From assembly GCF_014174395.1 (NCBI RefSeq), contig NZ_JABEQD010000016.1, forward strand, positions 1 to 64,000: a stretch of DNA of 64,000 bases, in the 5' to 3' direction. Source of the stretch: Gluconacetobacter aggeris (GTDB lineage: Bacteria > Pseudomonadota > Alphaproteobacteria > Acetobacterales > Acetobacteraceae). The translations under genes were made by a program, and so were the position numbers. The notes beneath the pieces were generated by a model that was given only the letters and a program-made list of their open reading frames with translations, was not told where the DNA came from and made no database searches. Shown in pieces: positions 1 through 64,000 of the stretch (positions are counted from its first letter, which is position 1; every line of letters starts with the position of its first letter).

Positions 1-215
1 GACAGCATCTCCTCAATCGCCGCAACGCGCCGATCTATCTCGCTCCCGACCCACTCCATGGCCATCGCATAATCGCTGGGCCTGAGCGGGTCATCCAGCA
101 GTGCCGCCCGGATGGCGCCGATCATCAGCACCGACAGCACGGAAAGGTCGCGCGTCTGCTGGGTGATTGCAGCAATGCGATCAGGCGTCGCCAAGGGCGC
201 GGCTTTCCGCCTCAT
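1..215 (-). CDS. Partial small hypothetical protein of the mobile element
   Basis: An open minus-strand frame starts at the ATG complementary to 213-215 and runs off the left window edge, giving about 71 codons (MRRKAAPLATPDRIAAI at the N terminus). The start overlaps the TGA of the upstream helix-turn-helix gene by ATGA, the same coupling used by the other small genes here, which is the main reason to believe it. I do not recognise a family. Confidence 0.5.
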   Translation of the reverse strand, partial: MRRKAAPLATPDRIAAITQQTRDLSVLSVLMIGAIRAALLDDPLRPSDYAMAMEWVGSEIDRRVAAIEEML

Positions 216-406
216 GTCACCGGCCTCCGATCTTCCAGTTGAACGCGATAGGCTGGCCGCCCCAGCACCTCCTGCCAGTAACGAGAGCAGGTGATGTGCG
301 GCAGGCCGAGCTTCGCGCCGATTTCCTTCCAGGTGCGCCCGGCTTCGCGCAGCCGGACCAGTTCTTTGACCCGCGCCTCGGGCCAGACTTTGCGGGGCCG
401 TCCCAT
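212..406 (-). CDS. Small helix-turn-helix protein (64 aa)
   Basis: The protein starts MGRPRKVWPEARVKELVRL and contains a compact helix-turn-helix pattern (AGRTWKEIGAKLGLP, about residues 22-36), as in small phage DNA-binding or terminase-small-subunit-like proteins. It starts inside a TGATG overlap with the previous gene and ends in an ATGA overlap with the next, so it is probably translationally coupled. A regulatory or DNA-packaging role is possible; I cannot choose between them. Confidence 0.55.
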   Translation of the reverse strand: MGRPRKVWPEARVKELVRLREAGRTWKEIGAKLGLPHITCSRYWQEVLGRPAYRVQLEDRRPVT

Positions 407-675
407 CAGGCCGTCCTCTCGTCGCGGAGCAGCATGGCTTCGAGGATCTCCAGCCGCTCAAGCTGGCGCTTCGCGAGCCACTTGATAGCTTCCGGCTCGC
501 TGTCCTCGGGCTGCAAGTCTCCACAGTTCAGCATCACCATCAGCGCCGCGATGCATCGAGCATCCTGTGCCAGGCTGACCTTGTCGCGCACGGCGTCGAG
601 GATATCCCTCTCTTGCTCCGTGATCCTTCGGTCATGCACCTGGTCGAGGATGAAGGCGCGCATTCCCTCATTCAT
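406..675 (-). CDS. Hypothetical protein (89 aa)
   Basis: The frame is open upstream, but the ATG at 675 (MNEGMRAFILDQ) is preferred because it overlaps the stop of the preceding 42-residue gene by ATGA and leaves out a low-complexity upstream extension. The product is mostly helical and charged, with no recognised domain. It ends in a TGATG overlap with the HTH gene. Confidence 0.5.
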   Translation of the reverse strand: MNEGMRAFILDQVHDRRITEQERDILDAVRDKVSLAQDARCIAALMVMLNCGDLQPEDSEPEAIKWLAKRQLERLEILEAMLLRDERTA

Positions 676-800
676 AGCGCACCCTCTCGCCGGGCCAGGC
701 GCAACGAGAACTGACTGAGCGCGCCGGCCGAGCGCATCGCCCAGCAGGATACGGGCAGCAGGACGAACAGCGCCGCCTGCCGCGAGATGGAGGCGATCAT
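672..800 (-). CDS. Very small membrane or exported peptide (42 aa)
   Basis: This reading frame is short but fits exactly between its neighbours: its ATG (798-800) overlaps the upstream TGA and its own TGA (672-674) overlaps the next ATG. The product begins MIASISRQAALFVLLPVSCW, a hydrophobic segment of about 14 residues followed by an Arg-rich tail, like a small membrane peptide or a spanin/Rz1-type lysis peptide. That comparison is only by shape; there is no clear lipobox. Confidence 0.4.
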   Translation of the reverse strand: MIASISRQAALFVLLPVSCWAMRSAGALSQFSLRLARREGAL

Positions 801-1090
801 CGTCCGATCCTCCCGCCGCCCAGGACGGCCAGCACGTCGCGGGCCAGCCGCTCCCGGTTGGCTGCATCCATCGAGCCAGGGTCAGACACAGCCAGCGTGG
901 CGCGGGCGATCAGGTCTCGCTGGGAACGGGCTGGGCCCGACCAGGCAGCGTCCCATGCATGCCCCCACCGTCTGATCGTCGTTTCCATCACGCCTTCCTC
1001 CGCCGGCGTTTGAAGGCGGTCCGAGGGAATGGCGCGCGCGATGCGGCGGTTATAGGTCAGCGCAGCCTGCACGGCAGATTGGATGCTCAT
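797..1090 (-). CDS. Hypothetical protein (97 aa)
   Basis: The protein (MSIQSAVQAALTYNRRIARA at the N terminus) is soluble, helical and rich in Ala and Arg. ATGA overlaps at both ends tie it to its neighbours. No family recognised. Confidence 0.5.
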   Translation of the reverse strand: MSIQSAVQAALTYNRRIARAIPSDRLQTPAEEGVMETTIRRWGHAWDAAWSGPARSQRDLIARATLAVSDPGSMDAANRERLARDVLAVLGGGRIGR

Positions 1091-1395
1091 GGCGCCTTCT
1101 CAGCGATTGAGAGGATATCGCGTGCGAGGACCAGGCCCCAGTCATCTGGATCGACGGTGTCTTGCATGTCAGCGAGAGCAAGCCGTGCCTTGGCGGCGAG
1201 ATCTCCCACGGACCGGGGGCGTTCCATCTTCACGGCAGAGATAGCCCGCATCAGACGCGACGAGAGACAGCGCGCCTGTGCTTCCTGTTCGGCTGGCCAG
1301 AGGTCGCTGCGCATCTGGGTGAGGGGCGCCCATGCCCGCCATTCCTGGCGACAGAGGTTAATCGCCGATATGGCCATGCTGCGAAGGCTGCTCAT
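1087..1395 (-). CDS. Hypothetical protein (102 aa)
   Basis: The ATG at 1395 (MSSLRSMAISAINLCRQEW) is chosen over upstream starts because it overlaps the preceding stop by ATGA. The product is helical, with a Trp-rich stretch near residues 19-33. No recognised domain. Confidence 0.5.
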   Translation of the reverse strand: MSSLRSMAISAINLCRQEWRAWAPLTQMRSDLWPAEQEAQARCLSSRLMRAISAVKMERPRSVGDLAAKARLALADMQDTVDPDDWGLVLARDILSIAEKAP

Positions 1396-1664
1396 GCCGC
1401 ACCGCCTTTGCGCAGGGATTCCGCGTCTCTCTCCGCGACCTCCGCGATCCGCTCGGCATAGGCCGCCAGCCAAAGCAGCGCGCCGTGCCATTCCGACACT
1501 GTGTCCTCGGGCGCATCCTGCACCAGGTTCATGTCCCGCCCGATCGCCAGAGCGATGTCGCGCAGGTCGCGGGTGTGGAAAGTCTGCCGGTCGAGGGCAT
1601 CGACGCCATCTACCGGCGGTGGGGCAACCGGGATCTTCCGGCTGGTTGCTGGACGGGGGCTCAT
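1392..1664 (-). CDS. Hypothetical protein (90 aa)
   Basis: Coupled by ATGA overlaps at both ends. The middle contains DTVSEWHGALLWLAAYAER; the next gene upstream (1661-1909) has the similar DTVSDWAHALQWLRDSIRS, which suggests the two are diverged tandem paralogues. Function unknown. Confidence 0.5.
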   Translation of the reverse strand: MSPRPATSRKIPVAPPPVDGVDALDRQTFHTRDLRDIALAIGRDMNLVQDAPEDTVSEWHGALLWLAAYAERIAEVAERDAESLRKGGAA

Positions 1665-1909
1665 GCCGTGGCTCCCTTCTGCCGGGCGATCTCATCCAGG
1701 GGGCTGGCGATGGCACTCCTAATCGAATCCCGCAGCCACTGGAGCGCGTGGGCCCAGTCGCTCACCGTGTCGCTGCCGACCTCCCCCTCGGTGTCGACCA
1801 TCTGCCCTAGCAACAGGGTCAGGCCGGACACGGCAAGCTCAACGTCACCCAAGGCGCTCTTGGCGGCGTTGGCGAGGCGATCGTGGTCGGGCGTCCTGGC
1901 TCTGCTCAT
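1661..1909 (-). CDS. Hypothetical protein (82 aa), possible paralogue of its downstream neighbour
   Basis: The start at 1909 (MSRARTPDHDRLANAAKSAL) overlaps the previous stop by ATGA. The motif DTVSDWAHALQWLRD matches the same position in the 90-residue product of 1392-1664. No function recognised. Confidence 0.5.
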   Translation of the reverse strand: MSRARTPDHDRLANAAKSALGDVELAVSGLTLLLGQMVDTEGEVGSDTVSDWAHALQWLRDSIRSAIASPLDEIARQKGATA

Positions 1910-2130
1910 GACCGCCCCTCCAGTTCCTCGATGCCGGTGGTGATTTCCTCCGACAGTCGCGAGAGTTCTTCTCCAGCCCACTGGATCGCGTGGCCATAGA
2001 GGCCCATGCGCTCCACAGTCGGCTCGAAGCACGTTTGAGCGGCCGCATTTCCTGCCCAGATCAGTAGGGTCGCGATGTTCTGGGCCTTGAAGCCGGCCGC
2101 CGCGATGCGGTCCATGCGCTTCTGGCTCAT
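1906..2130 (-). CDS. Hypothetical protein (74 aa)
   Basis: Starts MSQKRMDRIAAAGFKAQNIA and ends in an acidic helix. It also carries an AIQWAGEELSRL stretch resembling the AL-W-L region of the next two genes, so it may belong to the same small family. ATGA overlaps at both ends. Confidence 0.5.
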   Translation of the reverse strand: MSQKRMDRIAAAGFKAQNIATLLIWAGNAAAQTCFEPTVERMGLYGHAIQWAGEELSRLSEEITTGIEELEGRS

Positions 2131-2309
2131 CGGCCGCCCTCCGCCAGGACCAGCTGGGCGTCCGAAACGGGACGGCTCAAGACCTCAGGCCGGGCGAAAC
2201 CCGCCAGGGCGACGAAAAAGAGGAACGCCATTGCAACCGATGTCCCGGTGGCGCGTACGAGTGTCCATGCCCACGATCGTGGGTGCGTGCTATAGGCACG
2301 ATCAGCCAT
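2127..2309 (-). CDS. Small membrane protein (60 aa), first gene of the coupled chain
   Basis: A single hydrophobic segment (VAMAFLFFVALAGFA, about residues 25-39) predicts one membrane span. This is the first gene of the minus-strand chain; the promoter should lie in the 87-bp interval to the divergent RHH gene. No recognised family; a small phage membrane protein is plausible. Confidence 0.45.
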   Translation of the reverse strand: MADRAYSTHPRSWAWTLVRATGTSVAMAFLFFVALAGFARPEVLSRPVSDAQLVLAEGGR

Positions 2310-2382
2310 TGCCTGCTCCTGCTGCGAGCGGTTGTGGTCAGGGCTGGTTGGAAGTTGGCGCTTCCTTCCGGCCCGATTTTTT

Positions 2383-2422
2383 GATAATCGGCAATTATGT
2401 CTACGTCAATAACCGATAATCG
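2383..2422. promoter_or_regulatory. Direct repeat GATAATCG around the RHH gene start (candidate operator)
   Basis: The octamer GATAATCG occurs at 2383-2390 and again at 2415-2422, the second copy inside the first codons of the RHH gene. Spacing of 32 bp (about three helical turns) suits cooperative binding by an RHH dimer pair. Inferred only from position and repeat. Confidence 0.25.
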
Positions 2423-2600
2423 TAAAAAGAGAGGCCGACCGGCGACGGGGCTTGACCCTATGTGGGGCGTTCGATTCCCAGCCTCACAGCGGCAGGCTAT
2501 TGACGCTTGGGTGGAGAAGAACGGCATTACGCGGGCAGAGGCCATCAGACGGCTGGTCCAGATAGGACTGGAGATAGATGATGATTTTTCAAAAAAATAG
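2397..2600 (+). CDS. Ribbon-helix-helix-type small regulator (67 aa)
   Basis: The basic N terminus (NRKKRGRPATG) is followed by a beta strand and two helices (VRFPASQRQAIDAWVEKNG, then TRAEAIRRLVQIGLE), the layout of RHH/CopG-type DNA-binding proteins. It is divergent from the phage-like chain and overlaps the start of the downstream exported protein by 23 nt, so the two are probably cotranscribed. A role as regulator of the element or as an antitoxin-like protein is inferred. Confidence 0.6.
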   Translation: MSTSITDNRKKRGRPATGLDPMWGVRFPASQRQAIDAWVEKNGITRAEAIRRLVQIGLEIDDDFSKK

Positions 2601-3057
2601 AATTCTATTCTTATTTTTTTCTACATTCTTATTAACGAGACATAGCTTAGCTCAGCCCGCATCCTATACGGCAAAAGATATTATTTCTGGATGCAAGTCT
2701 TTTTTTGATAATTACAAAAACAATACGACACTGTCATCGGCTCTGGACGAAGGAATATGCATAGGTTCTGTCAGGGCATCTCTAAAATACCAAACTGGAA
2801 TAGCCAGATTAATATCTATTTACAAAACAAACACTCAGGATTTTGCAAAAAAACTACTTGGAATATCGTTTACAGTGGGATTCCCAGCTTGCCCATCAAA
2901 AACTTCATCTGTTTTTGACGCAATGCAATATGTAATTACCTACGGGAATGAGCATCCAGACCAAGTTAATCGTGATGCAGAAGAGTTCGTGGGCGAAGCG
3001 ATGGCGGAGGCTTTCCCCTGTACACCGGAATCTTTGGCGTATTATCGTAATCATTAA
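2578..3057 (+). CDS. Exported Rap1a/Tai-like protein (159 aa)
   Basis: The N terminus has a Lys-containing n-region and a hydrophobic core (ILFLFFSTFLL) ending near HSLAQPA, a likely signal peptide. The mature part has the layout of the Rap1a/Tai immunity family: an early Cys-containing helix with ALDEGICIGSV, a CPSK turn, and a C-terminal helix ending EAFPC. Two adjacent ATGs (2578, 2581) can serve as start. The gene is much richer in A+T than its flanks, a sign of transfer. If the family assignment holds it may protect against a periplasmic peptidoglycan-degrading toxin, but no such toxin is visible. Confidence 0.55.
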   Translation: MMIFQKNRILFLFFSTFLLTRHSLAQPASYTAKDIISGCKSFFDNYKNNTTLSSALDEGICIGSVRASLKYQTGIARLISIYKTNTQDFAKKLLGISFTVGFPACPSKTSSVFDAMQYVITYGNEHPDQVNRDAEEFVGEAMAEAFPCTPESLAYYRNH

Positions 3058-3248
3058 GAAATTCTATGATTTGCACCGTCGGCCCGCGCCGATGAGGCCG
3101 CCCCTCCAGAACGGAGCCATAGGCACGAAATGGCGATCCGTACCGCCGAGATCCTGACCAGTCTATGTCACTCGAGAACTGCCTGAGGCTGTTTCAAAAG
3201 GCCCTGCTGGCAGTGGCGTCAGCGTCCCCGTGTCAGAAAGTCAGAGGG

Positions 3249-4469
3249 TCAATCGCCCGCCGTCCTGCTGGGTTCCGACACCCAGCACTCCCATTCGTCC
3301 ATCATCTGCCGGCGCTTCTCGAATAGATCCCCACGCCGATAGGCGGCCTCGACCTTGTCCCCGATCGCATGCGCCAGAGCCATCTCGGCCACCTCGCGCG
3401 GATAGTCCGTTTCTTCGGCCGCCCAGTCGCGGAAGGTGGAGCGCAGGCCATGGACGGTGACCGCCTTCGTCTCGGCCGCAAGGTGCAGGGCCTTGGACAG
3501 CGCCACATCAGATAGCGGCTTGCCGCGTTTCTGACCGGGGAATACCAGGTCGCCGGCTTCCTGATCCCGCAGTAGCAAGACGTCCTGGAGAATGGCCAGA
3601 GCCCCTTCCGGCAGCGGGACCCGATGCTCACGGGCCATCTTCATCCGCTCGGCCGGTACCACCCATACTTTGCCCTTGAGATCGACTTCCGACCAAACCG
3701 CGCCGCGGACCTCGCCAGAGCGGGCTGCAGTCAGGCATGCAAAACGAACTGCCTTGGCTGCGATGCCCTGCGAACTGGACAATGCGACCATCACCTTGCC
3801 GATGTCCTTCCGGTCCACTGCTGCTCGGTGTTCCACCGTCGTGACCGACGACGGCTTCGGCAGGATGTTCGACAGATGACCTCTCCACCGTGCCGGGTTC
3901 TCGCCCTCTCGCCATCCATGGGTCTTGGCATAGTCCAGAATCCGCTCGATACGCCCTCTCACCCGGTCAGCCGTTTCCGTCTTGCTCGCCCAGATCGGCC
4001 GCAAGACTGCCAGGACATCTTCCGTCTCGATCGCGCCGACGGTCTTGTCCCCGATATGAGGATGCGCCAGACGTTCCAGGGAACTCGTCCAAATGCCGGG
4101 CAGGCGTGGGTCTCGCCAGCCTGGAGTCTGTTCCTTGATATAGCGCTCCGCGACGGTCCCGAACGTTAGGCCGGTCTCTCGTCGGGCCTCCGCCTGAGCT
4201 GCTTCTCGGCGCTCCAGGGGATCGACCGATTGTCGCAATGTGCGCCGAGCATCGGCGGCGGCGTCGCGGGCTTCTGCCAGCGAGACATCCGGATAAGGCC
4301 CCAGCCCCATCTCGCGACGCTTGCCGGTCGTCGGGCTAAGGTAGCGGAATGACCAGAGCCGGCTTCTGCCCCGGACTGTTATCCACAGGTTGCCACCGTC
4401 TCCCCACACACCATCTTTCAGCGTCTCGACCCGGCGCGCGGTCATTTGATTCGGAGGACGACGGCCCAT
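3249..4469 (-). CDS. P4-type tyrosine integrase (406 aa)
   Basis: Full-length site-specific recombinase. The N terminus (about 1-90) is the DUF4102 arm-binding domain (LKDGVWGDGGNLWITV), followed by the core-binding domain and the C-terminal catalytic domain. Catalytic residues are visible: Arg in ARSGEVRGAVW, HGLR (HxxR), LAHAIGD (second His) and the nucleophile Tyr in EAAYRRGD. It integrates and excises the element by recombination at an att site normally next to the gene. No tRNA is seen at either flank, so the attachment site is undetermined. It points the same way as the small-gene chain, and the other element end lies outside the window. Confidence 0.93.
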   Translation of the reverse strand: MGRRPPNQMTARRVETLKDGVWGDGGNLWITVRGRSRLWSFRYLSPTTGKRREMGLGPYPDVSLAEARDAAADARRTLRQSVDPLERREAAQAEARRETGLTFGTVAERYIKEQTPGWRDPRLPGIWTSSLERLAHPHIGDKTVGAIETEDVLAVLRPIWASKTETADRVRGRIERILDYAKTHGWREGENPARWRGHLSNILPKPSSVTTVEHRAAVDRKDIGKVMVALSSSQGIAAKAVRFACLTAARSGEVRGAVWSEVDLKGKVWVVPAERMKMAREHRVPLPEGALAILQDVLLLRDQEAGDLVFPGQKRGKPLSDVALSKALHLAAETKAVTVHGLRSTFRDWAAEETDYPREVAEMALAHAIGDKVEAAYRRGDLFEKRRQMMDEWECWVSEPSRTAGD

Positions 4470-4707
4470 GCTACAGAGGACTCCAAACCTTTTTTACCCA
4501 CCATGGTGCCCATCTTAGCGCGTGCGCTTTGGGGAGCCATCCAGACACTCCCAGAAATGGAGCGTCTGCCATGGCCCTCTGATTAATAGCATTTTTTGAA
4601 CGGCGGGACACAGCCAGAAGCAGGAGTTGGGTGTCCCTATGGGACGCCATTGATTTTATTGGCAATTTAGGCTTATCCACAAATATCATAGATGTTCATC
4701 TGAACAC
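4470..4707. other. Non-coding interval between integrase and integrase remnant
   Basis: No convincing gene. The interval should contain the integrase promoter and perhaps an att core, but I see no tRNA or obvious direct repeat. It contains an imperfect inverted repeat around GGGACACAGCC and GGGTGTCCC near 4604-4637. Confidence 0.4.
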
Positions 4708-4940
4708 CTACAGCGACAGGGCGCTGGTCACCTCCCGCAGATAATCCGGGTCGAATTTCCGGTAGACCCGACGCAATGTCTTCGGGTCGGTGGCAAGCCA
4801 GTCTCCCGCCTGGTCAATCGGAACCTTGGCCATAGCCATCCATGATGCCACGCTGTGCTTGAGGTGGTGCTGTGTCGGCTTCCACGACAGCCCGGTCTGC
4901 TCGCACGCCTGGGCATCCCGTTCACTTGACCGAGCCTGGG
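4708..4940 (-). pseudogene. C-terminal remnant of a second tyrosine recombinase
   Basis: The minus strand read from about 4940 to the TAG at 4708 encodes a recognisable recombinase tail: HHLKHSVASWMAMAKVP (the HxxK/R block), then DWLATDPKTLRRVYRKF with the expected Tyr and DPDYLREV. About 75 codons remain, with no N-terminal or core-binding domains. It lies directly behind the intact integrase, so an older element with its own integrase seems to have been partly replaced or lost. Confidence 0.7.
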
Positions 4941-5095
4941 GTATGGCGTGGGGGCTGCCCAGGGGTGGGCGGTTCCCTGGGGTCCCGGCCCTGGGCGATA
5001 TCGCCGTAGGCGCCGGTCTTTGTCGTCAGGGGAGGCTTTTTGCCTTTCGTGGTCTTTGTGAGAACTCCCTCTGATTTTCCCTTGATGTTTCCCAT
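4922..5095 (-). CDS. Small basic hypothetical protein (57 aa)
   Basis: The ATG at 5095 is preceded by a good ribosome-binding site (GGAGGGCGAAATG). The product is Lys/Pro-rich and without obvious fold (MGNIKGKSEGVLTKTTKGKK at the N terminus). It overlaps the integrase remnant at its 3' end. The strong Shine-Dalgarno is the main support. Confidence 0.35.
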   Translation of the reverse strand: MGNIKGKSEGVLTKTTKGKKPPLTTKTGAYGDIAQGRDPREPPTPGQPPRHTPGSVK

Positions 5096-5246
5096 TTCGC
5101 CCTCCTGCGGCCGATAGATCGACAGGAAATGGGCATCTGCCCGGCGATCGCAAGGGACGATACATCTGGGCAAAAGCGCCAGACCGGCAGATCTGCGGAA
5201 TCAGTCTCTTCGGCCGTTATTCAGGGAAAGTCGGGATGGGGCAGGG

Positions 5247-5435
5247 TTAGCCGCGCATCGCCTTTTTGATTTTCTGGTCGGTCTTGTATTGGCTGAGGGC
5301 ATAGACCGACCAGATGGCGGCGGGAATCCAGCCGATGATCGTAATCTGGAGAAACAGGCAGACGATGCCGGCAATCGGCCTTCCGATGGTGAAGAACTGA
5401 AGCCAGGGGAGGATGAGGGCGAGGAGGAGGCGCAT
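5247..5435 (-). CDS. YqaE/Pmp3 family membrane proteolipid (62 aa)
   Basis: A very hydrophobic protein with two membrane spans: MRLLLALILPWLQFFTIG, then VCLFLQITIIGWIPAAIWSV, and a short polar tail ending KKAMRG. The GWIPAAIWSVYAL segment is the family hallmark of Pmp3/UPF0057 proteins, which modulate membrane potential under stress. The start is the internal ATG at 5435; the upstream extension of the frame has no features of the family. It appears monocistronic. Confidence 0.85.
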   Translation of the reverse strand: MRLLLALILPWLQFFTIGRPIAGIVCLFLQITIIGWIPAAIWSVYALSQYKTDQKIKKAMRG

Positions 5436-5736
5436 TCGGCAAGTCTCTTTACGGATATGTTGATAAATTAGGTCTTCACGCAATGCGGGAGAGACCGTTG
5501 CGCCGTGTATTCTGCGGGCGTTCCGGCGGTAAGCCAAAGGGAAAGTTTCAAAACGGCCATTGGGGGCTGGGGGAGGGCCTCTCCTGTTCCTGTGTACAAC
5601 CATGTGGATAATGGGTACAAAGACTCGTACTCTGGCACGTACGAATTGATGCGTTCGGCTTGAGGGCACCGGTGAGACCGCGCGAGGGGGTATGGTTTCC
5701 TCGCATGGTCGCGTCGGTAGCGGCCGGCAATCGGCG
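5436..5736. other. Intergenic region with a DnaA-box-like sequence
   Basis: About 300 bp with no convincing gene. TGTGGATAA at 5603-5611 is a perfect match to the reverse of the DnaA box TTATCCACA. Isolated boxes occur by chance, so this is only noted. The segment should hold the promoter of the YqaE gene. Confidence 0.3.
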
Positions 5737-8121
5737 TTACAGCCGCGCCATCATGCTTGCGAGCGGCGCCGTCAGGTACCGGTGCAGCCATCGGTGCAGG
5801 GGGCGGAAGGGGCTTGTATAGGGATCGGTGGCGGCGGACTGGAAATCGGGTGCCGGGCAGTGCTGGCCGAAATTTTTCGCGAAGGGGACGGACGCGCCCT
5901 GGCGGACATAGCGGTGGTACAGTTCCGCGTCTGCCCCCGTGCCCCAGCCTGCGGCGTGGCATAGTACCGCGGCGAAGGCCTGCGAGCGGGCGGGGAGCAG
6001 ATCGGCCGCATTTTCCGCCTGGTCCACCGCGATGGCGCGATAATGAAAACGCCGGTAGGGGGCGGCCTCGCTGGCGGCGAAGCGGGTGCGCTCGCCCTCG
6101 GTGACCAGCGGGCCGGACAGGGCGGCGGCGGTGCGAGCCTGTCTGGTCAGGGGGATGGTCGGCTGGTTGTCGGTGGGTGACAGAACCGTGATGGTGCGGC
6201 CCGCGCCTGTGGTGAAACCGCCATTGAACACGGCATAATCCGGGTCCTGCTCGGTGCCCATGATCTCCATGCCATGGGCGCGGGCGATGCTGGCGGCGGT
6301 AAACCACGCCTGCGCGCGGCCCACTGCGGTCCAGCGATGCCGTGCATCCCGCAGGGCGTCGCCATAGGCTTTGGCCCAGGTGCGGAACGGGACGGGTTTG
6401 CCGTCCCTGACATCATGCGGATCGTCATCTTCAGGGAAATATCGGAGGGATTCGGTGATGCGCCCGGCGCGCACCAGTCGCCGGGCCAGGATCATCCGGA
6501 TGGCGTCGAATTCGGGCGGGGCTGCCGATGGCGGGGCCTGCCCTTGCGCCGCGGGGATATGGGCATCGACATAATGCCGCAATTCGTCGACCGTCAGTAC
6601 CCGTTCGGCGAGATAGGCGGCGTCGAAGGCCACGCCGCTTTGGCTGCCTGCGTTGACCGCGGCGGCATAGAGGCAGTCGAACGCTGCGACATACTGTCCC
6701 CGGGAGAGGGTGAGGACGCCCTGTTCGGCGCGGAGGCGGCTGATTTCCTCCGGTGCCAGGCCGTCCGCGACGGTGGGAAATGCCTTGGCCGCTTCGGCAT
6801 AATATCGGGCCGCGGCAGCTAGGTCGCCGTGCTGGATGGCCAGTTTTGCCAGTACCCAGCGCGATAGCGCGCCGGGCTGCATGGTGGCGAGCGTCTTCGC
6901 CAGATCGTAGCGGCCGCTGCGATAGGCCAGGGCGGCCAGCCGGTCGGCGTGGGCGATATGTTCGACCCCGCGCGCGTGAATGGCATCGACCAGGGTAACG
7001 ATGGCCGGGTTGGGGCGGATGGTCCGGATTTCGGTGCAATAGGGGCAACCATTGCCGGCAATGCCGCGTGCGGCGTCGTGATAGCCCAGGCCGCCCCGGT
7101 CTGGTGCGGCATAGTCGGACGCCGTTCGCGGATCGTCGTTGATGATGTCGCCGGTGCGGGCCAGCGCATAGGCCACCAGCAGGTTCTGGCTGAGTGGATC
7201 GTCGATCAGGTGCTCGGTGCGCCGTGGGTCGGCCATTGCCCACGCGGCGATGAGCAGCAGCGACGTGGCGCCGCTGGCGGACCCGCGTGCTGCCTGTTCG
7301 GCATAGAGTGCGATGGCGTGTTTGAGGTTCGCAGGGTCGATGCTGTCGGCGCAGGGGGCGCCGGTCAGGAAGGCTTTCCAGCCGCAGGCCGTCCTGCCAT
7401 CCATCAGATAGGATCTCGCCTGTTCGCCATAGCTGGCGACGGCGAGGGAGAGCGGGTCGGGAGCGTTCTGCCGTGCGAGGGCGCGGGCCTGGGCGAAGGC
7501 GTGGGCCGCGGCCTCGCGCGCATCTCCGCTACCGGTGGCGAGCAGCCTGTCCATCTGCAGGCGGCCGAGCATGTAGGCGGCCCAGACCGCCCGTTCCTGT
7601 CTCTCGCCGTCCGGGAGGTCCAGCACGGCCTGGAAGCGTTTGCGTGCATGTTCGGCATAATCGCCGCCGAGCTTGCGGGCGAGGGCGTAATCGACCGTGC
7701 CGGCTGTATAGAGGCGGATCGCCGCGGGCAGGCCGTCCGCGTGTTCATAGGCGGAATCGCCGTCGATCGCGTCGCGCATCATCGCAACGCGGTTCTGCTG
7801 CAGGGGGGAGAGGGCGTCCATCCCTGGTTCGGGCGGGGTGCTGTCCGGGTCCGCCGGCTGGGTGGTTCGGGGCGCGGGCCTGGCGACCCGGAGCGAATCG
7901 TCCGGTATGACGAGGTGGCCGACTGCGTAGGCGAAGGATGTTGCCGGGGTGGTCTTGAGCGTAGCTGCGCGGTCGTCCAGCAACTGGGTCGGAAAATCCA
8001 TGCCGCAGGCGAGGGCGATTGAAATGCCGGCCACGCTCGACAGCGTGAAGGCCAGCCCGTAGCGTTGCGCGGCGCGCCGGCATGGTGTCATCGGTGCGGG
8101 TGGATCAGTCCTGTTTTTCAT
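5737..8121 (-). CDS. Large exported helical-repeat protein of unknown function (about 794 aa)
   Basis: I chose the ATG at 8121 (MKNRTDPPAPM) because a longer Cys-rich extension would overlap the upstream gene by over 130 nt; this start overlaps it by 17 nt. A hydrophobic segment near residues 25-40 (LSSVAGISIALACG) suggests a signal or anchor. The rest is Ala-rich helical repeats of TPR/Sel1 character (YAEHARKRFQAVLD, AARYYAEAAKAFP) with one CPYC motif in the middle. The gene is paired with an upstream DUF3142 protein, an arrangement that suggests one envelope-associated task. Function unknown. Confidence 0.7.
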   Translation of the reverse strand: MKNRTDPPAPMTPCRRAAQRYGLAFTLSSVAGISIALACGMDFPTQLLDDRAATLKTTPATSFAYAVGHLVIPDDSLRVARPAPRTTQPADPDSTPPEPGMDALSPLQQNRVAMMRDAIDGDSAYEHADGLPAAIRLYTAGTVDYALARKLGGDYAEHARKRFQAVLDLPDGERQERAVWAAYMLGRLQMDRLLATGSGDAREAAAHAFAQARALARQNAPDPLSLAVASYGEQARSYLMDGRTACGWKAFLTGAPCADSIDPANLKHAIALYAEQAARGSASGATSLLLIAAWAMADPRRTEHLIDDPLSQNLLVAYALARTGDIINDDPRTASDYAAPDRGGLGYHDAARGIAGNGCPYCTEIRTIRPNPAIVTLVDAIHARGVEHIAHADRLAALAYRSGRYDLAKTLATMQPGALSRWVLAKLAIQHGDLAAAARYYAEAAKAFPTVADGLAPEEISRLRAEQGVLTLSRGQYVAAFDCLYAAAVNAGSQSGVAFDAAYLAERVLTVDELRHYVDAHIPAAQGQAPPSAAPPEFDAIRMILARRLVRAGRITESLRYFPEDDDPHDVRDGKPVPFRTWAKAYGDALRDARHRWTAVGRAQAWFTAASIARAHGMEIMGTEQDPDYAVFNGGFTTGAGRTITVLSPTDNQPTIPLTRQARTAAALSGPLVTEGERTRFAASEAAPYRRFHYRAIAVDQAENAADLLPARSQAFAAVLCHAAGWGTGADAELYHRYVRQGASVPFAKNFGQHCPAPDFQSAATDPYTSPFRPLHRWLHRYLTAPLASMMARL

Positions 8122-9343
8122 CGGTTCCTGCATAGGCTCTGACTGTTCCCCGGTCGCACCGCACCCATCCGATGACGGATTGTTGTCCCGCCCGCAGCAG
8201 CCCGGGCTGTTCGCGCCGCAGCCACATGCCGCTTGCATCATAATCCAGGCTGTAGCCGTTCAGACCATCGGCCCCTGACGGGCAGGCACTGTCGATCCGG
8301 ATGGAGGGCGGGGCTTCGGCATCCGCGTTGCCGCCATTGGCCAGGACGATATCGTAGGGGGCAGAGGCCGAGGGGCGGCGCAGGCGGACCGACAGCGCGG
8401 CATGCAGCGGCTGGCGGGTGACCACCGCGCGCCATGTCGGCAGGCTCCACGCCCGCCTGTCATCTTCCGTCGGCAGGCGGAACCAGACCCAGCCGGCCAG
8501 TCCGTGCGGCGGGACATGTTCGATCCGCTTCATGAAGGCGGCGATGTCGGCGGGGGGTGCGACCAGTTCATGTCCGCTATCGGCGCCCATGAAACGATCC
8601 TGCTCGCTCTCGACAGCCGCGATCCGCCCGTCGGCTCCCCAGGTGACGCGCGTGCCGTAGGCGGGCAGGGCCACATGCCATGGGCCGTGGCGGCGCAGTG
8701 CGAAGGCCCGGACCCAGTCATGGGCCCTGGCCGGGTTGAAGAGGCCGAATTGCGGGTTCTGGACGGCGTGGATCTGCAACACGGCGTCATCGACCCGGGC
8801 CAGTACGTCCTCCAGCGCGGGGGAGGCCAGCCAGGCCGGCAGGATGGTGACGGACAGGGGGATGGTGCCCGGCCCCAGACGGCCGCGCAGCAGCGCCAGG
8901 AACCGCGCATAGGCCGGCAGGCGGACGGTCGCGCAATCATGGTCGATTTCGATGCCCGCGACCGCGATGCCGCGCTGCTGCCAGGCGGCTTTCAGCGCCA
9001 GGATGCGGGCGGCCAACTGCTCTTCATCCCAGTCGGCCAGTTGGCCCTCGATACGGACCACGGCGATGACCGGTATGTGGCCCTGGGCCAGCACGGTGCT
9101 GTCGGGGGTTGTGTCCACCCACACGCCATGCCCGTCCAGTTCCGCCGCGAGGATGCGCCAAGTGTGGATCATATCCCGACCGGTGGTGACGGCGGAAGTG
9201 ACAGCGGGCGTCCATTGGCGTTGCCAGATATAGGCGTCGCTGGGCAGCTTCCGGCTTGTCCGGGTGGTGAAGGCTGCGTGGATACCGACAAGGCACAATA
9301 GAAATGCGATTGGGATATAGGGTTTTTTTAAAAAATCAGTCAT
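8105..9343 (-). CDS. DUF3142 family exported protein (412 aa)
   Basis: An N-terminal hydrophobic segment (IPIAFLLCLVGIHAAF, residues 11-26) anchors or exports the protein. The body has the DUF3142 pattern: YIWQRQWTPAV, VIAVVRIEG, VAGIEIDHDCAT and VQNPQFGLFNPARA. This resembles a TIM-barrel glycosidase-like fold with IEIDHD at a strand end, the position of catalytic acids in such barrels, so a role in sugar or cell-wall handling is possible but not established. It is the upstream partner of the 794-residue protein, overlapping by a few codons. Confidence 0.75.
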   Translation of the reverse strand: MTDFLKKPYIPIAFLLCLVGIHAAFTTRTSRKLPSDAYIWQRQWTPAVTSAVTTGRDMIHTWRILAAELDGHGVWVDTTPDSTVLAQGHIPVIAVVRIEGQLADWDEEQLAARILALKAAWQQRGIAVAGIEIDHDCATVRLPAYARFLALLRGRLGPGTIPLSVTILPAWLASPALEDVLARVDDAVLQIHAVQNPQFGLFNPARAHDWVRAFALRRHGPWHVALPAYGTRVTWGADGRIAAVESEQDRFMGADSGHELVAPPADIAAFMKRIEHVPPHGLAGWVWFRLPTEDDRRAWSLPTWRAVVTRQPLHAALSVRLRRPSASAPYDIVLANGGNADAEAPPSIRIDSACPSGADGLNGYSLDYDASGMWLRREQPGLLRAGQQSVIGWVRCDRGTVRAYAGTDEKQD

Positions 9344-9424
9344 TTCGCCTGGTCATGTGCTCCGGGAATGGGGAAGGACGCGTCCGCGTCCGGAGCGTGT
9401 TCGCCCGGGGCCGTCGGGGCAGGG

Positions 9425-9868
9425 TCAATGGGTTCGGCTCAATGTTCCGTCCGCGATGGGCCGGAAGATCGGCTGGCCAGGGGCGGCGGAGCTGGTGAAG
9501 GTGACGGCGTGCCCCGGTTCGATCGCGGCCCGGTCGTAATGGATGACATGCCGCCCGTCGGAATAGTCGGCATGGAGCGTGCTGCCTTCGGGATAGATCA
9601 TCATGATCTGGTCGAGCCCGCCGGAGGGTTTGCCCGCCCGGTCGAACAGGTCGGTATGGTCGCGCCGAAGCAGCACAGCGCTGCCCGCTTCGGCCGTGAT
9701 CGTGGACTGGCCGGTCGTGGTGCCGCCGGTATCGGCGAGGGTGCCCTGGCCCGCGTTCCATGTGCCGACGAGAAAGCGGATGCCCGACAGGGTGGACGCG
9801 GGCGCCTGCGCGATGGCGGGGGATATCCCTGCCAGCAGAAGGGCCGGTAAAGCAGCCTGCGTCCTCAT
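9425..9868 (-). CDS. Exported small protein of unknown function (147 aa)
   Basis: The ATG at 9868 gives a clear signal peptide (MRTQAALPALLLAGISPAIAQ). The mature part contains IRFLVGTWNAGQGTL, the LxGxW pattern seen in DUF1579-like/lipocalin-type small secreted proteins, then two beta-rich stretches. The C terminus (RPIADGTLSRTH) comes soon after AAPGQPIF, so the barrel may be shorter than in relatives; an internal deletion is possible but I cannot prove it. Confidence 0.55.
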   Translation of the reverse strand: MRTQAALPALLLAGISPAIAQAPASTLSGIRFLVGTWNAGQGTLADTGGTTTGQSTITAEAGSAVLLRRDHTDLFDRAGKPSGGLDQIMMIYPEGSTLHADYSDGRHVIHYDRAAIEPGHAVTFTSSAAPGQPIFRPIADGTLSRTH

Positions 9869-9955
9869 GCGTGTTTGTCTCCGGCGTGGTTCATGGATGA
9901 TCATGCCCGCGGCGGGGCCGTGGTCAACCATCTTCCTGCCCCGCCCGGAGGGTGG

Positions 9956-10999
9956 TCAGGGGATCAGGCGGCGTTGGCGCATGCCGTCCAGATGGGCCAG
10001 CAGGACCTCGTCCGACCGGCGCGTCATGCCGGGAAAGCCGGCCTGCCGGGCCTTGGTGACGTCGAAGATCGCGTCGGTCCGCACGTGGAAAATGAAATCG
10101 CCGAAGCTGCCGGGGCTGATCCGGCGGGTGTCGGCTTCCGCCAGGCCCTGGCGCGCCGCCAGTGCGGACCAGACGGGGGCCAGTGCATGCAGGCGCTGGT
10201 CGAGCGAGATCGGCTGGGGCTCGCCGACCCTCAGCCCGAACCACTCCGCCAGGTGCGGCCAGACATGCGACCAGCGGAAGACGTCGCCATTGGTGATGTT
10301 GAACGCGCCATCGGCCTGTGTCGTGGCGGCCCACAGGGCAGCCTCGCCCAGCACCTGGGCACCTGTTACGTTTACCAGCGTATCGCGATAGGCCGCCGGC
10401 GGGCCGGGAAACTGCATGGCGGTGCGCGTCTCGCGGCACAGCGTGCCGTAGACGCCGATCAGGTTGCCGAGATTCATCGCCGAACCCAGCGAATGGCCGA
10501 TCACGATATCGGGGCGCAGCGCGGTCCATCGCACGCCCTCGCGCTCCAGCGAACGGACGAAATCCTCGTGCCGGAAATAGAGGTTGGGCGGGAAATGGCG
10601 GCTGTCATCCTCGCGGGCCGGGGTCTTGTAGACGCCCAGATGCGCGCCATAGACCTTGCCGCCCTGGATGATGATCAGCCGTTCCAACTGCGCCCCGGCG
10701 ATGTGCAGGGCTGCGACCAGGTTTTCCAGCATCGCGGCGTTCTGGTCGGCTTCGAGGCCCGGATCGGCATCGGGCTTCAGCGCGGCGTAGAACAGATGCG
10801 TGACCGGTTTGAGCGCCTCCTTCCAGCCTGCCAGACCGATCGGGTCCAGCAGGTCGGCGCTGATATGGGCGCCGCCCCCCGGCCCCTGTGCCGCGCGGCC
10901 GAGGGTGGAGACGGTCCAGCCCGCGTTCTGGAATGCCTCCAGTGCTGCCAGCCCCACGACGCCGGTGGCGCCCGCGATCAGGATATGTCTGTCGACCAT
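9956..10999 (-). CDS. PRISE-type NAD(P)H-dependent SDR reductase (347 aa)
   Basis: An extended short-chain dehydrogenase. Rossmann motif GATGVVG is at residues 10-16. Features typical of the PRISE (progesterone 5-beta-reductase/iridoid synthase-like) group follow: YGAHLG, ALRPDIVIGHSLGSAMN, VYGTLCRE, FPGPPAAYRD and ITNGDVFRWSHVWP. Family members reduce activated C=C bonds of enones using NADPH; the substrate here is unknown. The start is the ATG at 10999, with GGAGGC upstream. A deleted relic of a relative lies at 17985-18086. Confidence 0.8.
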   Translation of the reverse strand: MVDRHILIAGATGVVGLAALEAFQNAGWTVSTLGRAAQGPGGGAHISADLLDPIGLAGWKEALKPVTHLFYAALKPDADPGLEADQNAAMLENLVAALHIAGAQLERLIIIQGGKVYGAHLGVYKTPAREDDSRHFPPNLYFRHEDFVRSLEREGVRWTALRPDIVIGHSLGSAMNLGNLIGVYGTLCRETRTAMQFPGPPAAYRDTLVNVTGAQVLGEAALWAATTQADGAFNITNGDVFRWSHVWPHLAEWFGLRVGEPQPISLDQRLHALAPVWSALAARQGLAEADTRRISPGSFGDFIFHVRTDAIFDVTKARQAGFPGMTRRSDEVLLAHLDGMRQRRLIP

Positions 11000-11064
11000 G
11001 TCATGCCTCCTGCGTGCCGGGCGAGGATCGTTGCCTTGGAGGGGACAGAAGGCGCTTTGGGAGG

Positions 11065-11190
11065 GTGGGTTTCTGTTCTTTTTTGAAAAAAATAACCAAA
11101 AAACTTTTGATCTATTCAGGGGTTTTGTGTCTGGGAGATATGATGTACTTGAACGACGTAAAGTCCTTTTTCTTCTTTTGTGAAAGGCAG
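11065..11190. repeat. Dispersed intergenic element, copy 1, within a 450-bp gene-free interval
   Basis: This stretch (TTCTTTTTTGAAAAAAATAACC, split by the palindrome, then AAAAACTTTTGATC, TTCAGGGGTTTTGTG and AAGTCCTTTTTCTTCTTTT) is repeated in diverged form at 16765-16890. Both copies start with a T-run/A-run palindrome able to act as a bidirectional terminator. The rest of 11000-11456 holds no gene that I can support. Confidence 0.5.
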
Positions 11191-11456
11191 GGGAAGAGAT
11201 CGTGGGGCGGTGTCTTAATATTCTTCACAATTTTTTGTTTGTAATGGCTCCTGAAAGAAAAATGGATTTTCCATCGCCGATCCATGTTTTGTCCACGAAT
11301 GTCCCGGCGGGAGTCACATGCTTGCGATAACTGCGCTGTTCTGGCGTGCAAGGGGCATGGTATCTTCGTGCGGACATCATGCCGTTTCCCATGATGGGCC
11401 GGACCTCCATCGGCGATCTTGCGGAATGGCTCTGAAACGGGCAGGGGGCATCGCTC

Positions 11457-12476
11457 TTGTCGGATCCATCCTGCGTCCGCCCCCTTTCCGAGACCATCAG
11501 AGTGACCCATCCCGCTCCTTCCTCCCCGTCCCATGGCGGTGCCGATACGTTGCGCGGCATCATGCTGGCCTTTGCCGCCTTCGCTGCGTTCTCGTTCAGT
11601 GATGCCAGCGTCAAGCTGATCCGGGACGGGTTGCCACCGTATGAATGCGCATTCTTCGGGTCGTTATGTGCCCTGGTGGTGTTTCCGTTCCTGCTTGGAG
11701 GGAAGGACCGGCTGGTCGATGTGTTCGCGACCCAGAGCCGCCGGCTGTGGATGGCGCGGTTCATCGCCTATCCGTTGGGCATTATCGGTAGTGTGACGGC
11801 CTTCAGCCATCTGTCGATGGCCGAGGCGTTCACCTTGATCTTCCTTCAGCCTTCGTTCGTAACGCTGATGTCGATCGTCTTCCTCAAGGAGCGGATCGGC
11901 CTGCCGCGCTGGGTGGCGATCGCGCTTGGTTTCATCGGCGTGCTGATCGTGCTGCGGCCCGGCCTGAGGCCGCTGTCGATCGGTCATCTGGGGGCGGTGG
12001 TTGCCGGTCTGGCAGGGGCGATATCGGTCGTGACTTTCCGGGCGTCGGGGGCGCATGAAAAGCAGATCTCGCTGTTCGGGGCGGGCATTCTCGGCGGTAT
12101 CACCATCTGCGGACTGGTCAGCCTGCCGACCTTCGCGCTGCCCGGCCTGCATCAGGTTGCGCTGCTGGCCAGTTACGGGCTGCTGGCGGCGCTGGCGAAT
12201 GTGCTGCTGATGCATTCCGCGCTCCACGCCTCGGCGGGGGCTATCGCGCCGACCCAGTACAGCCAGATGATCTGGGCGCTGGCGATCGGTCATGTGGTGT
12301 TCGGCGACAGGGCTGACATGGTGACGCTGAGCGGCATTGGCCTGATCGTCTGTTCCGGCCTGATCACGCTGGTCCGCGAGCAGGAGAAGCATGTGCCCGG
12401 CCCGCCGCCGATCGCCGTCAGCCGTGGGCATGCGGCGTCGATGCTCGTGATCGAGGATCACGACGAACCCGTCTGA
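11457..12476 (+). CDS. EamA/DMT-superfamily transporter (about 325-339 aa)
   Basis: Ten hydrophobic segments in two EamA repeats (first from GIMLAFAAFAAFSFSDASVKL, second from LGAVVAGLAGAISVVTF) define a drug/metabolite transporter of the inner membrane. FLKERIGLPRWVAIALGFIG is the typical end of repeat one. The start is uncertain: TTG at 11457 or GTG at 11502; a later ATG at 11562 would clip the first helix. The substrate is unknown. The hydrophilic C-terminal tail ends DEPV. Confidence 0.8.
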   Translation: MSDPSCVRPLSETIRVTHPAPSSPSHGGADTLRGIMLAFAAFAAFSFSDASVKLIRDGLPPYECAFFGSLCALVVFPFLLGGKDRLVDVFATQSRRLWMARFIAYPLGIIGSVTAFSHLSMAEAFTLIFLQPSFVTLMSIVFLKERIGLPRWVAIALGFIGVLIVLRPGLRPLSIGHLGAVVAGLAGAISVVTFRASGAHEKQISLFGAGILGGITICGLVSLPTFALPGLHQVALLASYGLLAALANVLLMHSALHASAGAIAPTQYSQMIWALAIGHVVFGDRADMVTLSGIGLIVCSGLITLVREQEKHVPGPPPIAVSRGHAASMLVIEDHDEPV

Positions 12477-12749
12477 TCCGACATGTGCGGGCGGCGGCGG
12501 ATCATGCTGGCCTCGCCGTACTGGGGAACGGGGGGATGGTGCGAGGCGTTTGTCCGGCATCGGGGCGGTGCCGGCACGGCGTGCGTCGGCATTTCCTGCG
12601 CCCCTGCCGTCCACCGCCATGCAAGCGGGGGCGGGTCGCGTGCGGGCGGCGTTGTCGTGGACAGGGGAGCTTCCTATGGTCCCGCACCTTCCGCCGTCCG
12701 GTCGGCGCGGAGGCGCATTGTGGAATTCGGAGCGAAAGGCTTTTCCGGC
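12477..12749. other. Intergenic region upstream of dihydroxyacetone kinase
   Basis: The kinase frame is open through this interval but the translated sequence has no family similarity and is Arg/Gly-rich, so I treat it as non-coding leader. No clear promoter or hairpin was picked out. Confidence 0.4.
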
Positions 12750-14390
12750 ATGAAAAGATTCTTCAATACGCGCGAACGTCTGGTGCCCGAGGCGCTGGAA
12801 GGATTGCTGCGTTCGCCCGCCGGGAAGGATCTGTGCCGCCTGGATGGCTATCCCGACATCAAGGTCGTCCTGCGGCGGGACTGGGACCGGGGGGCGGGCA
12901 AGGTCGCCGTGATTTCCGGTGGCGGGTCGGGGCATGAGCCCGCCCATGCCGGCTTCGTGGGGCGCGGCATGCTGACGGCGGCGGTCTGTGGATCGCTGTT
13001 TGCCTCGCCGGGGGTGGATGCGATCCTGGCGGGCATTCTGGCCGTGACCGGCGAGGCCGGATGCCTGCTGGTGGTGAAGAACTATACCGGCGACCGGCTG
13101 AATTTCGGGCTGGCCGCCGAGCAGGCGCGTGCGCTGGGACTGAAGGTGGAGATGGTGATCGTCGGTGACGACATCTCGCTGCCCGGCCATCGGCAGGCGC
13201 GGGGCATTGCGGGCACGGTACTGGTCCACAAGGCTGCCGGCCACATGGCCGAAAGCGGGGCGTCGCTGGACCGGGTGGCGGCTTTTGCCGGCGACGTGGC
13301 GGCGCGTACGCGCTCGATCGGCCTGTCGCTGAGCGATTGCGATACGTATGACGAAGAACATGCCAGCCGTCTGGCGGCGGATGAGGGCGAACTGGGCCTG
13401 GGCATCCATGGCGAGCCGGGGGCGCAGCGCATTGCGCTGGCCGATGCCGGTGCGCTGATGGGGCTGGCGGCGGATGCCCTGCTGGAGACCCTGCCGGATG
13501 GCGACGCACGCTACGCCCTGATGCTGAACAATCTGGGCACCACGCCGGTGATCGAGATGTCGCTGCTGCTGGAAGCCTTTGCCGGCACCGCGCTGGCGCG
13601 GAAGGTCGCGCTGGTGGCCGGCCCGGCGCCGTTCATGACCGCGCTGGACATGAACGGGTTTTCCCTCACGCTGGTGGACCTGACCGACGGGATTGCGGCG
13701 GCATTGCAGGCCGATGTCGGGCCTGCTGCGTGGACGGGCATGGCGCCGTGGCAGGAGCCGGTGGTGATCCCGGTGCCGGCGCTGCCGGATATTTTCGCGG
13801 CCGAGCCTTCGAACAATCCCGCCCTGCGCGATGCGGTGCAGCGTGGCGCGAAGGCGTTGCTTGAGAATGAGGAGGCGCTGAACGCGCTGGACGCGCGCAT
13901 CGGCGATGGCGATGCTGGCTCCACCTTTGCCGAGACCGCGCGCGTGATCGACGGGGCGCTGGACCGCTTGCCCCTGGCCGATCCCCAGGCGCTGATGCAG
14001 ACGCTGGGCCGTCTGCTGGCCCGGCATGCGGGTGGGTCGAGCGGCGCGCTGCTGTCCATCCTGTTCGCGACGGCGGGGCACAGCACGCAGGAGCGCTGGC
14101 AGGCTGCCCTGCTGGACGGCATCGCGGCGATGCAGGGTTATGGCGGGGCGCGGGAAGGCGACTGCACGATGCTCGACGCGCTGATCCCGGCGGTCCGGGC
14201 GCTGGATGAGGGCGTGGCGTGGGCTGACATCGTGCGCGCGGCGCGCGGCGGGGCCGATGCGACGGCGAGGATGGGCAAGGCGGAAGCTGGGCGTGCCTCC
14301 TATATTCCCGATGGGCGACTGGACAACGTGCCCGATCCGGGTGCCGAGGCGATCGCTCGGCTGTTCGAGGCGCTGGTGCCGGGGAAATAA
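12750..14390 (+). CDS. Single-chain dihydroxyacetone kinase, DhaK-DhaL fusion (546 aa)
   Basis: Phosphorylates dihydroxyacetone (and glyceraldehyde) with ATP to DHAP. The N-terminal DhaK domain (about 1-330) shows ISGGGSGHEPAHAGFVG and the substrate-linking His220 in GLGIHGEPG. The C-terminal DhaL domain (about 350-546) has the Mg-ATP motif GDGDAGST near residue 385 and AGGSSGALLSILF. ATP-dependent single-chain kinases combine both domains, in contrast to PTS-linked DhaKLM. The start is the ATG giving MKRFFNTRERLVPEALEG, where family similarity begins. In acetic acid bacteria such kinases recover dihydroxyacetone made by membrane glycerol oxidation; that role is inferred. Confidence 0.92.
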   Translation: MKRFFNTRERLVPEALEGLLRSPAGKDLCRLDGYPDIKVVLRRDWDRGAGKVAVISGGGSGHEPAHAGFVGRGMLTAAVCGSLFASPGVDAILAGILAVTGEAGCLLVVKNYTGDRLNFGLAAEQARALGLKVEMVIVGDDISLPGHRQARGIAGTVLVHKAAGHMAESGASLDRVAAFAGDVAARTRSIGLSLSDCDTYDEEHASRLAADEGELGLGIHGEPGAQRIALADAGALMGLAADALLETLPDGDARYALMLNNLGTTPVIEMSLLLEAFAGTALARKVALVAGPAPFMTALDMNGFSLTLVDLTDGIAAALQADVGPAAWTGMAPWQEPVVIPVPALPDIFAAEPSNNPALRDAVQRGAKALLENEEALNALDARIGDGDAGSTFAETARVIDGALDRLPLADPQALMQTLGRLLARHAGGSSGALLSILFATAGHSTQERWQAALLDGIAAMQGYGGAREGDCTMLDALIPAVRALDEGVAWADIVRAARGGADATARMGKAEAGRASYIPDGRLDNVPDPGAEAIARLFEALVPGK

Positions 14391-14435
14391 TGTCCGTGTG
14401 AAGAGAGGGGGCGGGGGGCTTCCCCTCTCCGTGGG

Positions 14436-14905
14436 TCAAGGGGTTACGGGCTCCCTTGAGCCCGTTGAGGCGCTTTCGGCGTGAATGTTCGCCATGCCTT
14501 CGGCGAGCATTCCGATGAGGCGGATGAACTGGTCGAAATCGGTCTCGCGCCGGTCCTGGAAAAGTGCGATGGCCATGGCCGCGCGCAGTCGATGGTGTCG
14601 GTCGCTTCCTTGCCCTGCGGGGTGATCGTTGCTTCACGCACCGGCGGTCCGCCGTGCTGCCGTAGCGGGTGACCAGCCCCAGTTCCGCCAGCCGTGCGAT
14701 CGGGCGGCTGACCGTCGTGTGGTCGCGGCCGCTCGACCAGAACCAGCAACGGAAACAGCGCGCGTTCCAGCGTGAGGCCAGTGGCCTTCAGCATGGCTTC
14801 GGTCCGCTCCAGCCGGTTCATCACGTCGACAATTTCGATCAGTGTGCGATGCAGGGCGGGGAGCTTCGTGCGGATGTATGCGTCATGCACCGTTTTGGTC
14901 GGCAT
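14436..14905 (-). pseudogene. MarR-family regulator broken by three frameshifts
   Basis: Three minus-strand frames together spell one MarR-like protein: MPTKTVHDAYIRTKLPAL to LFPLLVLVER, then RDHTTVSRPIARLAELGL (the recognition helix), then ATITPQGKEATDTIDCA, then AMAIALFQDRRETDFDQF to the stop at 14436. Each junction needs a one-base change in a G/C run (near 14725, 14640 and 14582). No single frame covers the protein, so it is a pseudogene or carries sequencing errors. A perfect palindrome lies just upstream of its start. Confidence 0.75.
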
Positions 14906-14922
14906 TCTGGTGCGCTCCTCAG

Positions 14923-14941
14923 CGTGTGCCTTAGGCACACG
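14923..14941. promoter_or_regulatory. Perfect palindrome upstream of marR (candidate operator)
   Basis: CGTGTGCC-TTA-GGCACACG forms 8-bp perfect arms with a 3-bp centre, ending 18 bp upstream of the marR ATG. MarR regulators commonly bind such palindromes over their own promoter, so this may be an autoregulatory site that outlived its regulator. Confidence 0.45.
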
Positions 14942-15356
14942 AATGGCCGGGTGGGAACCGGAATGGGTGTTTCACGTGACACGGACATTCTGATGTGCGG
15001 TCGGGTGGGCTGTGCGGCGGCCTGTCTGGCCGATGTTCTGCCTGTAGTGGATTGAGAACATCTGCGGGACCGGTCAGTGGCGGAGGAGGCCGTCGATCGG
15101 TGCCCCGAATTTCGGCGAACTCTGGTCTCGCTGGCCCAGAATCGGTCGCGCTTCTGCATGGAGGCGCGCGACCTGGCGCAAACGCACTGGCGGCGCTGGA
15201 GAAAGCTTCGTTCAGTTCATGGCGGCGTGCGATGCGGAATATGCGGATGGTCCGGGGCCCGATTGCTGCATCCTGGATGATCTGTCGGGCACGATGAAGC
15301 CGGCCGCTGGTTGCTGCGGGATCGGATTGCCCTGAACGGGACCAGGGTTGGCGGTT
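14942..15356. other. Gene-free interval between marR and hflX
   Basis: About 415 bp. Short frames exist on both strands, but none has a ribosome-binding site or family similarity that I recognise. It may contain debris of a lost marR target gene. Confidence 0.35.
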
Positions 15357-16703
15357 TTACGCGAGCATGCGCCGCAGCCGGGCCATGGCACCGGGCAGGG
15401 CGCGCACCTTCAGCACGCGGCCGGTTTCGTCATGTTCTTCGGACAGGACCCGTGCGCTCTCGTAGATCTCGCCGATCAGTTTCTGTCTGGCATAAGGCAG
15501 AACCAGAACGTCATCGACCATCTCTGCTTCGAAAAAGGCGATGATGCTCCCGCGCAGGGCGCTTACATCGTCCGGTGCGTGGGCGGAGAGCATGATCGCG
15601 TCGGGATGTTTTTCCAGCAGGGCAGCGCGGCGGGTGGCGTCTACCCGGTCCATCTTGTTCAGGACGAGGCGGGACGGCACGGTATCCGCGCCGATCTCGC
15701 GCAGCACGCTGCGGCTGACGTCCAACTGCGCTTCATAGGTCGGGTCCGATGCATCGACCACGAAAAGCAGCAGTGAGGCTTCCAGCGCCTCGGACAGGGT
15801 GGAGCGGAACGAGGCCACCAGATCATGGGGCAGTTGCTTGATGAAGCCAACCGTATCGGAGACGAGTACGCGCGGCCGGGTTTCGGACTGAAGCGTGCGC
15901 ACCGTGGTATCGAGCGTGGCGAAGAGCTTGTCCTGCACCAGCACCTCGCTGCCGGTGAGGGCGCGCATCAGGGAGGATTTGCCCGCATTGGTATAGCCGA
16001 CCAGGGCGACGCGTAGCTGGTCGCGGCGGGCGGAGCGGCGCTGGTCGCTGTCGCGCTGCACCGCTTCAAGCTGGGCCTTCAGTTCCGCCAGCCGGTCGCG
16101 GATCTTGCGGCGATCGAGGGCGAGATTGCTTTCGCCGGCGCCGGGGCCCTGCTGTCGGCCGCCGCCATGGGCGGATTCACGCAGGCGCGGGGCGACATAT
16201 TTCAGGCGGGCCATCTCCACCTGTAATTTCGCCTCGCGGGTGTTGGCATGGCGGTGGAAGATCTCGACGATGACGCCGGTGCGGTCCAATACCTGGGCGC
16301 CCGTGGCGCGCTCCAGGTTGCGGATCTGGCTGGGCGAGAGTTCGTGGTCGACGATCACGAATTCGGGCCTGTCGGAAGCATCCGGCTCGGGTTTGGCCGG
16401 CCCGGGGGCTTCGGCGGTGGCATCGAACCGTTTCCGGGCCTTGGTCATGGGAGGTGTCGCCATGGAGGTGATGACACCGGTGCCACCGGTCAGGGCCGCC
16501 AGTTCTTCCAGCTTGCCGGCGCCCAGAAGCGACGCGGCACCCGTGCCTTCGCGCTTCTGCGACACCGAGCCGACGACTTCATAGCCCAGGGTTTTGACCA
16601 GGCGGCCCAGCTCTTCGAGGCTGGCTTCATGGGCGACGTCATCGACATCGGGGGTCTGGATGCCGACGAGAACGGCGCGCGGAATGGGGGGAGTGGTTTC
16701 CAT
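15357..16703 (-). CDS. hflX: GTPase HflX, ribosome-splitting factor (448 aa)
   Basis: HflX is a ribosome-associated GTPase that rescues stalled or heat-damaged ribosomes. The N-terminal domain (1-210) shows LVKTLGYEVVGSVSQKRE, GAGKLEEL and FVIVDHELSPSQIRNLE, followed by the HANTREAKLQVEMARLKY helix and the Gly-rich GAGESNL loop. The G domain has G1 GYTNAGKSS, G3 DTVGF and G4 NKMD. Length is near the family norm. It is not next to hfq here and seems to be transcribed alone. Confidence 0.95.
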   Translation of the reverse strand: METTPPIPRAVLVGIQTPDVDDVAHEASLEELGRLVKTLGYEVVGSVSQKREGTGAASLLGAGKLEELAALTGGTGVITSMATPPMTKARKRFDATAEAPGPAKPEPDASDRPEFVIVDHELSPSQIRNLERATGAQVLDRTGVIVEIFHRHANTREAKLQVEMARLKYVAPRLRESAHGGGRQQGPGAGESNLALDRRKIRDRLAELKAQLEAVQRDSDQRRSARRDQLRVALVGYTNAGKSSLMRALTGSEVLVQDKLFATLDTTVRTLQSETRPRVLVSDTVGFIKQLPHDLVASFRSTLSEALEASLLLFVVDASDPTYEAQLDVSRSVLREIGADTVPSRLVLNKMDRVDATRRAALLEKHPDAIMLSAHAPDDVSALRGSIIAFFEAEMVDDVLVLPYARQKLIGEIYESARVLSEEHDETGRVLKVRALPGAMARLRRMLA

Positions 16704-16764
16704 CGCCTGCTTGTAGCACGGATCGTGACCAGGTCCGGAGCGGTTTGCAGAGCCGGCTCCGCCG

Positions 16765-16890
16765 GTTTGTTCTTTTTTGCAAAAAAAGAACCAAAAAACT
16801 CTGATTCGTTCAGGAGCCTTGTGCTGGGAACAGGCGACGGCCCTGAACAGATCAAAAGTCTTTTTGCTTCTTTTTCTTCAGAAAAAGAAG
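16765..16890. repeat. Dispersed intergenic element, copy 2
   Basis: Diverged copy of the element at 11065-11190. It starts with the palindrome TTCTTTTTTGCAAAAAAAGAA and contains CCAAAAAACT, GTTCAGGAGCCTTGTG, and a second hairpin with CTTCTTTTTCTTCAGAAAAAGAAG. It sits between hflX and the convergent end region of the hydrolase operon, so termination is the likely function. Confidence 0.5.
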
Positions 16891-16913
16891 AGTCCTTCTT
16901 CACGCAAGTCAGA

Positions 16914-17948
16914 TCAGGGCGCCGGTTCCCCCAGCCCCTCCAGCAGTGCGGCGTGAAATGCAGCCGGGTCCTGCATCTGCGGCGAGTGGCCCAGTTGGGG
17001 GAATTCCACCAGTTTTGCGCCGGGGATGGCGGCAGCGGCGGTCCGGCCCAGTTGAGGGTAGTGGCCCAGCGTGGCGCGGATGGCGGGTGGGGCGGTGTCG
17101 CTGCCGATGGCGGTGATGTCCTTGTCGCCGATCATCAGCAGGGTGGGCACTTCAAGGTCATGCAGATTGTGCACCACCGGCTGGGTAAAGATCATATCGT
17201 AGAGGAGTGCCGAGTTCCATGCGACGCGGTCGCGGCCCTCGCCGCGATACATGCCGGCCAGCATCTGGGCCCATTTTTCATAATCGGGGCGCCATTCATT
17301 GGCGTAGTAGACCCGTTTTTCATACGCGCGGATCTGGACGGCCGTCTTGCCGCGTTCGGAAGCGTACCATTCGTCGACGGTGCGATAGGGGACGCCCTTT
17401 TGCTGCCAGTCTTCCAGTCCGATCGGATCGACCAGTACCAGGTGGGCGAGGTCCTGCGGGTACATCAGCGCGTAGCGGATAGCGAGCATGCCGCCGGTGG
17501 AATGGCCGATCATGACGACCTTGCTGGTGCCGAGATGGACGAGCAGGTCGTGCGTGTTGCGGGCGAGCTGCTGGAAACTGAACTGATAGGCCTGGGGCTT
17601 GCTGGATTTGCAGAAGCCGATCTGGTCGGGCGCGATGACGCGGTAGCCGTGGGCGGTCAGGAAACGGATCGTTTCCTCCCAGGTCGCGGCACAGAAATTC
17701 TTGCCATGCAGCAGCACGGCCACCTGTCCGTTCGGGTGGGTGGCAGGCACGTCCAGATAGGCCATTGTCAGCGTCTGGCGCTGGGAGGGAAAGGTGAATT
17801 GCCCGACCGGCCAGGGATAGTCGAAGCCTTGCAGTTCCGGCCCATAGGCCGGGCCGCCATTGCCGGTCGGGTCTGCCGCGTGGGCCTGGGCGACGGACAG
17901 GATGGCGCCGCACAGGGCGGTCGCGATGTGCCGGAAGCGGACGGGCAT
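16914..17948 (-). CDS. Exported alpha/beta hydrolase (344 aa)
   Basis: The ATG at 17948 follows AAGGATAAG and opens a signal peptide (MPVRFRHIATALCGAILSV, cleavage near AHAAD). The mature protein has the alpha/beta-hydrolase landmarks: oxyanion region VAVLLHGKNFCAATW, nucleophile elbow GHSTGG, acidic residue in IGDKDIT, and His in LGHSPQMQD. It is therefore probably a periplasmic esterase, lactonase or haloalkane-dehalogenase-like enzyme; the substrate cannot be read. Its frame is open upstream into a reductase relic (17985-18086), which would make a false N-terminal fusion. Confidence 0.85.
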   Translation of the reverse strand: MPVRFRHIATALCGAILSVAQAHAADPTGNGGPAYGPELQGFDYPWPVGQFTFPSQRQTLTMAYLDVPATHPNGQVAVLLHGKNFCAATWEETIRFLTAHGYRVIAPDQIGFCKSSKPQAYQFSFQQLARNTHDLLVHLGTSKVVMIGHSTGGMLAIRYALMYPQDLAHLVLVDPIGLEDWQQKGVPYRTVDEWYASERGKTAVQIRAYEKRVYYANEWRPDYEKWAQMLAGMYRGEGRDRVAWNSALLYDMIFTQPVVHNLHDLEVPTLLMIGDKDITAIGSDTAPPAIRATLGHYPQLGRTAAAAIPGAKLVEFPQLGHSPQMQDPAAFHAALLEGLGEPAP

Positions 17949-17984
17949 GGGACTTATCCTTCGATGGCCGCGTCCAGGCGCAGC

Positions 17985-18086
17985 GAGCCCAGTATAGACG
18001 GCTAGCGTGGAGCCCATGTTCATCACATTGCCGATGGCGTGGCCGACAATTCCGGTGGCGCCGACGATCAGGGCTGTGTGTGGCAT
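17985..18086 (-). pseudogene. Internally deleted PRISE-type SDR relic
   Basis: The frame starts with an SDR N terminus (MPHTALIVGATGIVG) and passes directly into GHAIGNVMNMGSTLAVY, which corresponds to the GHSLGSAMNLGNLIGVY block located about 150 residues further along in the intact reductase at 9956-10999. The deletion junction falls on a shared VGH-like sequence. What follows is not SDR-like. The relic is in frame with the downstream hydrolase. Confidence 0.65.
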
Positions 18087-18427
18087 GGAACTCTCCGTAA
18101 CAGGAAAACAGTTTCCGTAAGGTGCGCCGCGCGCCCGAAAGGGGGGATAGGCAGCGATTTTCCGCCGCTTCGTGGCTGATGCTCTGTGTATTTCGACTTG
18201 ATATCGAATTTATTTGGCATCCCTGACGCCGTTTTGGGCGGTCGGGGGGCGCGCTATGAACTGACAGGGGAATTCGGTGGGTTGCCACACCGGAATGTGA
18301 CCGTGATTTATGCGCACAACATATAATTGTTATTTTTATTCTAGATTGAAATCCGACAAAAAGCACGTGGCCACGCTATTCGCGGAGGGTGGGTGGATAT
18401 TCTTTGTGACCGACGGAGACCTGGACC

Positions 18428-18553
18428 ATGATTCTCTTCGCCCGCTTTGCTTCCCTGGGCTTTGCCGGTGCCGCATTGACGGCGATTCTTCCGAATGGAT
18501 GCAACACGGCTCTTCCGCCGACCGGGTTATCTGCGGCGATGGGTGGTGCGTAG
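18428..18553 (+). CDS. Candidate small exported peptide (41 aa)
   Basis: In the gene-free stretch 18087-18912, an ATG with GGAG nine bases upstream opens a 41-codon frame: MILFARFASLGFAGAALTAI, then a Cys-containing GCNTALPPTG. It looks like a very small signal-peptide-bearing or lipoprotein-like product. Nothing else supports it. The rest of the interval shows no gene. Confidence 0.3.
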   Translation: MILFARFASLGFAGAALTAILPNGCNTALPPTGLSAAMGGA

Positions 18554-18912
18554 GTTGCCGCGGTGTTCGCTGGTCGTTTCTTTTGAAGTTTGTCTGTTAT
18601 TTATTGTAATATTATGAAAGGCGGTCTTCGTCGCGCCGTGGTTGCGGCGGCTTGAGGGGGCGTTCCGCGAAATAGGAGCCCTGTTTCTCGCCATGATGAA
18701 AATCGCCGGCGCGCGGTCCAGTTGCGCCGGATCGGCTGCCGGTCGGCACGTCCGTATAATCCGCATAAGCAGTGACCAAACTTCGGCATGCGATACACGT
18801 TCCAATAGATCTGATGAGGCTGCGTGCGGTTGGTCTCGGTACATGCGTGCTTTCCGGCCCGTTTCCGGGACAGGTCAATACATGACGGAATCGAGAATCT
18901 GGTTGTTCTGTG

Positions 18913-20736
18913 ATGTCTGAAAATAATAAAGAAAAAGATCTGCCTATGTATATCTCCAGTGGGTTTTCTGCTGTTTCCCGCCTGACAAAAGGCCATGCGG
19001 GGCTTTTGAGTGTCCTCGCGGGCACAGTGCTCGCCCTGCCAGCCCATGCAGCGCCGGAGGCGGCCGATATCGTGGCAACCCATGTCCAACTGGCCCAGGC
19101 GACGGTGGGCGGCGCCAAGGCCACGCCGACGACCGCGACCCCGTTCGGGACCGCGACAACGGCCGGTACAAGCCCGACCCCGATCATGACCCGCCGGGAT
19201 TCACCATGGCATTCGCCGCCCCAGCAATTGCCGCCTTTGACCAGCCGTCCGGAATTGTACGGCCAGCCGCAATCGCTGATGCTGCATCCCCTGACGCCGA
19301 TTCAACTGCATCAGGGACCGTGGGGTGTGTTCAATGCGAATACCGGTGCGGCCTCCGGTTTCGGCACGGTGGGATATTATGCGGTGGCACGTTGGGCCGA
19401 GGACTGGTCGAGCCTGCGCGACAAGCGCAACCGTCAGGATTTTCTCGATCCGCTGAAATTCATCGCGCTGAATGATAGCGGTTCGATCTACCTGACGCTG
19501 AGCGGGAATTTCCGCCATCATGGATTCTGGGAGCAGCACCCTGCCCTGGGCGCGGTGGGCAAGAGTCACGTCTATCTTTCCAACCTGCGCACCAATCTCG
19601 GTGCCGACCTGCATCTGGGCGAGCATGTCCGGTTTTACGGCGAGCTGATGAGCGGCCAGGCGACCGGCGGCAACAAATTCGGTTATAATGCCCGTTGGCG
19701 GAACCGGGTTGACGCGCAACAGGCATTCGTGGAAGTGCGCGGGCACATGCTGGGGGCAACGATGGGTGCCATGATTGGTCGCATGTCATTCCTGGACGTG
19801 CCGCCCAATGTTTCGGCGGGCAGTGTCTATCCCTCCATTCCGTATTCCTGGAACGGCTTGCGCGGCTACAGCGTCTGGAAGCGGCTTCGCGTCGATCTGT
19901 TCGATCTGTCGCTGACCAATTTCGAATATCGGGCCTTCCACGACCAAGTGGGCTGGAAGACCCGGCTATTTGGCGCCTATACGTCCTACGCCGTGCCGGA
20001 ATTCCAGACTTTTGGTAAGAAGAGCCAGATTTTCGTGGATGCGTACTATCTCGGCTATCTGCTGGCCAGCAGCCCGATCACCGCGACGAAGGGTGTCATC
20101 GCCGGCTCTACCCATCGCGACACGCCGGGGGTGCGCGTATGGGGTAATGCCGGCCCGATCGAATTCACCGTCAATGGCATGTGGCAGGGCGGCACGTTCC
20201 AGGAAGCGAAGAACGGGCCGTCGCGACCGGTATCGGCCTATTCGTTCAATGCCTCGGTGGCGTGGCGTTTCGCGAAATGGTGGGGGCGTCCCTCGATCGG
20301 CATTCAGGCCGACGATATTTCGGGCGGCGATACCCGCAAGAGTGCGACCAGCAGTTGGGGCACCTTCCTCTCGCCTTTTGTGCCGAGTGCGTACTATCTC
20401 GACGTGGCGCAGAACTTCAACCTGCAGAACGTGATCGATGTCGGGCCGCTGGTGACGTTGGCGCCCACGATCAATACATCGCTGCTGTTGAGGGTGCCGG
20501 TGCTGTGGCGCAATTCGGTCCACGATACGATCTATTTTCCCGGCGGTGTGAATTATGCCTATCGGCCGTCGGGCGGTTATAGCGGCGTGCTGCCCCAGGG
20601 GAGCTTCACCTGGCGGGCGACGCGGCATGTGACCTTCAGCATCGACGGGCAATATACTGCGCTGTCGCGTGGATTGCGGGATGCCGGCGCGAAGCCGGGC
20701 GCCTATTTCCAGACCAATCTGGAACTCACGTTCTGA
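18913..20736 (+). CDS. AlgE-like alginate-export family outer-membrane protein (about 607 aa)
   Basis: An N-terminal signal region (LLSVLAGTVLALPAHAAPE) leads into a Pro/Thr-rich linker, then a long beta-barrel ending in the outer-membrane signature NLELTF. Alternating strands with DWSSLRDKRNRQDFLDPLKFI, LSNLRTNLGADLHLGEHVRFYGEL and DAQQAFVEV match the alginate-export (AlgE) porin family, which forms an outer-membrane channel for polysaccharide or other anionic solutes. No alginate genes are adjacent, so substrate is unknown. The ATG at 18913 directly follows an in-frame GTG; ATG at 18949 is an alternative. Confidence 0.8.
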   Translation: MSENNKEKDLPMYISSGFSAVSRLTKGHAGLLSVLAGTVLALPAHAAPEAADIVATHVQLAQATVGGAKATPTTATPFGTATTAGTSPTPIMTRRDSPWHSPPQQLPPLTSRPELYGQPQSLMLHPLTPIQLHQGPWGVFNANTGAASGFGTVGYYAVARWAEDWSSLRDKRNRQDFLDPLKFIALNDSGSIYLTLSGNFRHHGFWEQHPALGAVGKSHVYLSNLRTNLGADLHLGEHVRFYGELMSGQATGGNKFGYNARWRNRVDAQQAFVEVRGHMLGATMGAMIGRMSFLDVPPNVSAGSVYPSIPYSWNGLRGYSVWKRLRVDLFDLSLTNFEYRAFHDQVGWKTRLFGAYTSYAVPEFQTFGKKSQIFVDAYYLGYLLASSPITATKGVIAGSTHRDTPGVRVWGNAGPIEFTVNGMWQGGTFQEAKNGPSRPVSAYSFNASVAWRFAKWWGRPSIGIQADDISGGDTRKSATSSWGTFLSPFVPSAYYLDVAQNFNLQNVIDVGPLVTLAPTINTSLLLRVPVLWRNSVHDTIYFPGGVNYAYRPSGGYSGVLPQGSFTWRATRHVTFSIDGQYTALSRGLRDAGAKPGAYFQTNLELTF

Positions 20737-20936
20737 ATGGTGCAGGATTGCATGCCGCCGGGATGAGCCGGCGGCATGCTCGTGGGCCCGCGCGTCTGGC
20801 GGGCTCGATTCCCGAGAGCGGATCGACCTTACTCTTATGATAACGCCGCCGTGAGGTTCCTCTTGACGGGGAAGCTCCGGATGACCGTTATCACAGGCAT
20901 CGGGCCGGAAATGGCCCGCTGGAAGGAAAACGACTT

Positions 20937-22328
20937 ATGGCATACGCAACGACCAACCCCTATACCGGCGAAGTGCTGGCCACGTTCCCGGATGCCACGG
21001 ATAACGAGGTGCGTCAGGCGATTGATGACGCCCATGCGGCATTTCTGGACTGGCGCGACACGCCGTTTGCGACCCGTGCCGCCGTGATGACGAAGGCGGC
21101 CCAGATCCTGCGGGCCGAGGCCGATGATTTCGCGCGGCTGCTGACCCTGGAAATGGGCAAGCTGTTCGCCGAGGCCAAGGCCGAGGTCGAGCTGTCGGCG
21201 GCGATCTTCGATTATTATGCCGAGCATGCCGAGAGCCTGCTGGCGCCGGAGAAGCTGCCGGTGTCGGACCCGCGCTCGGGCGATGCGGTGCTTGTGCATC
21301 AGCCGCTGGGCGTGCTGCTGGCGATCGAGCCGTGGAATTTCCCCTATTACCAGATCGCGCGCATCATCGCGCCGCAGCTTTCGGCCGGTAACACGGTGCT
21401 GCTGAAGCATGCATCGAACGTGCCGCAGAGTGCCGGGATCTTCCAGACGCTGATGAAGCGCGCGGGTCTGCCGGACGGTGCGTTCCGCAACCTCTACCCC
21501 ACCCGCGGACAGGTCGAGATGATCCTGAACGATCCGCGCGTGTGCGGTGCGGCCCTGACCGGCTCCGAAGGCGCGGGGGCGGTGATCGCGTCGCAGGCCG
21601 GCAAGGCGCTGAAGAAGACGACCATGGAGCTTGGCGGCGCCGATGCCTTCGTGGTGCTGGAGGACGCGGACCTGGAGAAGACCGCGAAATGGGCGGTGTT
21701 CGGCCGGCACTGGAATGCCGGACAGGTGTGCGTGTCGTCCAAGCGGGTGATCGTGGTGGATGCGGTCTATGACCGGTTCATGGAACTCTACACCGCTGGC
21801 GTGGCGGCGCTGAAGGCCGGCGACCCGATGTCGCCGGACACCACGCTGGCTCCGCTGTCGTCGCAGGGTGCGGCGAACGAGATCCGCGAGAACATCGCCA
21901 AGGCGGTGGCTCATGGCGCGACGGCGACCGAGGTCGGGCCCCGCGTGCCCGAGACCGGTGCCTTCGTCCAGCCGACGATCCTGACCGGCATGTCCGGCGA
22001 CAACCCGGCCCGCCTGTGGGAGTTCTTCGGGCCGGTGTCGATGATCTTCCGCGCCCGTGATGAGGCCGATGCGATTCGCATCGCCAACGATACGCCGTAT
22101 GGGCTGGGTGGCTCGGTCTTCACGAAGGACACCGCGCGCGGCGTCGAAGTGGCGAAGAAGATCCATACCGGCATGGTGTTCGTGAACCATCCGACGATGG
22201 TCAAGGCCGATCTGCCTTTCGGCGGTGTCGGGCGCTCGGGCTATGGCCGCGAGCTGATCGGGCTGGGGATCAAGGAGTTCGTCAACCACAAGCTGATCGA
22301 CGTCGTCGATATCGACGCGCCGTTCTGA
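20937..22328 (+). CDS. NAD(P)-dependent succinate-semialdehyde dehydrogenase-like (463 aa)
   Basis: Aldehyde dehydrogenase superfamily. Cofactor-binding region EPWNFPYYQIAR, general base Glu231 in TMELGG, catalytic Cys265 in NAGQVCVSSK and EFFGPV are all present. The short N terminus (MAYATTNPYTGEVLATFPD) and overall sequence fit the succinate-semialdehyde dehydrogenase group (GabD/Sad type), which oxidises succinic semialdehyde to succinate, an important bypass in acetic acid bacteria. It is monocistronic, followed by a strong hairpin. Confidence 0.88.
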   Translation: MAYATTNPYTGEVLATFPDATDNEVRQAIDDAHAAFLDWRDTPFATRAAVMTKAAQILRAEADDFARLLTLEMGKLFAEAKAEVELSAAIFDYYAEHAESLLAPEKLPVSDPRSGDAVLVHQPLGVLLAIEPWNFPYYQIARIIAPQLSAGNTVLLKHASNVPQSAGIFQTLMKRAGLPDGAFRNLYPTRGQVEMILNDPRVCGAALTGSEGAGAVIASQAGKALKKTTMELGGADAFVVLEDADLEKTAKWAVFGRHWNAGQVCVSSKRVIVVDAVYDRFMELYTAGVAALKAGDPMSPDTTLAPLSSQGAANEIRENIAKAVAHGATATEVGPRVPETGAFVQPTILTGMSGDNPARLWEFFGPVSMIFRARDEADAIRIANDTPYGLGGSVFTKDTARGVEVAKKIHTGMVFVNHPTMVKADLPFGGVGRSGYGRELIGLGIKEFVNHKLIDVVDIDAPF

Positions 22329-22364
22329 TCGCGATGCGCCGTTCCTGACGGCGTGACCGATTCG

Positions 22365-22390
22365 CCGGCCGGCCCTGATGGGCCGGCCGG
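22365..22390. terminator. GC-rich hairpin after the aldehyde dehydrogenase gene
   Basis: CCGGCCGGCCC-TGAT-GGGCCGGCCGG is a perfect 11-bp stem with a 4-nt loop, 36 bp after the stop. There is no U-tract, so it may work with Rho or stabilise the mRNA 3' end. Confidence 0.6.
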
Positions 22391-22614
22391 ACGCGCCGGG
22401 CGGATTGAGCCGGTGCGCGGAGCCATGAAAAAATCCGGATTCCGGGGCGCTATGGCATGCCGACTGGATGTGAGCCGAGATCGCGGCTGCATGGCAGGCC
22501 GGATCGGACCTGTGTGGAGGCCGCGTGTCCCGCGCATTGGGCCGGGTGGTGGAAAATCCGTCTCAGAAGGGGGCTTGCATTGCCCTGACGGGCTCGTTAT
22601 ACGCTCGCCTCGTT

Positions 22615-22690
22615 GCCGGTGTAGCTCAGTTGGTAGAGCACGTCATTCGTAATGATGGGGTCGGGAGTTCGAATCTCTTCACCGGCACCA
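22615..22690 (+). tRNA. tRNA-Thr (anticodon CGT)
   Basis: 76-nt cloverleaf with encoded CCA. Acceptor GCCGGTG pairs with CACCGGC; the D arm is GCTCAGTTGGTAGAGC; anticodon CGT is at 22648-22650 within ATTCGTAAT; the T arm contains GTTCGAATC. Decodes ACG. Confidence 0.95.
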
Positions 22691-23113
22691 CTTCAGTCTT
22701 CCGATGGTCGCAGATCATGGGCTGAGTGGTTTGGCAGCATACTGCCCTCCCTGTCTTCGGGCTTCACCAAGACATTTTTCCATATGATGATATCGTTGGC
22801 ATTCGTGCCGTCTTCGCTCGCCTGACGGGCTGATGCCTGTTTCCGTGGCAGCGGACTCAAGAGATCGTTATCGTATATCCCGTAGACGGGGGCAGGGGTG
22901 GGCGAGGGGGGCGTCGCCAGCCTGTGGTACCGTTGTCCAAATATTCCGGTTTTCCGGTAATGACCCCGGAAGCGCCGGGTTGGTCATGCGACGGTGCGGC
23001 GGCTATTCGTGAGGAAAGATTTCCTCCATCCATCCGTCTTCCGGCTTTGGTCATGGCAGCAATATGCTGAATGACTATCGCCGGTCCGATTTTGATCTAT
23101 AGTACGGTGGGTC
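22691..23113. other. Gene-free interval between tRNA-Thr and pqiA
   Basis: About 420 bp with no gene I can support. It contains GGTTTTCCGGTAATGACCCC-type short inverted sequences near 22940-22965, but nothing definite. The pqi operon promoter should lie in its right half. Confidence 0.35.
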
Positions 23114-24583
23114 ATGAGCGAGACGATGTCAGCGCGGACTTCACGCATGTTCCGTCGGGCCGCATGGCCACGTCGGACAGCCGACCTGCGCCCTGTCCGC
23201 ACGATCGGCGATCTGGTGGAATGCCCCGGATGCGGCCTGTTTCAGCGCCGCCCGCCCTTGCAGGCCGGCGAACTGGCCGCGTGTGCGCGGTGCGGGCAGA
23301 CGCTGGAATGGCGGCGCCGGACCTCGCCGCTCCAGACACCGCTGGCGTTCTGCATCAGTTCCTGTGCTCTCTATCTGGCGGCCCTGGCGTCATCGCTGAT
23401 GACGCTGGATGTGTATGGGCGCGAGCGTACGGTGGACCTGGTCACCGGGCCGATGGAATTGCTGCATGAAGGGTGGGGCGAGGCCGGGATTCTGGTCGGG
23501 CTGGTGACCGTCGCGGCGCCCGCGGTCGTGATCGGCATGATGTTCGCCATCCTCTATGCCGCCAGTCGGCGCCATATGCCCGACTGGGCGCCGCACCTGC
23601 TGATCTGGTACGAAAAGATGCGGCCCTGGTCGATGATCGAGGTCTATGTCCTGGGCATCTTCGTCGCCTACACCAAGCTGACCGATCTGGCCCATGTCGA
23701 TGTGGGGCCGGCCGTCTACCTCATTTCGGCGCTGATGCTGACCATGGCGGCCACGGATTCGACGCTGGATACCGAACGGATCTGGCGGCACCGGCGCGTG
23801 GATGCGGTCACGCGCCAGGAAGACGGCGAGCGGGTGATGGTCAGCAATGTCCATATCGACGATATTCCGCTGCCGCCGGTCGATCATCTGGTGGCGTGCC
23901 AGTCCTGCGGGTTGGTGGGTGAGCTGGGTGCGCCGGTGAGCAATCTACGCTGTGTCGGCATCTGCCCACGTTGCGGCCATCGGGTGTGGCGCCGGGCCCC
24001 GGACACGCTGGCGCGGACCAGTGCCTTCCTGATGGCGGCTGTCATCTTCTATTTTCCGGCCAATCTCTACCCGGTCATGACCTTCTTCAAGTTGGGAGGC
24101 GGGGGCGGCCATACGATCATCGAGGGGGCGATCGAGCTGTGGCAGGACGGGATGATCCCGCTGTCGCTGCTGGTGTTCTTCGCCAGCATCCTGGTGCCGA
24201 TGCTCAAGATCCTCAGCCTGAGCTGGATGGTGACCAGCACCTGGCGCGGATCGTCCTTCGCGCTGGTGCAGCGCACGCGGCTGTTCCGCGTCGTCGACAT
24301 TATCGGCCGGTGGTCGATGATCGACGTGTTCATGGTTTCGATCCTGGTGGCGGTGGTCCGGTTCAATACGCTGGCGAGCGTCACGGCCAATGCCGGCATG
24401 GTGGCCTTCGCCTCGGTGGTGGTGCTGACCCTGTTCGCGGCGTGGAGCTTCGATCCCAGGGTGATGTGGGATGCGGCGGGCCTGAACGGCCCGTCCCCCG
24501 ATGGCGTGGCGTCCGCCGCCGTGCGCGCGCGGCGTGGCCGGAACGCGGCAAGGACTGACAGGATGGAGCCAAGGCAGGCGTGA
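23114..24583 (+). CDS. pqiA: PqiA: inner-membrane partner of the PqiABC lipid-transport system (489 aa)
   Basis: Two tandem PqiA domains, each opened by a zinc-ribbon-like Cys cluster (ECPGCGLFQRRPP...CARCGQ near residue 38-66; ACQSCG...ICPRCGHRVW near residue 262-294), each followed by four membrane spans. PqiA works with the MCE protein PqiB and lipoprotein PqiC in phospholipid traffic between inner and outer membrane. The stop overlaps the GTG start of the next gene (GTGA), so the three genes are one operon. Confidence 0.93.
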   Translation: MSETMSARTSRMFRRAAWPRRTADLRPVRTIGDLVECPGCGLFQRRPPLQAGELAACARCGQTLEWRRRTSPLQTPLAFCISSCALYLAALASSLMTLDVYGRERTVDLVTGPMELLHEGWGEAGILVGLVTVAAPAVVIGMMFAILYAASRRHMPDWAPHLLIWYEKMRPWSMIEVYVLGIFVAYTKLTDLAHVDVGPAVYLISALMLTMAATDSTLDTERIWRHRRVDAVTRQEDGERVMVSNVHIDDIPLPPVDHLVACQSCGLVGELGAPVSNLRCVGICPRCGHRVWRRAPDTLARTSAFLMAAVIFYFPANLYPVMTFFKLGGGGGHTIIEGAIELWQDGMIPLSLLVFFASILVPMLKILSLSWMVTSTWRGSSFALVQRTRLFRVVDIIGRWSMIDVFMVSILVAVVRFNTLASVTANAGMVAFASVVVLTLFAAWSFDPRVMWDAAGLNGPSPDGVASAAVRARRGRNAARTDRMEPRQA

Positions 24584-26265
24584 CCGACGACCCACAAGAT
24601 CATTCCGGCGATCGCGCTGCCTCGGCGCCCGAGGCCACGGCGCGCCGCTATCGTTTCTCGATCGTCTGGCTGGTTCCGATCGTGGCGCTGGGTATCGCGG
24701 GCTATCTGGGCTGGCGCGGTATCATGGGGCGGGGCCCGGTCATCACCATTGTCTTCGACACCGCGGACGGCCTGACCAGCGGCCAGACCCAGGTCAAGAA
24801 CAAGGCCGTGCCGCTGGGCACGGTGCAGGACGTGACGCTGACGCGCGACATGCGCCATGTCGAGGTACGGGTGCGCATGAGCGCCAATGCCGGGCCGATG
24901 CTGACCGACCATGCGCGCTTCTGGGTGGTGCGGCCGCGCCTGAACGGCGCCAGCGTCACCGGTCTGGAGACGCTGATGACCGGGGCCTATATCGCGATGG
25001 ATCCGGGCGTGCCGGGCGGGGCCAGCACCACCGAATTCAAGGGGTTGGAGGCGCCGCCGGGGATGCGCTCGGACCAGCCGGGCAATACCTATACGCTGAT
25101 CAGCCCTTCGCTGGGGTCGATCGGGCAGGGGGCGCCGGTCTTCTTCCGCGACATCGATGTGGGGGAGGTGCTGGGCTATACCATGCCGCCGGGCGGCGAG
25201 GGGCCGATCCTGATCCAGGTCTTCATTCGTAAGCCCTATGACAGCTACCTGCGCACCGATACGCGGTTCTGGAACGTGTCGGGCGTGCAGGTGGGGCTGG
25301 GGGCCGGCGGGCTGAAGGTGAAGCTGCAATCGATCCAGGCCCTGTTCTCGGGCGGGGTCGCGTTCGGCCTGCCGGACAAGCGGGAGGGGACTTCCGCCCC
25401 GCAGGCACCCAAGAATTCGGTCTTCCGCCTGTATGACAGCAACGAGGCGGCGGATAATGCGGGCTATCGCGAGCGCGTATCGCTGGTGACCTATCTGACC
25501 AGTTCGGTGTCCGGCCTCACGATCGGGGCGCAGGTCACGATGTTCGGCATCCAGGTGGGGACCGTGACCAGCGTGAGGCTGGTGCTGGACCAGAAGGCCG
25601 GGACCGCCCGGGTGCGGGTGGGGATGGAAATCCAGCCCGAGCGTATCCTGCCGCTCAGCGAGATCCATCGCGACACCATGGCCGCGACCGTCCAGGCGCT
25701 GGTGGATAACGGGCTGCGGGCCTCGGTCGACAGCGCCAGCCTGCTGACCGGCGAGTCGATGATCAGTCTGAATTTCGTAAAGAAGGCCACGCCTGCCACG
25801 GTGGGGACCGAGGGGATGGCGCTGGTCATTCCCAGCAAGGCCGGCGGGATGAGCGGGATCATGGATTCGCTGTCCACCGTTGCCGACAAGATCGCGGCGA
25901 TGCCGCTGACGCAGGTGGGCGACAATCTGAACAATCTGCTGGCCCATTCCGACGCGCGGATCGATTCGCCGGAGGTACGCCAAGCCATTGTGGCGCTGCG
26001 CGATTCGCTGCGCAACGTCCAGGCGCTGGCCGGCGACGCCCGCAGCGGCATGCACCCGCTATTCCAGCGCCTGCCGCAAATGAGCGCGCAATTGGACAGC
26101 ACGCTGAAGAACGCGAACAAGCTGATGGGCAGTTATGGCGGCGATACCGACTTCCACCGCGACCTGCAGCAGATGCTGGTGCAGTTGAACGAGGCGGCGC
26201 GGTCGCTGCGCTTTCTGACCGATTTCCTCAATCGCCATCCTTCGGCGCTGATCACGGGACGCTAG
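24580..26265 (+). CDS. pqiB: PqiB: MCE-domain intermembrane transport protein (561 aa)
   Basis: GTG start in an overlap with pqiA. One N-terminal membrane span (FSIVWLVPIVALGIAGYLGW, residues 25-44) is followed by three MCE domains (starting near ITIVFDTADGLTSGQT, TLISPSLGSIGQGAPVFF and LVTYLTSSVSGLTIGAQV) and a C-terminal helical part. MCE rings stack into a periplasm-spanning tunnel for lipids. Length matches the PqiB/YebT type. Confidence 0.92.
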   Translation: MTDDPQDHSGDRAASAPEATARRYRFSIVWLVPIVALGIAGYLGWRGIMGRGPVITIVFDTADGLTSGQTQVKNKAVPLGTVQDVTLTRDMRHVEVRVRMSANAGPMLTDHARFWVVRPRLNGASVTGLETLMTGAYIAMDPGVPGGASTTEFKGLEAPPGMRSDQPGNTYTLISPSLGSIGQGAPVFFRDIDVGEVLGYTMPPGGEGPILIQVFIRKPYDSYLRTDTRFWNVSGVQVGLGAGGLKVKLQSIQALFSGGVAFGLPDKREGTSAPQAPKNSVFRLYDSNEAADNAGYRERVSLVTYLTSSVSGLTIGAQVTMFGIQVGTVTSVRLVLDQKAGTARVRVGMEIQPERILPLSEIHRDTMAATVQALVDNGLRASVDSASLLTGESMISLNFVKKATPATVGTEGMALVIPSKAGGMSGIMDSLSTVADKIAAMPLTQVGDNLNNLLAHSDARIDSPEVRQAIVALRDSLRNVQALAGDARSGMHPLFQRLPQMSAQLDSTLKNANKLMGSYGGDTDFHRDLQQMLVQLNEAARSLRFLTDFLNRHPSALITGR

Positions 26266-26268
26266 TCT

Positions 26269-26922
26269 ATGAGACTGCCAGGGCCTCTATCCTCCTTGCA
26301 TCCATCCCGCCCGTTTGCCTCGCGCCGGGCGGTTCTGCGGGGGGCGGGCGGTCTGCTTGCCGTTGCCGCCGCCGGCCCGCTGGCCGCGTGTTCGTCGGAC
26401 CCGAATGTCTATACGCTCGTGCCATGGCCCGGCGCCGCACAGGCGGGCGGGCCGGCGGTGATCGAGGTGCGGACGCCTTCGGTGGCGATGGCGCTGGATC
26501 GTGAGCGCATCGTGCGCAGCGAAGGCGATTACCGCCTGCTGACCGCCAGCGGCGATGCCTGGGGCGAGTCGCTGCCCGGCATGATCGGCCATGTGCTGAC
26601 GGCGGACCTGCAGCAGCGCCTGCCGGGCAGCACCATCTTTGCCCAGAACGATGCGGTGGCGACGACGGCGCTGGCCGCCGTCGAACTGACGGTGACGCGC
26701 TTTTCGCGCGATGCCGGCGGGCAGGCGGTGCTGGGGGGTAGCCTGGCCGTCCACTGGATCGGGCATGATGGCGGGGCGTCGGAGGTGCTGGCGTTGAACC
26801 TGCCGGTCAGCGGTTCGGGCACGGGTGGGCTGGTGGCGGCGCTGAGTGCGCTGCTGGGGCAAGTGGCGGATCGTGCGGCGGCGCATCTGCGGGTGTTGGG
26901 GCCTGTTGCGCCGCCCGTCTGA
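26269..26922 (+). CDS. pqiC: PqiC: outer-membrane lipoprotein of the Pqi system (217 aa)
   Basis: Begins 3 nt after the pqiB stop. A long n-region with SRRAVLRGAGGLL precedes a lipobox LAAC at about residue 40, so the mature protein should be lipidated. The YTLVPWP start of the mature domain, IEVRTPSVAMALDRERIV and a C-terminal AALSALLGQVADR helix match the PqiC/YmbA (DUF330/ABC-type transport auxiliary) family, which anchors PqiB at the outer membrane. Confidence 0.88.
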   Translation: MRLPGPLSSLHPSRPFASRRAVLRGAGGLLAVAAAGPLAACSSDPNVYTLVPWPGAAQAGGPAVIEVRTPSVAMALDRERIVRSEGDYRLLTASGDAWGESLPGMIGHVLTADLQQRLPGSTIFAQNDAVATTALAAVELTVTRFSRDAGGQAVLGGSLAVHWIGHDGGASEVLALNLPVSGSGTGGLVAALSALLGQVADRAAAHLRVLGPVAPPV

Positions 26923-26931
26923 TGCTTAACC

Positions 26932-27020
26932 AGGGCTCTGCCCTGGACCCGGCAGGGCCTGAGGCCCTGCACCCCAATCATTTGATAACGAATGGGTTTT
27001 TAAAGGGCCTTGCCCTTTGC
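26932..27020. repeat. Hairpin-rich intergenic element after pqiC
   Basis: Three short stems lie in a row: CCAGGGC-TCT-GCCCTGG, GCAGGGCC-TGA-GGCCCTGC, and AAAGGGC-CTT-GCCCTTT. This type of CAGGGCT...GCCCTGGACCC unit recurs between genes in acetic acid bacterial genomes (from memory). Likely termination or mRNA-end function for pqiABC. Confidence 0.5.
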
Positions 27021-27033
27021 GAGGGATGAAACG

Positions 27034-27063
27034 AAAAAGGGGCGCCGCAAGGCGCCCCTTTTT
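27034..27063. terminator. Strong bidirectional intrinsic terminator (pqiC / nusG)
   Basis: AAAAAGGGGCGCC-GCAA-GGCGCCCCTTTTT: 8-bp GC stem flanked by A and T runs, so it works on both strands between convergent pqiABC and secE-nusG. Confidence 0.9.
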
Positions 27064-27083
27064 GTATCCGAATGGTCGGACTC

Positions 27084-27614
27084 TTAGAGCTTTTCGACCT
27101 GGCTGTATTCGAGGTCGACCGGGGTGGAGCGGCCGAAGATCGAGACGCTGACCTTGAGGCGCGCCTTTTCCTCGTCCACTTCCTCGATCGTGCCGTTGAA
27201 CGACGTGAACGGGCCGTCGGACACGCGCACCTGCTCGCCGATCTCGAAGGTGACGGAGGGGCGGGGACGTTCCACGCCTTCCTGCGCCTGCTTCATGATC
27301 CGCTCGGCCTCGGCCGCGGTGATCGGCGAGGGACGCGTCTTGGTGCCCAGGAAGCCGGTGACCTTGGGCGTGTCCTTGACCAGATGCCAGGCCTCGTCGG
27401 TCAGTTCCATGTTGACCAGCACATAGCCGGGGAAGAACTTCCGCTCGGCATTGACCTTCTGGCCGCGGCGGACCTCGACCACCTCTTCGGAGGGGACCAG
27501 GATGTCACCAAAATGGTCGGACAGGCCCTTCTGGGCCGCCTGCTCGGTGATGTGCTGGGCGATCTTCTTCTCGAAGCCCGAATAGACGTGAACGACGTAC
27601 CAACGTTTCGCCAT
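27084..27614 (-). CDS. nusG: Transcription antitermination factor NusG (176 aa)
   Basis: NusG binds RNA polymerase and couples it to ribosomes and Rho. The N-terminal NGN domain starts [16 protein letters not shown] and includes [20 protein letters not shown]; the C-terminal KOW domain contains [16 protein letters not shown]. Standard length. It follows secE by 9 nt in the conserved tRNA-Trp/secE/nusG order. Confidence 0.97.
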
Positions 27615-27623
27615 GGTCGTTCC

Positions 27624-27818
27624 TCAGCCTCCAAGCCCAAAAAGTTCACGTACGCCCAGGCCGATGATCTGGTCGACGACAAAGAAGAAAACCGATGTCA
27701 TGGTGGCCATTGCCAGCACGGCTCCTGTCGTCACCAGTGTGGCGCGACGCGTGGGCCATGTGACCTTGGTCGCCTCGGTACGGACATCTTGCACAAATTT
27801 CGCGGGACTGACCGACAC
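27624..27818 (-). CDS. secE: Preprotein translocase subunit SecE (64 aa)
   Basis: GTG start at 27818, preceded by GAGAAGGG. SPAKFVQDVRTEATKVTWPT is the SecE amphipathic-helix/hinge signature, followed by one membrane span (VLAMATMTSVFFFVVDQIIG). Short single-span form, as usual outside enterobacteria. An ATG further upstream gives an extension without family similarity. Confidence 0.95.
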   Translation of the reverse strand: MSVSPAKFVQDVRTEATKVTWPTRRATLVTTGAVLAMATMTSVFFFVVDQIIGLGVRELFGLGG

Positions 27819-27940
27819 GAAACACCCTTCTCGAACCGCCACGCCACCGTCCGGACCGCGGACGAGGCCGGATATCAACCAATACTGCATGTCGGGGGCA
27901 CCGTCACGGTCCGGGCGGGAGAAATCCCGACCGGGGCGAG

Positions 27941-28017
27941 TGGCAGGGGTGGAGGGTCTCGAACCCCCAACCTCCGGTTTTGGAGACCGGCGCTCTAGCC
28001 AATTGAGCTACACCCCT
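27941..28017 (-). tRNA. tRNA-Trp (anticodon CCA)
   Basis: Minus-strand cloverleaf with encoded CCA. Acceptor AGGGGTG pairs with CACCCCT; D arm GCTCAATTGGCTAGAGC; anticodon CCA is complementary to 27981-27983; T arm with GTTCGAGAC. Upstream of secE, the usual place in many bacteria. Confidence 0.95.
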
Positions 28018-28234
28018 GCAAGCCGCCTGCGGCGCCGACCAACGGAATAGCGGAAAGCTGTTCCCCTGGCCACCCGTGCGAACCCGGCGCAGGCAGCGGA
28101 AAAAAGTATGCCCGGCGGGCAAAGTCAAGAGGGAGAGTGCGATTCGTTCTTCCGGCCGGCGCGTATCGCCCGTCGCCGATGGCCGAGAGGGCTTGCCGGA
28201 GGGGCGGGTTCGGCGGTAAGGAGAAACCATATGG

Positions 28235-28308
28235 GCGGGCGTAGCATAGTGGTAATGCAGTAGCCTTCCAAGCTTCTGAGGAGGGTTCGATTCCCTTCGC
28301 CCGCTCCA
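28235..28308 (+). tRNA. tRNA-Gly (anticodon TCC)
   Basis: 74 nt including CCA. Acceptor GCGGGCG pairs with CGCCCGC; D arm GCATAGTGGTAATGC; anticodon TCC at 28267-28269; T arm GGTTCGATTCC. The anticodon stem has one T-T mismatch (GTAGC against GCTTC), which is unusual but does not disrupt the fold. Confidence 0.92.
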
Positions 28309-28327
28309 TCCTCCCGATATCGCGCAT

Positions 28328-29785
28328 ATGAATCCATCATCTCCGGTCCGGCCGCGTCTGGTGCTGGCCACCTGCTGCCTCAGCCTGTTCCTGGTGATGA
28401 TGGATGTGACCATCGTCAATGTGGCGCTGCCGGCGATTCGTGCCGCGCTGGGCGGTGGGCTGTCGATGCTGCAATGGGTGGTCGACGCCTATACGCTGGT
28501 GGTGGCGACGCTGCTGGTGCTGGCGGGATCGACCGCCGACCGGATCGGGCGGCGGCGGGTATTCGTTTGTGGAATCATCGTCTTCTGCCTGGGGTCCGCC
28601 TTGTGCGGGCTGGCGCCCGCTGGCTGGGCGCTGGTGCTGGCGCGCGGGTTCCAGGGGCTGGGCGGCGCGATGCTGAACCCGGTGGCGCTGTCGATCATCG
28701 CCAATGTCTTTGTCGAGCCTGCCTCGCGGGCGCGGGCGATCGGCGTGTGGGGCGCGATGTCGGGGCTGGCGCTGGCGTTGGGGCCGCTGGTCGGCGGCAT
28801 TCTGACCACGCTGGTCGGCTGGCGGGCGGTGTTCTGGGTCAATCTGCCGGTCGGGGCGCTGGCGCTGGGGCTCAGCCTGCGTTTCATCCCCGAATCGCGT
28901 GCGGTGCATGTGCGGCCGATCGACCGGGCGGGACAGGCGCTGGTGGCGCTGATCCTGGCCGCGGCCACCGCCGCGCTGATCGAGGCCCGGGATTATGGCT
29001 GGCACGCGCCGGCGATCCGGGCCGGGCTGGCGGTCGCGGCGGTGGGGCTGGTGGTACTGTATCGGGTGGAGCGGCGGAGTCGCCACCCGTTGCTCGACCT
29101 GCGGTTCTTTCGGGCGCTGCCGTTTTCCGGCGCGATCGTGATTGCGGTCTGTGCCTTTGCGATCTTCAGTTCGTTCCTGTTCCTCAACACGCTGTATTTG
29201 CAGGAAGCGCGGGGCCTGTCGGCCATGCAGGCAGGGTTGTTCACCCTGCCGTTCGCGTTGGGGGTGGTGGTCTGCGCGCCGCTGTCGGGGCGGCTGGTCG
29301 GGGCGCGTGGGGCGCGGCTGCCGTTGCTGCTGTCGGCGTGCGGGCTGGGGAGTGGCGCGCTGCTGCTGACGGGGCTGACGGCGGCGACGCCGCCGGCCTT
29401 GCTGCTGTTGGCCTATAGCCTGTGCGGTTGCGGATTTGGCTTGTGCAATGCGCCGATCACCAACAGTGCCGTTTCGGGGATGCCGCGCGATCAGGCGGGG
29501 CTGGCGGCGGCCTTGGCCTCGACCAGCCGGCAGATCGGGGCGCTGCTGGGGGTGGCGCTATCGGGGACGATGATGGGGGCCCATGCCGTAGGGGGCGGGG
29601 CCGCGCTGGCGCAGGCCACGCACCGGGTCTGGTGGTTGCTGGTAGGGTTGTCGGGGGTGGTGGCGGGGCTGGGCCTTGTTTCGACCGGGGAGCGGGCGCG
29701 GGCCAGCGCGCGGGTGGCGCGCGGGCTGTTCGACGATGCGCCCATCGGTGGTTACAGGACCGACAGCACCCCGCCATCGACATAG
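28328..29785 (+). CDS. DHA2-family MFS multidrug exporter (485 aa)
   Basis: About 14 hydrophobic segments, with motif DVTIVNVALPAI in helix 1 and LAGSTADRIGRRRVF (motif A) between helices 2 and 3, define the EmrB/QacA-type proton-driven exporters. ALGPLVGGILTTLVGWRAVF is motif C, typical of exporters. Starts 20 bp after tRNA-Gly. Its 3' end overlaps the convergent reductase gene by 34 bp. Substrate unknown. Confidence 0.9.
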   Translation: MNPSSPVRPRLVLATCCLSLFLVMMDVTIVNVALPAIRAALGGGLSMLQWVVDAYTLVVATLLVLAGSTADRIGRRRVFVCGIIVFCLGSALCGLAPAGWALVLARGFQGLGGAMLNPVALSIIANVFVEPASRARAIGVWGAMSGLALALGPLVGGILTTLVGWRAVFWVNLPVGALALGLSLRFIPESRAVHVRPIDRAGQALVALILAAATAALIEARDYGWHAPAIRAGLAVAAVGLVVLYRVERRSRHPLLDLRFFRALPFSGAIVIAVCAFAIFSSFLFLNTLYLQEARGLSAMQAGLFTLPFALGVVVCAPLSGRLVGARGARLPLLLSACGLGSGALLLTGLTAATPPALLLLAYSLCGCGFGLCNAPITNSAVSGMPRDQAGLAAALASTSRQIGALLGVALSGTMMGAHAVGGGAALAQATHRVWWLLVGLSGVVAGLGLVSTGERARASARVARGLFDDAPIGGYRTDSTPPST

Positions 29786-30537
29786 AGCGTCTGGCCGTTG
29801 ACGAAGGATGAGGCGTCCGACGCCAGGAACACGGCCGCACCCTGCAGTTCCTCGACCTTGCCCCAGCGGCCGGCCGGTGTGCGCTTCGTCAGCCAGGCGT
29901 TGAAATCCGGGTCCGCGACCAGGGCGCGGTTCAGGGGCGTTTCGAAATAGCCGGGGCCGATGGCGTTGATCTGCAGCCCGTGCCGCGCCCAGTCGGCGCA
30001 CATGCCGCGCGTCAGGTTCTTCACCGCGCCCTTGGTCGCCGTGTAGGGCGCGATGCCGGGGCGGGCCAGTTCGCACTGCACGCTGCCGATATTGATGATC
30101 TTGCCCATGCCGCGCGGGATCATGTGGCGGGCGACCGCCGTGCCGACGAAGAACACGCTGTCGAGGTTGGTGCGGAGGATCTCGGCCCAGTCCTCGGGCG
30201 GGAAGACGTCGAGCGGGGCGCGGCGCTGGATGCCGGCATTGTTGACCAGGATGCGGATCGGCCCGTCCTCGGCCTCGATGGTGCTGACGGCGGCTTCCAC
30301 CGCCAGGCGGTCGGTCACGTCGAAGGAGCGGGTCAGGATGGTGCGGGTGGCGCCGGGCGGCGTGGCGTCGCGCAGGCGGGCGGCGGCTTCGTCCAGTCTT
30401 GCGGCGTCGCGGCCGTTGAGGATGACATGGGCGCCGGCATCGGCCAGGCCGGCGGCGATGGCAAGGCCGATTCCGCCGCTGGAGCCGGTGACGAGGGCCA
30501 ACCGGCCGGTCAGGTCGAAGAGGGACGAAGCGGGCAT
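29752..30537 (-). CDS. SDR oxidoreductase, gluconate 5-dehydrogenase-like (261 aa)
   Basis: Classical short-chain dehydrogenase: NADP-binding TGSSGGIG (about residues 18-25), NNAG, catalytic Ser in IGSVQCELARPG, YTATKGAVK (Tyr/Lys) and the C-terminal DGGVLSVL. The LFDLTGRLALVTGSSGGIG start and PGIAPYTATKGAVKNLTRG fit gluconate 5-dehydrogenases, which interconvert gluconate and 5-ketogluconate in acetic acid bacteria. ATG at 30537 follows AAGGAG. Divergent from a LacI-type regulator, which supports a role in sugar-acid metabolism; the substrate is inferred. Confidence 0.82.
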   Translation of the reverse strand: MPASSLFDLTGRLALVTGSSGGIGLAIAAGLADAGAHVILNGRDAARLDEAAARLRDATPPGATRTILTRSFDVTDRLAVEAAVSTIEAEDGPIRILVNNAGIQRRAPLDVFPPEDWAEILRTNLDSVFFVGTAVARHMIPRGMGKIINIGSVQCELARPGIAPYTATKGAVKNLTRGMCADWARHGLQINAIGPGYFETPLNRALVADPDFNAWLTKRTPAGRWGKVEELQGAAVFLASDASSFVNGQTLYVDGGVLSVL

Positions 30538-30665
30538 GAATGTCTCCTTGGTCGTGCGCGGGCACATGGCGGGTTTGACGATAATGTCTGGCGTTGGCCG
30601 CCGGGCGAGGTGACTATAAGCGCGTCGCCAGCATGTTGGGTTGCGACGCAGGGGCATGGGCGGGG
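30538..30665. promoter_or_regulatory. Divergent promoter region between reductase and LacI-type regulator
   Basis: 128 bp between divergent starts. GACGATAATGTC at about 30578-30589 is an imperfect palindrome with GAC/GTC ends and could be an operator for the LacI-type regulator. Inferred from position. Confidence 0.3.
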
Positions 30666-31805
30666 ATGACGGGCAGGCGGATGACAGGCGGGGAAACGGC
30701 GGCTTCGGGTGCCGCGCGGCAGGCGACGGAGCCTGACGCCGCATCGGCGGTGGCGCGCGCGGGCGCGCGGCCGACCATCATCGATGTGTCCGCGCGGGCC
30801 GGCGTGTCGCGCATGACGGTGTCGCGCGCGCTGCGGGCGCCGCATCTGGTGCGCCCCGACACGCGCGAGGCGATTGCGCGGGCGATCGACGAGCTGGGCT
30901 ATGTGCCCGATCGCGCGGCCGAGGCGCTGTCGACCCGGCGCAGCGGATTCGTCGGGCTGGTGGTGCCGACGCTGACCAACACGAATTTCGCCGATGCGGC
31001 GCGCGGCCTGACCGACATCATCCGCCGGCAGGGATATGAGTTGCTGATCGGGTATACCGACTATGACGAAAACGCAATGCTGACCCATGTGCGCGACATG
31101 CTGGGGCGGCGGGCCGAGGCGCTGGTACTGCCGGCGGGGCCGCGCGGGGCGGCATTGCGGACCCTGCTGGCGGGCGAGACGATTCCCATCGTGCAGATGG
31201 CCGGGTTGGCGCCCAGCCCGGTGAATTACATGGTCGGCTATTCGAACCACGAGGCCGGGCGGCTGGCCGCGCGGTACCTGATCGGGCTGGGGCACACCCG
31301 AATCGGGGTGCTGGCGGCCGAGGGCGACGGCCTGTCCTGCGACCATCGCGGCGGCAGGCGGCTGGAGGGGTTTGTGGAGGCGCTGCGCGAGGCCGGGCTG
31401 CGGGACGACCTGGTGCAGCGGATGGGCAAGCCGCCGGTCTCCTTCACCCAGGGGGCGCAGGCCATGGGGGCGCTGCTGGAGCGGGCGCCGGACCTGCATG
31501 CGGTCTTCGCGGTGTCGGACCTGGTCGGGGTCGGGGCGCTGATGGAGTGCCGGCGCCGGGGCGTGCGGGTGCCCGAGGATGTGTCGCTGATGGGGTTCGG
31601 CGGATTCGAGATCGGGCGTGAAGTGGTGCCGGCGCTGACCACGGTGGCGGTCGATTATCGCGCGATCGGCGAACGGACGGGGCGGGTGGTGCTGGACCTG
31701 CTGGCGGGCGTGCGCGACGTGCCGCCCGTCGTGGATCTGGGCGTGATGCTGACCGAGCGCGAAACGACTGCCTTCCGGCCCGCGTTGGGGCCGGTACCGG
31801 CCTGA
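30666..31805 (+). CDS. LacI/GntR-like transcriptional regulator (379 aa)
   Basis: N-terminal LacI helix-turn-helix after an Ala-rich leader: TIIDVSARAGVSRMTVSRAL with hinge ELGYVPDRAAEALSTRRS. The periplasmic-binding-protein-like sensor follows (FVGLVVPTLTNTNFADAARG, EDVSLMGFGGFEIG). The pattern is closest to the gluconate repressor GntR of the LacI family, which fits the divergent gluconate-type reductase. The ATG at 30666 is preferred; an in-frame ATG at 30681 is possible. Confidence 0.88.
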   Translation: MTGRRMTGGETAASGAARQATEPDAASAVARAGARPTIIDVSARAGVSRMTVSRALRAPHLVRPDTREAIARAIDELGYVPDRAAEALSTRRSGFVGLVVPTLTNTNFADAARGLTDIIRRQGYELLIGYTDYDENAMLTHVRDMLGRRAEALVLPAGPRGAALRTLLAGETIPIVQMAGLAPSPVNYMVGYSNHEAGRLAARYLIGLGHTRIGVLAAEGDGLSCDHRGGRRLEGFVEALREAGLRDDLVQRMGKPPVSFTQGAQAMGALLERAPDLHAVFAVSDLVGVGALMECRRRGVRVPEDVSLMGFGGFEIGREVVPALTTVAVDYRAIGERTGRVVLDLLAGVRDVPPVVDLGVMLTERETTAFRPALGPVPA

Positions 31806-31906
31806 TGCGTATGTTGCGCGGGGCGGGTCAGCATGCTAGAGGCGCGCCATCGGCTCCGGCTTCGTTCCGGTGCCGTTGGCGCGCTGCAATGACCTAAGAC
31901 ACTGGG

Positions 31907-32502
31907 ATGGAAAGACCGACCGTGGTTTCGGGTGGAACGACAACAATACCGATCGCCTCCGTTGCCAATGGCCTGCCCGGTCGTTACGCGACGGCCCTCT
32001 ATGATTTCGCCGCCGAGCGCTGGCTGCTCGATGACGTGCTGGACCATGCGGCCTCGCTGCGGCGCCTGATCGCCGAAAGCGCCGAGCTGCGCAGCGTCCT
32101 GACGAATCGCACGCTGGATATCGCCGTGTCGACGCGTGCCGTGGACGCCGTGCTGGCGGCCCAGGGCTTCGGGTGGGTCATCCGCAATTTCGTGGGCGTC
32201 GTCGCCCGCAACCGCCGCCTGTCCCGTCTGGGGGAGATCCTGGATGCGGTGGCGGCCATCGCGGCGGCCCGTCGGGGCGAGGCCGTGGCCGAGATCGTGT
32301 CGGCCCAGCCCCTGACGGACCTGCAACGCATTCAGATTCAGGCCCGCCTCGCCGAGGCCGGCTATTCCAAGGTCAATATCCAGGAACGCGTTGACGCGGC
32401 CCTGCTGGGCGGTCTGGTCGTGCGCGTCGGCGCCCGGCTCTATGACACCAGCCTCAATTCCCGCCTGACCCGCCTGCACCACGCCATGAAGGGAGCCGCG
32501 TG

Positions 32503-32503
<1 letters not shown>
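31907..32503 (+). CDS. atpH: ATP synthase F1 subunit delta (198 aa)
   Basis: Peripheral-stalk subunit joining F1 to Fo. Matching features are [33 protein letters not shown] and the C-terminal [19 protein letters not shown]. First gene of the F1 operon atpHAGDC; no Fo genes are adjacent, as usual in alphaproteobacteria. Its TGA overlaps the atpA ATG (TGATG). Confidence 0.95.
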
Positions 32504-34041
<1,538 letters not shown>

Positions 34042-34057
34042 GGGCGGACAGGCACCC

Positions 34058-36452
<2,395 letters not shown>

Positions 36453-36483
36453 ACGGCCGACTCCCGCGCAAGGAAGACAGCCC

Positions 36484-36906
36484 ATGCCGATTGAGGTCGA
36501 GATCGTCAGCCCGGAGAAGGTTCTCTTCTCGCGCGCGGTCGAGATGGCGGTGATCCCGGGCCTGGAGGGCGATATCGCCGCCATGCCCGATCGCGCGCCG
36601 ATGATGCTGCTGCTGCGCGGCGGTGTGGTCGAACTGTATGAGAACGGGGCGGTGACGGACCGGTTCTTCGTGGCCGGCGGGTTTGCCGACATGACGGCCA
36701 CCCGCTGCACCATCCTGGCCGACCAGGCGATCGCGCTGGCCGACCTGTCGGTGGCCGATGCCCAGGCGCGGCTTGCCGGGCTGGAGGCCTCGTACGACGC
36801 CGCCGACAAGATGGACGTGCCGGCGCTGGACTTGCTGATGGCGAAGATGCAGTCCGCCCGGGCGGAGATCGAAGCCGCTGGTGGCGAGGCTGTGAAAGCC
36901 GCCTGA
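36484..36906 (+). CDS. atpC: ATP synthase F1 subunit epsilon (140 aa)
   Basis: N-terminal beta-sandwich (VEIVSPEKVLFSRAVEMAVI, GDIAAMPDRAPMMLLL) and a C-terminal helical region ending in KMQSARAEIEAAGGEAVKAA. Last gene of the operon, followed by an intrinsic terminator. Confidence 0.94.
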   Translation: MPIEVEIVSPEKVLFSRAVEMAVIPGLEGDIAAMPDRAPMMLLLRGGVVELYENGAVTDRFFVAGGFADMTATRCTILADQAIALADLSVADAQARLAGLEASYDAADKMDVPALDLLMAKMQSARAEIEAAGGEAVKAA

Positions 36907-36935
36907 GTTTTCGTCAGCGGACTGGTTTCAGGCGG

Positions 36936-36972
36936 AACGCCCCCGGCTCCTTCGAGACGGGGGCGTTTTGTA
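36936..36972 (+). terminator. Intrinsic terminator of the atp operon
   Basis: AACGCCCCCG...CGGGGGCGTTTTGTATTTT: 10-bp stem, 12-nt loop and a T-rich tail, 30 bp after the atpC stop. Confidence 0.9.
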
Positions 36973-37182
36973 TTTTCCTTTCAAAAGAAAGAATTCGCTC
37001 TGGCCGGGCGCCTGGTGGCGCGGTGCCCGGAGCCCCCGGGCCTGTCGATCAGCGGCGGCGCTGGCGCGCGCGCGACGGCGGCCATCAAGCGATAGCCTTC
37101 ACCACTGGTTTGCCGGTTGGTGGCGAGGAGCATGTCATAGGCTTGCAGGCGCACCGTGCGGCTAAGCGTTTTAACCGAGCGC
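36973..37182. other. Interval between atp terminator and TonB receptor gene
   Basis: No supported gene. A minus-strand frame (36981-37232) overlaps the receptor C terminus and carries a protein-like stretch (LQAYDMLLATNRQTSGEGYR), possibly debris of a lost gene. I do not recognise it. Confidence 0.3.
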
Positions 37183-39498
37183 CTAGAGAGGTATGCTCGT
37201 TCGAATGGCAACGATGCGCCCGGCAGGGTCAAGAAATGCCGGTTGATAAGCCTCGGGCGTGTGGCCCGCTGAATCTCGGACTTTCTGCTGTCTGTCGAAT
37301 ATATTCGACACCGATATCCAGACTCTGAGAGATTTTTTCTTTATTTTGAAGGTATAGGAAACGACAGCATCTGCTGTCCAGAAACCGGCATAGTGGACGG
37401 AATAGGGCTCCGAGGCCGCAATATCCTGAACGCGCGATCCGGAGCGCCACTCCGCAGATAGCTGGAGGTTGAATCGCCGCCAGGATGTCTCGGCTTCTCC
37501 ATCCACCTTATGGCGTGGCGTACCGCGCACGCCGTCCAGGGGCGTTTTGAGTAAATCGACATTCGCCGTTCCTTGTGCCGGGCGGAGTTCGTCGTTCAAT
37601 GCCCATTCATCGGACAGGCTGAAATCCCAATCCAGCCCGTGTTCGGATGTTTTTCCATGCGGGACGACCGTGCCCGATACATGCAGGTTCGGGTGCAAGG
37701 TGTTGGTCGTCTCCCCGGCTGCATTGAAAGGACGACTATCCATCATGGTCAGTTGCCCGGTCGCATCCCGCGTGAACCGATTGGGAAACAGGCGCTGGAA
37801 TTGCGGATTCGGCGTTACGGCCGAGATAATGGGATTTGTGATCCTTGAGGATACATACTCCACTGTTGCGGCCAGGTTCGTAGTGCCGACCATCTTGTTG
37901 AAGCTGATGCGCGCCGTATTATTGGTCCGTGATGAAGAGTGGAGATTGGGGGTACCCCCTGATATCTCGGTGATCAGGGCATAGTTACCGGTAACGGCGT
38001 CCACGACCAAAGTTCCGGGGGGGTAGATGACAGGGGCATTGCTGCTGCCCAGGGTGGTCAGGGAGCCCGTCATGCTTCTGCCGAGACTAACCGCCAGTGC
38101 GTCGATCGGCTGCCACTGCCATGAGAAATCATAGCTCGGCAAGCTGCCGACATGCTGCGCTTGCTCATAGTCGCTGTTCAGAGACAGGGAAGTGGTACCG
38201 GGAATCTGGATTACAGGGAAATTCGGACTCGTCAGCGGAATCGCGACCCCGAAATGGGCGCGTGAGCGCATCTGTGCGTTACTTTGGTGATCGCTCTGGA
38301 TGAAACTGTAGGTCGAATCGAGCCGCTGGAAGTTCGTACTCAAACGAGCGTTCGCACTCATGTCGCCGGCGGGCAATGAAAAGAGTGGCGTATTGACCGT
38401 CACAGCGGCCCCAAGATCCGTGTTGCCCATACCGACCAACAGGGGTGTGTAGGTCGAAGGAATCTGGCTCAGGCTGCCGCTCGGTAAGGCTGCTGTGATG
38501 GTCTTGCGGGAAATATGGCTATCGGTATCGCTGGATGAAAAGGCACCGGTCAGTTCCGCCGACCAGTTCAGGCGTTTGTGCATACCGGAAACAGTCAGAC
38601 CAAGCCGGTATGAACGCGTGTGAGACTGGTCAATGATGCCATGGGTAGTGATGGAATGGTCCGCTTCTCCTGGCAGGAGTTCGTTCGAGACAGTGCCGCT
38701 TGTAAAGAAGCGGGTAAGCTGGCGGGATACGACCTCAGTAAGCGATCCCGAGCCATTCACACTGATCGACCCGATCGGGATGGCGAAACCCGGTATCAAA
38801 GCAAGCCTTCGATTGAATGGCGAGAGGGTCCGGTACGGGGTCAGCATCGCATCTTCACTGTCATCATCGAAGAGGTGGCGCCGATCTTGTCCATACAGGG
38901 CCTCGGTCTCCTGGCCGGACACCGCAGCGTTGAATCTCTTCTCGCCTCTGATGGTCACATATCTGAAGGCCGCATCTCCGCTATCGCCGCCGCCCTCCGT
39001 CGGTAGGTGGAGTTCTGGACTAGTGGTGAGCGATGAGAATTTCCTTTTCAGGACCAGGTTGAGGACCTTATTTTCCGGGCCGAAACCGTAACGACCGGCA
39101 CTGGAATTGGGAAGAATTTCAAGCCCGGCCAGAGCCTCCGGTGGGATTTCCCGGAGATCGGATATATCGGCCAGGCGTCGCCCATTAACGATGATGGAGA
39201 AGGGACGGCCGCCATTCCTGCGCTCAAGACGGGTAATGACTTCCCCTATTGTCATCGCCGCCAAATTGTCGATGTTTTGCGTCGAATAACGATCAATCGC
39301 ATCTTTCGTTTGCGTGGTTCGCCGTGCGGTTACGAGAACATTCGTCGATCGCGTCGTATTGTTTCCCGCACTGTCCGCGTATGATTTACCACCCATCAAA
39401 AGAACTATTACAAAAGCCATCATTGCTTTTGGCAACGATTGACTTATACTTTTATATGTCTCCCGCCTTTCTCGTTCGCGACAAGACCGAACTTTCAT
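37183..39498 (-). CDS. TonB-dependent outer-membrane receptor-like protein (771 aa)
   Basis: A signal-like segment (AMMAFVIVLLMGGKSYADS, residues 25-43) is followed by a plug domain: NVLVTARRTTQTKDAIDRY, GEVITRLERRNGGRPFSIIV, GRRLADISDLREIPPEALA and YGFGPENKVLNLVLKR. The rest is a beta-barrel with many Ser/Thr-rich strands, ending in RTSIPL. Such receptors import siderophores, cobalamin, peptides or sugars with TonB energy. It lies 20 nt downstream of the 332-residue gene on the same strand, so it belongs to the accessory operon. Base composition is less GC-rich than the atp genes. Ligand unknown. Confidence 0.8.
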   Translation of the reverse strand: MKVRSCRERERRETYKSISQSLPKAMMAFVIVLLMGGKSYADSAGNNTTRSTNVLVTARRTTQTKDAIDRYSTQNIDNLAAMTIGEVITRLERRNGGRPFSIIVNGRRLADISDLREIPPEALAGLEILPNSSAGRYGFGPENKVLNLVLKRKFSSLTTSPELHLPTEGGGDSGDAAFRYVTIRGEKRFNAAVSGQETEALYGQDRRHLFDDDSEDAMLTPYRTLSPFNRRLALIPGFAIPIGSISVNGSGSLTEVVSRQLTRFFTSGTVSNELLPGEADHSITTHGIIDQSHTRSYRLGLTVSGMHKRLNWSAELTGAFSSSDTDSHISRKTITAALPSGSLSQIPSTYTPLLVGMGNTDLGAAVTVNTPLFSLPAGDMSANARLSTNFQRLDSTYSFIQSDHQSNAQMRSRAHFGVAIPLTSPNFPVIQIPGTTSLSLNSDYEQAQHVGSLPSYDFSWQWQPIDALAVSLGRSMTGSLTTLGSSNAPVIYPPGTLVVDAVTGNYALITEISGGTPNLHSSSRTNNTARISFNKMVGTTNLAATVEYVSSRITNPIISAVTPNPQFQRLFPNRFTRDATGQLTMMDSRPFNAAGETTNTLHPNLHVSGTVVPHGKTSEHGLDWDFSLSDEWALNDELRPAQGTANVDLLKTPLDGVRGTPRHKVDGEAETSWRRFNLQLSAEWRSGSRVQDIAASEPYSVHYAGFWTADAVVSYTFKIKKKSLRVWISVSNIFDRQQKVRDSAGHTPEAYQPAFLDPAGRIVAIRTSIPL

Positions 39499-39518
39499 TC
39501 AGCCTCTCAAGGTGTTTT

Positions 39519-40517
39519 TTATACTTGTACAGTAGATGACTGATTCAGGATATCAGAAAGCGATGCGCCATCATTTATACCATTTATACTGTTCGTGTCG
39601 TTCTTTTTTTGTGTCTGGTCATTGCTATCTGATGACGTTATTTTGCCTTTTGAATCGGAAGAGCCGAACAGTTCATCCACGATTTCTTGGTCTAACTTTG
39701 CTCGCGCATTTTCAAAAGTAATCGGACTCTTCTTTTTATCCTCGGTCGAGGTATCCATAAACCATCCGGTATCCCCTCCCACAACGTGAGGTTTCGTCGG
39801 CGTCGGGGTCTTCCCGCCAGAAAAAGCACTCATTGGATCATATAGTCCACCGAACTCCTGGGTGCCTGCCTGTGCTTCCGCTCCCTGCTGATACGAGAAG
39901 GAATAGCTTGTCGTCGTGCTTCCATCGGCCGCTTGCGTCGTCGTTTCCTGAAGATTGATAGACAAACTATTCACGCCATAGGCGACACCGGCATTGGCAT
40001 CATACAAAATATCGGACAGTGCTTTCTGATAGTCAGAAGCATTTCCTGGTATGTTATACATAGGCGTATTCAAGAATGTATTCATCAGAGAGCTATTTTT
40101 TATATCGTCAAAGAATTTTCCTTCGAGCATTTCAAATTTATACCCGTATGAAGAGACATCATATTGAGCTGGTCCAATCGTTTGGGTGTTCGACAACGAT
40201 GACAGGGTGTAAGCTGCGCCAAAGGCTGCAATTTTTTCTTTGTCGCTGGATGCCGCACTGTTAATGACAGTCGCGGCTGCGGTATAGATTGCCGAAACGG
40301 CATCAAGTCCGCTGGTGCCGTCAGCGGCATCTAAATTGACCGCCTGCTGCGCCTCTTGTGATAGTACGACCGTATCACCGTCATCGCTGGCGGCAAGCGT
40401 GCTTATTGACGACGATTCCGCGTCGCTGGATGTGGTCGGGGTATCGTAAGCCGTGGGATCAGCCAAGAGCCTCGACCATGATCCGGACCATGAAATATTA
40501 CTCGTAATCGTCGTCAT
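39519..40517 (-). CDS. Ser/Thr/Ala-rich protein of unknown function (332 aa)
   Basis: No signal peptide and no family that I recognise. The N-terminal third is low complexity (SSDAESSSISTLAASDDGDT) with a GDTVVLSQEAQQAV motif. A related GDT-x-x-LS motif occurs in the product upstream of the IS1380 remnant (GDTITLSAAATAAL) and a looser one in the 266-residue protein. The middle is helical; the C terminus is polar and repetitive (SSDSKGKITSSDSNDQ). It is in one run with the TonB receptor. The composition resembles exported or surface proteins of large repetitive type, but function is unknown. Confidence 0.65.
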   Translation of the reverse strand: MTTITSNISWSGSWSRLLADPTAYDTPTTSSDAESSSISTLAASDDGDTVVLSQEAQQAVNLDAADGTSGLDAVSAIYTAAATVINSAASSDKEKIAAFGAAYTLSSLSNTQTIGPAQYDVSSYGYKFEMLEGKFFDDIKNSSLMNTFLNTPMYNIPGNASDYQKALSDILYDANAGVAYGVNSLSINLQETTTQAADGSTTTSYSFSYQQGAEAQAGTQEFGGLYDPMSAFSGGKTPTPTKPHVVGGDTGWFMDTSTEDKKKSPITFENARAKLDQEIVDELFGSSDSKGKITSSDSNDQTQKKNDTNSINGINDGASLSDILNQSSTVQV

Positions 40518-40564
40518 TGTGATTCACCAAAATTTTTGTTCGTATGGTTATTATTTTCTGTATT

Positions 40565-41051
40565 CTACAAACCCTTTATCGAAAAATACTCGTAGAAACT
40601 ATCGATAGCTGTTATCGGACCTGACGGTTCGGCGTAGCACGTCGGAATAGTCGTCGCTCCAGGCGGATAGAAGGGTGTCGCTGAATTATTTGGATAGTAA
40701 TAATTATTGTTGGCTATGGTATATTGATAGATGAATACAACTTGAAAATTGCACCCGTAGCTCTGATTTGTACTTGAACGCACATTAACGGAAAGAGTAA
40801 CATTCGTTTTTGTCGGGCCGGAGATGGATACCGCGTTCTGCGTTGATCCACTGTCTATTGTAACTGGTAGAGATGTCGTCAGCGAGAACGGGGACGTAAC
40901 GGTAGCATCCCCGATCCCAATAATTTATGGGTGTCGAATCACCATTATAGATGTCGATTGTACCAACGGTCTGAGCGCTTGCAACGCCCATGAATGGCAT
41001 GCCAATGGCTGCGATTGTGGCGAGTGCTGAAAAAAAATTCCGTTTGAACAT
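40565..41051 (-). pseudogene. Exported small protein interrupted by a frameshift
   Basis: The first frame starts with a good signal peptide (MFKRNFFSALATIAAIGMPF, cleavage near ASAQT) and continues TVGTIDIYNGDSTPIN. From about 40920 the protein-like sequence continues in the +1 frame: IGIGDATVTSPFSLTTSLPV, then VSISGPTKTNVTLSVNV and a Tyr/Asn-rich end reaching the stop at 40565. Together they give one exported beta-rich protein of about 160 residues. Alternatively the short first frame is the true product (88 aa, 40785-41051). Function unknown. Confidence 0.5.
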
Positions 41052-41234
41052 TTTTCCTTGCCCTTTCGCCGAACCGGATGGTTATGGATGCTGGAATGAC
41101 GCTATCGTTTTGCGCCGCCCATTCTAGCCCTATGCCCAAGCGGTTAACGAAAAGTTAAAATAGGGAATGTAATGAATTGGCCCCATTAAAACGATCTTAT
41201 AATTTCTATGCGATATGTAGATAAAACGTGGTAC

Positions 41235-41282
41235 TCATCTCTGGTTTTGTGTCTCTGGGTTAAAAACGACGCGATAGGTCAT
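41235..41282 (-). pseudogene. Truncated ParE/RelE-type toxin start
   Basis: An ATG overlapping the parD stop by ATGA opens MTYRVVFNPETQNQR and then stops at 41235. This is the beginning of a ParE/RelE-superfamily toxin; the rest is missing. The toxin was therefore cut off after about 15 codons. Confidence 0.6.
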
Positions 41283-41548
41283 CGCGTCCTGGCGTGTTCG
41301 GCGGCGAGGCGCGCGCGGACCTGCTCAGCCGACACGGCCCACGTCGGATCGGCGACCAGGACATCGTAAGCTGGCCCGACCTGGCTTTGCAGCCAGCTTT
41401 CGACGGCCCCATCGCGCGCCATAAGGGCACGCAAGTCGTCGCGAATGACTTCGCTTTCGCTGGCATATTCGCCCGCCTTAGCCTCGGCCTTCACCGCGTC
41501 GGCCATGTTGTTTGGAGGCGTGATGCTCATTTGCTGTGTCGTGCGCAT
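41279..41548 (-). CDS. parD: ParD-type antitoxin, orphaned (89 aa)
   Basis: MRTTQQMSITPPNNMADAV opens a ribbon-helix-helix domain; GEYASESEVIRDDLRALMARD is the ParD signature, and the toxin-binding C terminus (AVSAEQVRARLAAEHART) is intact. The ATG at 41548 is chosen by family length; upstream ATGs exist. It sits inside the unknown-protein operon, suggesting a later insertion. Its toxin partner is truncated, so it can only act as an orphan antitoxin or repressor. Confidence 0.75.
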   Translation of the reverse strand: MRTTQQMSITPPNNMADAVKAEAKAGEYASESEVIRDDLRALMARDGAVESWLQSQVGPAYDVLVADPTWAVSAEQVRARLAAEHARTR

Positions 41549-41606
41549 CGCGGTCTTCATTTCAATAGAATTAAATCCTATCACGAGCCCGGAAATCAAT
41601 TCACGG

Positions 41607-42407
41607 TCAGGATACGGTTGGAAGGAGCTGATCGACGGTATCAAGGGCGTTCTGAGCGGTCTGGAGATTGCTGTCCGACATCACGTCCTGCTTTTTCAGG
41701 TGTTCCCTGCTCTCCCGGAGCAGTGCCTTCATCTGGCTGGACAGGGCGGTGACAGCCTGCTGGAACTCCGGGTTGCCGTCTGCCGACGCGCCGGACTGTC
41801 CGGCGGTCACGGCCTGTCTGGGCATGGGATCAGACCCATCCGCATCCTGCATCGCCCCCGTTGCCGCCCGCTGGACATCGAGATCCGTCCCGTCGGCCGT
41901 CGTGGCCTCACCGGCTCCCGATGGAGCCTGTGGGCCATCCTGTGGCGCGGCCAGCACCATGTTACCCACAGCCGCGCCCCTGGCGTTCGTGCCGCCACTT
42001 TGCACGTACTGCGCCACGGCGGCCGCGAGTTGGGTTGTAAGCTGCGCCACTTCCAGAGCGAGGGCTTTGGGTGAAAGCAGGGCTTTCATTTCCATGAGCA
42101 GTCGCATCTGGGCATTGAGCATGTTGACCCGTTCTTCCGCAGCCTCCTTGGCGAACTGCCGGCCGGATTGGATCATCTGATCCAGCCGGGTCACGGCTTC
42201 CTGTTGGGCGGACAGCGCGGCGCCGCTGTTGGGGGATGCTCCCTTCAGGAAATCGAGACCGGTCTGCGAAAGCGTCACCAAAACGGCTGACGTGTCCGTC
42301 TGGTCCACCTGACCGGTGGCGGTGGAGGACACCTTGCCGTTGGTCGCACTATCCGCCACAGACGAACGGTCGTTGCCGGTGTATGTGGTCGTAGCGGAGA
42401 CGAACAT
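41607..42407 (-). CDS. Helical protein of unknown function (266 aa)
   Basis: The ATG at 42407 (MFVSATTTYTGND) has AGGA ten bases upstream; a TTG at 42440 overlaps the previous stop by TTGA and is an alternative. Low-complexity N terminus, then LVTLSQTGLDFLKG (similar to the GDTxxLS motif of neighbours), then long amphipathic helices (QFAKEAAEERVNMLNAQMRL) able to form coiled coils, and a final helix REHLKKQDVMSDSNLQ. No signal peptide. Unknown function; likely works with the genes on either side. Confidence 0.6.
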   Translation of the reverse strand: MFVSATTTYTGNDRSSVADSATNGKVSSTATGQVDQTDTSAVLVTLSQTGLDFLKGASPNSGAALSAQQEAVTRLDQMIQSGRQFAKEAAEERVNMLNAQMRLLMEMKALLSPKALALEVAQLTTQLAAAVAQYVQSGGTNARGAAVGNMVLAAPQDGPQAPSGAGEATTADGTDLDVQRAATGAMQDADGSDPMPRQAVTAGQSGASADGNPEFQQAVTALSSQMKALLRESREHLKKQDVMSDSNLQTAQNALDTVDQLLPTVS

Positions 42408-42436
42408 CGTTTTGTGGTCCTGGCTGACGGATTGAA

Positions 42437-43450
42437 TCAACTTTGGGAGAACCCCAATTCCTTGCGGGTCGTGGTCAGTGCCGCCTGGATCGCGGCTTCA
42501 TGCCCCTTGGCCCATGTCTCGTTGAACAGATCGGTGACATTGAGAACAGATGGGTTACTGCTGACATGCGCTTTCTGGGCGTTCTTCATCAACTCACTCA
42601 GCATCCCGACGATGGACAGGTTACTGACGTATTTTGAATCGACAGGCTTGTTTGCCGCGCCCATCTCTTCTTCATAAGCAGTCTGCACGGAGGCACGATT
42701 GAAGGCCCATCCGATCGTCGATTTTTCGTAAGAACCGGCCTTGTCTAAATACATGCTCAAGTTCTCCGAACTAGCTATAGACGCATAGGTCACATTCGAC
42801 CGGTTTGAAACCGTTGCATCACTTGAATCAATGGAATATCCTTGACCACTGGCAGGTGCAGGAGTGAATTTTGACTCAAGGTCCATTGGTCCGGAGTGAT
42901 TGCCTGTAGCAAGCTGCTCCTGCTGAAGCATGATGTACTGCGCCATGCCCTGTTCTTTTGTAGAGAACAGACCACCTTGATTCGACGACACCGCGGCCAG
43001 AGCGGTTCTGTCCAGACCGGACATCAGCGTGTACCAGTCCGTTCCGTTCGCGCTATCGTAATTGAATGGCTTTCCGCTAGCGTCCATGGAGGCGTATTCC
43101 GCATCCATGCTGGCACGCGCAGCCTGTGCGATCCCTGAAGCGCTGAGTCCGGTCGAGATCGTTGTGGCCGCAGGATCAAGCACATTTTCACCGAAACTCG
43201 CGGACGTGCCCGCGCGCGTGGGAAAGAATTGCGCGTAATAGGCCGCTTGCGAATCCGTCGTTGTGCTGGATGTTGCGGCAAGGGCAGCCGTGGCAGCCGC
43301 AGAAAGGGTAATCGTATCTCCGCTGTGGGACGTGGATGAGCTTGAATAACCCGATGTTTTCGTTGCCGTATCGCCTAACTCTTGCGTCGAACCATCATTT
43401 TTTGACGCGGCAAGGTAAATAGCGGCTGATTGTACCGCGCTAGCCCATCT
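42437..43450 (-). CDS. Unknown protein truncated at its N terminus by IS1380 debris (about 333 residues left)
   Basis: The minus frame is open from the IS junction at about 43450 and protein-like throughout: SAVQSAAIYLAASKND, HSGDTITLSAAATAAL, then DSQAAYYAQFFPTRAG, a Ser/Ala-rich middle and the C terminus VLNVTDLFNETWAKGHEAA. There is no suitable start near the junction (a TGA precedes), so the natural N terminus was probably lost; an internal ATG/TTG at 43183 would give a 248-residue product. A decayed copy of the C-terminal 30 codons lies at 58253-58345, so the gene belongs to a family with further copies. Confidence 0.55.
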   Translation of the reverse strand, partial: RWASAVQSAAIYLAASKNDGSTQELGDTATKTSGYSSSSTSHSGDTITLSAAATAALAATSSTTTDSQAAYYAQFFPTRAGTSASFGENVLDPAATTISTGLSASGIAQAARASMDAEYASMDASGKPFNYDSANGTDWYTLMSGLDRTALAAVSSNQGGLFSTKEQGMAQYIMLQQEQLATGNHSGPMDLESKFTPAPASGQGYSIDSSDATVSNRSNVTYASIASSENLSMYLDKAGSYEKSTIGWAFNRASVQTAYEEEMGAANKPVDSKYVSNLSIVGMLSELMKNAQKAHVSSNPSVLNVTDLFNETWAKGHEAAIQAALTTTRKELGFSQS

Positions 43451-43905
43451 TATTCACGGCATTGAGTATTTTGCGTGGATTTTTCTGCTTTTGTGGTTTG
43501 TGCGCGCGGGATCGCACCGAGTTGAGGCGGCGTCATTTTGAAACGGTGGATGGTTGCGGCTGGGGTTGCGGGGACGGGGCGGGTTCGGGGGCGATAGCCC
43601 CGTCTGTCACGGGCCGGCAGCCTGCATTGAGATGGCGAGACTGCGGAAAAGCGCCGCTTCGGGACAGGCGGCGGCAAAGGCGATACGGACACGGGTCGCG
43701 GTTTCCAGGATGCGTCCTGCGATTTTCAGGAGACGATTTCGTAACGTGGTGAATTCGGCCGAGGCGAGCGGCTGTGGGGCTGGGATGGCGTCCCGCAGGG
43801 TGAGCATCAGCCAGTATGCGGCGGTGTGCAGGACCAGGCGAACCAGGTTGGCCAGTGGCGATCGACAGCTCGTGCGGTCGGATGCCAGTTGGCCCTTGTG
43901 AAGCT
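43450..43905 (-). mobile_element. IS1380-family fragment (transposase C terminus and one end)
   Basis: Minus-strand translation gives ELHKGQLASDRTSC, LANLVRLVLHTAAYWLML, TLRDAIPAPQPLASAEF and RLLKIAGRILETATRVRIAF up to the stop at 43607, the C-terminal part of IS1380-type transposases common in acetic acid bacteria. About 100 of some 470 residues remain. The IS end lies near 43450 (TATTCACGG). The N-terminal part of the transposase and the start of the adjacent ABC exporter are both missing, so an IS-mediated deletion formed the junction at about 43905. Confidence 0.75.
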
Positions 43906-45763
43906 CGATCTGTCGTCGCTGACGAAGTTATCGCTGCCCTGCGTCCTGCATTGGGATTTCAACCATTTCGTGGTGCTGGTGAAAGCCGGCGAGAAAGAGA
44001 TCCTGATCCACGACCCGGCACGGGGCGCGCGAAAGCTGACTCTGGACGAAGCGTCGCGGCATTTTACCGGTGTGGCCCTGGAACTGACCCCGGCCGCGAC
44101 GTTCGAGAAGCGCGACGAACGCCGGTTGCTGAGCATCAGCGACATGTTCCGCCATATCTCGGGACTGAAGGGGGCGCTGCTGGCCCTGGGCGGCTTGTCC
44201 CTCGGTCTGGAAGTCATCGCCTTGGCCAATCCGATGCTGGCGCAGGTGATCATCGACGAGGTGCTGACGACGGGAGACCGTTCCCTGTTGTGGACGATCG
44301 CGGCCGGTCTGGTGCTTCTGGCGGCTCTGCAGGGGGTTATCGCGACCTTTCGGTCGTGGATGGTCATGCTGCTCTCCACGCGGATCTCCGTGCAGTGGAA
44401 TGTCAGCCTGTTCTCCCATCTCATGGGCTTGCCGCAGGACTATTTCGCGAAGCGTGGAGCGGGGGACATCCTGTCGCGCTTTGGCAGCCTAGGGACGATC
44501 CAGCAGACCTTCACGACCGATTTGGTGCAGAGTGTGATGGATGGCCTGATGGCGATCGGCATGTTCGTGATGATCGTGATCTACGGGAAGTGGCTGGCGG
44601 CAATCGCTGTGGTGTCTTCCCTGCTCGATCTGATGGTGCGGATTGTCCTGTTCGCACCCTATCGGGAGATGTCCGAAGAGGCGCTGGTCCATGGGGCGGC
44701 TCAGCAGGGGTATTTTCTGGAAACATTGAGAGGAATGCGCAGCATCAAGCTGTTGTCCTTGGAAGGACGACGGAAGATCGCCTGGGGAAACAGGATGATC
44801 GACAGCATCAATGCGGGATTGAAGATCCAGCGATACGACCTGATTTTTGTGCGGGGGCAGGAAGCCCTGTTCGGGCTTGATCGTGTGCTGATGCTGGTCC
44901 TTGGGGCTAGGATGGTGATCTCGGCCGAGATGTCGGTTGGGATGCTGATGGCATTCTTGAGTTACAGGGATCAGTTTGCAAATCGCTTTGGCAGTGTGGT
45001 GACGGCTGGGTTCAAGATCCGGAATCTGAAAGTACAATGTGGCCGGCTTTCCGATATAGCTTTGGCTGAATCAGAAATAGCCGATTACACTATGCTGTCC
45101 GTCCCGCCACCGATCGACGTCAATCCTGACGTGCCTGTGATCGAATGCCGAAATATTGGGTATCGATACGGCAAAGAAGACGCCTGGGTATTTCGTGGAG
45201 TGAATCTGAAGGTGCCAACTGGGAAAAGCTTGACTATTACAGGGCCTTCCGGTTGTGGTAAGTCCACATTACTGGCGATCATGATGGGATTGATCCAGCC
45301 GGAAGAGGGGCAGGTGATGTGGAATGGTGTAGAGCTTGGACCGGCGAACCGGGAGGCGTATCGGTTGCAGATTGCTGGCGTGCTACAGGACGATATTCTG
45401 TTATCGGGGAGCATTGCCGAGAATATCGCAGGTTTTGATGAATCCATGGATATGGGTTGGGTTATGGATTGTGCAAGGAAAGCACAGGTTTTTGAAGATA
45501 TCCAGAGAATGCCAATGGGGTTTGAAACCCTCATCAGCGAAATGGGGCATACGCTTTCTGGGGGGCAGCGTCAGCGTGTTATTTTAGCAAGAGCGCTTTA
45601 TCGCAAGCCGAATATTTTATTTCTTGATGAAGTAACGAGTCATCTCGATATAAATATCGAAAGATCTGTTCATAAAATAATTAATGAATTGAAATCCACG
45701 CGCATAATGATAACGCATCGCATTGATGCGGAAAATAATAATGTTTATGAGATTAAATTATAA
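43906..45763 (+). pseudogene. Peptidase-containing ABC exporter (PCAT), N terminus lost
   Basis: About 618 residues remain. First comes the second half of a C39 peptidase domain (LSSLTKLSLPCVLHWDFNHFV with the catalytic His, then HDPARG with the Asp); the half with the catalytic Cys is gone. A six-helix transmembrane domain follows, then the ATPase: Walker A GPSGCGKST, signature LSGGQRQRV, Walker B ILFLDEVTSH, H-loop THR. Intact relatives cleave double-glycine leaders and export the peptides. The open frame reaches back to a GTG at 43826 inside IS sequence, which is not a natural start. GG-leader genes downstream fit as its substrates. Confidence 0.8.
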
Positions 45764-46022
45764 TTTCTATGAATATTTTTAATATATATGATTTAAATTT
45801 GAATATTAATATAATAAAATCTGAATTTGTTATCCCGTTTGCGAAGTTGTGACAAATTTTCGGATAAAAATCTCTTCGAATGCCATCCAGCATGCGCTAC
45901 ACTCTGTTTGCGTCGGTTCTCCGAAATCGTTACGGGCTTTTCGTTTCTCGCAAAAAGCATTCATCGATTTCAGAGTGTGGTGCATCTATTCGTGTTGGAT
46001 GCCGTGATCAAGGATAGACGAA
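45764..46022. other. AT-rich interval upstream of the first GG-leader peptide
   Basis: About 260 bp, very A+T-rich at the left (45770-45835). It should contain the promoter for the peptide-protease pair. No gene seen. Confidence 0.4.
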
Positions 46023-46289
46023 ATGGAAAATCTGAATAATTCTGAAATTGATATGGTTGTTGGCGGTCTTCCTGCTGATGTCTCTGATGAGTTTTGGACT
46101 GAACAAAATGTGGGGAGTAGCGTCCTCACGATGCAAGCGATGGGAGCTGTAGGTGTCTCAGGAATGAATATCGGTTCTATTGAGAAGTATTATAGATCTA
46201 TGGGATACAAGGTTGGAACGAAAGAAATTCTTAGCGGAGATATCTATGAACCAGAATGGCTGGCTGATCCAAGCCATCGTATTTCGTAG
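46023..46289 (+). CDS. Double-glycine-leader peptide precursor 1 (88 aa)
   Basis: The ATG at 46023 follows AAGGA eight bases upstream. MENLNNSEIDMVVGG is a canonical double-glycine leader (hydrophobic residues at -4, -7 and -12 to the GG, acidic SEID), cleaved by C39 peptidases of ABC exporters. The predicted 73-residue core starts LPADVSDEFWTEQNVG, has a small-residue-rich middle (MQAMGAVGVSGMNIGS) and a charged tail ending DPSHRIS; no Cys. This looks like a bacteriocin/microcin-type or signalling peptide. The exporter lies just upstream on the same strand and an exported retropepsin-like gene just downstream. Confidence 0.75.
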   Translation: MENLNNSEIDMVVGGLPADVSDEFWTEQNVGSSVLTMQAMGAVGVSGMNIGSIEKYYRSMGYKVGTKEILSGDIYEPEWLADPSHRIS

Positions 46290-46327
46290 AGGGACAGTTT
46301 TTATCGCGTAGTTTTTCTTTTATAAAA

Positions 46328-46365
46328 AGAGTTTTGGACAGAATTTCTATTCTGTCCAAAACTCT
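46328..46365 (+). promoter_or_regulatory. Perfect 17-bp hairpin between peptide 1 and the aspartyl-protease-like gene
   Basis: AGAGTTTTGGACAGAAT-TTCT-ATTCTGTCCAAAACTCT: 17 perfect pairs with a 4-nt loop, beginning 39 bp after the peptide stop and ending 16 bp before the protease ATG. No T-tract follows, so it may protect the peptide mRNA end, attenuate readthrough, or mask the protease ribosome-binding site. Confidence 0.65.
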
Positions 46366-46381
46366 CTGTGAAAGTCTATTC

Positions 46382-47380
46382 ATGAAATTGGAGCAAGAAA
46401 TATTGAAGAAAATATTTTTAATATTGATCTTTATGTGTCACATCCAACAGGTCTGGGCGGAAGAACGTAGATCTTGTGTTGCAGCCGCACTGATTCTCCC
46501 TCTTTTGGGGGGGAGAAATGATACACCTATCATCCCTGTAAAGGTGAATGGACGTGATGTTGCGATGTACGTCAGTCCTGCTTTCTTCGGTGGTCTCTAT
46601 TTACGTGAGAGTCAAGATTTTACCCTAAGACCAGGCCGAATTCGAGGACGCATTACGGAAAATGCGGGTCACACTGTTCCCGCTGAGATTTCGTTTCTGG
46701 ACAGCTTGGAAATCGGAGGAGCAAAAGTCGATTCACCCCAGTTTATTCGGATGCCGGGAGTGGTTACTCAAACAATCGATGGGAAGCCGCTCGTCGGAGT
46801 GATTGGTGATTCGATATTGTCGAATTTTCAGGTGCTGATTGACATGCCGCATGCGCGTCTCGCTTTGCTGAAGATCTCCCGGGATGATTCCTGTACCGAT
46901 GTAGAGAAGAAACTCTTGGGTGATAAGGTGTACTCATTACCGATGAGGGGAGATCGGTGGAAAATTCCTGTTAAAATAGATGGAATAGAGAAATTATTTT
47001 CTCTGGATCCAGATACTGGTGTAACGGTAGTCCCATTAGGATGGACCATCATACCTGAGTTGAACCAGAACGCCGTGGCAAAAGGGGAGCGGGTGATGAT
47101 CCGCTATACAAGTAGTCTCGGTGATGGAGTTATGGGAAGGAAGGTGATCGTCCATGACATGCATGTGTCGGATGACGAATTACCTGAAACGTCCGTTATA
47201 GTCCAAGACGGGACCGGTGACGCTGTAATCGGAACACCTTTTTTTGAAAATCATCAGGTTCTGATTGATTATGAAAGGAAGATTGTATTCTTCTCGGATT
47301 CAAGAAACTTGATGAAATCATCAGGTAATAATTTGCATTTCGCGCAGATATTTAGCGGACTTTCAGAAGTTAAAGAATGA
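46382..47380 (+). CDS. Exported retropepsin-like aspartyl-protease-family protein 1 (332 aa)
   Basis: The ATG at 46382 gives a signal peptide (KIFLILIFMCHIQQVWAEE). Two pepsin/retropepsin-like lobes follow. Lobe 1: IPVKVNGRDVAMYVSPAFFG, LEIGGAKVDS, and GVIGDSILSNFQVLIDMPH with the family's hydrophobic psi-loop. Lobe 2: IPVKIDGIEKLFSLDPDTG and AVIGTPFFENHQVLIDYER. The usual DTGA is replaced by SPAF in lobe 1 and is DPDTGV in lobe 2, so one catalytic Asp seems lost. It may be a regulated protease, or a binding/immunity derivative. Located after the GG-leader peptide. Confidence 0.65.
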   Translation: MKLEQEILKKIFLILIFMCHIQQVWAEERRSCVAAALILPLLGGRNDTPIIPVKVNGRDVAMYVSPAFFGGLYLRESQDFTLRPGRIRGRITENAGHTVPAEISFLDSLEIGGAKVDSPQFIRMPGVVTQTIDGKPLVGVIGDSILSNFQVLIDMPHARLALLKISRDDSCTDVEKKLLGDKVYSLPMRGDRWKIPVKIDGIEKLFSLDPDTGVTVVPLGWTIIPELNQNAVAKGERVMIRYTSSLGDGVMGRKVIVHDMHVSDDELPETSVIVQDGTGDAVIGTPFFENHQVLIDYERKIVFFSDSRNLMKSSGNNLHFAQIFSGLSEVKE

Positions 47381-47389
47381 ACTGAACAA

Positions 47390-47595
47390 TGGCCTGCCGG
47401 TGTGATCGTCCTCGATACCCGCAGTGCTTGTCGTGACCTTGCCTCCAACATGCCCCCAGTTCTGAGTTGGGGTCTGTGGGTTGATATATGCCTTTTTGGC
47501 GTGTTGGGCGAAAGCCTCTGGCGTCTTGCCGTTGAGACTGGTGTGGGGTCCGACGGCATTGTAGTCGGCCCGCCAATCCTCGATGACCGAGCGGG
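47390..47595 (-). mobile_element. IS3-family transposase C-terminal fragment
   Basis: Minus-strand translation from about 47595 gives ARSVIEDWRADYNAVGPHTS, LNGKTPEAFAQ and a tail to the stop near 47390, the end of an IS3-type integrase-core transposase. The rest of the element is absent. It abuts an IS630 piece on the opposite strand. Confidence 0.65.
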
Positions 47596-47790
47596 CGTGG
47601 GTATGACCGCATCCTTCGTGCATGAGGGCGCCATAAACGGCGAGATTTTTCAGGCCTATGTCGAGCAGGTCGTCATGCCGACGCTGAGCCCGGGCGATAT
47701 CGTCGTGCTGGACAATTTGTCCACTCATAAGATTCCGAGCGCGCGAAAGGCCATCGAACTGGCGGGGGCGCAGATATGGATCGGTAAATA
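47596..47790 (+). mobile_element. IS630-family transposase internal fragment
   Basis: Plus-strand translation gives GMTASFVHEGAINGEIFQAY, VEQVVMPTLSPGDIVVLDNL and STHKIPSARKAIELAGAQIW, the DDE region of IS630-type transposases (LDNLSTHK). Both ends are missing. It separates the two convergent peptide-protease modules. Confidence 0.65.
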
Positions 47791-47795
47791 TTTCA

Positions 47796-49157
47796 TCAAT
47801 CGTTTTTGTAAAAGCACAACAAAGATTTGTTAAGATCAATATATATATTATTTGAATAATATATATTCCCACCAATAATATATTGACTTTCGCGAGTTTT
47901 GTCCAAAATGTAGTCTCCTTTATATTTTTTTTCAGATCCTCCAGGGAGGTTTAGAGAAAAATATTTCGAATATGATCTCATATTTTCGTCGAATCCAAAT
48001 GATTTTATAATTATTTTTTCGGATTTATTATATTCTTCTTGCGAAAATTTGTTTTTGTACGCAAGTATGGTGTTGCTATTCAGCCCCGTATCTAATACAG
48101 ATTTTTCAATTTTACCATCTATGGCCGCGTTGAAGATGATGTTTCTTTCATAGCCACCTTGTCCATACCCAAAATAGAAGTTGTTTTTGCATGATTCTTT
48201 ATTGTCTGAGTGTAATCTCATGGAATTTTTTGAAATAAGAATTGGAGACAGTTTTGATAATAACATGTTTCCTACTGTTATATCACCTTTCGGCAGGATT
48301 ACTGCAGGTAAATTGTATATATTAATATCATTAATTTTAATGTTTTTTATAATACCAAATGGTAGGCTTTCTGTGCCGCCAGTAGAAATTTTGAAGTTTT
48401 TTATTTCACCTATTACCTTAACATTAAATGATTCTACGTATTTTTGAGGGATTGTAGTTAAAAGAACTCCTGTATCTACGATGGCATCAAAGTTTTCATT
48501 TGATTTAGAGATTATTATATGAGGACTATATCCATATTTGGAAGTTTTGATTGGAATATCATTATTTGTTTTCTCTGTAATAGTAGCAAATAGGTTTTCT
48601 GTAATTGGATTTGTTAATTCGACATTGTCAACTCCGTTAATGTGAAGATTTTCGACATCTGCGCTTTTTTCCAAGGACGGTTTCAATACGCTGTCTATGT
48701 ATTTTTTCACAAAGTACCAATCTTTAGTTCGTCCTTCTGAGAACAGGTCTTCCGCATATATGTATTCTAAATACAATATTACTTCTATGTTTGGGTTCTT
48801 TTGGTTTTTGAAATACTGCAATCCTGACTCGATATTTTTATCGGCGCAATTATAATCACCTCTTACTCGGCATTCAGATATATAATAGAGATTTTTTTCT
48901 AATGGTGTTTTAGCATTGGATAAACTAATTCTCATTGCATCTCCGAGCCCATGATATATCTTATACGAGATATCGTATGGGTCTGATACATCTATGTAAT
49001 ATCCGTCGTCTGTTTTTGATTTCGTTATTGTGTTTATAATGTCGTTCGGAATTGAAAAATTCGGTACATTTTTTGTTTCGCACAATGCCGGTTTCTGTAG
49101 AGTGCAATCGAATAAAGACAATATTGCCAGTGTGCTGGATAATTTTTTCTTAAACAT
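47796..49157 (-). CDS. Exported retropepsin-like aspartyl protease 2 (453 aa)
   Basis: Signal peptide MFKKKLSSTLAILSLFDCTL... ends near PALCE. Residues about 40-190 are helical and TPR-like (ISECRVRGDYNCADKNIESG), then two retropepsin-like lobes, each with a catalytic-type DTG: AIVDTGVLLTTIP and SVLDTGLNSNTIL. Each lobe also has the family hydrophobic-Gly motif (VGNMLLSKLSPILI; YIIGGNIYYSNNIYIDL). It is therefore predicted to be an active bilobal aspartyl protease in the periplasm or outside the cell. The gene is strongly A+T-rich. It lies 116 bp downstream of the second GG-leader gene on the same strand, mirroring the first module. Confidence 0.7.
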   Translation of the reverse strand: MFKKKLSSTLAILSLFDCTLQKPALCETKNVPNFSIPNDIINTITKSKTDDGYYIDVSDPYDISYKIYHGLGDAMRISLSNAKTPLEKNLYYISECRVRGDYNCADKNIESGLQYFKNQKNPNIEVILYLEYIYAEDLFSEGRTKDWYFVKKYIDSVLKPSLEKSADVENLHINGVDNVELTNPITENLFATITEKTNNDIPIKTSKYGYSPHIIISKSNENFDAIVDTGVLLTTIPQKYVESFNVKVIGEIKNFKISTGGTESLPFGIIKNIKINDINIYNLPAVILPKGDITVGNMLLSKLSPILISKNSMRLHSDNKESCKNNFYFGYGQGGYERNIIFNAAIDGKIEKSVLDTGLNSNTILAYKNKFSQEEYNKSEKIIIKSFGFDENMRSYSKYFSLNLPGGSEKKYKGDYILDKTRESQYIIGGNIYYSNNIYIDLNKSLLCFYKND

Positions 49158-49273
49158 ACTTATCCTTCTTCGTGATGAATGGAAGGTGAATTTGTATGAG
49201 GAACAATATATAAAGCTCAGTTATAGAACTGACGATGCGGCTAAGCGCATCGTCAGGAAATAATTTATTATTT

Positions 49274-49610
49274 TCAGTGAAAGGGTACATAAGTGCCAGG
49301 TGGCATCTGACCTCCGGTATTTCCTCCAATAGGATGAGATACCGTGACCGAACCACCTGTTGCTCCACCTTGGTTGCCGCTTACCGTTCCCGTTGCTGTC
49401 CAGCCACCCCCTACGGAGCCCGAGCCTGTAGCACTCCAAGATAAGGTCGGCGACCCGCCACCGCCGAACCCTCCACTTCCGGAGACACCACCGGATGCAC
49501 CTCCCATTCCTGTCGTTGAATTTTGACCGCCCGGATTTTGATCCGGATTTGCTATTTCGCCACCAGTAACTTGGATAAGCTCCGCTTCAAGCAAATCACG
49601 TATTTTTCAT
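49274..49610 (-). CDS. Double-glycine-leader, Gly-rich peptide precursor 2 (about 106 aa)
   Basis: From a TTG at 49594 the product reads LLEAELIQVTGG, a GG leader, followed by a Gly/Ser/Thr-rich core (EIANPDQNPGG, GGFGGGGSP, SATGSGSVGGGWTATG) ending GTYVPFH. An ATG at 49608-49610 lies one base out of frame: with four instead of five A's in the ATGAAAAAT run it would read MKIRDLLEAELIQVTGG, a textbook leader. So the gene has either a non-ATG start or a homopolymer frameshift. The Gly-rich core resembles microcin-like peptides. Followed by aspartyl protease 2. Confidence 0.6.
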
Positions 49611-49946
49611 CCTTTTGGAAAAATATGAAAAATATACTGATTCAGTGGGAAGAGGCTCCCAATGCAAAACTTTGCAACAAAAGAGATGTTTTGCAATATT
49701 AACGTTTTGTCATTAAATTGTCGTTAATCAAGTCTGGGATCTCCTGTTTGGAAATATTGTTCATTCTCTGCTGCTGTTACATTATGGATAATTAGGGTAA
49801 CAGGCGGCGCCGGCTGAGCCGCCCCGAAGTCCGGAAAACCACCCGTCCGACGCCTTTTTCCTGCTACCGCGCCGCTCGGTCTGTTACAGTTCTCGGGAGA
49901 ATATGCCCAAAGCCCCCTATCCGGCCCCGCCTCGCCCCTGCGTCAG
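49611..49946. other. Interval between GG-leader gene 2 and the WGR gene
   Basis: AT-rich at the left (promoter of peptide 2 expected near 49620-49760, e.g. CAATATTAACG and TTGTCGTTAATC) and GC-rich from about 49805, which marks the end of the accessory region. No gene seen. Confidence 0.4.
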
Positions 49947-50165
49947 TTGGCCTTTTTCCCCGAGGCGCCGAACTGCTGGCGCTTCTACCGGCTGTGCCTG
50001 CGGGGCGATCTGTTCGGCGGTACCGCCCTGCTCCGCCAATGGGGGCGGATCAGGACCGCCGGGCAATGCCGCCTCGATCTCCATGCCGACGATGCAGCCC
50101 GCCGCAGCTTCGCAATCGGCATTCGCAAGACGCCGGGGGCCACGGCATTCAGCGTGATGGCCTGA
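49947..50165 (+). CDS. WGR-domain protein (72 aa or slightly longer)
   Basis: The product contains CWRFYRLCLRGDLFGGTALL and RQWGRIRTAGQCRLDL, the WGR domain (named after its Trp-Gly-Arg), a nucleic-acid-binding module seen in PARPs and small bacterial proteins. No ATG is in frame; TTG at 49947 is the likely start, although the open frame reaches further upstream. The C terminus after DDAARRSFA does not look like the usual RKRRGY end, so a late frameshift is possible. Confidence 0.55.
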   Translation: MAFFPEAPNCWRFYRLCLRGDLFGGTALLRQWGRIRTAGQCRLDLHADDAARRSFAIGIRKTPGATAFSVMA

Positions 50166-50357
50166 CCCTCATGCGCTTCCTGCGGCCGGTCTGGTCCGCG
50201 TGCCTGATCGGATCGGCGGTCGCCTTTCTCGTCATGCGCGGCCGGCTTGCGGGATAGGGCCTGCGGACGGTCCTGACGCCCGCGCCGTTTCTGCCGAATT
50301 GAGAAAATCCGGTTGCCGGGGCGGCCGTGGCAGGCGGAACGGGGGAGGGGGGGGCGC

Positions 50358-50837
50358 TCAGCCCCGACCGCGATATCCAGGCACGTCCTGCGCGGGAATC
50401 CACACATCCTGCGGCGGGGCGCCGGTCTGCCAGAAGACGTCGATGGGCATGCCGCCGCGCGGGTACCAGTAGGCGCCGATGCGCAGCCAGACCGGGGAGA
50501 GCAGGTCGACCAGGGTGGTGGCGATCTGGACCGAGCAGGCTTCGTGGAAGGCGCCGTGGTTGCGGAAGCTGGTCAGGAACAGTTTGAGCGACTTGCTTTC
50601 CACGATCCACTGGTCGGGCACGTAGTCGATGACCAGGTGGGCGAAGTCCGGCTGGCCGGTGACGGGGCAGAGCGAGGTGAATTCCGGCGCGGTGAAGCGG
50701 ACCAGGTAGCGCCGGTCGCGATAGGGGGCGGGGACGCGCTCCAGCGTCGCGTCCTCGGGGCTGGTGGGCTGGGGGGAGGCGCGGCCGAGCTGGGTGAGGG
50801 CCTGGGTGCCGTCGTCCGGCGGGGTGGATGCGCTCAC
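50358..50837 (-). CDS. queF: NADPH-dependent 7-cyano-7-deazaguanine (preQ0) reductase QueF (159 aa)
   Basis: QueF reduces the preQ0 nitrile to preQ1 in queuosine synthesis, in the cytoplasm. Short (type I) form. Catalytic Cys in [12 protein letters not shown], substrate-binding Glu in [19 protein letters not shown] and AFHE are present. Stands alone; no other queuosine genes nearby. Confidence 0.94.
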
Positions 50838-50979
50838 GTTCCGTGATCCTTGCTATAGCGGGGCTCTGTGGAGAAGGGTGATGTCAGAGCCGCCTTTCCT
50901 GCGTCAAGCGGCGCTTTTCCCCCGCCGGTGCCCGCGTGGGTGCTTTCGCACCGGCATGGGCCCATGATAACAGGACCGG

Positions 50980-52161
50980 ATGGCGCGTGCACTCAAGGCG
51001 GATTTTCCCGCTCCTGTCCTGATGACCTCCACTGACGAGCTGATTGCGGTCGTCGAACGATTGCGGCGCGAGCCGTTCGTGACGATCGATACCGAGTTCG
51101 TCCGCGAACGGACCTACTGGCCCGAGCTGTGCCTGGTGCAACTGGCCGGCGCGCATGACGTGGTGGTGGTGGATGCGCTGGCGCCCGGCCTGGACCTGGC
51201 GCCGCTGGGGGAACTGCTGGACGACCCGGCGGTGACCAAGGTGTTCCATGCCGCGCGGCAGGATCTGGAGATCTTCCTGCATCTGTTCGACCGGCTGCCG
51301 GCGGCGCTGTTCGATACCCAGGTGGCGGCGATGGTGGCCGGTTATGGCGACCAGGTCGGATATGACAATCTGGTCTCGTCGCTGACGGGCGCGCATATCG
51401 ACAAGGCGCATCGGTTTTCGGACTGGGCGGCGCGCCCGCTGTCGCCGGCGCAGATTGCCTATGCCGCCGCCGACGTGACCTATCTGCGCACCGTCTACCA
51501 GCTTCTGCGCGAGCGGCTGGAGAAGGAAGGGCGCATGGAGTGGGTGGCAGCCGAACTGGCGGTGCTGACCCGGCCCGAGACCTTCCGCCCCGATCCCGAG
51601 ACCCTGTGGGAGAAGATGCGCCCGCGCACCAGCAACCGGCGCATGCTGGGCGTGCTGCGGGCCATTACCGCGTGGCGCGAACTGGAGGCCCAGCGGGTGA
51701 ACGTGCCGCGCCAGCGGCTGCTGAAGGATGAGAGCCTGCTGGAGATCGCGGCCACCGGGCCGGCCGATGTCGATGCGCTGGCCCGGGTGCGCGGCGTCTC
51801 GCGCGGGTTTGCCGAGGGGCGGAGCGGGGCCGGGCTGCTGGAGGCCATTGCGGCCGCGCATGCGCTGCCCGATGCCTCCCTGCCGCGCCAGAGCAAGGGC
51901 AAGGATGGTCCGCGCCCGTCGCCGGCGCTGGTTGCGCTGTTGAAGGTGCTGCTGGCGGCATGCTGCGAGGAGCATGACGTGGCGCCGCGCCTGGTGGCGT
52001 CGTCGGAGGATATCGACCGGCTGGCGATGGATGCCGAGCCGGACCTGCCGCTGCTGCGGGGATGGCGGCGGGTGGTGTTCGGCGAGGATGCGCTGGCGCT
52101 GAAGGCCGGGACCATGCTGCTGGGCGTGGATGGGACGCGCATCCGCCGCGTTCCGACCTGA
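50980..52161 (+). CDS. rnd: Ribonuclease D (393 aa)
   Basis: 3'-5' exoribonuclease that trims tRNA 3' ends. DEDDy motifs: FVTIDTEFVRE (DE), VFHAARQDLEIF (D) and AYAAADVTYLRTVY (Y..D). One HRDC domain follows (MLGVLRAITAWRELEAQRV...LLKDESLLEIA, about residues 220-290), then a second weaker helical domain. Start is ATG at 50980; ATG at 51022 (MTSTDELIAVVERL) is an alternative close to the domain start. Confidence 0.92.
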   Translation: MARALKADFPAPVLMTSTDELIAVVERLRREPFVTIDTEFVRERTYWPELCLVQLAGAHDVVVVDALAPGLDLAPLGELLDDPAVTKVFHAARQDLEIFLHLFDRLPAALFDTQVAAMVAGYGDQVGYDNLVSSLTGAHIDKAHRFSDWAARPLSPAQIAYAAADVTYLRTVYQLLRERLEKEGRMEWVAAELAVLTRPETFRPDPETLWEKMRPRTSNRRMLGVLRAITAWRELEAQRVNVPRQRLLKDESLLEIAATGPADVDALARVRGVSRGFAEGRSGAGLLEAIAAAHALPDASLPRQSKGKDGPRPSPALVALLKVLLAACCEEHDVAPRLVASSEDIDRLAMDAEPDLPLLRGWRRVVFGEDALALKAGTMLLGVDGTRIRRVPT

Positions 52162-52162
52162 G

Positions 52163-52322
52163 CGCCTGACCGGAAATGCGCGCTGGCGGCAATCCGACGC
52201 GCGTTTCCTGTGCTCCGATGCTCACGGCCAGCTAGGCCGCTCCGCTTCGGTGCTCGGAACCGCACGACGGGCGTGCCGCGTTGCGGCATTCTCGCTCGCC
52301 AGCCCACATTTCCGGTCAGGCG
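52163..52322. repeat. Long palindromic dispersed element, copy 1
   Basis: About 160 bp between rnd and gcrA. Ends pair as CGCCTGACCGGAAATG and CATTTCCGGTCAGGCG. The interior includes CGCGCGTTTCCTGTGCTC, an internal TGCTC repeat, CGACGGGCGTGCCGC and CTCGCTCGCCAG. It is the full-length type and matches copies 2 (inverted) and 3. Confidence 0.75.
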
Positions 52323-52376
52323 CCGAATGCGGACTCACCGGTTTTCCCCCGGGTTGTGAACAGGTTACTCCCAGCC

Positions 52377-52419
52377 TTGTCCACAAGATTTTGTGGTGGG
52401 AAGGTTGAGTCCACCACAA
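52377..52419 (+). promoter_or_regulatory. gcrA promoter region: DnaA-box-like site, inverted repeat and GANTC site
   Basis: TTGTCCACA (52377-52385) is one base from the DnaA box TTATCCACA. It is followed by TTGTGGTGG (52391-52399) and CCACCACAA (52411-52419), a perfect inverted repeat with GAGTC, a CcrM-type GANTC site, at 52407-52411; another GANTC site (GACTC) is at 52332. In Caulobacter gcrA transcription responds to DnaA and CtrA, so these sites are plausible control elements here. The link is inferred. Confidence 0.45.
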
Positions 52420-52461
52420 GATAAGCCTAATTTCCGGCTGTCCTTCGTCAGGAGAGATGGC

Positions 52462-53151
52462 ATGGCTATGGAATGGACCGAGGAGACGATCGCCCGTCTT
52501 CGCGAGCTTTGGCAGCAGGGGCTGTCGACGGCCGAGATCGGCCGCCAGCTTTCGGTGACGAAGAACGCGGTTGTGGGCAAGGCGCATCGCCTCGGCCTGC
52601 AGGCGCGTCCGTCACCTATTCGCAGACCGCCGGCTTCGGCCCGCGCGGCGGAGTCGGCCGGGGCGGTTGCGCCGACCCCGGAACCCGTTGCCGCCGCCCC
52701 GGCGCCGGTCGCATCACCCGTTTCGCCGGCGGCACCAGTCGCCGCCGCTGCGGTAGCGCCGCAGGCGGCCGCGCCCGTGGCACCCGTTATGGCACCTGTC
52801 GCGCCGCATGTGGCCGCGGCCGCGCCGTCCGTGGCCCCGGTCCGGCAGGCGGAGCCCGCGCCCCGGGCGTCGGGTCGTGCCGAGCCTGAAACGGTGGCTG
52901 AGGTGGCGCCCTCGCCGCCCGTGGCCACGCCTTCCGTCTCGCGGCCGGAAACGCCCCGGGCGTCGCTGCGTGCGGTGTCCAGCCCCGCGCCGCGGCGCAG
53001 CGGCCTGAGCTGCTGCTGGCCGCTGGGCGATCCGGGCACGCCGGGCTTTCATTTCTGTGGGGCAACGCCTGTTCCCGGCAAGCCCTACTGCGCCGAACAT
53101 GCGCAACTGGCCTATGTGAAGCTGCGCGACCGGCGGGATAACGTCGCCTGA
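52462..53151 (+). CDS. gcrA: Cell-cycle regulator GcrA (229 aa)
   Basis: GcrA binds RNA polymerase sigma70 and CcrM-methylated GANTC promoters to control cell-cycle genes. The N terminus MAMEWTEETIARLRELWQQG and TAEIGRQLSVTKNAVVGKAH is the conserved DNA-binding domain; a long Ala/Pro/Val-rich linker (about residues 60-175) follows; the C terminus CCWPLGDPGTPGFHFCG and KPYCAEHAQLAY is the sigma-binding domain. The linker is longer than in Caulobacter. ATG at 52462 follows AGGAGAG. Confidence 0.94.
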   Translation: MAMEWTEETIARLRELWQQGLSTAEIGRQLSVTKNAVVGKAHRLGLQARPSPIRRPPASARAAESAGAVAPTPEPVAAAPAPVASPVSPAAPVAAAAVAPQAAAPVAPVMAPVAPHVAAAAPSVAPVRQAEPAPRASGRAEPETVAEVAPSPPVATPSVSRPETPRASLRAVSSPAPRRSGLSCCWPLGDPGTPGFHFCGATPVPGKPYCAEHAQLAYVKLRDRRDNVA

Positions 53152-53180
53152 CGCGCTGCCTTCAACGGGAATATTTATGA

Positions 53181-53219
53181 AAAAACGCCGCGGATCATGC
53201 GATCCGCGGCGTTTTTTTT
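53181..53219 (+). terminator. Intrinsic terminator of gcrA
   Basis: AACGCCGCGGATC-ATGC-GATCCGCGGCGTT with A's before and eight T's after; begins 30 bp after the gcrA stop. Confidence 0.92.
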
Positions 53220-53244
53220 GGCGTTCTGGGAACGGCTGAGGAAA

Positions 53245-53362
53245 GCCGGTCTGGAAATGTGGGCCGGTGAGCGAGAGTGCCGCAAAGCGGCACGCCCGTC
53301 GTGTGTTTCCGAGCACAGGAAACGCGCGCCGGATCGCCACCAGCGCGCATTTCCAGACCGGC
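53245..53362. repeat. Long palindromic dispersed element, copy 2 (inverted, internally deleted)
   Basis: About 118 bp between the gcrA terminator and the bactofilin stop. Ends pair as GCCGGTCTGGAAATG and CATTTCCAGACCGGC. Its reverse complement aligns with copy 1 but lacks some 40 bp between two TGCTC repeats. Terminal sequence differs from copy 1, yet the pairing is kept. Confidence 0.75.
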
Positions 53363-53379
53363 GCCGCGCCCGGCCTGGT

Positions 53380-54060
53380 TCAGTCGGCCGGGGTTTCTTC
53401 CGGTGCCGGGGCGGGTGCCGCGACCGGGGCCTCGGGGGCCGGGGCGGCGCCGGTGATCATTTCCAGATGGCCGCTGACCTGGCCGCCATCCTCGACCTGC
53501 AGGCGGCGGCACTTCGCCTTGCCCAGCAGGCGCCCCGATGAGCGGATGGTCAGGCTGCCGCGCACCGTCAGCGTGCCGTCGATGGTGCCAGCCAGATCGG
53601 CGTCCTCGACTTCGATCTCGCCACGGAACATGCCGCCATGGGCGACCTGGAGTTCGTGCGCGTTGATCATGGTCGATTCGACCGTGCCCTCGACGACCAG
53701 GCGCTCGGCGTCCTGGATCGAGCCCTGGACGCTGATTCCGCGCCCGACCACCAGCGTGCGGCGATCGCTGGTGTCCTTGCGGGGGGCCGGCGCCTGGCCG
53801 GGGCGGCCGGGCGGCTGGGCGGCGCCGGGAGGAGCGGTCGGAGCGGGCGGGAAGGGGGAACGGGCCATCGGGGCGGTCTCCTGGGACGACTGGGAGAGAG
53901 GGGGGGCGGCGCTGGCCGGCGAAGTGCCGGGGCGGACGGGAACGGCGCCGGCGGGCGGCGGCGGGAACGTCGTCTGCGGACTGGTCGGCCGGCCGGATGG
54001 CGACGAGGTGCCGGCGGGCGGCATTTCGTCTTCTGGCTTGCGTTTCTTGAACAAGAGCAT
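53380..54060 (-). CDS. Bactofilin-family cytoskeletal protein (226 aa)
   Basis: The C-terminal half (about residues 105-205) is the bactofilin beta-helix: TLVVGRGISVQGSIQDAERL, VVEGTVES, GEIEVEDADLAGTIDGTLTV and GRLLGKAKCRRLQVEDGG. Bactofilins polymerise without nucleotides and shape or organise the cell envelope. The N-terminal half is Pro-rich and disordered, and a short Ala/Pro tail follows. Start MLLFKKRKPEDE at 54060. Flanked on both sides by the palindromic element. Confidence 0.88.
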   Translation of the reverse strand: MLLFKKRKPEDEMPPAGTSSPSGRPTSPQTTFPPPPAGAVPVRPGTSPASAAPPLSQSSQETAPMARSPFPPAPTAPPGAAQPPGRPGQAPAPRKDTSDRRTLVVGRGISVQGSIQDAERLVVEGTVESTMINAHELQVAHGGMFRGEIEVEDADLAGTIDGTLTVRGSLTIRSSGRLLGKAKCRRLQVEDGGQVSGHLEMITGAAPAPEAPVAAPAPAPEETPAD

Positions 54061-54251
54061 ACCCCGCTGCTGTCGAAGGTGAAGCCGCGCATGGCCCGGC
54101 GGTCTGGACACGGGTGGTTTCCGGCCATGCTCCGGAAAACCGGTGTCTGGAACGATCAAGGATTACACGCGCGAATGATGCCGGAAAAGTGGGAAGCCGC
54201 AATTTTACGAACAAGACATGCTGGCATTGCGACCCCGTGCCCCCGGTGTTA

Positions 54252-54414
54252 GAGCCCGACCGCAAATGCGCTCTGGCGGCGCGTCCTGTGCGCGCTTCCT
54301 GCGCTTCGGTGCTCACGGCCATCACGGCTGCTCCGCTCCGATGCTCGGAAACACACGACGGGCGCAGCCCTTCGGGCCGCTCTCGCTCCCCAGCGCGCAT
54401 TTGCGGTCGGGCTC
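54252..54414. repeat. Long palindromic dispersed element, copy 3
   Basis: About 163 bp upstream of the PfkB kinase gene. Ends pair as GAGCCCGACCGCAAATG and CATTTGCGGTCGGGCTC. Interior shares CGGTGCTCACGGCC, CCGATGCTCGGAA and CACGACGGGCG with copy 1. Terminal changes relative to copies 1 and 2 are compensatory. Confidence 0.75.
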
Positions 54415-54503
54415 TTGGTGAAGGGCTGTCTGTACGACGATTTTGGTGATTTGATGGCGCGCCGGCCTGACAGTTTCGCCGGCCCGCGCGGGAGAGAGAT
54501 GGA

Positions 54504-55520
54504 ATGTCAGTGACGGGTGCCGGCAGCGCGGCCGAATGCCGCTTCGATCTGCTGGGGATCGGCAATGCGATCATCGATGTTCTGGCCCCGGTCGAGCCGG
54601 ATTTCCTGGCCGAGCATGACATGATCCCCGGCAGCATGATGCTGATCGATGCCGAGCGTGCCGAGAAACTCTATGGGCTGGTGCGGCGCGAGCGCGAGAT
54701 GGGCGGCGGATCGGCGGCCAATACCTGCGTGGTGGCGGCCAATATGGGCGCGCGCGTGGCCTATCTGGGCAAGGTGGCGGACGATGCGCCGGGCCGTACC
54801 TTTGCCGCCGACCTGCAGCAGTCGGGCGTCTATTTTCCGTCCTCGTTCCTCGACGGGCATGCGGGGCGCGCGCAGCCGACGGCGCGCTGCCTGGTGATGG
54901 TGACGCCGGACGGCCAGCGGACGATGAACACCTATCTGGGCGCGTGCGTTACCTTCGGGCCCGAGGACGTGCTGGGCGAATTGGTGGCCAGCGCCCATGT
55001 GACCTATCTGGAAGGCTATCTGTTCGACCCGCCGCATGCGCAGGAGGCCTTCCGCCAGGCGGCGTCGCTGGCCCATGCGGCCGGGCGGCGGGTGGCGCTG
55101 TCGCTGTCCGACCCGTTCTGCGTCGCGCGGCATCGCGATGCCTTCCGCGAGCTGGTGCATGGGCATATCGACATCCTGTTCGCCAACGAGGAAGAAATCT
55201 GCTCGCTCTACCAGACCGAGGATTTCACCACGGCGATGAACCAGGCCGCCGCCGACACGCATTTCGCGGTGCTGACGCGCTCGGGCCAGGGCAGCGTGAT
55301 CATCCGGGGCGAGGAGCGGATCGACGTGGCCCCGGTGGCGACGCAGGTGATCGACACCACCGGCGCGGGCGATGCCTATGCGGCCGGCTTCCTGGCCGGC
55401 TGGACCTCGGGCCGCACGCTGGCCGAATGCGGCCGGCTGGGCAGTGTGGCGGCGTCGGAGATCATCTCGCATTACGGGGCGCGGCCGCTGGTGAACCTGC
55501 AGCAGGACATGGAGCTGTAG
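54504..55520 (+). CDS. PfkB-family carbohydrate/nucleoside kinase, adenosine-kinase-like (338 aa)
   Basis: Ribokinase-fold kinase. Substrate-site MGGGSAANTCVVAANMG, and the C-terminal anion-hole motif DTTGAGDAYAAGFLAG with the catalytic Asp, are intact. FDLLGIGNAIIDVLAPVEPDFL and MTPDGQ-like VMVTPDGQRTMNTYLGA are typical of the adenosine kinase-like branch in alphaproteobacteria. It may phosphorylate adenosine or a related nucleoside or sugar. Next downstream genes deal with nucleosides, which is consistent. Confidence 0.85.
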   Translation: MSVTGAGSAAECRFDLLGIGNAIIDVLAPVEPDFLAEHDMIPGSMMLIDAERAEKLYGLVRREREMGGGSAANTCVVAANMGARVAYLGKVADDAPGRTFAADLQQSGVYFPSSFLDGHAGRAQPTARCLVMVTPDGQRTMNTYLGACVTFGPEDVLGELVASAHVTYLEGYLFDPPHAQEAFRQAASLAHAAGRRVALSLSDPFCVARHRDAFRELVHGHIDILFANEEEICSLYQTEDFTTAMNQAAADTHFAVLTRSGQGSVIIRGEERIDVAPVATQVIDTTGAGDAYAAGFLAGWTSGRTLAECGRLGSVAASEIISHYGARPLVNLQQDMEL

Positions 55521-55753
55521 GACCGGGCGAAAGCGTCCCTTTTCGAACAGCCTTCCGACAGGCTGTCGGAGGGGGCATTGCCGTGGTGAGCGTGGCGGCG
55601 GCGGTTCATATGAGCCGGATTGCCGTCGCCCCGATCCACCGCCCTGGCCGGCGCATGGGCGCGGACTGATTTTCTGACCCTGTAGACAAATTTCCGTTTC
55701 GCAACCGGCGGCGGATCGTGGCATTCCGATACGACCACGAAAAGGATGCCGCG

Positions 55754-56821
55754 ATGTCGCTCGACCGCAGACAGTTTCTTGCCGGGGGAGCCCTGCTGGC
55801 AAGCGCTCTCATGCCCCTGGATCGTTCCCGCGCGCAGACGGCGTGGACGGTTCTCGGGCAGCCGGTCGCGTCTGTGCCCTGGCTGCGCGACGTGCGCCGG
55901 GTGATCATCGACACCGATCCGGGAACGGACGACCTGCTGGCGATCATCATGATGCTCGGTTCCACGCGCATCACGACCGAGGCGATCACCGTGACGCCGG
56001 GCAATATCGGCTACGAGCAGGAAGTGCGGAACACGCTCTTCCTCGTGCAGACCCTGAAGAACGGGACGATACCGGTGCATCGGGGTATCGATCATCCGCT
56101 GCTCGGCCGGTCCTATCCGGCTGCCGGGTTCATTCATGGCCGCTATGGATTCGGCGACATGGTGGTGCCGGAGGTCGCGCTGAAACCGGCACCCGACCAT
56201 GCCGCACTCGCCATTTCGCGCATCGTTTCCGCCCATCCGGGCGAAGTGGTGCTGCTGGCGCTCGGCGGCTTGTCGAACATCGCGCTTGCCCTGCTGCTTG
56301 ACCCTTCGATCGCCCGCAAGGCCCGTGGCATCGTGATCGTCGGCGGACGCTATGAAGGGATCGGCACGTCGGTCAGCTTCAACGCGATGGTCGATCCGGA
56401 AGCGGCCGATATCGTGCTGCGCTCGGGCCTGCCGATCGCCATGACGGGCAGCCTGGGTGAGACGGAGATGCTGACGCAGGCGGATTTCGACCAGATCGCG
56501 ACATTCGGCACGGCGAAGAGCGCGCTCTTTCTGAAATCGAACGCGGAACGGCTGAAATTCGAGACCGAAAAGCGGCACAAGCCCGGTGCGACCTATGCCG
56601 ATCCGTTTGCCGCCACCATGGTCCTTGAGCCCTCCGTCGCCCTTCAGTTCGAAGCCGTTCATGTTGCGGTGGAGTTGAGCGGCACCGAAACGCGAGGGTC
56701 CTACGTGTTCGGCGGGACGCATATCTATACGGGCGATGCGCTGCCGGCGAACGTGGCCATCTGTACCAGGGCATCGCACGAGATATTCCGCGACACCGTC
56801 TTTCAGGCCCTGCGCGCGTGA
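55754..56821 (+). CDS. Exported inosine-uridine-type nucleoside hydrolase (355 aa)
   Basis: Start MSLDRRQFLAGGALLASALM at 55754 is a Tat-type signal (RRQFL) with cleavage near SRAQT. The mature enzyme has the Ca-binding nucleoside hydrolase motif IIDTDPGTDDLLAII, VTPGNIGYEQ, and the late DPFAATMVLEP Asp. It hydrolyses the N-glycosidic bond of nucleosides, here probably in the periplasm. Its stop overlaps the GTG of the amidohydrolase gene (GTGA), so the two are coupled. Confidence 0.88.
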   Translation: MSLDRRQFLAGGALLASALMPLDRSRAQTAWTVLGQPVASVPWLRDVRRVIIDTDPGTDDLLAIIMMLGSTRITTEAITVTPGNIGYEQEVRNTLFLVQTLKNGTIPVHRGIDHPLLGRSYPAAGFIHGRYGFGDMVVPEVALKPAPDHAALAISRIVSAHPGEVVLLALGGLSNIALALLLDPSIARKARGIVIVGGRYEGIGTSVSFNAMVDPEAADIVLRSGLPIAMTGSLGETEMLTQADFDQIATFGTAKSALFLKSNAERLKFETEKRHKPGATYADPFAATMVLEPSVALQFEAVHVAVELSGTETRGSYVFGGTHIYTGDALPANVAICTRASHEIFRDTVFQALRA

Positions 56822-58251
56822 TCGGACGCGCCGCGACGCTGGCAATTGCGGTGGCCGCCTTTCTCCTGCCGGCCGCCACATGGGCCGCGCCGGCCTGCAC
56901 GGTGCAGCGCGGGACGGGCGAGACGGTGATCCGCGCGACCATTCTGACGCCGGACCGTATCCTTGCGCCGGGGGAAGTGCGCATCGATTCCGCCGGACGG
57001 ATCGATTGTGTTGGTGCGCGTTGCGCGGCGTCGTCGTCCGCCACGCGCATCCTTTGCCATGATGCCGTGTTGTCGCCCGGCTTCATCAACACGCACGACC
57101 ATATCGATTTCGACAATATCGGCCCCCGACCCGATAGCGGCGAGCGCTATGCCCATCGTCATGAATGGCGCAAGGGGCTGGACGGTCATCGGCTGTTGCA
57201 GGATTTCAGGCCCGATCGCGATCCGCTGTCGTTGAGCTGGATCGAACTCCGCTTTCTGGTCGGCGGCACGACCTCGACCGTGGCCGAGCGCATGGCGCCC
57301 GGCCTGCTGCGCAACCTGGATTTTCGCGACGGGCTGGAGGGGATCGCCATCGCCCCTGTGACCTACGCGATTTTTCCCCTCGACGATTCGCCGGGGATCA
57401 TGCGCACGCAGGATTGCGACTATGGGCCCCATCCGGCGACGCATGATCTGGTCGCCCATGCGAGCGCCTTCCTCGCCCATGTCTCCGAAGGGCGGGATGA
57501 GGCGGCGCGCAATGAATTTCGCTGCGAGAGTTCGGAGACATACGACACCACGCCCCAGGCGGGAGGCGGCGGCATGAGCCATGACTGGATCATGCCGCAG
57601 GCCGCGCTGATCCATGCGGTCGCCCTGACTCCGGCGGATTTCGACCTGGTCGCGGCCCGGCGGGCAAGCCTGGTCTGGTCGCCGCGCAGCAATCTTTCCT
57701 TATATGGGCAGACGATGGACGTGCTGGCGGCCCGGCGGCGGGGCATCACCATCGCCCTGGGGTCGGACTGGCTGCCGTCCGGGTCCATGAACCTGAATCG
57801 CGAACTGGCCTGTGCCGTGCATTTCAATCACAGCCATCTGCATGATGCGCTGAGCGATGACGCATTGTGGCGCATGGTCACGCTCAATGCGGCACGCGTC
57901 GCGGGCGCGGAGAAGGAGATCGGGAGTATCGCGGTCGGCAAGCTCGCCGATCTCGTGCTGTTCGCCGACCCCGCGCATCGTGGTGTCCATGCCGTCGTGC
58001 GCGCCAGGCCGCAGGACGAGATGCTGGTTCTGCGCGGTGGCACGGTGCTGCTGGGGCGTGGGGATCTGGTCGATCGGCTGCGCCCGTCCTGCGAAGCGAT
58101 CGATGTGCCGGGGGTCTCGCTCAAGCTCTGTCCGGAGCCGGGTCGCGTTTCCGCTGCGGAACTGGAAGCCTATGCCGCGCGCCACGCGCTGTATCCACTG
58201 GCATTCGACGGAACGCCGCCCGACGAACCGCCCTGCGAGACCGCGCCCTAG
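56818..58251 (+). CDS. Exported amidohydrolase, nucleobase/nucleoside deaminase-like (477 aa)
   Basis: GTG start overlapping the nucleoside hydrolase stop. Signal peptide AATLAIAVAAFLLPAATWAA. Metal-dependent amidohydrolase fold: SPGFINTHDHIDFDN (HxH-type metal site), GGTTSTVAER, VWSPRSNLSLYG, ITIALGSDWLPSGSMNLNRE (metal Asp) and the C-terminal IGSIAVGKLADLVLF sandwich domain. This pattern fits SAH/MTA/guanine-deaminase-like or imidazolonepropionase-like enzymes. Coupled with the nucleoside hydrolase it suggests extracytoplasmic nucleoside degradation. Its last codons (GTPPDEPPCETAP) are repeated at 59046. Confidence 0.82.
   Translation: MIGRAATLAIAVAAFLLPAATWAAPACTVQRGTGETVIRATILTPDRILAPGEVRIDSAGRIDCVGARCAASSSATRILCHDAVLSPGFINTHDHIDFDNIGPRPDSGERYAHRHEWRKGLDGHRLLQDFRPDRDPLSLSWIELRFLVGGTTSTVAERMAPGLLRNLDFRDGLEGIAIAPVTYAIFPLDDSPGIMRTQDCDYGPHPATHDLVAHASAFLAHVSEGRDEAARNEFRCESSETYDTTPQAGGGGMSHDWIMPQAALIHAVALTPADFDLVAARRASLVWSPRSNLSLYGQTMDVLAARRRGITIALGSDWLPSGSMNLNRELACAVHFNHSHLHDALSDDALWRMVTLNAARVAGAEKEIGSIAVGKLADLVLFADPAHRGVHAVVRARPQDEMLVLRGGTVLLGRGDLVDRLRPSCEAIDVPGVSLKLCPEPGRVSAAELEAYAARHALYPLAFDGTPPDEPPCETAP
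58216..58247 (+). repeat. 32-bp direct repeat, left copy (pair at 59046-59077)
   Basis: CCGCCCGACGAACCGCCCTG followed by CGAGACCGCGCC. The right copy at 59046-59077 differs at two positions. Left copy is the end of the amidohydrolase gene. The repeats enclose the toxin-antitoxin pair and a relic. Confidence 0.8.
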
Positions 58252-58252
58252 A

Positions 58253-58345
58253 TGTTTGGCTGCATTCGCGGCTTCATGCCCCTTGGCCCATATTTCGTTG
58301 AACGGATCGGCGACATCGAGAACGGATGGGTGACTGGGGGCGTTT
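58253..58345 (-). pseudogene. Relic of the 3' end of the 42437-43450 gene family
   Basis: Minus-strand reading gives HPSVLDVADPFNEIWAKGHE, matching NPSVLNVTDLFNETWAKGHE at the C terminus of the gene ending at 42437, with similarly close DNA. Only about 30 codons remain and the frame then diverges. Confidence 0.7.
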
Positions 58346-58402
58346 CTTGATGTATCATGATCTGTCATGATATGCTGCGGCACTCAACAGGAGAGTGTCG
58401 CC

Positions 58403-58633
58403 ATGGCCACCCAGCAGCGTGAGAAATTCGCCACCCAGGTCGATCCGCAGATCCTGCAGGCGGTGCGCGATCTGGCCCGCAGCGAAGGACGGCAACTCCA
58501 GGCGCTGGTCGATGAGGCGTTGGCCGACCTGATCGAGAAGCGGAAACGGCAGCGTCCGCGTGCCCATGTCATGGCCGCCTACCAGGCCAGCCATGAGGAA
58601 TTCGCGCCGCTCTACCGGAAACTGGCCGAGTGA
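58403..58633 (+). CDS. Phd-like/RHH antitoxin partner of Doc (76 aa)
   Basis: ATG at 58403 with AGGAG upstream; MATQQREKFATQVDPQILQA, then VRDLARSEGRQLQALVDEAL, an RHH-like DNA-binding half, and a C-terminal helix YQASHEEFAPLYRKLAE suited to bind and block the toxin. Its stop overlaps the toxin GTG (GTGA). Expected to neutralise Doc and repress the operon. Confidence 0.75.
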   Translation: MATQQREKFATQVDPQILQAVRDLARSEGRQLQALVDEALADLIEKRKRQRPRAHVMAAYQASHEEFAPLYRKLAE

Positions 58634-59010
58634 CGGACTATCCGACCGTCATCGAGATATTGGCTATCCACGACGATCAGATCGGGCGCTATGGCGGAGC
58701 GACGGGCATCCGGGATCAGGGTTTGCTGGAAGCGGCGCTTTTCCGGCCACAGACCGGTTATTATGCCGATCTGATCGAAGAAGCGGCGGCGCTCTGGGAA
58801 AGCCTGTCGCAGAACCATCCCTTCATCGATGGCAACAAGCGCACGGCCTTCGCCGTGACCTGGACCTTCCTGGCCATCAACGGCGCGCGGCTGACGGCCG
58901 GCGCTGGTGAGACGGAAGACTTTATTCTCGGCCTCTACGCCGGTGGTACGTTTGATTTCGAGCATTTGAAGCCGTGGCTTCGCAATCATGTCACCACGAG
59001 CGCGTCCTGA
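58630..59010 (+). CDS. doc: Doc-family Fic-domain toxin (126 aa)
   Basis: GTG start coupled to the antitoxin. The Fic motif HPFIDGNKRTAFA is complete, with the preceding GIRDQGLLEAALFRPQTGYY typical of Doc. Doc phosphorylates EF-Tu and stops translation. Length matches the family. Confidence 0.9.
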   Translation: MTDYPTVIEILAIHDDQIGRYGGATGIRDQGLLEAALFRPQTGYYADLIEEAAALWESLSQNHPFIDGNKRTAFAVTWTFLAINGARLTAGAGETEDFILGLYAGGTFDFEHLKPWLRNHVTTSAS

Positions 59011-59045
59011 TGGTGTGAAGGCCGATGCGCTGCGCGGCCTCGCTT

Positions 59046-59077
59046 CCGCCCAACGAACCGCCATGCGAGACCGCGCC
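59046..59077 (+). repeat. 32-bp direct repeat, right copy
   Basis: CCGCCCAACGAACCGCCATG followed by CGAGACCGCGCC; 30 of 32 bases match the left copy at 58216-58247. In the plus frame both copies encode EPPCETAP. Confidence 0.8.
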
Positions 59078-59095
59078 GCAGGGCAGTCGTGGCCG

Positions 59096-59887
59096 TCAGC
59101 TTCCGGTCGAGGCGTGGCGGCGGACGGCTACCTGCCAGTATAGCAGCATGATCGCCAGGAAGGCGAAGCCGGCGGCGGGGGCCAGTGTGGCCGCCATCGG
59201 GTGGGGGGAGCGCCCCATGATCGCCAGCATGGGTTCGTAGCTGACGGCGCCCAGCGGGATTGCGTACGTCATGAGCCGGCGGAACCAGCGCGCGTAGAGG
59301 TCGAACGGATATTGTCCGGCCTCGACGCCGCCATAGGTCAGGACGTTGACGATCTCCAGGCTTTCGATGGTGCGGAAGGACAGCGCCGCCTGGCCGATCA
59401 GTACGCCGAGGAAGAAGGCGACGCCGCCGGCGATGGCCCACAGCATCATCGGCAGGGTGAACGGGAGGGGGCGCACCGGCGTCAGGGCCAGGCCCAGCGC
59501 CAGGATGGCCGCGCCCTGGGCCAGCCGGGCCAGCGGGCGCAGGCGGAATTGGTGGCCCAGCAGTTGCAGCACCGTCCAGCGGGGGCGCAGCAGCAGCCGG
59601 TCGAAGGCGCCCGTGCGCAGGAAATCGTCCCCGAAGCGCTCGAACCCGTAGCCGATGGTTTCGGTCAGCGCGAACTGGATATTCACCAGCCCGTAGAACA
59701 GTGCCACCTGGCCGACGGTCCAGCCGCGCACGGTGCCGAACCGGTGGAACAGGACCCAGATCGCGGCGAAGCCCATGAGGGTGGTGGCCAGGTGGCCGGC
59801 CATCTGCATCAGGAACGCGCCCGGATAGCGCATCTGGCCGGACAGGGAGGCGCGTGCGTAGCGGCGCCAGAGGGCGAAGCCGTTCAT
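59096..59887 (-). CDS. ABC-2 family permease 2 (263 aa)
   Basis: Starts MNGFALWRRYARASLSGQM in an ATGA overlap with the preceding permease. Six membrane segments; TVGQVALFYGLVNIQFALTE, LLLRPRWTVLQLLGHQFRLR and FDLYARWFRRLMTYAIPLGA match the ABC2_membrane_6 (DUF990) permease type. Third gene of the ABC operon. Confidence 0.85.
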   Translation of the reverse strand: MNGFALWRRYARASLSGQMRYPGAFLMQMAGHLATTLMGFAAIWVLFHRFGTVRGWTVGQVALFYGLVNIQFALTETIGYGFERFGDDFLRTGAFDRLLLRPRWTVLQLLGHQFRLRPLARLAQGAAILALGLALTPVRPLPFTLPMMLWAIAGGVAFFLGVLIGQAALSFRTIESLEIVNVLTYGGVEAGQYPFDLYARWFRRLMTYAIPLGAVSYEPMLAIMGRSPHPMAATLAPAAGFAFLAIMLLYWQVAVRRHASTGS

Positions 59888-60720
59888 CCGCCCTGGATCT
59901 CCAGCCGGTGCAGGGCCCGGCGCAGGGCAGCGCGGCCGATCAGGGTCAGGGCCGCGATCCAGGCCGCCTGCTGGCCCAGCGCGAGGATTGCCCGGCCGCC
60001 ATGCAGCGTGCCGAGCCAGAACCGGCAGGGCAGGTCGCCCAGCCCGGCGAAGGGTTGAAGGATGAGAAGTGTCTGGACCGCGCCGGGGAACAGCGCCAGT
60101 GGCAGCAGGTTGCCCGACAGGATCAGGGCCAGCGGCGTGATGACGGCACTGCCGCCGGCGGGCGAGAGGGTGCGGACGGTGACGATGTTCAGCAGCACGA
60201 CGATGCTGGCCGACAGGGCCAGCCCCATCAGGATCGACAGGGCGAACAAGGCGGCGTCGGGCAGCGAGGCCGGGGGGCGGAGCGCCCAGGCACCGAGCCC
60301 GGCGAGAGGCAGGACCAGGCCGGCGAAGGCGACGATCAGCAGGGCGCGGGGGACCAGCCGGCCGAGGATGCGCGCGGTGGCACGGCAGGACCACCACCAC
60401 CAGAGGTCGATGGGGCGCAGCAGCTCGTGCGCCACCGCGCCGCTGCGTACCGCGTCCGCGATCTCGGGGTCGCAGCTCCAGGGCATCAGGGCCAGGGTGC
60501 CCTGCATGATCCAGACATAGGTGACGGTCTGGTGCAGGCCGAGGGGCGCCGTGCCTGCCGCGTCATGGGCGCCGTGATAGAAGGCGGCGTAGATCATGAT
60601 GTTGATCACGCCCCACCAGCATTGGGTCACGAACCCGGCCAGGGCCGCCGCGCGGTAGCGCATGGTGGTCCGCCAGCGGGCGCGGAAGGCGGCCAGGTAT
60701 GGGGTTGCGGCGCGGATCAT
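59884..60720 (-). CDS. ABC-2 family permease 1 (278 aa)
   Basis: MIRAATPYLAAFRARWRTTM, then six membrane segments; LRPIDLWWWWSCRATARILG and GGSAVITPLALILSGNLLPL are typical of the partner DUF990-type permease. Coupled by ATGA overlaps to both neighbours. The two permeases and the ATPase should form one exporter or flippase. Confidence 0.85.
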   Translation of the reverse strand: MIRAATPYLAAFRARWRTTMRYRAAALAGFVTQCWWGVINIMIYAAFYHGAHDAAGTAPLGLHQTVTYVWIMQGTLALMPWSCDPEIADAVRSGAVAHELLRPIDLWWWWSCRATARILGRLVPRALLIVAFAGLVLPLAGLGAWALRPPASLPDAALFALSILMGLALSASIVVLLNIVTVRTLSPAGGSAVITPLALILSGNLLPLALFPGAVQTLLILQPFAGLGDLPCRFWLGTLHGGRAILALGQQAAWIAALTLIGRAALRRALHRLEIQGG

Positions 60721-61745
60721 GGGCCGGGCGCGTGGTGTTCGTAGAACCGGCTGATCACGTCCTCGATCGACGGGCGGGTGATCGTGACGTCGGCCAGGGG
60801 GGACGGGGCGGCGGAGCCGCCGGCCTGCGTCAGGAGCCCGATGAGGTCGGGGGCGGCGATGCGGGCGGGGTCGAAATCCAGCGCCAGCGTCTGGCCGGTG
60901 GCGGGCAGGCGGGTCACGCCTTCCGGCAAGGCGAGGGTGGGGGGCGGGCCGTCGAAGCTCGCGATCAGCCGGCGGCCGGAGAGGGTGGTGGCGCGCAGGG
61001 TCTCGAAGGGGCTGTCGGCCAGCACGCGGCCGTCGCCGATGACGATCACCCGTTCGGCCAGGGCCTCGATATCGTGCATGTCGTGGGTGGTCAGCAGGAT
61101 TGTCGTGCCGTCCTGCCGGTTCAGGTCGCGGATGAAGGCGCGGATGGCCAGTTTGGAGGGGGCGTCCAGCCCGATGGTCGGTTCGTCCAGGATCAGCAAA
61201 GGCGGGGCGTGCAGCAGGGCGGCGGCCAGTTCGGCGCGCATGCGCTGGCCCAGCGAGAGCTGGCGCACCGGCTGGTCCAGGAAATCGGCCAGGCGCAGGG
61301 TTTCGACCAGGCGGGTCCGGCGGGTGCGATAAAGGGGGGGCGGCACGCGGTAGATGTCGCGCAGGAGGGCGAACCCGTCATCGACCGGCAGGTCCCACCA
61401 GAGCTGCGAACGCTGGCCGAACACCACGCCGATGCGCCCGACATGGCGGAGCCGCTGGGCCCACGGCACCAGGCCCCCCACCGTGACCCGGCCGGACTCC
61501 GGCCGCAGGATGCCGGACAGGATCTTGATAACGGTGGATTTACCGGCGCCGTTGGGGCCGATCAGCCCGGTGATGGTGCCGGGTTCGATGGTGAAGGTGA
61601 CGCCGCGCAGGGCCGCGATGGTGCGCCAGGGACGGCGGGAGGGCAGCCAGGCCGCCAGCCCGGCCCGGCTGCCGGGCGGACGGGTGGCGACGCGGTAGGA
61701 TTTGCGCAGGTCCTCGACGACGATCCGGGCTGGGAAGGAGGGCAT
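60717..61745 (-). CDS. ABC transporter ATP-binding protein (342 aa)
   Basis: First gene of the operon. Walker A GPNGAGKST, Q-loop GVVFGQRSQLWWDLPVDD, signature LSLGQRMRAELAAALLHAP, Walker B LLILDEPTIGLD, H-loop TTHDMHD. The GQRSQLWWDLP segment is typical of DUF990-linked ABC-2 ATPases (multidrug or lipid type). The C-terminal ~100 residues form an extra regulatory region. Substrate unknown. Confidence 0.92.
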   Translation of the reverse strand: MPSFPARIVVEDLRKSYRVATRPPGSRAGLAAWLPSRRPWRTIAALRGVTFTIEPGTITGLIGPNGAGKSTVIKILSGILRPESGRVTVGGLVPWAQRLRHVGRIGVVFGQRSQLWWDLPVDDGFALLRDIYRVPPPLYRTRRTRLVETLRLADFLDQPVRQLSLGQRMRAELAAALLHAPPLLILDEPTIGLDAPSKLAIRAFIRDLNRQDGTTILLTTHDMHDIEALAERVIVIGDGRVLADSPFETLRATTLSGRRLIASFDGPPPTLALPEGVTRLPATGQTLALDFDPARIAAPDLIGLLTQAGGSAAPSPLADVTITRPSIEDVISRFYEHHAPGP

Positions 61746-61939
61746 GGGCTGTTCCGTCGCTGTTCCGCGCAGGGCAGGGTTCGGCCGGAAGGGTGAAGTT
61801 TCGCGTGCAATCCGCGTGCGTCCCCTCTATCTACCCCGGTGAATAGAGAAACATCCGTCGGTTCCGGCCGTGGCGCAAGGGCGCGCGGGCGGCCGGCATG
61901 CCCGTCCGGGGCCCGCGAAGGAAGTCAGGTCACACACGT

Positions 61940-63763
61940 ATGGACATTCGCAATATCGCCATCATCGCTCACGTCGACCATGGCAAGACCACGCTGGTCG
62001 ACCAGCTTCTGAAGCAGTCCGGGTCGTTCCGCGAGAACCAGCATGTCGCCGAACGGGCGATGGACAGCAACGACCTGGAGCGCGAGCGCGGCATCACCAT
62101 CCTGGCCAAGTGCACGTCGGTGGTGTGGAAGGATACCCGCATCAACATCATCGACACGCCGGGCCATGCCGATTTCGGCGGTGAGGTCGAGCGTATCCTG
62201 AGCATGGTGGACGGCGCGGTGGTGCTGGTGGATTCCGCCGAGGGCGCGCTGCCGCAGACCAAGTTCGTGGTCGGCAAGGCGCTGGCGCGCGGGCTGAAGC
62301 CGATCGTGGTCGTCAACAAGATCGACCGTGGCGATGCCCGCCCGGACGAGGTGCATAACGAGATCTTCGACCTGTTCGCCGCCCTGGGCGCGAATGACGA
62401 GCAGCTCGACTTCCCGATGCTGTACGCCTCGGGCCGCCAGGGCTGGGCGGACGAGGAGCTGGAAGGCGCGCGCAAGGACCTGGCGCCGATGTTCGACCTG
62501 ATCGTGCGTCATGTGCCGGCACCGAAGGTGGACAAGGAAGCGCCGTTCGCCATGGTCGCCACCATCCTGGAGAACGACAACTTCCTGGGCCGCGTGCTGA
62601 CCGGCCGTGTCGAGCAGGGCCGTGCGAAGGTGAACATGCCGGTGCGCGTGCTGCGCCCCGATGGCTCGGTGGTCGAGACCGGGCGCCTGACCAAGCTGCT
62701 GTCCTTCCGTGGGCTGGACCGCGTGCCGGTGGAAGAGGCCGAGGCGGGTGACATCGTCGCCGTGGCCGGCCTGTCGGAAGCGACCATTCCCGAGACCATC
62801 GCAGCACCCGAAGTGACCGAGCCGCTGAAATCGACCCCGGTCGATCCGCCGACCCTGTCGATGACCTTCCGCCTGAATGACGGCCCGCTGGGCGGCCGCG
62901 AGGGCAAGAAGGTGACCTCGCGCCAGATCCGCGACCGCCTGTTCAAGGAGACCGAGGGCAACATTGCCATCCGTGTTTCCGAGAGCCCGGAGAGCGAGGC
63001 GTTCGAGGTGGCCGGCCGTGGCGAACTGCAGCTTGGCGTGCTGATCGAGCAGATGCGCCGCGAAGGCTTCGAGCTGACGATCGGCCGTCCGCGCGTGCTG
63101 TTCCGCACCAATGAGGAGACCGGCGAGCGCGAAGAGCCGTACGAAGAGGCGCTGATCGACGTCGACGAGCCCTATTCGGGCGTGGTCGTCGAGAAGATGG
63201 CCATGCGCAAGGGCCTGATGCAGGACATGCAGCCGTCGGGCGGCGGCAAGGTGCGCCTGACCTTCCTGATCCCGTCGCGCGGGCTGATCGGCTATCACGG
63301 CGAGTTCCTGACCGACACGCGCGGCACGGGCATCATGAATCGTCTGTTCTCGGGCTATCAGCCCTGGGCCGGCCCGATCGAGGGGCGCCGCAACGGGTCG
63401 CTGATCTCGTCGGAAGACGGGGCGACGACGCAGTATTCGCTGTATTCGCTGCAGGATCGCGGCACGCTGTTCGTCGATGCCGGCGAGAAAGTGTATGTCG
63501 GCATGATCATCGGCGAGCATTCGCGCGAGAACGACCTGGAAGTGAACCCGGTCCGCGAGAAGAAGCTGACCAACATCCGCGCCGCCGGCAAGGATGAGGC
63601 GCTGCTGCTGACGCCGCCGCGCAAGATGAACCTGGAGCAGGCGATCGCCTATATCGAGGACGATGAGCTGGTCGAGGTGACGCCGTCGGCGGTGCGGATT
63701 CGCAAGCGCTATCTGGACCCGCACGAGCGCAAGAAGCGCGACCGCGCGGGCGCTTCGGCCTGA
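61940..63763 (+). CDS. typA: Translational GTPase TypA/BipA (607 aa)
   Basis: MDIRNIAIIAHVDHGKTTLV (G1), DLERERGITILAK (G2), DTPGHADFGGEVER (G3), NKIDRGDARPDEV (G4), then EF-G-like domains II, III and V and the BipA-specific C terminus (AIAYIEDDELVEVTPSAVRI, RKRYLDPHERKKRDR). BipA aids 50S assembly and stress adaptation. The ATG at 61940 is the start by family; an upstream in-frame start adds unrelated residues. Confidence 0.97.
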   Translation: MDIRNIAIIAHVDHGKTTLVDQLLKQSGSFRENQHVAERAMDSNDLERERGITILAKCTSVVWKDTRINIIDTPGHADFGGEVERILSMVDGAVVLVDSAEGALPQTKFVVGKALARGLKPIVVVNKIDRGDARPDEVHNEIFDLFAALGANDEQLDFPMLYASGRQGWADEELEGARKDLAPMFDLIVRHVPAPKVDKEAPFAMVATILENDNFLGRVLTGRVEQGRAKVNMPVRVLRPDGSVVETGRLTKLLSFRGLDRVPVEEAEAGDIVAVAGLSEATIPETIAAPEVTEPLKSTPVDPPTLSMTFRLNDGPLGGREGKKVTSRQIRDRLFKETEGNIAIRVSESPESEAFEVAGRGELQLGVLIEQMRREGFELTIGRPRVLFRTNEETGEREEPYEEALIDVDEPYSGVVVEKMAMRKGLMQDMQPSGGGKVRLTFLIPSRGLIGYHGEFLTDTRGTGIMNRLFSGYQPWAGPIEGRRNGSLISSEDGATTQYSLYSLQDRGTLFVDAGEKVYVGMIIGEHSRENDLEVNPVREKKLTNIRAAGKDEALLLTPPRKMNLEQAIAYIEDDELVEVTPSAVRIRKRYLDPHERKKRDRAGASA

Positions 63764-63831
63764 TACGGCCGTAACCGTCCAGATGCGTGGGTCCGGACGG
63801 GCTGGCAGGGTTTGGGAACGGGGTCGTGGTG

Positions 63832-63861
63832 GGCCCTGGCGAGCGGATGTTCGCCAGGGCC
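63832..63861. terminator. Hairpin after typA
   Basis: GGCCCTGGCGA-GCGGATGT-TCGCCAGGGCC: perfect 11-bp stem, 8-nt loop, about 70 bp after the stop, without a U-tract. Confidence 0.55.
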
Positions 63862-63943
63862 TGCCATGGCCCTGTTTCGTTTGAGGACCCGCCAGGGGGG
63901 CGCATCTTTCACCGGGCAATTTGCGGGATGTTAAGGGTTCATA

Positions 63944-64000
63944 ATGAATTCACAAAGGGCGTTGCCATCGGGAAGCGGAGCTGATAGCCGCGCTGGAACG
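63944..64000 (+). CDS. Start of a gene running off the right edge
   Basis: ATG at 63944 has AAGGG seven bases upstream and opens a frame to the window end (MNSQRALPSGSGADSRAGT). Too short for identification. Confidence 0.35.
   Translation, partial: MNSQRALPSGSGADSRAGT

Follow-up and report, generated by a model that had tools for sequence, protein, structure and literature searches.

Two modules lie next to a truncated C39-type ABC exporter (PCAT) in the window, the 64,000-nucleotide stretch of Gluconacetobacter aggeris DNA that was analysed, each consisting of a gene for a GG-leader peptide followed by a gene for an exported protein (Table 1). The order peptide to protein is the same in both, with gaps of 92 nt in pair 1 and 116 nt in pair 2, and the modules converge, pair 1 being encoded on the plus strand and pair 2 on the minus strand. 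The coordinates and order of pair 1, the convergent arrangement and the position of protein 2 had been given in the initial annotation and are borne out.

Table 1. Features of the exporter and peptide-protein locus (positions in the window)
Feature	Position	Strand	Basis and remarks
DDE transposase C-terminal remnant (PF13701)	43610..43903	-	Pfam E 7.6e-27, profile 339-431 of 435
5'-truncated C39-type ABC exporter (PCAT)	43826..45763	+	Pfam; homologous part from 43898
GG-leader peptide 1	46023..46289	+	88 aa, 15-aa leader, core not Gly-rich
Exported protein 1	46382..47380	+	Signal peptide by eye; ORF open from 46334; bilobal pepsin-like model
Transposase fragments of two types, between the modules	47381..47830	PF13358 on +, PF13683 on -	Pfam
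Exported protein 2	47796..49157	-	Signal peptide by eye; helical N-terminal region in the model, followed by two motifs of retropepsin type
GG-leader, Gly-rich peptide 2	49274..49594	-	First usable leader-frame start TTG 49594

A probable remnant of an export island

The C39 exporter that had been placed before the first module is present with its membrane and ATPase domains (PF00664, E 3.8e-31; PF00005, E 1.1e-30), but its peptidase is incomplete, the C39 match covering only Pfam profile positions 45-132 of 133. The gene product shares 86% identity with residues 75-697 of the intact PCAT of a sister species (L095:9159-11258); residues 1-74 of that homologue are absent, with transposase sequence in their place, and the PF13701 remnant abuts the 5' end of the gene. 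The catalytic Cys of the C39 peptidase presumably belongs to this missing N-terminal part. The truncated exporter is the single C39 match in the whole genome, and a DNA search with the intact operon returned the exporter piece itself and two short weak matches elsewhere, with no HlyD or outer-membrane gene of the operon left in the genome. G. tumulicola, a sister species, has no C39 match, and the outer-membrane gene matches there in two frames. By these searches, both species are without an intact C39 exporter, yet the genes are kept: the exporter excepted, all four genes (peptides 1 and 2, proteins 1 and 2) are still open in G. aggeris. Transposase fragments flank the block of exporter and pair 1 on both sides, and the GC content of the modules is 30-48% per 600-base block versus 67-75% beyond 49800, the genes of pair 1 being AT-rich like those of pair 2. 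The best reading of this AT-rich segment is a decayed island of the microcin type, a remnant of PCAT-type peptide export scarred by insertion sequences.

The GG-leader pattern is matched by two of the 427 window ORFs of 40-170 aa, which are exactly peptides 1 and 2, by 2 of 2498 ORFs in 26 background loci and by 40 of 6572 in 68 PCAT loci; the pattern was composed after such leaders had been seen, and it misses the peptide of the PCAT locus in genome G054. A GG-leader gene does precede protein 2, but the start first assigned to it at 49610 is impossible because two in-frame stops fall inside 49274-49610. Its leader frame holds no ATG, and the G. tumulicola copy (L098) is intact with an ATG start. 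Of peptide 1, the C-terminal 44 residues are 95% identical in G. tumulicola, and the remainder is unmatched there.

Two distinct exported proteins

Protein 1 gives a model with pLDDT 84.1, for which the best Foldseek match is the pepsin-like BACE1 (E 4.1e-12, probability 1.00, TM-score only ~0.5), and model and Foldseek together place it in the bilobal aspartic-protease fold, with Pfam PF13650 (E 1.3e-4) under cut-off. In the motif table, its first lobe has SPA instead of DTG, and the lobe-1 Asp is absent in all 16 aligned members of its clade; protein 1 is thus predicted to be a pseudoprotease. Between G. aggeris and G. tumulicola the gene differs by one nonsynonymous and four synonymous changes, and in the latter the final 44 residues of peptide 1 are still encoded next to it. 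Of the 249 family genomes, 77 contain a protein-1 match of some strength. The initial annotation had proposed that the pairing would be chance if homologues were rarely next to GG-leader genes; for pair 1 this counts against the proposal, no GG-leader ORF lying within 700 nt upstream (<=700 nt) in any of the 19 protein-1 relatives examined.

Protein 2 has DTG in both lobes and hence both catalytic aspartates (motif table); PF13650 matches its first lobe at 32.2 bits versus a cut-off of 24.3, and its overall model is poor (pLDDT 43.6). Compared with G. tumulicola, which retains the pair of peptide 2 and protein 2, it carries 12 nonsynonymous and 9 synonymous changes, and this pN/pS of ~0.34 suggests a possible weak constraint; the neighbouring gene at 50980-52161 carries 8 and 27, respectively. 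Proteins 1 and 2 fall in different tree groups and protein 1 is without the catalytic motif, so the modules are not, as first thought, two diverged copies of one. Counting its own genome, protein 2 was found in four of the 249 genomes of the family and in one of 385 of the class; a three-member profile found it in 6 of the 249. Within its subgroup, both catalytic aspartates are kept in all four peptide-linked members (two of which are near-identical), whereas the seven unlinked members in the motif table, a table that leaves out a broken copy in G192, have them in neither lobe; these seven copies come from three genomes without a C39 match. The rule that linked copies are intact is restricted to this subgroup, since another retropepsin of the same genome (L113), which has no peptide link, also keeps both aspartates.

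Homologous cassettes and the survey of PCAT loci

The HlyD-PCAT pair is complete in a sister species (G256) and on plasmids of Kozakia and Gluconobacter. On pKB14400_1 of Kozakia baliensis, a GG peptide is followed, after a 67-nt gap, by a protein-2 homologue (hhalign probability 96.4%, E 1.1e-9; PF13650 over cut-off), a small lipoprotein-like ORF, HlyD and PCAT; the peptide-plus-protease stretch is identical over 1708 nt on pKB16680_4 from another strain, and the genus is represented by one genome in the genome set. A conjugative plasmid of Gluconobacter thailandicus carries HlyD, PCAT, a protein-2 homologue (profile E 1.3e-30) and a small lipoprotein-like ORF, and on the opposite strand two GG-leader peptides, the closer of which lies 1.1 kb upstream of HlyD, so that here the peptides stand outside the protease operon. 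The core of the first Gluconobacter peptide is homologous to that of the Kozakia peptide (score 179 versus 55.3 for shuffles, s.d. 8.5); the cores of the two Gluconobacter peptides are unlike and their C-terminal tails nearly identical, a tail not found in the Kozakia or window peptides. Peptide 2 is weakly like the Kozakia (p 0.0065) and Gluconobacter (p 0.0090) peptides, a likeness that is partly one of composition. Neither the window nor G. tumulicola showed the small lipoprotein-like ORF next to protein 2. For pair 2, the expected neighbourhood of a GG-leader gene and a protease homologue holds in Kozakia and Gluconobacter, where the GG peptides at the exporter locus are Gly-rich, and in the sister species, but not for the seven unlinked copies.

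For a wider view, 68 other PCAT loci, drawn from 96 match places (hand count), were screened up to ~10 kb on each side of the exporter; left aside were the window's own, another within the G054 locus and 26 more, mostly C39 ORFs of <400 aa or weak matches together with two near-duplicates. A retropepsin-like gene was present in three of the 68 loci, in one case immediately behind a GG peptide, so such a gene is rare there. With ~1.5 of 68 expected by chance (estimated from five PF13650 proteins plus protein 1 per 4.32 Mb, over 1.08 Mb screened), proximity to PCAT loci is not clearly enriched, and the weight of the case for pairing rests on adjacency and homology. The HMM screen of the first 40 loci gave two of these genes and missed that of Kozakia, which came to light on inspection of the gene next to its GG peptide and was subsequently confirmed; 20 and 8 further loci held none, and a scan of 209 loci with an improved profile turned up no more at any PCAT locus. 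Several motif matches were rejected on reading: L211/L212 (L211 being a histidine phosphatase by Pfam), L180 (DUF347), L186 (no Pfam match, apparently a spurious antisense ORF), L167 (a PCAT ORF) and an 888-aa ORF in L233.

A separate, third retropepsin clade has DTG in both lobes; the gene run to which it belongs also encodes a GG peptide, a radical SAM protein and a protein of the Fic/2OG-Fe(II)-oxygenase kind. It occurs in 2 of 26 genomes of the genus of G054, and its relatives in G656, in G126 and as the second copy in G025 have no PCAT in the stretch examined. One loose GG-leader-like ORF lies ~3.7 kb from the G126 relative (L194). Matches on Novosphingobium and Empedobacter plasmids have no exporter nearby in the annotation, and tblastn of proteins 1 and 2 against 72,556 plasmid records gave no match.

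Possible roles and relation to known systems

PCAT family exporters cleave GG-leader peptides and export them, and at the loci with a complete HlyD-PCAT pair the exporter should do so. The sequences themselves establish the genes and their order, the homologous cassettes, the catalytic residues kept or lost and the truncated exporter. The central cassette comprises peptide 2, exported and Gly-rich, and protein 2, an exported, putatively bilobal retropepsin with both catalytic aspartates, which we propose to be the cognate periplasmic partner of its own peptide. The retropepsin would capture and cut peptide that stays in, or returns to, the periplasm of the producer, and would thereby protect it; protein 1, having the fold without the catalytic pair, could protect by binding only. 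Protein 2 probably acts on its peptide in the periplasm. We infer an antibacterial peptide on which the protein acts so as to protect the producer; the whole reading, a PCAT-island remnant with a self-protecting peptide 2-protein 2 cassette, is put forward tentatively. The initial annotation had likewise suggested that such proteins act on, protect from or activate the peptides, an idea that stays conjectural, with the pairing upheld for pair 2 in part of the family. Pair 2 is the stronger case of the two.

Alternatively, the retropepsin may carry out a second maturation step, trimming the peptide (for example, its C-terminal tail) to the active form once the PCAT has cleaved it at GG and exported it. 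The aspartates kept in all linked members, the near-identical tail on unlike Gluconobacter cores, as a shared processing signal would give, and the third-clade enzyme in its run of GG peptide, radical SAM and oxygenase proteins are in keeping with this, as is the small lipoprotein-like ORF of Kozakia and Gluconobacter, a candidate rival for the immunity function. Nevertheless, maturation is considered unlikely: the equally placed protein 1 is without the catalytic pair, the Kozakia and window peptides are without the tail, and, as a rule, one cleavage suffices for peptides of this exporter class. Self-protection is slightly favoured over maturation, and a predicted pseudoprotease placed next to peptide 1 is easier to reconcile with binding or immunity than with maturation.

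Pair 1 itself might be an accident: protein 1 would belong to a family of envelope pseudoproteases that stand alone in acetic acid bacteria, and would have been brought next to peptide 1 within an island rich in insertion sequences. The missing GG-leader ORFs upstream of its 19 relatives, the spread over 77 genomes and the flanking transposase fragments speak for such a move, which is nonetheless somewhat doubtful given the common strand and the 92-nt gap, the adjacency retained in G. tumulicola and an AT-richness shared with pair 2. It is rather probable, on the other hand, that in G. aggeris nothing is exported or protected any longer and that the genes are the remains of a locus for peptide export that has decayed. 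The truncated exporter and missing operon genes, peptide 2 without a leader-frame ATG, the transposase fragments and the state of the exporter genes in G. tumulicola all agree with a dead relic; against it, all four peptide and protein genes are still open, the few changes in protein 1 are mostly synonymous, and protective genes may outlast producer genes.

Beyond the window, a broader proposal is plausible yet still short of probable: a mobile cassette of acetic acid bacteria, composed of a Gly-rich GG peptide, an intact bilobal retropepsin and a small lipoprotein and served by a PCAT, in which the periplasmic protease serves a microcin-like peptide as its dedicated partner, the fold having been recruited to peptide-export loci in three clades, in one of these as a pseudoprotease. 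The PCAT/HlyD systems of colicin V and class II microcins, with exporters of the CvaB type, have the exporter family, the HlyD partner and the GG-leader cargo in common with these loci; unlike them, the window exporter is without the N-terminal part of its peptidase. We are not aware of a class II microcin locus described as carrying a gene of the retropepsin fold. Among the matches listed, PCATs on Serratia, Klebsiella and Salmonella plasmids are 43-45% identical to that of Kozakia, one being annotated as a colicin V biosynthesis protein.

In exported-peptide competition, it is generally membrane proteins, lipoproteins or serine/cysteine proteases that are credited with self-protection and maturation. 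In a search of open-licence papers (titles and starts of abstracts), no description of a pairing of GG peptide and retropepsin was found, and no open-licence paper combined "retropepsin-like" with "bacteriocin"; the peptide-retropepsin set appears to be an accessory of bacterial peptide export that has not been described before. RloA of Pseudomonas aeruginosa is likewise an exported bacterial retropepsin-like enzyme with DTG chemistry; it is described as a dimer related to RimB whose gene accompanies those of an inactive transglutaminase and an ATP-grasp protein, and the word "bacteriocin" is absent from that text (PMC12239564). In contrast, the window proteins match PF13650-type models and not a RimB-type family. 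PecA of pathogenic mycobacteria is also a surface aspartic protease that processes secreted substrates, although these belong to type VII secretion and not to GG-leader peptides (PMC6819658). The leader proteases of RiPP biosynthesis are similarly dedicated to exported peptides, and the text of a review on them contains no words starting with aspartyl, aspartic, pepsin or retropepsin (PMC10885120).

If the broader proposal is true, an aspartic protease would join the systems of exported-peptide competition, and aspartates kept in linked and lost in unlinked members of one subgroup could mark unrecognised peptide-export loci; a testable pair is available on plasmids of culturable, food-associated bacteria. 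Among the PADLOC models of anti-phage defence, none matched the other five proteins given, and protein 2 had one weak match (PDC-M08B, E 3.4e-4).

Retropepsin-like proteins at peptide loci

Protein 2, which carries the DTG motif in both lobes, is rare by sequence (4/249 family genomes and 1/385 class genomes, its own genome counted). At a PCAT (C39-type peptidase-containing ABC exporter) locus of Kozakia baliensis, inspection of the gene that follows a Gly-rich GG peptide revealed a homologue; it is backed by profile comparison and a Pfam match over the cut-off, and is annotated in the public record as a retropepsin-like aspartic protease. The same peptide-protease stretch occurs in a second Kozakia strain with 0 differences over 1708 nt, and the PCAT match there is in two pieces, so the exporter of that strain may be broken. 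The PCAT match list comprised 40 of 1022 matched records, nine of them alphaproteobacterial besides the two from Kozakia. Among these listed matches, a retropepsin-like gene was present in one of the seven stretches examined (of the nine), on a Gluconobacter thailandicus conjugative plasmid harbouring HlyD (the exporter's partner protein), PCAT, a protein-2 homologue annotated as a hypothetical protein and a small lipoprotein-like ORF, with two GG peptides on the opposite strand.

The initial annotation proposed that the pairing would be chance if protease homologues rarely adjoin GG-leader genes. For protein 2, the two adjoin at the Kozakia locus and the pair is kept in G. tumulicola, whereas seven copies in three other genomes (G008, G085 and G228) are unlinked to a peptide locus; these genomes are absent among the C39 matches. 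By alignment, both aspartates are kept in 4/4 linked members (window, G. tumulicola, Kozakia with DSA as its lobe 1 motif, and Gluconobacter), whereas neither is kept in the 7/7 unlinked copies, tandem or single. These four do not count as independent cases, since the window and G. tumulicola proteins are 97% identical. Further, an unlinked protein of the window's own genome (L113) keeps both aspartates and falls outside the protein-2 subgroup in the tree; thus, the rule is confined to the subgroup and does not extend to the fold as a whole. In the tree, which left out the Gluconobacter protein, the window protein groups with the unlinked copies and not with Kozakia, a placement of low support (0.33).

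For protein 1, the pairing did not recur: a GG-leader ORF was found within 700 nt upstream of 0/19 relatives (every one of the 16 matches outside the window at E below 1e-25, plus three weaker), so no conservation of pair 1 is seen among those inspected. Querying the genome collection with protein 1 matched one record, G. tumulicola LMG 27725 (99% identity). The protein 1 structure model is confident, with pepsin-like best structural matches. The lobe-1 catalytic motif is replaced by SPA, the lobe-1 aspartate is absent in all 16 aligned clade members, and in lobe 2 most have Asp at the aligned place, with the full motif absent. Protein 1 is therefore a predicted pseudoprotease.

Coordinates of the features discussed
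Feature	Sequence	Positions	Strand
TonB-receptor-like protein with two unknown proteins	window	37183-43183	-
The two unknown proteins	window	41607-42440, 42437-43183	-
Exporter ORF	window	43826-45763	+
Low-GC segment	window	45600-49799	
GG-leader peptide 1	window	46023-46289	+
Exported protein 1	window	46382-47380	+
Exported protein 2	window	47796-49157	-
GG-leader peptide 2	window	49274-49594	-
Gene flanking pair 2	window	49988-50865	-
Intact PCAT, G256	L095	9159-11258	
Cargo genes, G256	L095	11355-13662	-
Four GG-leader ORFs, G091	L155	5634-7362	-
Five GG-leader ORFs, G246	L215		
Further GG-leader peptide, G. tumulicola	L099	1932-2165	+
Run with retropepsin, G054	L167	3014-12491	-
Loose GG-leader-like ORF, G126	L194	5384-5569	-

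Exporter and peptides

The C39-type exporter reported before pair 1 does have membrane and ATPase domains (Pfam), but its C39 domain covers only positions 45-132 of 133 and the exporter is broken. It corresponds to residues 75-697 of the intact PCAT of a sister species, G256 (86% identity), and a C-terminal DDE transposase fragment lies upstream on the opposite strand. C39 matches occur in 5/14 Gluconacetobacter genomes, the truncated exporter being the sole one in the window's genome. A DNA search of the genome with the intact outer-membrane-gene/HlyD/PCAT region returned the truncated piece and only two other matches, on contig C11 (39 bases at 93% identity, 177 bases at 66%). No C39 match was found in G. 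tumulicola, where the match to the outer-membrane gene of the exporter operon is spread over two frames. As an export system, the window copy is probably non-functional.

Both GG-leader peptides carry the pattern expected of PCAT substrates, as initially annotated, and this pattern is rare among background ORFs. The peptide 2 leader frame lacks an ATG in the window; the G. tumulicola copy is intact (identical over the 106 residues compared, 0 nucleotide differences over 321 nt). Of peptide 1, only the last 44 residues are present in G. tumulicola, and a further GG-leader peptide, whose Gly-rich core has two cysteines, lies near this pair 1 remnant. The Kozakia core is clearly related to the first Gluconobacter core, and peptide 2 resembles the Kozakia and Gluconobacter cores weakly.

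In the sister genomes G249 and G256, the exporter is accompanied by other cargo. G249, with its PCAT split across two contigs, has a 74-aa ORF as well as a GG peptide. In G256, a GG peptide lies on one strand with a protein matching DUF6624 (Pfam E 2.9e-14) and another whose ATP-grasp match is weak (19 bits, below the cut-off of 31.4), possibly a modified peptide with a GG leader. Rows of four and five GG-leader ORFs lie near a single PCAT in G091 and G246, respectively.

Possible role of the retropepsin

The PCAT steps are those known for the exporter family. The retropepsin would then act in the periplasm on the exported peptide, as suggested by N-termini that look like signal peptides by eye, by the genes being neighbours in the window and Kozakia, and by the two catalytic aspartates being kept. 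Its role is tentatively taken to be protection, by binding or cutting the peptide, and this reading is slightly favoured because the predicted pseudoprotease adjoins peptide 1. Somewhat less probable is that the retropepsin instead matures the peptide while a separate gene confers immunity, as suggested by a common tail on the two Gluconobacter peptides and by the lipoprotein-like ORF, which could be such a gene. Exporter and peptides belong to known types, while the retropepsin partner appears to be new: the claim that no system with this partner is described agrees with a literature search, within open-licence articles, that found no description of the peptide-retropepsin pairing.

Third retropepsin clade and flanking sequence

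A run on one strand in G054 comprises a sulfotransferase, HlyD, PCAT, a GG peptide, a radical SAM protein, a Fic/2OG-Fe(II)-oxygenase protein that also matches C39 weakly, and a bilobal retropepsin, each lobe of which has DTG. Interrupted by transposase-like ORFs, the run looks like a modified-peptide cluster. A 41%-identical retropepsin in G025 lies about 4 kb from HlyD-PCAT, a locus with no recognisable GG peptide. The third-clade members of G656 and G126, like a second copy in G025, had no PCAT in the surrounding stretches inspected; the G126 stretch has a loose GG-leader-like ORF some 3.7 kb from its retropepsin.

In the window, the order is exporter ORF (+), GG-leader peptide (+), exported protein (+), transposase fragments, exported protein (-) and GG-leader peptide (-). 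The low-GC segment (30-48% G+C per 600-base block) is bounded on one side by an IS-marked stretch and on the other by a high-GC flank (67-75% beyond 49800). The gene flanking pair 2 looks frame-broken, as its G. tumulicola homologue is matched here in two frames. The trio with the TonB-receptor-like protein (weak Plug match) has a second copy, 67-97% identical, elsewhere in the genome, on contig C3 (L117).
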